From IMG/VR virus record IMGVR_UViG_3300042475_003280, positions 1 to 31,410 of that record: a stretch of 31,410 nucleotides of DNA. The stretch is one strand, 5' to 3'. This document shows, piece by piece, positions 1 to 31,410 of the stretch (position 1 is the stretch's first letter; each line of letters opens with the position of its first letter). The DNA is from a virus. The notes beneath the pieces are model-generated. The model was not told where the DNA came from, made no database searches, and saw nothing but the letters and a program-made list of their open reading frames with translations. The position numbers and the translations under genes were made by a program.

Positions 1-57
1 GACGATCAATATCCCGATCGCAGCTTTAGAATCTCTCTTACCTACCCAACGAAATGA
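1..57 (+). CDS. 3' end of an upstream gene (partial)
   Basis: Frame 1 is open from the first base and closes at TGA 55-57. The stop overlaps the ATG of the next gene at 54-56 in an ATGA arrangement, which is typical of translationally coupled phage genes. Only 18 residues are visible, so no function can be given. The main value of this fragment is that it supports 54 as the start of the primase gene and suggests the plus-strand operon began further left. A chance open frame this short cannot be excluded. Confidence 0.45.
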   Translation, partial: DDQYPDRSFRISLTYPTK

Positions 58-2687
58 CGCCGAGTATGAACCAGCAGGCAGTAAAACCGGGCGAAATTCG
101 GCTCGATCTCATTCCCATTGACTGGCCTTTAACCCCACTGGGTCCCAACAAAGATCCCTACGTCATGGGATGGCAAAACAAACCGTTTACCAAAGAAGAA
201 ATTGAAAATGAAATTATCAACGGAGAATGTAAAGCTATCGGATTACTTGGTGGCCCTGCCTACAACAATCCTTATGGTCTCGTTTGGGTTGATGTTGACG
301 GACCATCCGTCTATGAACTCATCGAACAAATTTCCAACCTCCCAATACTCGATGCGTTGCCTTCCACCCTTACCATCCTCAGTGGTAAAGCAGGCCGAGA
401 ACGTCGCCTCTACAAAGTAAGTAAAGAAAAACAAAAGCATTTTATTCGTAACAAATACACATGGACCTCGCAGGGGTCCATGGAAAAACTTGAGATCTTA
501 TGGAAGCGGCACCAAGGCGTATTAATGGGTGCGCATCCAGATACGCAAGGTTATTTCACTGCCGAAGGTTTGGGATTTGAATGGGCCGACAAATTGCCTG
601 AACTTCCGGATTGGGTATTGAATGGCATCATCACCAGGAACGCAAAACAAGGGCGTCCTGCTGAAGAAGTCTCACGCATCATCGGTAACTCGTTTGCAAT
701 TACCAGTCGCATTGGATTGGAACGGGATATGCAATTGGCAGTTGCTGCGATGTGGGCACTCCCCATTGAGGCAGTCGACGACTACGACATTTGGATTGCG
801 ATCGGACAGTCGCTCCATGAGTTGGACGAATCCCTGCTTGATCAATGGGATGAATGGTCCAAACAAAGTGACAAATACAAAGAGAACGAATGCCATAAGC
901 GTTGGTTATCCTTTACAAAAGGTGGTGGCCGGGGCATTGGTACGCTTTACCATCTGGCTGAGCAGAATGGATGGAAGCGTCCGCAAGAAGACAAGGTTTC
1001 CTCCCCTGACGATGCTACGATCAATCTGGCGGCAAGCATTCTTCCCGAAATCGAAAGAAATGTGGAAGAAGAAATGAATCGCCTTCTCAACACTGCAACT
1101 CCAACCGACACAACTCTAATGAACACCGAAGATTATGGCGATGATGTACAACCTAAAAGCACCAAGAAAAATAAAGAGAAGGAACTCAGGCAACCTAAAA
1201 ACGAAGTTGCGGACAAACTACTTGGGATCTATGCAAACAATTTGCTCTTTAGTCTTCCGCACAATCAATTCTTTATGTATGACCCTAGCCAGGGTCTGTG
1301 GAACAAAGTAAGCAAGATTGAAATGCTTGGTGATATCCGTTCCAAGCTTCAAGCTCTCATTACTAGTGGTTGGTTACGCGAAGGGTTTAGCTTTCAAATG
1401 CTTGATGATATGTTCAAGCAACTGCAAGCAATGGTCCCGTGTGATAAATGGCACGAAGCAACGGATGTTCTTCTATTCACCAACGGTGTACTTGACGTCG
1501 CAACAAAGGAACTCCGGCCGTTTGACCGTAATTTGCATATGACGCAACAGATGCCATATGCCTATAACCCTCAAGCAACCTGCGAACCGATCATTGATTG
1601 GCTTCGCTACACACAGCATGGTTCTGAAAAACGTACGCAAGTTCTTCGTGCATGGCTACGAGCAACTCTTCTTGGTCGTCACGAACTCCAGAAGTTTCTT
1701 GAGTTGGTTGGTCCTGGTAAGTCTGGTAAATCAACCTATGCAAACCTTTGTGTTGCCTTGGTAGGTAAACGTAACGTCTGCTCCACAGAACTAGAACAGA
1801 TTGAGAAGAACCGATTTGAAACTGCAAGTTTCATGGGTAAGAAAATCATTCTGTTCCAAGACTCTGACCGTTATGGTGGCAGTGTTTCAAAACTAAAAGC
1901 CATCACTGGTGGTGACTGGATTCGTTCTGAGTTCAAGTACCAAGCAGATCAACTGGAGCCTTTCCAGTTCCAAGGTGTTGTCATCATTACTGCTAACGAA
2001 GCAATTCAATCCACCGACTACACCTCTGGTCTTGCTCGTCGTCGCCTCACTATTCCGTTCGACCGTCCTTTCACTGGTGGGCAAGCGCAACAACGTACCT
2101 TAATGGGTTTCGATAGTAAGGGTACTCCTGAGGGAGATTTTGCACCCTTGCTTCCAGGGCTTGTCAACTGGATCCTAGATATGTCTGAGTCGGAAATGCG
2201 TGACTACTTGATGGAGACATCAAAGCACGTTGATTTCTTCCAGGCTTATGAGAAGGATCAAGCCATTCGTTCCAATCCGATTTTGGATTGGCTGGATAAA
2301 CGCGTTATCTTTGTGCCTGGAGCAGAAGTTGCTATGGGTACTTGTAAGCCTTCACCAGGGGGCGTAAACTACTATGTCGACTGGACTACGCAGGTGTATC
2401 CGTCTTACGCAGAGCATTGTCGTAGTGCCAACGTTGGTGTGTCGGGGCGTTCTCGCTTTGAAGTCCTACTCATGGACATCTGTAAAAACCAACTGAAACT
2501 AAATGTCTACGCAACCAAAAAAACCAATGGTCTGGTAATTCACAACATCTTGATACGTGATGGCGTCAGGGATGACTACAAGTGTTACCCCTCCATCCTG
2601 GAAGTAGCTGCAGACCCTGCCAAATACAAAGAAATGTACGGTGTTAATCCTGCGATAATGGAGGAATACATTGCGACAAACCATTGA
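54..2687 (+). CDS. Bifunctional primase-polymerase / SF3 (D5-like) helicase
   Basis: This 877-residue protein probably primes and unwinds phage DNA at the replication fork. The N-terminus (about 15-200) looks like a PrimPol domain, with the acidic VDVDG motif at 79-83 carrying two candidate metal-binding aspartates. A PriCT-2-like stretch follows at roughly 225-312 (IGQSLHEL, DEWSKQS, GIGTLYHLAEQNGW). The C-terminal half is a D5/SF3 helicase: Walker A GPGKSGKST lies near 553 and the Walker B-like IILFQDSD near 600. The ATG at 54 overlaps the upstream stop (ATGA), and a TTGA overlap joins it to speD. Primase-SF3 fusions are known from phages, plasmids and satellites. Family assignment is confident; which strand-initiation system it serves is inference. 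Confidence 0.85.
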   Translation: MTPSMNQQAVKPGEIRLDLIPIDWPLTPLGPNKDPYVMGWQNKPFTKEEIENEIINGECKAIGLLGGPAYNNPYGLVWVDVDGPSVYELIEQISNLPILDALPSTLTILSGKAGRERRLYKVSKEKQKHFIRNKYTWTSQGSMEKLEILWKRHQGVLMGAHPDTQGYFTAEGLGFEWADKLPELPDWVLNGIITRNAKQGRPAEEVSRIIGNSFAITSRIGLERDMQLAVAAMWALPIEAVDDYDIWIAIGQSLHELDESLLDQWDEWSKQSDKYKENECHKRWLSFTKGGGRGIGTLYHLAEQNGWKRPQEDKVSSPDDATINLAASILPEIERNVEEEMNRLLNTATPTDTTLMNTEDYGDDVQPKSTKKNKEKELRQPKNEVADKLLGIYANNLLFSLPHNQFFMYDPSQGLWNKVSKIEMLGDIRSKLQALITSGWLREGFSFQMLDDMFKQLQAMVPCDKWHEATDVLLFTNGVLDVATKELRPFDRNLHMTQQMPYAYNPQATCEPIIDWLRYTQHGSEKRTQVLRAWLRATLLGRHELQKFLELVGPGKSGKSTYANLCVALVGKRNVCSTELEQIEKNRFETASFMGKKIILFQDSDRYGGSVSKLKAITGGDWIRSEFKYQADQLEPFQFQGVVIITANEAIQSTDYTSGLARRRLTIPFDRPFTGGQAQQRTLMGFDSKGTPEGDFAPLLPGLVNWILDMSESEMRDYLMETSKHVDFFQAYEKDQAIRSNPILDWLDKRVIFVPGAEVAMGTCKPSPGGVNYYVDWTTQVYPSYAEHCRSANVGVSGRSRFEVLLMDICKNQLKLNVYATKKTNGLVIHNILIRDGVRDDYKCYPSILEVAADPAKYKEMYGVNPAIMEEYIATNH

Positions 2688-3046
2688 GCAACGGTCGTCA
2701 TCTGATCCTTGACCTTTATGGTTGTGATCAAAACCTTTTAGATAACTATGAGGAGCTCCAGCGCTTGCTGGAAGCTTCTCTTGTTTTGGCGGGAGCAAAT
2801 ATCTTACGTATCTTTGGTGAGAAATTTGAGCCGCAAGGCGTTACCTTGTTGGCACTACTGTCTGAATCCCACGCATCTATCCACACGTGGCCAGAAGTAG
2901 GCTATGCGGCAGTTGATCTATACACCTGTGGTGATACCACGCTCACACATCGTGCTGCAGAATTCTTGAAAGCAAAACTCAAAGCAACAACAGCGGAAGA
3001 AAAAGAGCTTGTGCGATCAATTGAACCTCTTAATTGTGTAGAGTAA
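2684..3046 (+). CDS. speD: S-adenosylmethionine decarboxylase proenzyme
   Basis: This 120-residue protein matches the prokaryotic AdoMet decarboxylase family, which makes decarboxylated AdoMet, the aminopropyl donor for spermidine. The signature ESHASIHTWPE is intact. Glu61-Ser62 is the expected self-cleavage site that gives the pyruvoyl cofactor. His67 and Cys82 match the family's processing and catalytic residues, and HLILDLYGCD and FEPQGVT are also typical. It starts at TTG 2684, overlapping the primase stop by four bases, so translation is probably coupled. No spermidine synthase is seen in the window, so the product would feed host enzymes. It is probably an auxiliary metabolic gene that supplies polyamines for DNA packing; that role is inferred. 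Confidence 0.92.
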   Translation: MSNGRHLILDLYGCDQNLLDNYEELQRLLEASLVLAGANILRIFGEKFEPQGVTLLALLSESHASIHTWPEVGYAAVDLYTCGDTTLTHRAAEFLKAKLKATTAEEKELVRSIEPLNCVE

Positions 3047-3063
3047 ATCGGAATTATTCCGAT
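3047..3063. repeat. Perfect inverted repeat just before the glycosyltransferase start
   Basis: Arms ATCGGAAT and ATTCCGAT flank a single central T. The repeat lies right after the speD stop and ends three bases before the ATG at 3067. With so small a loop it could form only a shortened hairpin in RNA, or act as an operator in DNA. No run of T follows, so it is not a normal terminator. Confidence 0.5.
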
Positions 3064-3066
3064 CTA

Positions 3067-4329
3067 ATGACTAAGAAAGCAAAACTTTTGTGGTGTGGTG
3101 ACATCGTTGCCATGACCGGCTTTGCACGTGTAACTGAAAATGTTATCTCTCGTCTGAAAGACGACTTTGAAATTGTTGTTCTTGGTAACAACTGGTGGGG
3201 TGACCCAACGCCACTTCAGCAGGAGTACAAGATGTACCCGTCATCCAATCGACATCAAACCGCACCCTTTGGTGAGCAACGCATTCGTGAGATTGTTGAA
3301 CGTGAACAACCCGACGTGGTATTTACGATCAATGATATGTGGATTATTAATGAGCAATACAATCAAATCAAGGATCTGCACAAGGCTGGCAAGTTTAAAT
3401 TTGTTGGCTATGCACCCATGGATTCGTATGCATGGACAGGTTGCTTAGCAGATACTGCCAATGAATGGGACGCTGTGGTCTCGTACACAGAATTTGGTGC
3501 ACACGAATTTATGGCTGGTGGTATTACCAGACCTATCTCTATTATTCCGCATGGCGTAACTCCTGGTCAGTTCTATCCGGTAGATAAGGCAGAGGCACGT
3601 CGCAAGCTGGGACTTAAAGAAGACAGCTTCATTGTTTTCAATGGTAACCGCAATCAATTCCGCAAACGAATCGACATCACAATCAAAGCATTTGCTGCGT
3701 TTGCGGTAGATAAACCTGATGCAATGCTCTACCTGCACATGGGGCTCAAGGACCAGGGCTGGGACATCATGGAGGTGTTTGCACGTGAGATGACACGTGT
3801 AGGCCTTGATCCAAATGGAAGGATCATCATGACGTCAAATCAACCCAGTCCTCCAAATGTATCGGTGGAAATGTTGAATGACATCTATAACGCATGTGAT
3901 GTGGGTGTCAATACGTGTAAAGGTGAGGGCTGGGGTCTTGTCAACTTTGAACACGCTGCCTGTGGTGTGCCGCAGGTAGTGCCCGACCATACGTCATGCA
4001 AAGAGATCTTCGAGGGCTACGGCGAACTAATCCGTTGCGACCACATCGATGTGGATACCAACTACGCACGTGAGATGCCATGCCCTTCCTCTGACCACCT
4101 TGCTGAGATCTTGACGTACTTGTACCAAGACAAAGGTATTCGTGAATGGGTTGGTACACGCTGCCGGGAACGCGTAATGGATACACAGTTCTCATGGGAC
4201 ACAGTTGCGTCTCAATTTGGTGGCATCTTTGAGGAGGTGTTGTCCCAAGAATCTGAACCTGTGGCAAAACCTAAAGAAAAACGGAAGGAACGAAAGGATC
4301 GTACGAAGACCCGGAAGCTTGGTAAGTGA
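3067..4329 (+). CDS. GT4-type glycosyltransferase
   Basis: A protein of about 420 residues with a GT-B glycosyltransferase layout. The N-terminal half begins with LLWCGDIVAMTGFARVTENV, a nucleotide-fold start with a glycine-rich loop. The C-terminal half has IPHGVTPGQFYPV, then GNRNQFRKRIDITIKAF, and the E-x7-E type motif EGWGLVNFE around 287-295, which is typical of retaining family 4 enzymes that bind a sugar nucleotide. The C-terminus is a lysine/arginine-rich tail (KPKEKRKERKDRTKTRK). The frame is open back to TTG 3034, but ATG 3067 after the speD stop fits better. It may glycosylate phage DNA, virion proteins or a host surface sugar; the acceptor cannot be told from sequence. Confidence 0.85.
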   Translation: MTKKAKLLWCGDIVAMTGFARVTENVISRLKDDFEIVVLGNNWWGDPTPLQQEYKMYPSSNRHQTAPFGEQRIREIVEREQPDVVFTINDMWIINEQYNQIKDLHKAGKFKFVGYAPMDSYAWTGCLADTANEWDAVVSYTEFGAHEFMAGGITRPISIIPHGVTPGQFYPVDKAEARRKLGLKEDSFIVFNGNRNQFRKRIDITIKAFAAFAVDKPDAMLYLHMGLKDQGWDIMEVFAREMTRVGLDPNGRIIMTSNQPSPPNVSVEMLNDIYNACDVGVNTCKGEGWGLVNFEHAACGVPQVVPDHTSCKEIFEGYGELIRCDHIDVDTNYAREMPCPSSDHLAEILTYLYQDKGIREWVGTRCRERVMDTQFSWDTVASQFGGIFEEVLSQESEPVAKPKEKRKERKDRTKTRKLGK

Positions 4330-4381
4330 CGCTTGATGGTACGTATGTACTGTGGAAAACGTACGGAGATGGGTAAAACAA

Positions 4382-4575
4382 TGAATACCGTCCTATTCAA
4401 GGATGAATACAGCCTTATCTAACCCTCTATAGGGTTTCATACGTTGTTAAAACAGTGTTGCATTTGTGGAAAAAATCATGAAGCCACACAGAGGTGCAAC
4501 ACTTTTTCAACAACGTATGAAACCCTATATCTAAGTAAATAAGGCGGTATTCACCCCTCCACAAGCCGGTATTCA
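4382..4575. repeat. 194-nt nested inverted repeat (long hairpin or cruciform)
   Basis: This is a multi-layer palindrome in the 310-nt gap between the glycosyltransferase and HNH genes. The core arms are 4428-4448 and 4509-4529, 21 bp and perfect. Inside are 4454-4462 with 4495-4503 (9 bp) and 4465-4469 with 4484-4488 (5 bp). Outside are 4404-4418 with 4539-4553 (15 bp, one mismatch) and 4382-4390 with 4567-4575 (9 bp). The outer arms share the word TGAATAC, also seen as direct repeats within each side. It could be a non-autonomous mobile element, a replication or packaging signal, or a long structured RNA. No T-run follows on either strand, so a simple terminator is unlikely. Confidence 0.8.
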
Positions 4576-4584
4576 CAGTTTCTC

Positions 4585-4613
4585 TTGCGTACACTTCCCA
4601 ACAGTGGTACAGT
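4585..4613 (+). promoter_or_regulatory. Sigma70-like promoter before the HNH gene
   Basis: TTGCGT at 4585-4590 and TACAGT at 4608-4613 are separated by exactly 17 bases, a good match to the -35/-10 layout. Transcription would start near 4620, downstream of the GTG at 4604, which favours ATG 4640 as the HNH start. It lies immediately after the long palindrome. Confidence 0.45.
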
Positions 4614-4639
4614 GTCATGGTCCCCACCACCAGGAGGTC

Positions 4640-5068
4640 ATGGCACGCACCTACCTAGAGATGCTTCCGCTTTGGTACGTACAGGACCAGCTAGAGCTCT
4701 CTGACCAATACGCGACAGGTCTTGCGTGGAAGACGCAAGCACGTGGTCACAAGCCCGGTGACATGGCTGGCCGGCAGCATGGCAAGTACTGTTACGTCTC
4801 TCTTTGCGGCGCACGGTACCAAGCGCATCGCATCGTGTACTACTTACGTACTGGTAGCGATCCAGGGAACGCAGACGTCGTTCACGACCCCTCCAACGTC
4901 ACGTACGACAACCGTCAGGAGCTAGCCCTCAAACAACGCCGCACCCGTCCTGCGCCTTCATACCGACGCCGCACACGTAACGCCGAAGGAGAGCTGGTCT
5001 ACAACCTGGAGAACGGCATGTCTTTCCACAAATACCAACGCCTCATCGGTAACCCACTCAGTTCCTAA
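4640..5068 (+). CDS. HNH homing-type endonuclease
   Basis: A basic protein of 142 residues. It has the pattern of phage HNH_3-type endonucleases: YQAHRIVYYLRTGSDPG, then a VVHDPSNVTYDNRQEL stretch where the second His and the Asn of the motif sit. Such enzymes nick DNA and often spread as freestanding mobile genes. The frame is open back to GTG 4604, but a promoter-like element overlaps that region and AGGAGG at 4632-4637 precedes ATG 4640, although only two bases separate them, which is closer than usual. Its position beside a large palindrome suggests the two may have arrived together. The usual ED/HID residues are partly altered, so activity is uncertain. Confidence 0.65.
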   Translation: MARTYLEMLPLWYVQDQLELSDQYATGLAWKTQARGHKPGDMAGRQHGKYCYVSLCGARYQAHRIVYYLRTGSDPGNADVVHDPSNVTYDNRQELALKQRRTRPAPSYRRRTRNAEGELVYNLENGMSFHKYQRLIGNPLSS

Positions 5069-5070
5069 TC

Positions 5071-5790
5071 ATGGCCAACTACACCAAACGCATCAACGAA
5101 CTGGCTTCTGTACTGTCGCCTTTCCGGTACGTCGCCAACATTGAGTTACTTACAGATGCACAGTTAAGTGCACATGGTTATTACAGGGGATTCATATGCC
5201 CCCATGGACATACCATTCGTGACAAAACCTATCATTGGTGTTACGAATGTGTTCGTAAAATTTCCAATAACAACTGTGGTTTTGACATCAACTATATTGA
5301 TGGCTTGTACAAACATCGCTTGCTATCTATCTGGAGCAAGATACCTGTAACGGATTTTGAAGAGTGCTGGGAAGCACCTGCGTTAACAAAATCGCGCATT
5401 CGTTTTCCTTCCTATCGTTCTGCTAACAGTAAAAACCTAGCTGAAAACATCAGTGCACATAAAGTCATTTATCAATGTGCATGGGGAGATGTTGGCAAGA
5501 TGGTTGTAACACGTACGTGCCGCAATAAAGATTGCCTTAATCCTTTGCATATGATTTCAAGTTGGAATCGCACTTTCCCACCCGTTGAGATCCAACCGTT
5601 TCATCACACGTTTGATCCCAGTAAACTGATGCACGCTGCAGATAACCAGCTAAAAGAAACACCTGAACCCATTATGAAAGCCAAGTACAAACAAACGATT
5701 CAACATCCGTTGGTGAACAAAAACACCCCGGATTATGATGATACACAGGAGCTGTATTACGGTTCATATGCCCAGGAATTCAGTAGTTAG
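5071..5790 (+). CDS. Putative HNH-like zinc-binding protein
   Basis: A 239-residue protein starting two bases after the preceding HNH gene. It shows one Cys/His cluster, CPHGHTIRDKTYHWCYEC, and a second section, AHKVIYQCAWGD followed by CRNKDCLNPLHM. The second resembles the C-x2-C...NPxHL zinc portion of phage HNH_3 endonucleases. The C-terminal 70 residues look unstructured and lack a recognisable domain. It may be a DNA-binding or nicking protein that works like its neighbour, or a degenerate relative of it. Its 3' end overlaps the next gene. Confidence 0.55.
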   Translation: MANYTKRINELASVLSPFRYVANIELLTDAQLSAHGYYRGFICPHGHTIRDKTYHWCYECVRKISNNNCGFDINYIDGLYKHRLLSIWSKIPVTDFEECWEAPALTKSRIRFPSYRSANSKNLAENISAHKVIYQCAWGDVGKMVVTRTCRNKDCLNPLHMISSWNRTFPPVEIQPFHHTFDPSKLMHAADNQLKETPEPIMKAKYKQTIQHPLVNKNTPDYDDTQELYYGSYAQEFSS

Positions 5791-6676
5791 TCAAGAGCAA
5801 CGCACTAAAAATAATCCATTAGTACTTGGTACTTTTGATCAGCTTTCGCTGCGTTATTTACGTGGTAATCTTGGTGCAAAGTACCAAGTAAAAACCAACG
5901 GGTTTGGCGGCGGTACTTATAACAATTGGTTCCAGGTCAATCTTTCAGCACCTGCTTGGATCATTGTTACCAAAGGGCCGCCGCGCCCTACATATATCAA
6001 CGTCAGTGTCTATGATCTCAACAACATCCCTCAGACAGATCTGCCTGTGTTCCAGGCTGATTCACTGACTGATGGTATCAACAATCTAGGAGATGTGTAC
6101 ATTCCTTACCTCAATACGGTAATGAGTGTTCAATCCGATCTTTACAACACCTTTGATAGGTTGCGTCTTGATCGTGGTGATGACCGATACTTTCCTTTAG
6201 GCGTTGGCAGCTATTTAATTTGTATTTCGTCTACACGCAACGAACCCCTTAATTACGAAGTTGGTGTTGTTATCGAGCCTGCTTCTACCGCTCAAGAAGT
6301 ATATTGGGAACTAGAAGACGTAGATGGCAGCGTTGTACTACAAGAGTACACGATTGATGTAGCAGAGATTGTTAGTCCTGTAGACACTGCAGTTATTATT
6401 CCTTCCAATGGAGGTGCATTCACTGAAGCTCTTTGTGTTATTGAATCTCCAGGGGGGAGTGTTACTGTTGGTACCAACTCCACATGGTTAATTGGTACGC
6501 GTATTCCAAGTGGCAATATCAATGATTTCAAGATAGAACTAGAGCCTGGTGATGACGCATACTACGATACTATTCATGACCACTCATTGTCAGATTGGCA
6601 AGCTGCTTGGAGTCGGGAACATCAAGATACCGATCGGTTCCCTGAGGTCTTTATTCCGTTAACAAACAGACCATGA
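5768..6676 (+). CDS. Probable virion structural protein
   Basis: About 302 residues, with no enzyme motif recognised. The protein is acidic and rich in beta-type sequence (VNLSAPAWIIVTKGPPRPTY, YLICISSTRNEPLNYEVGVVI) and ends with a conserved-looking DHSLSDWQAAWSREHQ segment. That composition suits a tail, baseplate or appendage protein, but this is inference. The frame is open upstream to 5735; ATG 5768 is preferred because it shortens the overlap with the preceding gene to 23 bases. The stop overlaps the ATG of the next small gene (ATGA). Confidence 0.6.
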   Translation: MPRNSVVSQEQRTKNNPLVLGTFDQLSLRYLRGNLGAKYQVKTNGFGGGTYNNWFQVNLSAPAWIIVTKGPPRPTYINVSVYDLNNIPQTDLPVFQADSLTDGINNLGDVYIPYLNTVMSVQSDLYNTFDRLRLDRGDDRYFPLGVGSYLICISSTRNEPLNYEVGVVIEPASTAQEVYWELEDVDGSVVLQEYTIDVAEIVSPVDTAVIIPSNGGAFTEALCVIESPGGSVTVGTNSTWLIGTRIPSGNINDFKIELEPGDDAYYDTIHDHSLSDWQAAWSREHQDTDRFPEVFIPLTNRP

Positions 6677-6795
6677 TCAAAAAGCTACTTGCTTTATTCC
6701 GTAAAAAACCACGTAAACATTATCCGCATGTTGCTTGGTTGCGCTATTGTATGGAAAATCCATCGGCACCAGGGTGCCGCATGTATGACGTATGA
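6673..6795 (+). CDS. Small hypothetical protein (40 aa)
   Basis: ATG 6673 overlaps the TGA of the preceding gene, and the TGA at 6793-6795 overlaps the next ATG, so it is locked into a coupled series. The product begins MIKKLLALFRKKPRKHYPHV and is strongly basic at the N-terminus, followed by WLRYC and two further cysteines. It has no recognised domain. The double ATGA-type overlap is the main reason to call it a gene. Confidence 0.6.
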   Translation: MIKKLLALFRKKPRKHYPHVAWLRYCMENPSAPGCRMYDV

Positions 6796-6932
6796 CTCTT
6801 TTAGATCCTCCTCAAAAACCCAAAGAACCTAAACCAGTGCCTTCTAAAATTACGGAAGCCACTGAAGAAGATTGGCAAGATTTTTTTGCCGAGCAAGAAA
6901 ACTTGGATTACCTAAGAGAATTTGACCGGTAG
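6792..6932 (+). CDS. Small acidic hypothetical protein (46 aa)
   Basis: ATG 6792 overlaps the preceding TGA. The product starts with a proline/lysine-rich stretch (DPPQKPKEPKPVPSK) and continues with an acidic aromatic tail (EEDWQDFFAEQENLDYL). It may bind a partner protein. No function is recognised. The overlap and the gene-like composition support it. Confidence 0.55.
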   Translation: MTLLDPPQKPKEPKPVPSKITEATEEDWQDFFAEQENLDYLREFDR

Positions 6933-6955
6933 AATAAAGAAAAACCAGATCTACC

Positions 6956-7144
6956 ATGAGCGTAAACAACTATATCGAAGCTGCTCTCGCTGTTCATGCG
7001 GCGGCTTCTGTCATTACCGCCTTAACACCAACCCCAAAAGATGACGCACTTGCAGTAAAAGCTTACCGCATCATCGAATTGTGCGCTTTGGTTGTAGGCC
7101 GCGCCAAAGAACCTGGCACTGAAAAGCGTCGCCGTCGTCGTTGA
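6956..7144 (+). CDS. Small hypothetical protein with basic C-terminus (62 aa)
   Basis: This is the last gene of the plus block. It has two alanine-rich helical segments (YIEAALAVHAAASVITAL and YRIIELCALVVGRA) joined by TPTPKDDALAVK, and it ends in a run of arginines. Similar short Ala-rich proteins with a TPTPKDD linker are common near phage lysis or DNA genes, but their role is not known to me. The helices are amphipathic rather than clearly membrane-spanning. It is convergent with the endolysin gene, with a two-base gap. Confidence 0.6.
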   Translation: MSVNNYIEAALAVHAAASVITALTPTPKDDALAVKAYRIIELCALVVGRAKEPGTEKRRRRR

Positions 7145-7146
7145 TC

Positions 7147-8151
7147 TCAATAGTTCCAACGAACGCGTGGCTTGCCTTCTCTGATACCAAGATGCACGAA
7201 ACCTTTTGGTGCGCCGTAGCCTAATGAGTAAGGCCAATTTTTATCACACCAGCTTTGCACTGTGTTGATATCCACACCATCAACGTAAAAATCAACGGCT
7301 CCTTTTGATGGCGCACTGTAAGTGTGCTCACTGTTCTTGGCACCGCCTACTTGTGTATTGATGGGTTCTGGGCGAGAAGCACTTGTGATAATCAATGGTT
7401 TGTTACCAAATTGCTTACGTACTTTCTCAAGGAATAAACAAAGTTCTTTTGCCGTATCACATTGATACTGTTTGGTGAACCGACGAGCTTCTTGATTAAG
7501 GGTTAATTCACCATAGGTGATGTTAGGTGTGATCTTATAGGTGAACGGGCTCCAAGGAGTAAAGTTACTGGCGTGCGGATTAACATCTTTTTTTTCTCCA
7601 ATGTTTTGGAGTTGTCGATCCATAATCTGAATTAATTTTGTGCTGTAGTCTGGATCAGTAGCGTATCCTTCTTTGACTAGTAGACGCGCACATTCATTTC
7701 TACTGGTTGCCCTGTTAACACCTTTGTGTCCATCAAAGTCTTTGTACCAACGATCAACAAGGTACGAAACACAGGTTCTTAGGTCAGGAAAATGAATGAA
7801 TCCGGCCTTGATTGTAATCCACTGACCGTTGATAAATTCCTTTGTTTCAACCGTAGAGCCAGATCCTTTCAATCCAAAGTAATTATTTTTACCAGAAGTG
7901 TGCTGACCCCAGCCAGACTCAAGTGCCCACTGTGCAGCTACACATTCAGGAAACTTGGCACCAGCTTCTTTTGCTGTTTTAACAACAACATCCCAAGTAA
8001 TGGTGCTTTCCTTGGCTGGCTTATTGCGATACTTAACAGAAAAAGACTCCAAGACCTCAGGTGTTAACTGAGATTGGAGCCATTCCCATGCGTCAATTTG
8101 ATGTGGTTCTTTGTTAAAGAACTCAGCAGCGTCTGTAAGTTTAATTGTCAC
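7147..8151 (-). CDS. Endolysin: glucosaminidase plus M15 peptidase domains
   Basis: A 334-residue enzyme with two cell-wall hydrolase domains. Residues about 45-185 are a glucosaminidase-like domain (FPECVAAQWALESGWGQHTSGKNNYFGLKG) with catalytic Glu78; it would cut glycan strands. Residues about 205-334 look like an M15-family peptidase that cuts the peptide stem: SEH (His276), AVDF (Asp287) and FVH (His320) are the expected zinc ligands. It lacks a signal peptide and membrane segment, so release would need a holin. The start is GTG 8151, with a TAAAAT box and an inverted repeat just upstream. It is most likely the main lysis enzyme, with a second lysozyme encoded at 18206-18835. Confidence 0.85.
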   Translation of the reverse strand: MTIKLTDAAEFFNKEPHQIDAWEWLQSQLTPEVLESFSVKYRNKPAKESTITWDVVVKTAKEAGAKFPECVAAQWALESGWGQHTSGKNNYFGLKGSGSTVETKEFINGQWITIKAGFIHFPDLRTCVSYLVDRWYKDFDGHKGVNRATSRNECARLLVKEGYATDPDYSTKLIQIMDRQLQNIGEKKDVNPHASNFTPWSPFTYKITPNITYGELTLNQEARRFTKQYQCDTAKELCLFLEKVRKQFGNKPLIITSASRPEPINTQVGGAKNSEHTYSAPSKGAVDFYVDGVDINTVQSWCDKNWPYSLGYGAPKGFVHLGIREGKPRVRWNY

Positions 8152-8152
8152 A

Positions 8153-8198
8153 ACACGACTATCAATTGTTTTTATTTTAACTGATAGTAGTGTCGTGT
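8153..8198. repeat. Inverted repeat before the endolysin start
   Basis: Arm 8153-8164 (ACACGACTATCA) matches 8182-8198 on the opposite strand except for a 5-base insertion in the latter. On the minus strand the loop holds TAAAAT, a possible -10 box, so this may be an operator around the endolysin promoter. The arm ends one base before GTG 8151. No terminator T-run is seen. Confidence 0.4.
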
Positions 8199-8201
8199 AT
8201 T

Positions 8202-8573
8202 TTAAACTTCAACGTAACCAAGTGGATGCGGTAACGGCGGCAAAGGATCTGGTACGTCCCAGGGGAGTCCTGATGCTTTGTTTAATTCCGCATCAACGCG
8301 TGCTGCCAAGGCGTTTTCAATTTCCTTAACGCGGTCAGACGTAAGGGCATCTTTGCACCAGCCCATGACGGTCTCTTTATTGAGACTGAGATAGGGCACC
8401 CATTTTTTACGGTCAGCGGGGGCAAGTTCAACAATGCCAGAAGTACTGACTGTGTACTTACCCGCCATCTGATACGCAAACCAATGGATTGCTGTGACTT
8501 CACTACCTGGATAGGAAGCGCTATCCGGAAGTCTCCGGTCAAGCAATGAAATTCCCCAGGTAGTTTTGTTCAT
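8202..8573 (-). CDS. Hypothetical protein, paralogue of 8794-9117
   Basis: This 123-residue protein begins MNKTTWGISLLDRRLPDSAS. It aligns along most of its length with the 107-residue protein two genes upstream: W-x-I-x-x-L-x-R-x-LPD, then a VxAIHW or VYTVHW strand, a GxVxL strand, PYLSLNKETVMGWCKDAL against PFSELTKEEAVNWTLAAL, and a final GLPWD or GVPW. The C-terminus adds a proline-rich tail (PDPLPPLPHPLG). This fold recurs in phages as a small domain of unknown function. It lies between the endolysin and structural genes. Confidence 0.65.
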   Translation of the reverse strand: MNKTTWGISLLDRRLPDSASYPGSEVTAIHWFAYQMAGKYTVSTSGIVELAPADRKKWVPYLSLNKETVMGWCKDALTSDRVKEIENALAARVDAELNKASGLPWDVPDPLPPLPHPLGYVEV

Positions 8574-8576
8574 TCT

Positions 8577-8759
8577 TCAGCTCTCAACAACTTCAGGATC
8601 AATGGCAGGTGCGGGCTCTTCCTCTGGAGCAAACTCAATCGTATCAATCAATTGACCGATAAGGTTTGCAGAAAAGGCAATGAGGTTGCCGTCACCAGTG
8701 GCACGTGCAGAACCAAAGGAATTGATGGCGCTAACTAGCTGAGACTTTGTGCAAGCCAT
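8577..8759 (-). CDS. Small hypothetical protein (60 aa)
   Basis: It sits between the two paralogous genes and ends four bases before the next start. It has a helical N-terminal part (CTKSQLVSAINSFGSARA) and an acidic proline-rich end (APEEEPAPAIDPEVVES). No domain is recognised. Tight packing and sensible composition support it as real. Confidence 0.55.
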   Translation of the reverse strand: MACTKSQLVSAINSFGSARATGDGNLIAFSANLIGQLIDTIEFAPEEEPAPAIDPEVVES

Positions 8760-8793
8760 AATGAACAGATAACTTCAAAGAGTATAACAAAAA

Positions 8794-9117
8794 TCACCAG
8801 GGAACGCCAGATTCAGAAGTTGGGTGTAGTTTGGCTTGGATTTGATTGTGCAATGCTTCTTCAATCGAAACAACTTGATCAACGCCAAGTGCTGCCAAGG
8901 TCCAGTTCACCGCTTCTTCTTTAGTGAGTTCACTAAAAGGAGTGAAGTTATCAGGGTCGGGTTCACCAAGGCCAACGCTGCCGTAACAACCGGCAGTTTC
9001 ACCGTCTTCTTCCAGGGATGCGGTCCAATGGACGGTGTATACAGCGCCATCAGGACAGGTGTCACCATCAGGAAGATGACGTTCGAGGTTAGCAATATCC
9101 CAAACAGTGTTGGCCAT
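8794..9117 (-). CDS. Hypothetical protein, paralogue of 8202-8573
   Basis: A 107-residue acidic protein (MANTVWDIANLERHLPDG...). It shares the WxIxxLxRxLPD start, the VHW strand, the helix TKEEAVNWTLAAL and the terminal GxPW with its neighbour, which suggests a local duplication followed by divergence. The 22 residues around SLEEDGETAGCYGSVGLG differ most. AAAATAAAAGAAAATATC upstream gives an A-rich leader with a TAAAAT box. The function is unknown; the compact beta-type pattern suggests a binding domain. Confidence 0.65.
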   Translation of the reverse strand: MANTVWDIANLERHLPDGDTCPDGAVYTVHWTASLEEDGETAGCYGSVGLGEPDPDNFTPFSELTKEEAVNWTLAALGVDQVVSIEEALHNQIQAKLHPTSESGVPW

Positions 9118-9166
9118 AGTTAATGATATTTTCTTTTATTTTACCAGGGGTGATCAATGAAAGTAA

Positions 9167-9307
9167 CTAAGGAAACTGGCGGCGATAGTCTTCAAGCCAC
9201 TCTTCGCCCATCAATCCAACCAGCTCTTCGCGGGTGAGATTGTGGATCCACTCCATACACTCTTTAAAACGTCGCTCGTTTTCTTCTGGGGTCAGTGGGA
9301 CAAGCAT
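9167..9307 (-). CDS. Small hypothetical protein (46 aa)
   Basis: A short frame, MLVPLTPEENERRFKECMEW, continues with IHNLTREELVGLMGEEWLEDY and ends in RRQFP. It is acidic, helical and rich in Trp, with no stop interruptions, and fills the gap between its neighbours. It starts 14 bases after the end of the 83-aa gene. No family is recognised. Sequence character and spacing support it. Confidence 0.6.
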   Translation of the reverse strand: MLVPLTPEENERRFKECMEWIHNLTREELVGLMGEEWLEDYRRQFP

Positions 9308-9321
9308 AGAAATAAAGGTGA

Positions 9322-9573
9322 CTATTGAGCGAAGCTTTCTAGCTCGGCGGCGATGGTGAGGAGTTGGCGGCGCGTTGTGCGTCGTTGAATCGCAAATGCC
9401 TGCGGTGTGCCAGGTAAGAAGGAGCTGGGCTTGTCGTCCGGCACCACCTGATCCGCAGCAGCTCGCAGGGCGGCGGCAATGGCAGGCAGATAGTGCCAGT
9501 CATCAGGCTTGCCGCTGGCTGCTTGGTTAAACGCCCAGAACACCTCTTGAGCTTGGGGTGAAAGTTCAGACAT
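9322..9573 (-). CDS. Hypothetical protein of a cyanobacteria-associated family (83 aa)
   Basis: The product has the pattern LSPQAQEVFWAFN, then PAIAAALRAAADQVVPDD and TRRQLLTIAAELESFAQ. I recognise this LSPxAQ...ALRAAADQVVP...LLxIAAELE layout as a small family of unknown function common in Synechococcus-type genomes and their phages. Codon use is more GC-rich than in the structural genes nearby. It probably forms a short helical bundle. The role is unknown; host-to-phage transfer is possible but not shown. Confidence 0.6.
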   Translation of the reverse strand: MSELSPQAQEVFWAFNQAASGKPDDWHYLPAIAAALRAAADQVVPDDKPSSFLPGTPQAFAIQRRTTRRQLLTIAAELESFAQ

Positions 9574-9591
9574 AGAAGTGGTAATGGTTAC

Positions 9592-9807
9592 TCAGTTTGG
9601 CCAAGCTTCATCAGCCTTCTGAAGCAGGTAAGCAATAAAGCGCTCTACCTCTTCGCGGGTTTCAAATGCTTCCGTGTAATACGGATCGCAGTTGTTTGCC
9701 ATTATTACAACGCCATCTTTAACCCACGCGGAATGCTTCTCCATGTGAGTTTCACGCTGCTCAAGCCATTCGGTAGGCGTGAGCTTGGGGTAATCTTGTT
9801 GGGTCAT
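9592..9807 (-). CDS. Hypothetical protein (71 aa)
   Basis: The start is taken at ATG 9807, giving MTQQDYPKLTPTEWLEQRET and an acidic C-terminus EEVERFIAYLLQKADEAWPN. The frame is open further upstream to 9879, but that part lies in the GC-rich structured region and reads poorly as protein. It may be a small DNA- or protein-binding factor; nothing is recognised. Confidence 0.55.
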   Translation of the reverse strand: MTQQDYPKLTPTEWLEQRETHMEKHSAWVKDGVVIMANNCDPYYTEAFETREEVERFIAYLLQKADEAWPN

Positions 9808-9829
9808 GGTCTCTAGGGGATCGTGGCCA

Positions 9830-9856
9830 GGGCAGGGTGTTGACGCACGCCTGCCC
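9830..9856. repeat. Hairpin before the 71-aa gene
   Basis: GGGCAGG at 9830-9836 pairs perfectly with CCTGCCC at 9850-9856 across a 13-base loop. On the minus strand the stem extends by three pairs past a bulged C. It lies in the leader of the gene starting at 9807 and is part of the structured region 9808-10104. Confidence 0.45.
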
Positions 9857-9901
9857 ACCCACCCTACCACGCAGGTCAAGGAATTCGCCCAAGCACACCA
9901 A

Positions 9902-9923
9902 AGCCCCCGGTTTCCCAGGGGCT
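9902..9923 (-). terminator. Terminator-like hairpin with GAAA loop
   Basis: On the minus strand AGCCCCTGG pairs with CCGGGGGCT (one G-T pair) around a GAAA tetraloop, followed by only three T residues. The same stem and loop design occurs in the strong terminator at 28785-28810. It lies downstream of the tail-fibre gene and of the cloverleaf-like element. Confidence 0.45.
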
Positions 9924-9934
9924 CGGCTACCTCG

Positions 9935-10047
9935 GCAGTCTTGGCGAATCCGCGACCGCTGATCTTGTCGCATCGGGGGACTGCCTACGGAGAGTCAGCC
10001 TCGGTAAACCCGATGAGGCCCTGTTGACAGGGACTTAATCCCGATGC
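9935..10047 (-). ncRNA. Candidate structured RNA with a cloverleaf-like core
   Basis: The 297-nt gap 9808-10104 holds no convincing gene and is GC-rich. Positions 9970-9977 and 10040-10047 form a perfect 8-bp closing stem (GCATCGGG with CCCGATGC). Inside are three hairpins: 9979-9996 (GACT/AGTC), 9999-10018 (CCTC/GAGG plus inner pairs), and 10019-10032 (CCCTG-TTGA-CAGGG). A further hairpin, 9935-9959, follows on the minus strand, then the hairpin at 9902-9923. TATAGT occurs upstream near 10077. The strand is chosen because of the terminator-like end. It is not a tRNA: no T-arm consensus is present. Class and function are unknown. Confidence 0.45.
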
Positions 10048-10104
10048 AAATGGCAGAGCGGGAACTTATCTACTATACCAAGCCACGCCTCGATGGGAGT
10101 AGGG

Positions 10105-12117
10105 TTACGACGTCTTGAGTGCAGCTACATCGGCCTCAAGCGTTTCGATCCGCTCCATTGCTTCCTGCAGCGCCTTCACTGCCTTCATGTAGAGCACCGA
10201 ATAATTGACGCTCTTGGTGACGGTGCCAAGGTCGTTGCCTTCTTCGTCGCGGTCGGGGGTCTCGTAGACCAAGCCAGGCGAAATCTGCTCAATTTCTTGG
10301 GCAATGACTCCGATTTGTCGATGACCGGGACTGTGCTTAAGATTGTAGTTGCGAACTTGTAACGACTTAATGTCCAGCCATTGCGAGTTTGCATCTGCAA
10401 TGTTTTCTTTTAACTTGATGTCCGAGATACCCGCGTAGCTATTGTTTGTGTTTTGGATATTTCCATTTGAGAAGATAATGTAGCGTTGAATAGAGCCATT
10501 GTCGCTATATCCAGAAGCAAACCCGGACCCTGTGCCGCCCCCGGCAGCAATGTATTGAATAAGCGAGTAATTTGTAAATGTGCTGCTAGTACTGTAGGTC
10601 TGAATGCACCTTTGATCGGCAGACTGGTAAAACTTGTGCCAACCACTGGTAGCGTCAGGACTGTATGTTCCTGTTTCCGAAAATTGAACATATCCGTTAC
10701 TCCCAATCCTCATCCGCTCCGTCGGGCTGCTCGCTCCGTCGGCGGTAGTGGAGAACGTTAGTCTCCCTGGATAGTCACCCGAACCGGCGTTTGCATCGGC
10801 TTCACAAACAACAGCGGCAAAAGTATTGCCGGCATTGTCTGTAAATACAATCTCACCAATGCCTTCGCCGGTGGTAATAGCAGATGCCGCTTCATCTCTT
10901 TGAATTGAGATGATCCCAAGTTGTGGATTTCCTGATGTGTTGCCACGTATCTGCAGCTTGGAGTATTGCGAATCGCCAGCGCTAGCGCTCGTAGACGTGC
11001 CAACTAACAACCTGCCGGAGCTGTCGATGCGGGCGCGTTCGGAATAAGACTCAGATCCAACAGCTCCGGTATGTGTATAAAACTGAATTCCGCCACCTGC
11101 TGATGGAACAAGTGCTCCTCCGCCATTGTTAGCAGAAACAAGTTCAATGCCGCCACCGTTTGAGCCATCAAGTGTCAGTTTGATTGATGCACCAACCGGA
11201 GACGCCGTAGTGCCAATCCCTACTCGGCCTGAGGAATCAATGTAAAGCCTTGTTCCATCATTAGTTCCAAGTCTTAACGCATCTGTGGTGTGTTCATATT
11301 GTATAAATCCAACACTCGGAGAAGCTGTACTATCTGAGAAGAAGATATTTGAAGCACTTGCGGAGCCTGAAAAAATTGTTACTCCGCTTGCACCACTGCC
11401 AGAGCCAACAACAAGTTGGTTTGCCGCTGCACTAAAGCTGCCAGGAATACTAGTCCCCAGACCTAGTCTCCCGTCCGATGTGATGCGGAGGCGCTCGGCA
11501 GCAGTGCCATTAGTTGTGCCCGTAAAGAAAAGAAGATTGCCGTGAGTTGAAGCATCAGTTCCGGTTGCGAATATTCGCGTTTGTCCTGGAACGCTATCAA
11601 CAACAAAAGAGTTGGCGACATAAGACAAGACACCCCATCCCCCACCGCTGATATTTAAGGCTCCAGTTCCAGAAATCCCGCCCGCAACATCTAAAGCAGT
11701 GGTTGGAGATGCTGTTAGTACCCCAAGCTTTCCATCTGCGGCAATGAAAATCTTCCCAGACCCACCAGTCGAGATGGCTACTTGGTCTGCGCCGGGGGAG
11801 TACAGTCCAGAATTTGGGTCTAATACAAAACTAATCGATGGATTTGCTGCAGTACCTGACGCAAATACACCCGATGTAATGGTATGAGTACCACCGCTGA
11901 TATTAATAAAGTTACCGCTAGTAAAGTTTGCAGTGGTACCAGTAACGGTAACACCTGAAATTGTTTGGCCTCGTAAGATGTCCCCAGAGATAGTATCTGT
12001 TGCTGTTACGTTTCCTGTAAAGGTAGGATTCTCAACTAAACCAGAAACTGAAACGCTTTTATCAACACCACCATCAGTAAAGGTGATTGTATCAACCTTA
12101 ATTGTGCCGTACGCCAT
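10105..12117 (-). CDS. Tail fibre protein with S74 intramolecular chaperone domain
   Basis: This 670-residue protein is a phage tail fibre or spike. The N-terminal part repeats TGN/TGT-type strands (GNVTATDTISGDILRG, VTVTGTTANFTSGNF). The middle has many copies of an SSGRVGIGT/SDGRLGLGT-type strand, as in host-recognising fibres. The C-terminal 110 residues match the Peptidase_S74 chaperone: SDIKLKENI supplies the Ser and Lys expected at the self-cleavage site, then GVIAQEIEQISPGLV, and a terminal coiled coil (VKALQEAMERIETLEADVAALK). The chaperone drives trimer folding and is normally cut off. It follows the repeat-rich gene at 12154-13950 with a 36-base gap. Confidence 0.85.
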   Translation of the reverse strand: MAYGTIKVDTITFTDGGVDKSVSVSGLVENPTFTGNVTATDTISGDILRGQTISGVTVTGTTANFTSGNFINISGGTHTITSGVFASGTAANPSISFVLDPNSGLYSPGADQVAISTGGSGKIFIAADGKLGVLTASPTTALDVAGGISGTGALNISGGGWGVLSYVANSFVVDSVPGQTRIFATGTDASTHGNLLFFTGTTNGTAAERLRITSDGRLGLGTSIPGSFSAAANQLVVGSGSGASGVTIFSGSASASNIFFSDSTASPSVGFIQYEHTTDALRLGTNDGTRLYIDSSGRVGIGTTASPVGASIKLTLDGSNGGGIELVSANNGGGALVPSAGGGIQFYTHTGAVGSESYSERARIDSSGRLLVGTSTSASAGDSQYSKLQIRGNTSGNPQLGIISIQRDEAASAITTGEGIGEIVFTDNAGNTFAAVVCEADANAGSGDYPGRLTFSTTADGASSPTERMRIGSNGYVQFSETGTYSPDATSGWHKFYQSADQRCIQTYSTSSTFTNYSLIQYIAAGGGTGSGFASGYSDNGSIQRYIIFSNGNIQNTNNSYAGISDIKLKENIADANSQWLDIKSLQVRNYNLKHSPGHRQIGVIAQEIEQISPGLVYETPDRDEEGNDLGTVTKSVNYSVLYMKAVKALQEAMERIETLEADVAALKTS

Positions 12118-12153
12118 TTTGTTGTCTCTTTTTGTTTATTTTAGCCGAGAAAA

Positions 12154-13950
12154 TTACGGAAGAATAATTAGTGGGCCTTGGATTACAAACCCACTTGCGC
12201 TACCGGAAACAACGCCAGAACATACGATGGCTGGGGTTGCTCCAGAAGGTGTGGTTACTCTTAACGTCGATCCTGTAATTGACGTAAAAGTACCCGTTGT
12301 GCTGCTAACAGTTACTGAATTAACTGATGTGCCGGTAACCGTAGCGCTTGAAATACTGGTTGCAAAGTTAGCAGTGTTACCTGTAACAGTCGTACCAGAG
12401 AGATAAGTAAATATTCCACTAGGTGAAACAACATTACTTCCACTGATTGTTCCCGAAGAAACAATGCCTCCTGTGGAAAAAATGCCCGTACCTAATACTG
12501 ATAAGTTACCGGAAACAACAGTGTTAACAAAAACAATGTTTGTAAAAACACCAGATACGGCCGAAATTAATCCGGCTTGCATGGTGTCGCCGGTAATAAC
12601 AGCTCCACTTACATTCTGGAATCTTCCCGACGTACTTAAAACAGTATTGCCAGTGATTGTTGCACCGGACACACTAGTGGTAAATGTACCGACTTGACCC
12701 GTTAAGTTTGTTGCAAGTACTGTGTTACCGGTAACGGTGGCACCTGAAACACTAGTAGTGCCAACGACTGTAACGCCTGTGACATTTGTAAATTGACCTG
12801 CGTTACCAGTGACCGTTGCGCCAGAAACACTGGTAGTTCCAATGACGGTGGCGCCTGTGACCGTCGTAAATTGTCCGGCATTACCTGTTACTGTCGTACC
12901 CGACACGCGGCCAAAGTTACCGGTAACCGAAGTAACAGTCCCTGCGTTAACAACGGTACCTGTAACAGTTGCTCCTGATAAGTTTGTAAACGAACCAGAA
13001 ACTCCCGTTATTGTTCCAAAGTTACCGCCATCTCCTGTAATTGTCTGACCGGAAATAACTTGGGTAAAGACACCAGAGATTCCACTGATGCTACCAAAAG
13101 CACCCGTATTGCCGGTTACTGTTGCTCCCGAAACACGTGTAGTAAATGTCCCCGAAACACCAGTGGCATTAGACACTAAAAGTGTATTGCCCGTAATTGT
13201 GGCACCTGATACCTGAGTAGTAAATACACCAGAAACGCCAGAGACTGTTGAGAACTGTGCAGTAGTTCCAGTAATTGTGGTTCCCGAAAGAGTTCCAGTG
13301 ACACGTACGCTGCTTGCAAATTGTGCAATACCCGTGACCGTTAATCCACTTGCAACAGATAAGTTCCCGCTAACGTCAAGAATTGGCGTTCCCAAAACCT
13401 GGAACGTACCAGTGGTTGCGGCAACGGTTGTTCCTGTGAATGTAGTACCAGTTACGTTGGTGAACGTGCCATTTGTAAAGAAAGCACTTACACCACTTGT
13501 TGTAGTGCCAGTAAGACTTGTAAAGTTTCCCGTTGGGAAAGACGCAGTAGCTCCTGTCGCTAAGGTTGTAAAGGTACCAGTTACTGCATTAACTTGACTT
13601 CCTTGAATAAAAGTACCTGTTACGGTGTTGCCGCTGACAGTACCGCTGACAGTGGCATTGTTTTGAACAACAATTCCACTAAACGTACTAAGGCCAGACG
13701 CAGTTACCGTATTAAAACTGGAGTTGCCACCTACTGTTAAGTTGCCAGTGATAGTGACGTTACCGCTAATTAAAGCGCCACTGCCAGGGGCGTAATATAA
13801 ATCGAGATAATCCCTGAATTGAGAAAAGGTAATTTTTTTGTTGCGCAGTGACGGGTCCACCTCAAAAACGTGGACCAGGGTCATGACATCCTGGTCTACA
13901 ATTTCGTTCGCTGCAATTGCAGGAAATTCGGTAATACGGCGGTTTGCCAC
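12154..13950 (-). CDS. Repeat-rich tail fibre protein
   Basis: A 598-residue protein. Residues 1-60 form a unique head domain (RRITEFPAIAANEIVDQDVM...SQFRDYLDLYYAPGSG), probably the attachment point to the tail. From about residue 65 to 560 it consists of many copies of a Gly/Thr/Ser/Val repeat of roughly 20-26 residues built on VSGATVTGN followed by VTGVSGTFT, as expected for a beta-helical trimeric shaft. The last 35 residues differ (RVTTPSGATPAIVCSGVVSG). It starts at GTG 13950. It may act with the S74 fibre downstream as a two-part fibre. The repeats create long empty frames on the other strand, which are shadows. Confidence 0.75.
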   Translation of the reverse strand: MANRRITEFPAIAANEIVDQDVMTLVHVFEVDPSLRNKKITFSQFRDYLDLYYAPGSGALISGNVTITGNLTVGGNSSFNTVTASGLSTFSGIVVQNNATVSGTVSGNTVTGTFIQGSQVNAVTGTFTTLATGATASFPTGNFTSLTGTTTSGVSAFFTNGTFTNVTGTTFTGTTVAATTGTFQVLGTPILDVSGNLSVASGLTVTGIAQFASSVRVTGTLSGTTITGTTAQFSTVSGVSGVFTTQVSGATITGNTLLVSNATGVSGTFTTRVSGATVTGNTGAFGSISGISGVFTQVISGQTITGDGGNFGTITGVSGSFTNLSGATVTGTVVNAGTVTSVTGNFGRVSGTTVTGNAGQFTTVTGATVIGTTSVSGATVTGNAGQFTNVTGVTVVGTTSVSGATVTGNTVLATNLTGQVGTFTTSVSGATITGNTVLSTSGRFQNVSGAVITGDTMQAGLISAVSGVFTNIVFVNTVVSGNLSVLGTGIFSTGGIVSSGTISGSNVVSPSGIFTYLSGTTVTGNTANFATSISSATVTGTSVNSVTVSSTTGTFTSITGSTLRVTTPSGATPAIVCSGVVSGSASGFVIQGPLIILP

Positions 13951-13976
13951 CTATCTACTGCGCAATTCTTTCCTTT

Positions 13977-13982
13977 ATTATA
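13977..13982 (-). promoter_or_regulatory. TATAAT box before the tail fibre gene
   Basis: TATAAT on the minus strand is followed by AAAGGAAAG and then GTG 13950. No -35 box is seen at 17 bases. It is one of four exact TATAAT boxes placed ahead of minus-strand genes in this window. Confidence 0.35.
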
Positions 13983-13993
13983 GTGCGGCTTAT

Positions 13994-14308
13994 TTAGCGT
14001 ACCCTAATCTCAAGACGTGGCAATAAATTAGTACCTAAGTACCAAAGCCCTTGAATTCCTGTTACAATTCCACAGGAAAGCAATAGTACCAACAGCAGTT
14101 CCGCCACGGTTAAATTACGCCGCACATACACAACTTGCGGCAAAGCTTCCAGTGAGGTTTCTATAGGTAGACGCTGAGGTACTGTTTGTTGGATAGCCAG
14201 CTCCATGGCACGTGCTTTCATTTCTGCCAACATCTCAGGAGTAATCTGCCCTTCCAAAGTCTGTTGCATGGGAAGTTGGCTAGGTGGAATTTGCTCTTCC
14301 ATGATCAC
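13994..14308 (-). CDS. Single-pass membrane protein (104 aa)
   Basis: Residues 1-60 are hydrophilic (EEQIPPSQLPMQQTLEGQIT, then MLAEMKARAMELAIQQ). A strong membrane segment follows near the C-terminus (LTVAELLLVLLLSCGIVTGI, then QGLWYLGTNLLP), ending RLEIRVR. It lies upstream of the tail-fibre and endolysin genes in transcription order, so it could be a holin or spanin-type lysis factor, but a minor virion membrane protein is equally possible. ATG 14302 is an alternative start. It is divergent from the HTH gene, with a 45-base gap. Confidence 0.6.
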   Translation of the reverse strand: MIMEEQIPPSQLPMQQTLEGQITPEMLAEMKARAMELAIQQTVPQRLPIETSLEALPQVVYVRRNLTVAELLLVLLLSCGIVTGIQGLWYLGTNLLPRLEIRVR

Positions 14309-14353
14309 AAAGTTGTTTACAAAAGACTAGCATTTAATTGATCGGAGTGCAGC

Positions 14354-14764
14354 ATGCCGTACGGACTACGCAAAGGCTTGGAAGACATTGCCTACGAACT
14401 AAAAGGAATCAGGAATATCCTTGGTTCCATGTGGCATAGTCGGTACTCAAACGCTGAGACTGACATTGCCAACCCCGAAATGTTTGCAGATGAATACATT
14501 TCGACAGAAGAATGTGGTAGGCGTCTAGGAGTCTCCGATCAAACCATCCGCAACTGGATTGCAATCGGTAGAAAAAACCCTGATAAAGGCTGGGTAGAAG
14601 GTATTCATTATGTCAACGTTTCTCCTGACGTCCACAAAAAAGCAGTTTTGCGTATTCCATGGAATCGCCTCATTCAGTCTTTTGCTAAAAACGAAAACAT
14701 CAATCTTAAAAACCTACGTGCGCAGTATCACTTGTATCATGCAACCAAAGAGGTTCTTGAGTGA
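14354..14764 (+). CDS. Helix-turn-helix DNA-binding protein (136 aa)
   Basis: GGAG at 14344-14347 gives a good ribosome binding site. Residues about 45-80 look like a MerR/excisionase-type HTH: YISTEECGRRLGVSDQTIRN, then WIAIGRKNPDKGW. The N-terminus (LRKGLEDIAYELKGIRNILG) is helical and may drive dimer formation. It heads a tightly overlapping plus-strand cassette that ends with dcd and is divergent from the membrane-protein gene, so it may regulate the 45-base region between them. A recombination directionality factor is a possible alternative. Confidence 0.65.
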   Translation: MPYGLRKGLEDIAYELKGIRNILGSMWHSRYSNAETDIANPEMFADEYISTEECGRRLGVSDQTIRNWIAIGRKNPDKGWVEGIHYVNVSPDVHKKAVLRIPWNRLIQSFAKNENINLKNLRAQYHLYHATKEVLE

Positions 14765-15231
14765 TGGCACATCGTTTTAAGGGAATTGATATCGATGCTA
14801 TCAATATCGATAACCATGAGGAGCTACTGCCCAAATCCCTGGCAGATCAAGTGGAAATGTTCTTACCACCCTGGGGTTCTTTCGATGATGGTTGCTTGCG
14901 TCGTTACCTAGAAAACTTAAAGAACTACGAAGAAGAGGATGCCAACTCTGGCATGACCTTGGCCAATCGATTACGACTGGCATTCAAAGACCTAAACCCA
15001 GATACAATCTGCGGTAAATTTCCACAAGCAGAGTTGCCTCTTAAACGTCGATTGCGATGTGTTGCCGAGTATTTGATCAGGTCCGGGGAATTTGATAAGG
15101 TGCGAGATGAGCAAGGAAAACTCTGCAAGAAACGCGGCGTGCTTGGCAAGTTGGTTGTCTTGTACCAGCCAACTCCAAAACTGTTAGAATCTCTGCATCG
15201 TCAAGGGTTGTTAAAAAGTGGATCGCCGTGA
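14764..15231 (+). CDS. Hypothetical protein of the dcd cassette (155 aa)
   Basis: ATG 14764 shares a base with the preceding TGA; the GTG at 14761 is in frame but less likely. The protein has an acidic N-terminus (GIDIDAINIDNHEELLPK) and a basic, helical C-terminus (LPLKRRLRCVAEYLIRSGEF...VLGKLVVLYQPTPKLLESLH) that could be a winged-helix DNA-binding fold. No family is recognised. Its end overlaps the next gene by 14 bases. Confidence 0.6.
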   Translation: MAHRFKGIDIDAINIDNHEELLPKSLADQVEMFLPPWGSFDDGCLRRYLENLKNYEEEDANSGMTLANRLRLAFKDLNPDTICGKFPQAELPLKRRLRCVAEYLIRSGEFDKVRDEQGKLCKKRGVLGKLVVLYQPTPKLLESLHRQGLLKSGSP

Positions 15232-15607
15232 GAAGTTAATTGCGTCAGTCATTGGTCCTGAACTAGATGAGACCAAGGCAAAAATGCTTGATACCACTGT
15301 CAAGCTCATCCTTGGGGACATGGGCGCACAGTACGTCAAGTTTTGGGACGCAGAAGGTCCTGGCGTCTTGGTATTCCAGCCTGACAATAAAGAGCGGTCT
15401 ATATTCTTTTGGACGTTAAAAGAAATTCACGCAGCAGAAGAAGATTGCGAACATAACAATAACGGTGATCTTGCCGAGACATTGCGACGCATTCTTGCCG
15501 CTGCACAAAAGATTGATCCGATGGAGAAAGCAGGGTACATCATCAATGATGACAAGGGTCTTCGCTATTTGGAAATAGCGTATAACGACATCGTTAACGA
15601 TGACTGA
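15218..15607 (+). CDS. Hypothetical protein of the dcd cassette (129 aa)
   Basis: It starts at GTG 15218 within the previous gene and overlaps the next by eight bases. The protein is acidic and mixed alpha/beta (LILGDMGAQYVKFWDAEGPG, SIFFWTLKEIHAAEEDCE, LAETLRRILAAAQKI, LEIAYNDIVNDD). No catalytic motif is seen. Overlaps on both sides suggest co-translation with the Dam-like protein. Confidence 0.6.
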   Translation: MDRREKLIASVIGPELDETKAKMLDTTVKLILGDMGAQYVKFWDAEGPGVLVFQPDNKERSIFFWTLKEIHAAEEDCEHNNNGDLAETLRRILAAAQKIDPMEKAGYIINDDKGLRYLEIAYNDIVNDD

Positions 15608-16199
15608 GAAAGGTATTCGCGGCGTATCCGCCAGGGTTGAAGGCGCAGAACTCATCACTAACGCAGACTTGGTGCATGCTGCCAACGAACTTCTAGGCGG
15701 CATTGACTTGGATGTGGCTAGCTCCAAGGTTGCCAATGAGTACGTACAAGCGACTGAATACTACACACCTGTGGATGACGGGTTAAATAACCAACAATGG
15801 TACGGAAGCTGCTATTTGTTTCCACCAGCGGGATCATACTTCTGGGACCAAAAGAACCAACGGTGGAAGATGACCCGCGCTTCGTCATTGACGTTGACTT
15901 CTTCGCATGCCGTATGGTTCCGTCGAATGTACCATGCATGGCTGGCGGATGAAATTGAGCAAGGGCTTTACTTTAGTAACTGCCCTGACATGATTCGATA
16001 CGAGCCAAAGATCTTTAAATTTCCCATGTGCGTTCTACGTACTGTCCCTTACCTGCTTCGCAACCTTGATGGGAATGTAGAAAAAAAACAAACGTGCACG
16101 TCTTTCTTGGTCTACCTGCCTCCCAAAGATCGGTCAGGAGATGCAGTAGAACACTTCTGTAAAATCTACGGCGAACGTGGCCATCTCCTTGTAGACTGA
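15600..16199 (+). CDS. Dam-like N6-adenine methyltransferase family protein, altered active site
   Basis: This 199-residue protein resembles the phage Dam-type DNA N6-adenine methyltransferase family. The shared layout is ITNADLVHAANELLGGIDLD at 19-38, DVASSKVANEY at 38-48, ATEYYTPVDDGLNNQQWYG at 51-69, and a PP motif. In active members the last element is NPPY or DPPY; here residues 74-77 read FPPA, continuing GSYFW. The polar first residue and the aromatic residue that hold the target adenine are therefore missing. It may bind DNA without methylating it, or belong to a subfamily with another function. It precedes dcd by 18 bases. Confidence 0.6.
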   Translation: MTEKGIRGVSARVEGAELITNADLVHAANELLGGIDLDVASSKVANEYVQATEYYTPVDDGLNNQQWYGSCYLFPPAGSYFWDQKNQRWKMTRASSLTLTSSHAVWFRRMYHAWLADEIEQGLYFSNCPDMIRYEPKIFKFPMCVLRTVPYLLRNLDGNVEKKQTCTSFLVYLPPKDRSGDAVEHFCKIYGERGHLLVD

Positions 16200-16217
16200 A
16201 CAAGCTATCGAGGTCTT

Positions 16218-16805
16218 ATGAGCGTCCTGGCCGATTGGGAAATCAAAGAGCGTGCCGAGAAAGAACAAATGATCGAACCCTTTGTTGATCGTTTGATCAG
16301 CAAAGAAGATGGTCGGCGTTTGTTAAGTTATGGCCTTAGCTCTTACGGATATGACATTCGTTTGTCCCCAAGTCAGTGCCTGATCTTTGGTAAGATTCAA
16401 ACCGGTGATTGCGACCCAAAAGCCTTTGACGAAAGTATTTTAAAGCCTGCGGAACTTCTGGAAGATGAACGCGGCAAATACTTTCTTCTTCCTCCGTATG
16501 GGTATTGTTTAGGCGTTGCACAAGAACGTTTGAAGTTGCCTCGTGATGTCACTGTTGTTGCCGTTGGTAAATCTACGTACGCACGCTCAGGAATCTTAGT
16601 TAACATTACGCCCGCTGAAAGTGGATGGGAAGGTTACCTGACACTTGAGATCAGTAACTGCACTGGTCTATTCAACCGTGTGTACGCAAACGAGGGGATT
16701 ACTCAACTGCTTTTCTACCGTGGTAATCCTTGTGAAGTCAGCTACCAAGATCGGAAAGGTAAGTACCAAGACCAGCCAAATACCGTGGTTTTTCCACAGG
16801 TTTAA
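16218..16805 (+). CDS. dcd: dCTP deaminase
   Basis: A 195-residue member of the dCTP deaminase/dUTPase family, which converts dCTP to dUTP and feeds dTTP synthesis. Key features are LSSYGYDIRLS at 40-50, the GKSTYARSGI motif with Ser119 and Arg123, and TPAESGWEGYLTLEISN with the probable catalytic Glu144. The C-terminus QDQPNTVVF fits the nucleotide-covering tail. Length is normal for the family. It is the last gene of the plus cassette and overlaps the convergent gene at 16802 by four bases. The family also includes bifunctional enzymes; sequence alone does not separate them. Confidence 0.9.
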   Translation: MSVLADWEIKERAEKEQMIEPFVDRLISKEDGRRLLSYGLSSYGYDIRLSPSQCLIFGKIQTGDCDPKAFDESILKPAELLEDERGKYFLLPPYGYCLGVAQERLKLPRDVTVVAVGKSTYARSGILVNITPAESGWEGYLTLEISNCTGLFNRVYANEGITQLLFYRGNPCEVSYQDRKGKYQDQPNTVVFPQV

Positions 16806-17125
16806 CTACGTCCAAACGATTGCTTGGGTTTGTCTGCATACGCGGTAGACCCTGCACGCCCACCACTGTCACCAGCATTGGCACTGGTGGGTTCGTTAAT
16901 CAGTTGGTTCTTCTGATATTTGCCAGCAGCACGTGCACTTTTCATGAAGCGGTCAACGCGTGCCACTGCTCCTTTTGACGCGGAACCAACGACGCCTCGT
17001 TCTTGCGGTCGCACGTACCGCAGATCCACGTTATAAGCTCTTCCAGGGTTCAGATCCGTTGGTACCCCAGCAGAAGTGCCGGAGTCCTTGGCTGCGTCGT
17101 AAGTCTCGGATCTAAACTTGCTCAT
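16802..17125 (-). CDS. Small basic hypothetical protein (107 aa)
   Basis: A Gly/Ala/Ser-rich basic protein (MSKFRSETYDAAKDSGTSAG, LNPGRAYNVDLRYVRPQERG, AVARVDRFMKSARAAGKYQK). It looks disordered and could bind nucleic acid or fill the capsid. A TATAAT box lies seven bases upstream of its ATG. It stands alone on the minus strand between two plus-strand groups. Confidence 0.6.
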   Translation of the reverse strand: MSKFRSETYDAAKDSGTSAGVPTDLNPGRAYNVDLRYVRPQERGVVGSASKGAVARVDRFMKSARAAGKYQKNQLINEPTSANAGDSGGRAGSTAYADKPKQSFGRS

Positions 17126-17131
17126 ACTATC

Positions 17132-17137
17132 ATTATA
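17132..17137 (-). promoter_or_regulatory. TATAAT box close to the 107-aa gene start
   Basis: TATAAT on the minus strand ends six bases before ATG 17125, so a transcript starting at the usual distance would begin at or next to the start codon (leaderless). No -35 box is evident. Confidence 0.4.
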
Positions 17138-17162
17138 GAAAGGATATATCGCTAAGAAAACA

Positions 17163-17528
17163 ATGCGGCCCTCAATGTTTTTGCAAGAGTTTGCAGCAAA
17201 TAATGATCAAGTAAAGTGCCGTTGTATTGGTTTTGAAGATTTTGGTGCACCCCTTGATACCGTGGCCAACGACGTACCTCTTCAAGATATGTATAACACG
17301 GGTTTAGTTGCTCCCATGGATGGTATGCAACGCAATCCACTTAATATTGAAGGTCAAGGTTTATATGGTCAACGTCCAGGCTTGACGGGTTACATTCCTT
17401 CCATGGAAGAAGGTATGGCTTTATATGGCGCAAACCCCAAATCTCCTGGCGTCCTTGGTGATATTGACGGTGATCCAGATGAGATGGAACTTCTGCTTTC
17501 CGCCAAACGCAAAGGCTTAATGCGTTAA
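17163..17528 (+). CDS. Hypothetical protein (121 aa)
   Basis: An acidic, glycine- and proline-rich protein (IGFEDFGAPLDTVANDVPLQ, then YNTGLVAPMDGMQRNPL) with two similar YG segments (GLYGQRPG and ALYGANPK), ending LLLSAKRKGLMR. It has no known domain. It starts in a 37-base gap divergent from the 107-aa gene. Composition resembles a virion-associated protein, but this is a weak inference. Confidence 0.55.
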   Translation: MRPSMFLQEFAANNDQVKCRCIGFEDFGAPLDTVANDVPLQDMYNTGLVAPMDGMQRNPLNIEGQGLYGQRPGLTGYIPSMEEGMALYGANPKSPGVLGDIDGDPDEMELLLSAKRKGLMR

Positions 17529-17561
17529 ACCTGCTAGGCTGTCTCAGTCGGCATTTTTACA

Positions 17562-17888
17562 ATGGACATGTTTTCCCCTGTTGAAGAAACCAATGGGTGT
17601 GTAGATGGCGTTTGTCCAGTACCATGGGTTACCATTAAACCGCTCGAAACAACGCCCACAATCAAAGAGGATGTTGTAAATCATCCCTCGCATTACACCG
17701 ATGGGGGCATCGAATGCATCGAAGCCATTGAGGCGGCTTTAACCAACGAAGAATTCCGTGGTTACTGCAAGGGAAATAACATAAAGTATATTTGGCGTGA
17801 GCGCCACAAAGGCGAGACAGAATCACTGAAGAAAGCACAGTGGTACCTAGATCGTCTTATTCAATTGGACGAAAGTCAAAAGGGATGA
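17562..17888 (+). CDS. DUF3310 family protein
   Basis: A 108-residue protein with the DUF3310 signature: VNHPSHYTDGGIECIEAIEA, then FRGYCKGNNIKYIWRERHKG, and a final helix ESLKKAQWYLDRLI. This domain occurs in the T7 gp1.7 nucleotide kinase family and widely in phages that remodel nucleotide pools, which fits with the nearby dcd. The N-terminal 35 residues are a unique leader with two cysteines. The 3' end overlaps the convergent NblA-like gene by 13 bases. Confidence 0.85.
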   Translation: MDMFSPVEETNGCVDGVCPVPWVTIKPLETTPTIKEDVVNHPSHYTDGGIECIEAIEAALTNEEFRGYCKGNNIKYIWRERHKGETESLKKAQWYLDRLIQLDESQKG

Positions 17889-18172
17889 GCGTAGTGTAAA
17901 TCGTCGTCATCGTCCGACTCGTCCTGCATACAAGCCAGGGCGAGTTCACTGAGTTCCAACTCACTAGGCAGATCCCACTCAATATCAATCCCTTCAGAAC
18001 ACATGATTTCTTTAACGGCTGCCCATTCCATCATCCGTTGGAAGTACAGGTTTAACAGTGCCGCCTGCAGTTCTTCCCAACACATCTCCTCTGTTTGCAG
18101 CTCAGCTTTACGCATAGCAAACTGAAGTTCTAAAGGTAATTCAAACTCTTTACGTGTGGATTCGTTCTCCAT
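17876..18172 (-). CDS. nblA: NblA-like phycobilisome degradation protein
   Basis: Residues 10-58 resemble NblA, the small adaptor that brings phycobilisomes to the Clp protease in cyanobacteria. The match runs without gaps against the family pattern: ELPLELQF, R21, Gln26, Met30, then LLNLYFQRM at 39-47 and AxxKE. My hand alignment with typical NblA gives about 15 identities in 50 positions. NblA is usually about 55-65 residues; here a 40-residue acidic tail (ELELSELALA, DESDDDDD) is added. Phage nblA genes are known from freshwater Microcystis and Planktothrix phages. If correct, it would release amino acids or adjust light harvesting during infection. A different small helical protein is the main alternative. 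Confidence 0.55.
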   Translation of the reverse strand: MENESTRKEFELPLELQFAMRKAELQTEEMCWEELQAALLNLYFQRMMEWAAVKEIMCSEGIDIEWDLPSELELSELALACMQDESDDDDDLHYAHPF

Positions 18173-18205
18173 GGAAAGCCTGAGTACTGCATTTATTCTA
18201 GGACG

Positions 18206-18835
18206 CTAGTCACTTGAAAAGGCAGAGGCGTCGTCAAGCTTGAAACGGTTAGCAAATTCGGCGAGCGCATAGGGGTTGATTGTCGCTTCCAAGGTTCGGA
18301 TTGCTTCCGTCTCATGGGGCTTCGCACCATAGCTTCTGAACGCACGCAGTAGTACGTCTGTGGCAACCCAAGGCTTGGCTTCAACGTCGGCAAGGAATAG
18401 GTTGATTTCTTCCCTGCGTCGTTCCAGGAGACCACCGATGACTTGGTGATCTGCATCAAAGACCCACCGTGCAATTTCTTCTGTTACGCCAACGTAGTCA
18501 TCGACTTCAAGGCAGTCAATGATGGAACTGTACAGGAAACTTTCCCAACCAACCGAATGACAAAACGAAAGCAGTGCTTGGTGCATGCACTCATCCAAGC
18601 CTAGGTTCAACTTCAAAAGTTCTGTGTTTAAAACGGTGAGTTCATCGACAAGATACTCCAGGGCTTTGCGTTGTGTGCAGCACTGGGTTTTCTTTACAAC
18701 ACTGCCGTCAGGATAATACTGTGTACCAAATCCAATCGTGTAAGGCTCTGCACCTGTTTGAGGATCTGGGTAAGCAAGTTCATTGAAACCTTCGTAACGA
18801 CAAATTAAATCAATCGCTTGCCTGTAATTATCCAT
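18206..18835 (-). CDS. GH24-type lysozyme
   Basis: A 209-residue protein starting at ATG 18835; the frame is open to 18964 but the first 43 codons overlap a separate small gene. Residues 14-40 carry the phage lysozyme signature: Glu15 in YEGF, Asp24 in AYPDP, and Thr33 in YTIGFGT. The Glu-Asp spacing equals that of T4 lysozyme; the Asp-Thr spacing is slightly longer. The GLLERRREEINLF motif near 135-147 is also typical. It would cut the glycan chain of peptidoglycan. The last 60 residues are unlike the family. A perfect palindrome abuts its start codon, and no Shine-Dalgarno sequence is seen. Confidence 0.8.
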   Translation of the reverse strand: MDNYRQAIDLICRYEGFNELAYPDPQTGAEPYTIGFGTQYYPDGSVVKKTQCCTQRKALEYLVDELTVLNTELLKLNLGLDECMHQALLSFCHSVGWESFLYSSIIDCLEVDDYVGVTEEIARWVFDADHQVIGGLLERRREEINLFLADVEAKPWVATDVLLRAFRSYGAKPHETEAIRTLEATINPYALAEFANRFKLDDASAFSSD

Positions 18836-18836
18836 A

Positions 18837-18856
18837 GGGGTAACAAGTGTTACCCC
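18837..18856. repeat. Perfect 20-bp palindrome at the lysozyme start
   Basis: GGGGTAACA and TGTTACCCC flank AG. On the minus strand it ends one base before ATG 18835 and lies after the stop of the 40-aa gene. No T-run follows, so it is unlikely to be a terminator. It could be an operator or a hairpin that controls translation. Confidence 0.65.
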
Positions 18857-18872
18857 CAAGTATACATAATTT

Positions 18873-18995
18873 TTACTTGCCTTGGCCGCGAGACAATTTA
18901 CGTCCGTGGCTAGGACGTGAATGCTTGCCGTCGCCTTGACGAGTCTTCTTAGGCTTGGACTCAATTAAGATCGTGGTGGACTTAGGCTTTGCCAT
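18873..18995 (-). CDS. Small basic protein of a cyanophage-type family (40 aa)
   Basis: The product MAKPKSTTILIESKPKKTRQ continues with GDGKHSRPSHGRKLSRGQGK. It is very rich in Lys, Arg, Ser and Gly. I recognise the PKSTT...KPKKTRQG...RGQGK layout from short uncharacterised cyanophage proteins. It probably binds nucleic acid or another acidic partner. The frame was missed by length cut-offs but is uninterrupted and placed between two genes on the same strand. Confidence 0.7.
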   Translation of the reverse strand: MAKPKSTTILIESKPKKTRQGDGKHSRPSHGRKLSRGQGK

Positions 18996-19021
18996 ACTGA
19001 TGAAAAAGCGGCCTACACAGT

Positions 19022-19258
19022 TTAGCGACGTACAGCCATGGCTGCACCTATTTCGTTTTGAACTTCCCCTAATTGAATCATTCCTTTAATAGCTTGATCG
19101 CTTCCCTGAGGAGCAGTACCAAGTGTTCTTAAGGCGTTGTCCAGTTTTTTAAACTGATCTTGTGTAATATTTTCATACTGAGGTCCAAGAGTAGTCCTAA
19201 ATGCTGGACTCAATAACATGTCAAATTCCAAATACTTTCCTGCTAACTGCATCACCAT
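19022..19258 (-). CDS. Small hypothetical protein (78 aa)
   Basis: A mostly helical protein (LAGKYLEFDMLLSPAFRTTL, DQFKKLDNALRTLGTAPQGS, AIKGMIQLGEVQNEIGAAMA). It starts nine bases after the HNH gene ends. ATG 19252 is an alternative start. Its position near virion genes suggests a minor structural or assembly factor, without firm evidence. Confidence 0.55.
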   Translation of the reverse strand: MVMQLAGKYLEFDMLLSPAFRTTLGPQYENITQDQFKKLDNALRTLGTAPQGSDQAIKGMIQLGEVQNEIGAAMAVRR

Positions 19259-19266
19259 TTCACCTT

Positions 19267-19692
19267 TTACTTTTGAACAGTACCTTTCTTTCTTCTATTA
19301 TTACATTGCTCTTTGTGTGTAGCCCACCTTACGTTTCCTGGTTCGTAGTGTCCTAAATTGTCAATTCGATCTAAACTGTAACCTTCGGGCCTTACTCCAA
19401 TCTCGTCAATCAACTGTTGAAGTGATGTAAAACGAAACTCAACATTTACGTAGTATCCTCTGTGACCCGTTTTACAACGATATTTTGCTTTGTAATAACT
19501 AGAACGCGTTCTAAAAAGTGCAGGATTATTTTTTACTCCTGTGCCTTTATTAGCTGGTACTTGCCCTTTCTTATTGCAAGATCTACATTTCCATAACCCC
19601 TGTCGGCGAGTGTACTGATCTAGCCGAATGGATCCTTCGCATCCACATGTTTCACAATACACAGAAACAAAACGGCTGTTGGCGTTAGACAT
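19267..19692 (-). CDS. HNH endonuclease with zinc ribbon
   Basis: A 141-residue protein. The N-terminus has a zinc ribbon (CETCGCEG, then WKCRSCNKKG). The C-terminus carries a GVRPEGYSLDRIDNLGHYEP motif followed by GNVRWATHKEQCNNRR, the signature of a common phage HNH nuclease group in which Asp-Arg-Ile-Asp-Asn and the Asn of GNVRWAT form the active site. It is probably a freestanding homing enzyme inserted between two structural genes. A TAGAAT box and a GC-rich palindromic leader precede its ATG. Confidence 0.8.
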   Translation of the reverse strand: MSNANSRFVSVYCETCGCEGSIRLDQYTRRQGLWKCRSCNKKGQVPANKGTGVKNNPALFRTRSSYYKAKYRCKTGHRGYYVNVEFRFTSLQQLIDEIGVRPEGYSLDRIDNLGHYEPGNVRWATHKEQCNNRRKKGTVQK

Positions 19693-19732
19693 TGGGCTCG
19701 AGCAACCCAGTTATTCTACCACTTAACGCTAT

Positions 19733-20029
19733 TTACCATTTCGTTTTATGCGACCAGTACCGTGCCGACATTTTGTCAGGGTTTGCATCCTGTGCGTTAT
19801 GTCTGGCGTAATACGATTTTTTACGCGCCTTATCTTTTTCTGTTCTGGGATTCTTACCGGCGCCTTCTACGCCTTGTTGACCAAACCTAATGATTTTTTC
19901 CTCGCCTCCTTCACATGCTTTGACAACGTGTGATTTAGTTGCATGACCAGGAGTTTTTCTTGGCTTGTTGCACTCCATGGAATCCTTGTGGATCTTGGCG
20001 GCACTAGCGGCTTTCTTGTGCTTGCTCAT
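19733..20029 (-). CDS. Basic protein of a conserved cyanophage family (98 aa)
   Basis: A lysine-rich protein with the conserved-looking segments ACEGGEEKIIRFGQQGVEGA, GKNPRTEKDKARKKSYYARH and NAQDANPDKMSARYWSHKTKW. This ending is typical of a phage family of unknown role found beside structural genes. Its charge suggests packing with DNA or capsid. It starts three bases after the 999-aa gene stop, so the two are probably co-translated. Confidence 0.7.
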   Translation of the reverse strand: MSKHKKAASAAKIHKDSMECNKPRKTPGHATKSHVVKACEGGEEKIIRFGQQGVEGAGKNPRTEKDKARKKSYYARHNAQDANPDKMSARYWSHKTKW

Positions 20030-20031
20030 GA

Positions 20032-23031
20032 TTAGTACTTAGGTGTCAGGCCTTTAAAGGCACTGGTAAAACTGCCAAGGAAGCCTTGGCCTGACTTTGA
20101 TTTTGCGGTTACAGTATCTTCTTCATCGTCATCACTATACAGATTGAAGTAAGATCTTTTCTCTATAGGAGTACTTGTTTTTTTCTTGGTCTCCTCAGTC
20201 GTTTTTTCATCTGCAAACAAACTTTCAATAGATCCAAGAGACTCAAATGGGTCACTACTGCTTAATTTGCTAAACACACTGCCTTCTTTGAAACCTTTTC
20301 CTGCTTGCGTTAAAAGTTCCATGTCTTCTCGATTTACGTCTGGCATAAACTCTTTGTAAAAGTCATCTTCAGTTCCTGCGAATCCTGCGCTTTTAAACAC
20401 GTTATATAACTGTGTTTCAGTGGGATCTTTGCGAGGTGCCGTGTCTTCTGGCCGTTCAATATAGTCTACGCCAAGTTTCTCTTGTGTTACCTTTTCTTTC
20501 TTTTCGTTCAAGTATTTGATTGCCTCGCGAATCTTGGTTGCTTCTCCTGTTTGAAAAGCTTCTTCAATATATGTTTTTACTTCTTCAATTCCCATATCTT
20601 TACCAGAAAGGCCCATAGACTCAAGTACTTTCTCCCACTCAGCTTTATTTTTAGCAGGATCAATACCTTCTAACATCTTGTCTGCGTACTCACGAGGCGT
20701 CACAAAATTTAAGAAAGAAACATTTCCTAGATTTACTTTTTCATTGGCAATGGCTGGAAGGATACTGTTATCAATAAATGACTGCGCTTCACTTAACGAT
20801 AGTTTGTCACGTGCAGGGTCAAATCCTTGATGGATTCCATACACTTGGTAGTGTAATTTTGCAAACTGCGCTTTATCATTTACGTTATAGCCGTACAAAT
20901 AAGCTAATTGATTCCATGTAGAAGGTGGATTTGTACCTGGTACAACCTGCTCGCCATTTCTTTTTGCTGCTTCCCAATCTTCGTTTACTTTTGATGCCTG
21001 CAAGCTGTGCTTCTCAATGCTCACGTCACCTCCAGAAGGATTAAAGTAGAACTCTGAATCAAATCCTGAAGTCCCTGAAGACTTGACAGTATCCAACCAA
21101 CGTTGTGCACGTAAGTCTGCCATGCTTTTCAAAGAATTTAATGCGCTTTGTGTTTGAAAAATGTTTTCTTCTCCTTGTTTTACATCCATGTAACTCATGA
21201 ACTCTGACATAGAACGAGACGTGTTAAAGCGTGGGTTTAAATAACGTTTGATGTAATCGTCCGCAAACTCTTTATCCACTACATACTGTTTGGAAGCATC
21301 TTGCCAATCCGAAAAAGTAGCACCTTCTTCGTATCGTTTTGTCAATGTTTCATCAAACCATTTCTGCCAGCTATATACTGAGTTTGATCGAGAAGGAATA
21401 CCTGTAATTGCAGAGAATTGTTTTTCTAAACGATCTTCTGCTTTTTCTTGATCTTGTCCTCCCAGGGAAAGTAAACCTCCTACACCTGTATCTCCTAAAA
21501 GAGAGTTAGATAGTTCTTGGTTCACTTTAAAAATCTCATCAAAACCGGGTAACCCGCTATAAAAATCGTATTGCTGTTCTCTGGCGCGTTGTTTTTTGTA
21601 TTCCTTTAATGTCTCATTAAATGTATCTACAGTCAATGATCTAAACTTATCGGCAGCTTCTTGCTCTTTAGGGCCAAGAACACTGGACAATTTACCTTCA
21701 AGTATTGTGCTTCCACGAGACATCTTTGCTTCTGCGCGAAGTCTTTCTGGTATTTGAGTAATAGTTGGAATTGTTAAGTAACCACTTGCCCTATCTGCCG
21801 CATCTTCTGGAGACAAAGAAGAAATCCATTGTTTTAAAAACTCAGGGTTTTGTGCGGCTTCCCACTCCTTTAAATTGTTGTAAGAACCAAGTCCCATTAC
21901 TTGGTCACGATACATTTGGTATTGTGCATCGGTCATTGGGACTTCTTCAAAATCCTCAGCCTGCTCTGCTTTGGTAACGGCGTTACCCCTTTCAGTTTTG
22001 CCGTTTACAACTGCGTAGTTATATTGCAAGAAAGAATCCTGATCGTATTTCCCAACCAATGAAACATCTTCGTATAATTGCCCACCGATATTAATAGTTC
22101 CACTGATAGCTTCATTCCATTTGTTAAACGCTTCTTGTCCTTGGCCAGTTGTCATGTAGTAAGTAGGGTCAAAAGCGCCCATTGGTGGTTGATACGCTTT
22201 ATTGCTTGTAGGATCCCATTTGGAAACCTTCCCGTAATACGTATTGACGAGATTTTGTACTACTCCTGTATTGCTTAAAATCTCTGCTTCTTTAGATCCC
22301 AGGTTATTTAACGAATTAGCGATTTGCTTAAAGTTAGTACCATCACTGTTGTTGTACTGATTAGCAAAGTTTTGAAATTTACTATGTGCTTTTGCGCCTA
22401 TCGTATCTGTGTTGACAACAATAGTTCCATTCGGCTGTACTAAAAACTGCTCTCCTCCAGGGAGAAGGCGCTCCTCGTTTTTTCCGTATGTATCCCAGTG
22501 AGTATAACCCCACTCTTCAGGTGTTTGGGAGGGTTCATCCCTTGGTACAACCCTGTCTTTGTAAGTATTTGCGTGCTGTCTACCCCATTCTTCTTTTGTT
22601 TGTGCGTATGTCCTAGGTAAACTCCTCCCTTCTCTTTGGCCATTACTTGTCCAGTGTGAAGCGCCCCACTGTTCTTTTGTCTGTGCGTATGTTCTTGGTA
22701 GATTCCGTCCTTCTCGTTGACCATTTTCTGCCCAGTGTTTTGCTCCCCACTGCGCTGTTGTTAAATTTCTCGGTTTAGCGTTAACTAAATCAGGGTATGC
22801 ATTAACATATCCAACCCAATCAGGTGTTCCAGAGCTTGCATAAGCTGCCTTAAGATCATTATTGTTGTCAACATATGCTGTCCAATCCGGCGTACCTGAA
22901 TTTACGTAAGCACTAGCTAAATCAGAATAGCTGTCTACGTACGCTTCGTAATTTAAGGCTCCACTATTATTGTATGCTTTCTCTAAATCACCATAAGTGA
23001 ATACGTAATCTTCAAAAACGCCCATTAGCAT
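20032..23031 (-). CDS. Large virion protein with N-terminal tandem repeats (999 aa)
   Basis: The N-terminus has about three and a half 22-residue repeats of the form YSDLASAYVNSGTPDWTAYVD, then about three 26-residue repeats built on TKEQWGASHWTSNGQREGR and SLPRTYAQ. The first type resembles repeats of cyanobacterial surface and calcium-binding proteins (YxDLxxAY, HWxxxGxxEGR). Residues about 240-900 are long, helical and charged, with no domain I recognise, and the C-terminus is disordered (TPIEKRS, SDDDEEDTVTAKSKSG). It probably forms part of the tail or an internal virion structure. ATG 23031 overlaps the HNH stop; ATG 23025 is an alternative. Confidence 0.65.
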   Translation of the reverse strand: MLMGVFEDYVFTYGDLEKAYNNSGALNYEAYVDSYSDLASAYVNSGTPDWTAYVDNNNDLKAAYASSGTPDWVGYVNAYPDLVNAKPRNLTTAQWGAKHWAENGQREGRNLPRTYAQTKEQWGASHWTSNGQREGRSLPRTYAQTKEEWGRQHANTYKDRVVPRDEPSQTPEEWGYTHWDTYGKNEERLLPGGEQFLVQPNGTIVVNTDTIGAKAHSKFQNFANQYNNSDGTNFKQIANSLNNLGSKEAEILSNTGVVQNLVNTYYGKVSKWDPTSNKAYQPPMGAFDPTYYMTTGQGQEAFNKWNEAISGTINIGGQLYEDVSLVGKYDQDSFLQYNYAVVNGKTERGNAVTKAEQAEDFEEVPMTDAQYQMYRDQVMGLGSYNNLKEWEAAQNPEFLKQWISSLSPEDAADRASGYLTIPTITQIPERLRAEAKMSRGSTILEGKLSSVLGPKEQEAADKFRSLTVDTFNETLKEYKKQRAREQQYDFYSGLPGFDEIFKVNQELSNSLLGDTGVGGLLSLGGQDQEKAEDRLEKQFSAITGIPSRSNSVYSWQKWFDETLTKRYEEGATFSDWQDASKQYVVDKEFADDYIKRYLNPRFNTSRSMSEFMSYMDVKQGEENIFQTQSALNSLKSMADLRAQRWLDTVKSSGTSGFDSEFYFNPSGGDVSIEKHSLQASKVNEDWEAAKRNGEQVVPGTNPPSTWNQLAYLYGYNVNDKAQFAKLHYQVYGIHQGFDPARDKLSLSEAQSFIDNSILPAIANEKVNLGNVSFLNFVTPREYADKMLEGIDPAKNKAEWEKVLESMGLSGKDMGIEEVKTYIEEAFQTGEATKIREAIKYLNEKKEKVTQEKLGVDYIERPEDTAPRKDPTETQLYNVFKSAGFAGTEDDFYKEFMPDVNREDMELLTQAGKGFKEGSVFSKLSSSDPFESLGSIESLFADEKTTEETKKKTSTPIEKRSYFNLYSDDDEEDTVTAKSKSGQGFLGSFTSAFKGLTPKY

Positions 23032-23363
23032 TCACCAAAAATAAAAACAGATTGTTGCAGGATCCAGGCTTCAATCCTAGCAAGAGACGAGGAAGAGAAA
23101 AAAGATTGTTTTTCGTACCACTTTTTCATATCCTCTGATCCTTTATTTGCGTTACAACGCCTGCAACAAGGAATCAAATTATGTCGATTAGAAGAACCCG
23201 ACTTAAACCTTGGAATAATATGATCAAGGCTTGACGCCGAGTCACCACAATATCCGCATTTGTAATCCCAGGCTTCATATATGCTTTGTCTAAAACGTTT
23301 TTTGGCAAGCTTTGGTGTTAATTCAACTAGCAGGGCGAGGGGCTCGTGCTCGTTGCAAAACAT
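23025..23363 (-). CDS. HNH endonuclease
   Basis: A 112-residue protein with a complete classic HNH domain. Pairs CGYC and CRRC bind zinc, and DHIIPRFKSGSSNRHNLI followed by CNANKGSEDM supply the His-His-Asn active site. The N-terminus (LTPKLAKKRFRQSIYEAW) is a positively charged helix. It sits between two virion genes and its stop overlaps the ATG of the 999-aa gene. It is probably a freestanding homing nuclease, and a candidate partner for the capsid-gene intron, although the two are 8 kb apart. Confidence 0.85.
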   Translation of the reverse strand: MFCNEHEPLALLVELTPKLAKKRFRQSIYEAWDYKCGYCGDSASSLDHIIPRFKSGSSNRHNLIPCCRRCNANKGSEDMKKWYEKQSFFSSSSLARIEAWILQQSVFIFGEC

Positions 23364-23398
23364 GCTGTCAATGGCCGTTAACTTATTCTAAGCTCACC

Positions 23399-24943
23399 TC
23401 ATGGTTGCGAGCGATTGCCATACTGATCAATCATTGTAAAATTTTGTACCTCAATCCGATCTGTTGCAAAGTTAAACAAGCGTTGCAACATCGGATACAC
23501 AGATAATGATTGGCAGTTGTAAGGAGGTACATCCATCTTTGAGAGTGACTCCTTGGTAAGTCTATCTTTTTTAATGGCGTCTATTTCACTATCTGTCTTT
23601 GCTACTAGTTGTCTTTCCCATTCAGCCATGCTCTCTATGTCTGTTGGAAAATCAGATGGCTCAGGAGGAAATACTCGATCTGCAAATTTAAGAGAATAGA
23701 TGTGCTTACAATAACGCAGCTCGTCTAAAACAGGTGTCCATCTGTCCTCAAGAGTTGTCAGCGTAATCTGTGGAATAGAACTGCTATCAAGTGTCTCCGT
23801 GACAGAAGTATAGTCAGCAAAGGTTGGCATGCCTTCTGCAAAAGAGCCTTGAGTACCAAGGTTATCAGTGCTACGTGTATAAGTGCCACCAAAGTCTGCG
23901 TAAAGTCCTGGGCTGTCTCGCGTTGCATCACGACTAATGACACGTTCTGTTGTGACTTGATTTGTCAAATCAAACGAAGGAGGAGCCGTAATTTCTAATG
24001 TGAGATTGATGGAGGGGTCTATTTGCGCAGGAGTTCTTAAGATACCGTCACGTTTGGTAAGTTCAAAACGACCTGGTTTAACCGTGGCAATATTAGTGCG
24101 TGGAAATAACTTCCTTGGATTCTCCGAGGATACATAGAAGTAGTCCCGCCGTGTAAAGTCTTGGCATGTGCAACTGTATCGTGCACCAGAGTTTAAATAG
24201 CGTCCTGGAGTAAATCCAATAGGTGAAGGAGTTACAAAGTTTTCATCTGGTGTTGCTTGTACGGAACCCGACTTTCGAAACTTAAGAATACCGGTGTTTT
24301 CGTTGATGTCTAGTAACACTGCGGATACGTAGCCGTACCGTGTTTGCGTACTGGGATTGATTGTATCAACTTCAATTAACTCACCACCGGAAGCAACAAT
24401 GCGATCCTCGAACACTTCCGAGATCAAAGGCTTCTGCCCACCAGGGAAAAAGAACGGTGGTGGCAATGGGTTCGATGTGCTCCAGGTGCCTGTCAGTTTT
24501 ACGTACCAATAGTTTCTATCTTCTGTTACTGATTCAACAGATAGGTTACTGGTACTCACGGGGTCGGTATATAAGTCAGTTCTAATAGCTCCTGCATAGC
24601 GCCATAGACACCAATGCATGCCAAGCTCTCGACTCTTTGTTGGGAAGCCAATAAACGCCCCCTGGATAACAATGGGAGGACTGGGAGCAAATACAACGTC
24701 CGGAATATTGTATTCAAACTCGTATGTGAAATATTGTCCGTTTGAATATATTTCGTAACCCCTGCGCCAACGTGCCCATGCCGACTCCCTATCGATCGTC
24801 CAGATCGAACCAGGGACTGATCCTTTGGAAAACTCTCCTTGAATTGGTTTTACTTCCTTGGGATTGATCTGGTCTTTTACCTTACCAAAGTCACCAAAAG
24901 AATTTGTTCTTTGTCCGCCGAAAGAGTTGCCTCTTTTTGACAT
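23399..24943 (-). CDS. Virion structural protein (514 aa)
   Basis: It starts MSKRGNSFGGQRTNSFGDFG with a low-complexity head. The body has beta-rich segments (GYEIYSNGQYFTYEFEYNIP, WYVKLTGTWSTSNPLPPPFF, GYVSAVLLDINENTG) and a Cys-containing motif YSCTCQDFTRRDYFYV. The C-terminus has two charged helices. No enzyme motif is seen. Position downstream of capsid and connector genes suggests a tail or baseplate component. Confidence 0.65.
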   Translation of the reverse strand: MSKRGNSFGGQRTNSFGDFGKVKDQINPKEVKPIQGEFSKGSVPGSIWTIDRESAWARWRRGYEIYSNGQYFTYEFEYNIPDVVFAPSPPIVIQGAFIGFPTKSRELGMHWCLWRYAGAIRTDLYTDPVSTSNLSVESVTEDRNYWYVKLTGTWSTSNPLPPPFFFPGGQKPLISEVFEDRIVASGGELIEVDTINPSTQTRYGYVSAVLLDINENTGILKFRKSGSVQATPDENFVTPSPIGFTPGRYLNSGARYSCTCQDFTRRDYFYVSSENPRKLFPRTNIATVKPGRFELTKRDGILRTPAQIDPSINLTLEITAPPSFDLTNQVTTERVISRDATRDSPGLYADFGGTYTRSTDNLGTQGSFAEGMPTFADYTSVTETLDSSSIPQITLTTLEDRWTPVLDELRYCKHIYSLKFADRVFPPEPSDFPTDIESMAEWERQLVAKTDSEIDAIKKDRLTKESLSKMDVPPYNCQSLSVYPMLQRLFNFATDRIEVQNFTMIDQYGNRSQP

Positions 24944-24945
24944 GA

Positions 24946-25734
24946 TTAGAAGAAACCGCCTTCAGCGTAGACGTGTGCACCTGGGATGTATCCAGATGCG
25001 TTAGGACCATCAGGAAACACGCCTACGTACAGACGGTCGCCACGTTCCAGGTAGATGCCACGGTTGCGTAACGGAGCACCAGCAGAGAGCCCTGAGGCGT
25101 TACCAGCGGCTGGGTTGGGTGCCGCAAGTTGTGGCATCACATCAGAACAATCAACTTGCTGCGTATTGGCAGGAACACGTTTAGCAAACACAACTTTGTA
25201 GTCGCCACTCGCAGGAATAGGCTGCGTGGTACCACGGGTCTGGTAGACAACAAACGTCACTTCTGGCTGGTACGGACCAACGGTACCGCCGTAAGAAAAG
25301 CCACTTGCATCAGGAGTCGCAACACCGGAGTACCGAATGGTTCCCATTGTACCGGTAATTGCCGTCGCACCTGTATAGGTGTAGTACCCAAGACCACTCT
25401 CTGCTGCTGGAGTGTTAAGTCCAGTAGCTGTAATAAAAACAGTCTGGCCACTTACCAATCGAATGCGTGTGCCAGTAGTTGTGGAATCAAGAGTGTAATC
25501 AGGGTTGCGATAGTAATCATTACGAACAATAGTGATGGAGTCGACAACGCCACCACTATTATTGTCTTCTTGAAGTGCAGCATCCATATCGACAAGGATC
25601 GAAGGAGCTTGGCCGCCTTGCACAAAGAGTGTGTTAGCGGATGCGCTACCAACGGTTTGAGTCGTGACTCGTACCGAATCAAAAAGAGGCCTGTCAACTA
25701 ACAGGGGCTGCTTATTTGTATTTGTCGAAGCCAA
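24946..25734 (-). CDS. Virion structural protein (262 aa)
   Basis: A Gly/Ser/Thr-rich, beta-type protein (VRVTTQTVGSASANTLFVQG, SGLGYYTYTGATAITGTMG, YKVVFAKRVPANTQQVDCSD, LYVGVFPDGPNASGYIPGAH). It resembles decoration or tail-appendage proteins in composition; no specific family is recognised. The stop is two bases before the next start. A TATAAT box lies 24 bases upstream. Confidence 0.6.
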   Translation of the reverse strand: MASTNTNKQPLLVDRPLFDSVRVTTQTVGSASANTLFVQGGQAPSILVDMDAALQEDNNSGGVVDSITIVRNDYYRNPDYTLDSTTTGTRIRLVSGQTVFITATGLNTPAAESGLGYYTYTGATAITGTMGTIRYSGVATPDASGFSYGGTVGPYQPEVTFVVYQTRGTTQPIPASGDYKVVFAKRVPANTQQVDCSDVMPQLAAPNPAAGNASGLSAGAPLRNRGIYLERGDRLYVGVFPDGPNASGYIPGAHVYAEGGFF

Positions 25735-25758
25735 GGGTCTACAACACTAATATCCACC

Positions 25759-25764
25759 ATTATA
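25759..25764 (-). promoter_or_regulatory. TATAAT box before the 262-aa gene
   Basis: TATAAT on the minus strand is followed by GGTGGAT and then ATG 25734. No clear -35 is present. Confidence 0.35.
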
Positions 25765-25772
25765 CCTGAGTT

Positions 25773-26450
25773 TTAATAACCAGGTGTAGATAATGGATTA
25801 GTTATAACACCTAGATTCTTGCTCATACCACCTAAAAATTCTGCAAATCGTTGACCTGCATTTTTAGGTTGTGGTGCACTTTGCATAGCTTGTTGCATCA
25901 ACTTGATACCCATTGCTTCTTCAAGCGTAGGTCCATACACAGGTGCAGAGCCCGCTACTTGTGGTGCTGGCGCTGCGACAGAAGGTTGTCCGCCAACGTC
26001 AAGAGGATCTCCTAATACACGTTGTGCGTTAGCGTATAGATCTCCTCCTTTTCTAAAACGTGGAAGTACTCCACGGACAGATGTGCCAAAAGAATCCTTT
26101 GCTTCCAGAGAAACATTTGGATTACCACCAAGGACCGTGGCATATGCACGATCAATGCCCATGCCTGGTTTAAAACCTCTGTCTTCAAAATACTTCAAAA
26201 CAGCAGGCATTTGACCAGCCCTTGTTTGAGGACCAGTAATTCCGTATAGTTTTTGTTCGTTCTGTCCAAACTGAATTAAACCTTTGTGCCGTCCTCCTGC
26301 GCCCCCTACAATGTTAGGATCCATATTCATCCCTGATTCCAGGGATAAAAATGCGCCAAATTCATAGGGATCTAAGCCAAGGCGCTTAGCTCCCTCAAAG
26401 ATTGCTTGCCTTTCGTTTGTAGGAAGGATTCCAACTCGTGGTGTGGCCAT
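25773..26450 (-). CDS. Virion lysozyme-like (transglycosylase-type) protein
   Basis: Residues 10-120 have a lysozyme-like pattern: TNERQAIFEGAKRLGLDPYE, then FGAFLSLESG with probable catalytic Glu38, and HKGLIQFGQNEQKLYG. This suits a soluble lytic transglycosylase that opens the cell wall during DNA entry. The C-terminal half is Pro/Ala/Gly-rich linker followed by a helical tail. It lies in the virion structural cluster rather than beside the endolysin, which fits a particle-borne enzyme. AAGGA about ten bases upstream is the likely ribosome binding site. Confidence 0.7.
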   Translation of the reverse strand: MATPRVGILPTNERQAIFEGAKRLGLDPYEFGAFLSLESGMNMDPNIVGGAGGRHKGLIQFGQNEQKLYGITGPQTRAGQMPAVLKYFEDRGFKPGMGIDRAYATVLGGNPNVSLEAKDSFGTSVRGVLPRFRKGGDLYANAQRVLGDPLDVGGQPSVAAPAPQVAGSAPVYGPTLEEAMGIKLMQQAMQSAPQPKNAGQRFAEFLGGMSKNLGVITNPLSTPGY

Positions 26451-26463
26451 GGCAATTAGGTCC

Positions 26464-26580
26464 TTATTCTCCTACCCAATTTGAATCTGCTTTGAGTCCA
26501 GGAATAAAAACAGTCTGTACAGCGGCAACAAGACTGATCTTCGTGGCTAAACGCTTAACAAAATTAGGACAGAGAATCAT
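26464..26580 (-). CDS. Possible small protein (38 aa)
   Basis: An uninterrupted minus-strand frame in the 215-base gap between structural genes. The product starts MILCPNFVKRLATKISLVAA, continues with a hydrophobic VQTVFIPGL and ends KADSNWVGE. The strand and position agree with its neighbours, but there is no clear ribosome binding site. It is a weak call; the gap may be non-coding. Confidence 0.3.
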   Translation of the reverse strand: MILCPNFVKRLATKISLVAAVQTVFIPGLKADSNWVGE

Positions 26581-26666
26581 TGGTTTAAAAGCAACAACAC
26601 TGGCCCCCGTAGATCAAAGATCTGTGTCCAGTAGGTTGGGCTTACATGCTGAGCAATGCCAAATAT

Positions 26667-27536
26667 TTATTTGGTTCTTGAGTTAAGAAGGGCTTGAAAC
26701 TTCTTAAGCATTTCTGGGTCGGTTTGTAATCCTTGTGCGCCGTACGTTTCCGTTGGAGTAATGGACTGTACCGCAGGAAACCCTTGTGGAGTGTTCACAC
26801 CTGGTGGAGGTGTGAATGTAATTTGTTGTGGTGTTTGATAACCAAAAGCTTGCCTAGCTGCTTGACCTGCATCCTTACTCAGTAAACCTTGTTGGATTAC
26901 ATCATAACCAACAGCGCCTGGTTTTACTTGTTTCGCAAGATCAGGATTTGCTGCAGCCCAAATTGCCATGCCTTGGTCACGTACCTTAGCACGCTCATCA
27001 GCAATCGCTTGCTTTTGCATGTCAGGGTTAGCTTTCACCATCGCCTCAACCCTGGCACGCTCCCGTTCGTACTCACGGTTTTGTGCAGCGTACGGATCAA
27101 TAGGTGCGAAAGAACCTGCACCGGAAAAGCCACCCCCTCCACCTTGTGCTGCTCCTGGAGAACGTGGTGCAGTGTCTTGAATAAAACGACCTTGCGTTCC
27201 AGGGGCGTTAAGAGAGTTTAAAGTGGCGCTACTTCCAGTTCTATTCAATAATTGCCAACCGTAATCATCGCCACCCCAATAGACAGGTTTACCGTTTAAT
27301 ACTGCTTGTGTACCAATAGGCCGCTGTTGTTGGCCAGCATTAGTTTGTTTAGCAGGGGCAGTTTTTTGCGACTCCCATTGACGCAAATAATCGCCTGTAG
27401 TTGGTAAACCAAACGTTCTTTTTAAAGGCTCTTGTATTTGTGACGAACCATACAAAAGAGCACCTAGTCCTAATTGCTGTGGGCCACCTGTAATACGGTT
27501 AAGTAAGCCACCTGCTTTGGTAAAAAATTCCTGCAT
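26667..27536 (-). CDS. Virion structural protein (289 aa)
   Basis: ATG 27536 is chosen because GGAGGT (27541-27546 on the minus strand) precedes it at ideal spacing; the frame is open to 27548. The N-terminus starts MQEFFTKAGGLLNRITGGPQ. A GKPVYWGGDDYGWQLL segment near residue 85 and a glycine-rich GAAQGGGGGFSGAGS linker follow, then a long charged helix (YERERARVEAMVKANPDMQK). The type resembles internal or connector-proximal proteins. No function is recognised. Confidence 0.6.
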   Translation of the reverse strand: MQEFFTKAGGLLNRITGGPQQLGLGALLYGSSQIQEPLKRTFGLPTTGDYLRQWESQKTAPAKQTNAGQQQRPIGTQAVLNGKPVYWGGDDYGWQLLNRTGSSATLNSLNAPGTQGRFIQDTAPRSPGAAQGGGGGFSGAGSFAPIDPYAAQNREYERERARVEAMVKANPDMQKQAIADERAKVRDQGMAIWAAANPDLAKQVKPGAVGYDVIQQGLLSKDAGQAARQAFGYQTPQQITFTPPPGVNTPQGFPAVQSITPTETYGAQGLQTDPEMLKKFQALLNSRTK

Positions 27537-27538
27537 AA

Positions 27539-28000
27539 TTACCTCCAAACCTCATGTAAATAAATGCGTGAACCAACAGCAGTGTCGGCAGGCCCAGGTA
27601 ATGCCTGGATGAATTCAGCACCAGAACGTTCGTAACGATAACGAGCCTGGAACGGATCTTTGTAGTTTGGAACGTAAAGAATCTGTGCAAGTCGATTGGT
27701 TTCGTAGAGATAAATCTCGTCCCAAACCTTCAAAGATTCTCTGGCATTGCTGGAGCGAATCGTACGATCCACGTCACCAACGATGTTTTCAATACGAGTA
27801 GAAGGCGAAGTAGCAACTTCGGTTTTCTTCTCGGCAGTATCGCAACGACCAAGTTGAATAATAACTTTGTCGTAGAAGTATGAATCCGGGATTGTGTTCA
27901 TAGCTTCTTCCAGACGTGCGTAATCGCCCGCTGGTACGGTGACCGTGAAGTAGCCGAGGTGGTATCGGACTCTACTTTTATCGAAGTCGCTGAGATGCAC
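27539..28000 (-). CDS. Probable head-tail connector protein (153 aa)
   Basis: A mixed alpha/beta protein (HLGYFTVTVPAGDYARLEEA, YDKVIIQLGRCDTAEKKTEV, VWDEIYLYETNRLAQILYVP, AVGSRIYLHEVWR). Its size and place after the capsid genes fit a neck or adaptor protein. No diagnostic motif is present. It ends three bases before the next start. Confidence 0.55.
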   Translation of the reverse strand: MHLSDFDKSRVRYHLGYFTVTVPAGDYARLEEAMNTIPDSYFYDKVIIQLGRCDTAEKKTEVATSPSTRIENIVGDVDRTIRSSNARESLKVWDEIYLYETNRLAQILYVPNYKDPFQARYRYERSGAEFIQALPGPADTAVGSRIYLHEVWR

Positions 28001-28022
28001 AGCTTAGTTCCGTATGTTTTTC

Positions 28023-28028
28023 ATTATA
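28023..28028 (-). promoter_or_regulatory. TATAAT box overlapping the preceding stop codon
   Basis: TATAAT on the minus strand contains the TAA stop of the 244-aa gene and lies 22 bases before ATG 28000. No -35 is clear. Confidence 0.35.
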
Positions 28029-28758
28029 AGCTCATTGGATTTTGTAGAACTCCAAGGCCTCCCATTGCTTGCATCATTTGTTCCATTGTTGCGCGATGAT
28101 CTGTGCGTTGCGGGGGATTAAGTAATTGTTGCATCATTGTTGTTTGCATTTGATCTTGCATATAACGTTTCAAAAAATCCTGTCGTGTTTCTGCAGTATT
28201 TGCATCAGCAGTAGCGCCTGGACTAACAGCTTGACCAGTGGGAACTAAGACTTCTGTTTCTGCTTCAGGACGATCAACATTGCCATGACCAACGCGGAAA
28301 AGAACTTTGCCACGCGGATCCAAGGCCTCAGAAAAATACCCATACCCTCCACCACTGCCGCGACGAATTTTACCTCCTGCTACACCAGGGAGATAAATAG
28401 ATGCGTCTTCTACAGCTCCTTTATCAAACCTACTCTTGCCTTTAAAAGGTACATAAAAATCAAATGAGTCCCAGCCGGGATGTCTGCTATGACTATGGGC
28501 ACCTGATGCACGTTCTAATAAATCAACTTTGTCCGCAAGATTTGCTGTTGGATCCCATCTTCGCCCTGATACTGCAGCATTAGAAAATTCAACATTACGT
28601 CCCAAAGCATTGTATTGATTTGCTACTGCGTCCATCGCTTTAACGCGCTCTGCAATCGGCAATGATTGCAACATCTTTAGATCAATGTGATAGTCCGTAC
28701 TACCACCGATCTTTGCGCTGGGACCTGTATATCCAGAACGATGAACGGAATATGCCAT
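28024..28758 (-). CDS. Virion structural protein, possibly a degenerate M23-like fold (244 aa)
   Basis: The central part (HSRHPGWDSFDFYVPFKG, then GGKIRRGSGGGYGYFSEALD and LFRVGHGNVD) resembles the strand and loop order of M23/LytM peptidases, with HPGWDSFD in place of the H-x-D zinc motif and GHG near the final HxH. The match is partial and activity is doubtful. The C-terminus is Gln/Met-rich (YMQDQMQTTMMQQLL, then MEQMMQAMGGLG), as in scaffold-binding or tape-measure ends. A terminator precedes it, and AAAATAAGAAATAAAAC forms the leader. Confidence 0.55.
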   Translation of the reverse strand: MAYSVHRSGYTGPSAKIGGSTDYHIDLKMLQSLPIAERVKAMDAVANQYNALGRNVEFSNAAVSGRRWDPTANLADKVDLLERASGAHSHSRHPGWDSFDFYVPFKGKSRFDKGAVEDASIYLPGVAGGKIRRGSGGGYGYFSEALDPRGKVLFRVGHGNVDRPEAETEVLVPTGQAVSPGATADANTAETRQDFLKRYMQDQMQTTMMQQLLNPPQRTDHRATMEQMMQAMGGLGVLQNPMSL

Positions 28759-28784
28759 GTTGTTTTATTTCTTATTTTACGAGC

Positions 28785-28810
28785 AAAAAACCCCTGGTTT
28801 CCCAGGGGTT
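28785..28810 (-). terminator. Rho-independent terminator
   Basis: On the minus strand AACCCCTGG pairs perfectly with CCAGGGGTT around a GAAA tetraloop; together with the last stem T residues this gives a run of six T. It follows the HhH gene (28827-29258) and separates the capsid group from the genes downstream. Confidence 0.85.
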
Positions 28811-28826
28811 AGATAGGAGATAAGTA

Positions 28827-29258
28827 TCAAACTCTGATCAAGTCTGCTGCTAAAACCGCGTCCCAATCAACCCGTTTAATTTGCTTTAACTGTTCAAGAT
28901 TGTTAAACCTTTCACCCGATAAGGACATCTGAAGATCTTTAATCTCTCGAGCTGTTTTCAATCCGATACCCTTAATATGATCAGCGATCATTTGTGGGGT
29001 AGCGCCATTGATGTTAAGGCGTGTGTCCGGGGGGAAAGTGCGTGGTTCTTCCTGCGATGCTTTATCTTTTACTCGAAGAGTTTTTACCTTCTTCGTGGCT
29101 GCTTCGTCAGGTGTGAGTTCAGTTTTGTATGCGGTGTAAAGGCGACCGTCCTGATCTTTGACCATGAACCAATCGCCTTGATCCCATTCGCTTACAATCT
29201 CAACACGTGCACCTGTCTTTTTATGCTGATAAAGCATATCTGCAGTTGGTGTAGACAT
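28827..29258 (-). CDS. Helix-hairpin-helix protein with SH3-like N-terminus (143 aa)
   Basis: Residues about 10-50 (HKKTGARVEIVSEWDQGDWF, MVKDQDGRLYTAYKTELTP) look like a small beta-barrel. Residues about 75-143 are a ComEA-type helix-hairpin-helix: LNINGATPQMIADHIKGIGL, then KTAREIKDLQ and a second RFNNLEQLKQIKRVDWD unit. HhH units bind DNA without sequence preference. Encoded between two capsid-region genes and followed by a strong terminator. It may act in DNA packaging or in the connector. A perfect inverted repeat abuts its start. Confidence 0.7.
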   Translation of the reverse strand: MSTPTADMLYQHKKTGARVEIVSEWDQGDWFMVKDQDGRLYTAYKTELTPDEAATKKVKTLRVKDKASQEEPRTFPPDTRLNINGATPQMIADHIKGIGLKTAREIKDLQMSLSGERFNNLEQLKQIKRVDWDAVLAADLIRV

Positions 29259-29281
29259 AAGACCAGTTGTTCACTGGTCTT
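29259..29281. repeat. Perfect inverted repeat at the HhH gene start
   Basis: AAGACCAGT (29259-29267) and ACTGGTCTT (29273-29281) flank a five-base loop. The repeat touches ATG 29258 directly, and no Shine-Dalgarno sequence is seen. No T-run follows, so it is unlikely to be a terminator for the gene upstream. Confidence 0.65.
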
Positions 29282-29293
29282 AGTTTAACCTAA

Positions 29294-30106
29294 TCAGCTA
29301 ACAACGCGACCAGTGAGGTACATGTCGATATCTTCGTAACCAGGGGCGACATCAGGTTGGATGTAGCACACTTCCACAACCAGATAACCAGCGCGGCTAG
29401 CGGCACTGTCAGCAGCAGAAATGTAGAAACCACCGGAAGTCGTGGTGCTATTAGCGGTTTCCTTTGCGAACACTTTAAAAGTGGTCGAGCTAGTTACAGA
29501 GTAGTAAGCGTTACCAGGGAGAGGGCCAAGTACGCCAGAACTCAGAATGAAGGGATTGGTGCCGTAACCTGCAGTACCACCAGCGAAGTAAATCTCGCCA
29601 GCTTGGGTACCAGATACGGTAGAGGTGAGGTTGGCTTGTGCCACACCTTCACCAACACCCGAAGCAGCAGTGGGGTTACCACCATTGCTACGACCAAAGG
29701 AGATCACGTTGCCAGTTGCGGCATACACACCAGAAGCAACGGTGCCATCCCAACCAGAAGCAACGGAAATCGCAGTGCGATACACGTAAGCAGGAAGAGT
29801 TGAGTTACCAGAAATCACCATGCCGGTGATGTTGGGACGAGTGTCGTCTTGGCGGTAAGGCGAAGGAACGATCACATCAGCGTTAGTGGTGACGGCAAGA
29901 GCGCCGGTGCCACCAGAAATGCCCACAACGGGCACATAACCACGCTGCTGGAAGTAACGGTAACCAGGAGTAGCTAGCACCGAAGTGGGGCCTGCGTTGG
30001 AACCAGTGTCAGTACCAGCGGCATTAGGGTCGATATTGCGATACCAACCGTTGAGAGCATTATTCCAGTTGCCTGGATAAATCTTTTTAGCCGTTAAATA
30101 AGTCAT
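29294..30106 (-). CDS. Virion protein next to the major capsid gene (270 aa)
   Basis: A Gly/Ser/Thr/Ala-rich beta-type protein. Segments include YPGNWNNALNGWYRNIDPNA, GYRYFQQRGYVPVVGISGG and YLVVEVCYIQPDVAPGYEDI. Codon use matches the capsid gene and is more GC-rich than the tail genes, as expected for abundant proteins. It is the first gene after the capsid gene, so it is probably a decoration or minor capsid protein; this rests on position and composition only. Confidence 0.65.
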   Translation of the reverse strand: MTYLTAKKIYPGNWNNALNGWYRNIDPNAAGTDTGSNAGPTSVLATPGYRYFQQRGYVPVVGISGGTGALAVTTNADVIVPSPYRQDDTRPNITGMVISGNSTLPAYVYRTAISVASGWDGTVASGVYAATGNVISFGRSNGGNPTAASGVGEGVAQANLTSTVSGTQAGEIYFAGGTAGYGTNPFILSSGVLGPLPGNAYYSVTSSTTFKVFAKETANSTTTSGGFYISAADSAASRAGYLVVEVCYIQPDVAPGYEDIDMYLTGRVVS

Positions 30107-30133
30107 CTATCTTTCCAGATATGTTTGTTGTTA

Positions 30134-31291
30134 TCAGATGTTGCCGTCATCTTGGATGAAACTGAACGCAGTGGTGATGAAATCGGTGTTAAGGATTTCG
30201 AAACCAGCGTACAGTTGCCAAATCAGAATGATGAAGCGGCTAAAGTCGTCGTTGTTGTTGATCAGCACCTGAGCATTCGGGCCGCCGATACCAACGCCAA
30301 CGGCTTGAGGACCAAAGAAGTAACCTTGTGCAACTTCACGAGAAGCATAGGTACCACCAGTGCCATCAAAGGAAGCACTGATGCTCTTGCTTGGGAAGTT
30401 GGTCGATTCGAAGAACTTCACACCTTCGAACTGAACGCCGGTCGGCATCACAGGTTCACCAGCCAGGAAGTAACCTTGACCAGCCTGGGGACCCATGTAG
30501 AAGCTGGCGTTGTTAGGCATCATGGGATTACCCATGTACATGCCTTGACCAGGGTTACCAGCGTAACGTGCAATCTCACGGAAGTCAGGATCACGACGCA
30601 GGTGCATCATGAAGACGGGATCGCAGATGCAACGATACAGACCATCAGAGAAGGTCGGAACGTTACGCTTACGCAGGTCCTTAACAACGTTCAGCAGGTC
30701 GGTACGAACCTGGAATTGCTGAACATCGGCAGTGTACTCAGTGGCGGTATAAGCAATACGACCAGAGGAATCTTTGGTCTTACCACCAGCAAAGTAATAA
30801 CCCCCTTGCGAAGTAGAGGCGGCGCCATTGGCTTCAGCTTTGGCGAGTTCATCAAGGAACACGCGGTCACGCCAACGGCGATAGTCGTCAAGCAGCGTTA
30901 AGCTACCGATCGACTGGTGGAACATGTTAAGGTTGCCAGAGTCCAGAAGAAGACGCTGGGCCGTAATCAGGGTCTCACGAGCAATCTTGAAGGTCGAAGG
31001 TTGAGTAGGATCACCCGGGTCCGCAGGGCCGGTGTATTCCTTCAGCACAACAAGCACCTTCTCTTTGGTGATGTTGCGGCTGTTGGCAGTACCGATGGTC
31101 TGGTCGGACACACGCTCACGGCTGTCCTTGGTACCAGGGGTACCCCAGAACTTATAGCGATCTAACTGAACGGTTTGACCAGGCTGCCGAGTAAAGTCGT
31201 GAACGACCACAGGCTCGACTGCCATTTCTGCGATGTACGCAGGGTGGGGACGGTAAAGTTCCGCACCTAAAATCTTGGGAAAATCGTTCTC
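30134..31291 (-). CDS. Major capsid protein, 3' exon (partial)
   Basis: A protein with features of an abundant phage shell protein: high-quality codon use, long charged helical part (LLDDYRRWRDRVFLDELAKA) and YRCICDPVFMMHLRRDPDFR. The first ATG is 31225, but the frame stays open and protein-like upstream for 22 codons (ENDFPKILGAELYRPHPAYI, then AE), reaching an in-frame TAA at 31309-31311. No good start codon lies in that stretch. The upstream bases have group I intron elements, so 31291 is taken as close to the 3' splice site and the first exon should lie beyond the window. ATG 31225 would be a truncated start. Capsid identity rests on composition and gene order. Confidence 0.75.
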   Translation of the reverse strand, partial: ENDFPKILGAELYRPHPAYIAEMAVEPVVVHDFTRQPGQTVQLDRYKFWGTPGTKDSRERVSDQTIGTANSRNITKEKVLVVLKEYTGPADPGDPTQPSTFKIARETLITAQRLLLDSGNLNMFHQSIGSLTLLDDYRRWRDRVFLDELAKAEANGAASTSQGGYYFAGGKTKDSSGRIAYTATEYTADVQQFQVRTDLLNVVKDLRKRNVPTFSDGLYRCICDPVFMMHLRRDPDFREIARYAGNPGQGMYMGNPMMPNNASFYMGPQAGQGYFLAGEPVMPTGVQFEGVKFFESTNFPSKSISASFDGTGGTYASREVAQGYFFGPQAVGVGIGGPNAQVLINNNDDFSRFIILIWQLYAGFEILNTDFITTAFSFIQDDGNI

Positions 31292-31410
31292 CTGGTCTCT
31301 AGTTTCTTAGAGGGGTGGACTATCTCTTCATCCCTGTGGGATGCCGGACGCTAAATCTGGTATTACGTAACAAGATCGTGTTACACCCAGTAGTCTCTGC
31401 ACCTTCCAAT
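31292..31410 (-). ncRNA. 3' part of a group I self-splicing intron in the capsid gene
   Basis: On the minus strand the order of elements is as expected for a group I intron. The R element GTGCAGAGACTA lies at about 31391-31402. A six-pair hairpin at 31367-31384 may be P7.1. P8 is CATCCC-ACA-GGGATG at 31329-31343. Then come J8/7 and the S element GAAGAGATAGTCC at 31317-31329. GACTA (31391-31395) pairs with TAGTC (31318-31322) to give P7. P9 is CTCTA/TAGAG at 31297-31312. The intron should end at a G near 31291-31292. The 5' half, including P1-P6, is outside the window. P7.1 placement suggests subgroup IA, common in phages, but this is tentative. Confidence 0.8.

Follow-up and report, generated by a model that had tools for sequence, protein, structure and literature searches.

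The window, by which we mean the whole 31,410-nucleotide stretch of the IMG/VR virus record IMGVR_UViG_3300042475_003280 that was analysed, ends on the right inside what is very probably a mobile, IA-like group I intron; the insertion follows codon 4 of the gene that probably encodes the major capsid protein in a phage of the S-EIV1 lineage (phages of freshwater Synechococcus). The phage itself is probably a freshwater cyanophage. The original prediction, that a group I intron interrupts the (probable) capsid gene, was borne out by a match to the Rfam family RF00028 in the window and by the whole intron in ten of ten intron-bearing relatives searched (carriers, in what follows). The P3-P6 core and the 5' exon, which it placed upstream of the window's sequence, are present at the expected position in relatives, the window's contig ending before them. 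Two refinements can be added from the comparison of relatives, in that the 5' exon has only 12 nt of coding sequence and the full element carries a putative HNH endonuclease gene in antisense.

The match to RF00028 (Intron_gpI) lies at 31410-31296 on the minus strand (38.0 bits, E 6.4e-8, model positions 129-253) and is cut at its 5' side by the end of the contig. It was obtained with cmscan at an E-value threshold, so that the Infernal check proposed with the original prediction gave a match below the gathering cut-off; at that cut-off (50 bits) the window has no RF00028 match, and a search of the window's own record for the intron reported none, because only half of the intron is present. 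P7 (GACUA/UAGUC), the 3' strand of P3, P8 and P9 follow one another in group I order on the minus strand, and the P7 helix and the P8 and P9 hairpins that had been predicted were all located there. The features are as follows.

30134..31288, minus strand: probable major capsid gene, 3' exon of 384 codons plus stop (PHROG 1357; S-EIV1; codon constraint)
31285..31288, minus strand: AACG, the 4 nt that open the 3' exon, predicted to pair with the guide CGUU in P10 (guide in relatives)
31289..31410, minus strand: 3' part of the group I intron, from the 3' strand of P6a to the terminal G at 31289 (RF00028; complete in relatives)
31297..31312, minus strand: P9 hairpin CUCUA-AGAAAC-UAGAG, strands 31312-31308 and 31301-31297 (compensatory changes in relatives)
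31318..31322, minus strand: P7 3' strand UAGUC, pairing with GACUA at 31395-31391
31329..31343, minus strand: P8 hairpin CAUCCC-ACA-GGGAUG, strands 31343-31338 and 31334-31329
31344..31349, minus strand: P3 3' strand GUCCGG (partner CCGGAU in the 5' half of relatives)
31357..31390, minus strand: P7.1 (CUGG/CCAG) and P7.2 (GUAAC/GUUAC) extension between P7 and the 3' strand of P3 (alignment of relatives)
31391..31395, minus strand: P7 5' strand GACUA (RF00028 match and inspection; compensatory change in a second clade)
28785..28808, minus strand: terminator-like hairpin CCCCTGGGAAACCAGGGG followed by six T, after the third gene counted from the capsid gene on

The intron end at 31289 was set by comparison with intronless alleles, and the 5' part lies beyond the contig end; the guide and the endonuclease gene are known from relatives, the window's own half showing neither. 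L004, with 98% exon identity, is the closest relative of the window. The same base of the intron core is the contig break in the window (31410), in L044/L083 (one contig) and in L162, and the break of L117 is one base off. This shared point is most plausibly a break in assembly, in sequence common to many strains, rather than a genome end, because other contigs run through that base.

The interrupted gene is identified by the 363-aa protein that starts at ATG 31225 and matches the PHROG 1357 major head protein (residues 10-353, E 3.5e-17) over most of the capsid protein's length. At E 1e-5 the phage collection yields a single match, to the Synechococcus phage S-EIV1 (87.3% identity), where the gene is preceded by a putative terminase large-subunit gene and followed by one for an M23 peptidase. 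The Pfam family Phage_capsid_3 scored below its cut-off against the protein, and structure prediction gave a pLDDT of 29.6. We therefore regard the product as the probable major capsid protein, an identity resting on one profile match. In the S-EIV1 record (KJ410740; L081 5851-7077) the capsid gene has its GTG at locus position 5926 and a frame reaching 7077, and it is not annotated as such; what the record lists at this site is AHV82227.1, an ORF on the opposite strand, and AHV82228.1, a C-terminal fragment.

Reading the insertion site requires the relatives without the intron. The best 80 IMG/VR loci with capsid relatives were kept, 78 of which include the N-terminus of the query's capsid protein; the intron motif is present in 15 of these 78 informative loci and absent from 63. 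In those 63 and in S-EIV1 the frame is joined across the site and continues upstream as far as a GTG, which GGAGG precedes by 10 nt. An in-frame stop sits 2-3 codons before the GTG, which is for that reason the first possible common start. A homologue starting at the equivalent of ATG 31225 was looked for and none was found, all 64 intronless alleles running on to the GTG 75 nt upstream. Intronless alleles read GTG TTY MTY GAY | AMY; carriers read GTG TT(T/C) (A/C)TT GAT followed by AGCTAG and, 256-827 nt on, ...G followed by AAC GAY TTY CC. This comparison places the intron after codon 4, with the 3' exon starting at 31288 and the intron ending at 31289. The coding 5' exon thus comprises only 12 nt (e.g., GTG TTT ATT GAT), and the first four capsid codons of the window's gene lie beyond the contig end. 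The exon bases from -4 to +4 are TGAT|AACG in 112 of 112 places with both sides readable, among 113, and GGAGG stands 10 nt before GTG in 112 of the 113 carrier places. The intron accordingly lies inside the translation start region, and this position is the unusual part of the arrangement.

In carriers searched for the complete element, RF00028 matched over its full length in 10 of 10, with 87.8-96.6 bits against the cut-off of 50. Both junctions could be read in 113 places (73 distinct introns; some contigs are counted more than once), where the intron measures 821-827 nt in 105 and 256-281 nt in 8; a looser pattern recovered 83 distinct exon-intron sets in 127 places, including one of 325 nt (L237), and 117 viral contig stretches have the 3' junction. 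Each of the 73 distinct introns contains a single copy of the octamer CGUUGUCA. Within this octamer, GUCA can pair with the UGAU that ends the 5' exon (P1), with a U-G pair at the splice site, and CGUU with the AACG that opens the 3' exon (P10); judged by this fit to both exons, CGUUGUCA is the predicted internal guide. In group I introns the terminal U of the 5' exon pairs with a G of the internal guide. The further rule that U ends the 5' exon and G ends the intron, as given in the LittleE report (PMC3706429), holds in 112 of 112 readable places for the U and in 113 of 113 for the G.

Conservation of the fold argues in the same direction. With the endonuclease gene removed, standard pairs occupy 4205 of 4222 cells in 64 distinct sequences, against 27-41% when the partners are slid by 1-3 positions; a single member (L204) served to define the helices, a choice that gives them an advantage over the slid controls, and the compensatory changes are independent of it. 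P1, P3, P4, P7 and P10 have standard pairs in all 64, the unpaired cells being a few in P2, P7.1, P7.2 and P8, and changes on both sides of a helix are seen in P2, P6a, P7, P7.2 and P9. A second intron clade (L220, L227, L237) has GGCCA/UGGUC in place of GACUA/UAGUC in P7, a compensatory replacement. The P7.1 and P7.2 stems are both present in most of the relatives' sequences. Such an extension is typical of subgroup IA, and we call the intron IA-like on this basis.

Three other structural readings were set aside. A P1 formed by the 5' exon with a GUUCAG just downstream was rejected, since GUUCAG pairs with CUGAAC (one compensatory change); Rfam's own placement of P2 over this stretch was not followed; and tandem introns, suggested in L227 and L237 by a second CGUUGUCA, were rejected, since the extra copies fall within the capsid reading frame. 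No riboswitch family scored above cut-off in the window or in the carriers searched. Matches to the intron core, with 70-92% identity over at most 68% of its length, were found in 16 phage records, two of them in terminase genes of Vibrio phages.

Whether the capsid protein depends on splicing turns on the codons between the intron and ATG 31225. The original prediction counted 22 coherent codons there; their coding character was upheld and their number was not, as there are 21 (AAC 31288 to GAA 31226), the GAG before them being the last three bases of the intron. With saturated pairs dropped, mean dN/mean dS over these codons is 0.025 in carriers (70 distinct sequences, 1884 usable pairs) and 0.024 in intronless alleles (84 sequences, 2010 usable pairs), and none of the sequences in either set has a stop within them. 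The 21 codons are coding, because the constraint in carriers equals that in intronless alleles. In 154 of 155 carrier places the intron has no ATG, GTG or TTG after its last in-frame stop, and from this absence together with the constraint it follows that the codons are translated in carriers from the GTG beyond the intron. Unspliced RNA read from that GTG gives VFIDS-stop (99) or VFLDS-stop (13) in all 112 readable places, so that the full-length capsid protein would need splicing. We infer splicing from this codon constraint rather than from RNA of known origin, and the earlier suggestion that the capsid protein is made only after splicing is supported to that extent.

One intronless contig, L340, is a candidate in this respect. 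It is 2520 nt long, begins 52 nt upstream of the GTG and ends with the stop codon of the third gene. Carriers supply all seven of the 3' exons closest to its own (10-17 differences in 1150, the nearest intronless exon having 46), and its 60-bp 5' flank is identical to that of its nearest carriers. Five whole contigs shorter than 3 kb among the loci (L001, L014, L109, L320, L340) end within about 45 nt before the terminator-like hairpin, as transcripts would, while their other ends vary: L001 begins 38, L014 221, L320 142 and L340 52 nt before the GTG, and L109 inside the intron. The samples they come from have the IMG taxon numbers 3300037682 (L340), 3300004787 (L001), 3300024570 (L014), 3300012764 (L109) and 3300012520 (L320). 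L340 may be a natural spliced transcript or an intron-free allele; its carrier-like flank alone does not decide between the two, because the L028 group shares such a flank.

Antisense to the capsid gene, all 77 distinct long introns contain an open frame of at least 189 codons, in which an HNH_3 domain (E 3.4e-10 in L004) was recognised along with a weak helix-turn-helix. Its median dN/dS is 0.097 (range 0.029-0.189; 384 usable of 400 random pairs drawn among 74 sequences, three without the anchor motif having been dropped), values that show strong purifying selection on the predicted gene. The gene has its stop codon among the intron's first bases and starts close to the stem preceding the guide, and thus sits in the loop of P1. 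Short introns without an intact HNH gene occur in 8 of 113 places; L237 keeps only a remnant of the gene's start, so that at least one short form arose by loss. A search for HNH relatives in the genome-contig collection gave 21 stretches that fit a pattern, none confirmed, and three promoter-like sites were found near the antisense gene against 3.1 expected by chance. If expressed, the gene would add antisense RNA over the capsid start region.

The distribution of the intron among capsid alleles bears on its mobility. On a capsid DNA tree of 80 sequences (78 loci, S-EIV1 and the window), no fewer than 8 changes are needed to account for the 16 carriers, well supported branches forcing 7 of these, and the carrier label is more clustered than expected by chance (none of 500 shuffles was as low). 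The window and L004 stand beside the intronless L003 and L001, separated from them by paths as short as 0.025 and 0.031 changes per site. Most of the carriers compared share 97-100% identity over the 60 bp that precede the insertion, despite differing exons; sister intronless alleles with nearly the same exon show 55-75% identity over this flank. An exception is L059, whose flank is 70-77% identical to those of the compared carriers other than L060, and the flank of the intronless L028 is carrier-like (98.3% to L004).

Taken across the whole set, 56 of 122 carrier places are testable, having an intronless exon within 8 of 200 differences. The flank of the nearest intronless allele differs at 15-31 of 60 positions in 52 of them, and for the remaining four the nearest is L340. 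In 41 of the 56 places (23 of 32 without duplicates) the flank is shared to within 1 of 60 by a carrier whose exon is quite different; the other 15 have no different-exon carrier with a close flank (5-15 of 60 differences). Two pairs of one carrier and one intronless allele, L208 with L259 and L158 with L301, show no difference in the first 200 nt of the 3' exon and yet have different 5' flanks. A carrier-like flank occurs in 6 of 167 intronless places (four contigs: L340, L028/L285, L034/L316 and L036), and all of these except L340 have GAC at the site. A Fisher test value was set aside, since the search patterns that defined carriers had determined part of the exon. The pattern fits homing with co-conversion of the 5' flank, mostly if not always, together with some losses or donors.

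Five intronless alleles (L027, L028, L034, L036 and L037) have GAC instead of GAT at the insertion site, three of them with the carriers' 5' flank. The change is silent and would deprive the splice-site U-G pair of its U; these are possibly sites that lost the intron and became resistant.

Other explanations for these data deserve to be weighed. A relic core that no longer splices, with the capsid protein made from ATG 31225 or another downstream start, would agree with the lack of a splice product of known RNA origin, with the existence of an ATG opening a 363-aa frame and with TTG, a possible weak start, at codon 7 in 20 of the 70 distinct carrier exons. It is nevertheless very improbable given the intact P1, P3, P4, P7 and P10 in every distinct sequence, the compensatory changes in P7 and the equal constraint on the 21 pre-ATG codons in carriers and intronless alleles; moreover, the first six exon codons, upstream of any TTG, read NDFPKI (63) or NDFPKL (7) in all 70, from 16 DNA sequences. 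An intron that is real but vertically inherited and often lost, with the HNH gene as a passenger, seems quite unlikely to us. The HNH-less forms in 8 of 113 places with the L237 remnant, the clustering of carriers on the tree and the six intronless places that keep the carriers' flank, as after loss, are what it would lead one to expect; the strong purifying selection on the HNH gene, the two pairs with the same exon start and different flanks, and the flank shared by different-exon carriers in 41 of 56 places speak for movement instead.

The position of the intron raises a further alternative, namely that it is a regulatory switch controlling capsid translation from within the ribosome start region. 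The 5' splice site comes 12 nt downstream of the start codon's first base, and the footprint of a starting ribosome covers a splice site so placed; the GGAGG and the stop after five codons are, as described above, nearly or wholly invariant (112 of 113 and 112 of 112 readable places). Yet the sequence data hold no condition-dependence, 63 of the 78 informative relatives among the best 80 loci live without the intron, and a homing target accounts for the position equally well, so that we consider such a switch unlikely. Translation start on unspliced RNA and formation of P1 would be mutually exclusive; that the phage uses the resulting contest between ribosome and ribozyme for timing is a suggestion we make tentatively and with considerable doubt. 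The original idea that a splice step could tie capsid production to infection state is neither supported nor contradicted by the sequence comparison.

Under the preferred reading of a mobile, splicing intron, the capsid transcript would fold so that the guide GUCA holds the end of the 5' exon with a U-G pair at the splice site, a guanosine would attack after GAU, and P10 (AACG:CGUU) would help to join the exons into GTG TTT ATT GAT AAC..., from which the full capsid protein is read. Unspliced RNA would meet a stop after five codons and yield no capsid protein, and ribosomes would be kept out of the intron core. When phages share a cell, the HNH protein made from the opposite strand would cut or nick the intronless site, and repair would copy the intron together with about 60 bp of the 5' flank.

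The nearest precedent by description is the mycobacteriophage LittleE, already known to have a capsid intron with an endonuclease gene in antisense. According to its description (PMC3706429), LittleE has a probable group I intron of about 820 bp in its major capsid gene with a bottom-strand endonuclease frame inside; it was found in one of six phages of its group, and splicing was demonstrated by RT-PCR and protein sequencing. The differences lie in the endonuclease, likened to LAGLIDADG in the text and called HNH in a figure legend, in a junction past the capsid-processing site and thus deeper in the gene, and in the Mycobacterium host. The same source cites an intron in the capsid-subunit gene of the lactococcal phage Tuc2009, likewise a capsid-gene intron (PMC3706429). 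The freshwater cyanophage Pf-WMP3 also has an HNH-bearing group IA2 intron, with splicing and nicking by the HNH endonuclease I-PfoP3I shown there, although the host gene there encodes DNA polymerase (PMC3428280); the present HNH protein had no tblastn match (E 1e-5) in a collection of 50,697 phage records, which may not include Pf-WMP3. Group I introns in the photosystem gene psbA are described for the cyanophages S-PM2, where the endonuclease gene is free-standing beside psbA, and S-CBWM1, where it lies within the intron (PMC3428280, PMC8557907). In Clostridium difficile a c-di-GMP riboswitch works with a group I intron whose splicing acts, as may be the case here, on the translation start region of a gene, but it is ligand-controlled and located in the 5' UTR (PMC3984707), whereas no riboswitch family is above cut-off here. 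Within the open-access literature, in so far as its text was available, we found no description of capsid introns in cyanophages or of introns at such a position in the start region.

These observations point to a common mobile intron, without a description that we could find, which probably interrupts the gene for the main virion protein of a freshwater cyanophage lineage. Its intron-bearing, intronless and endonuclease-less forms constitute a natural allele set, and would offer a clean system for the competition between splicing and translation start in bacteria.
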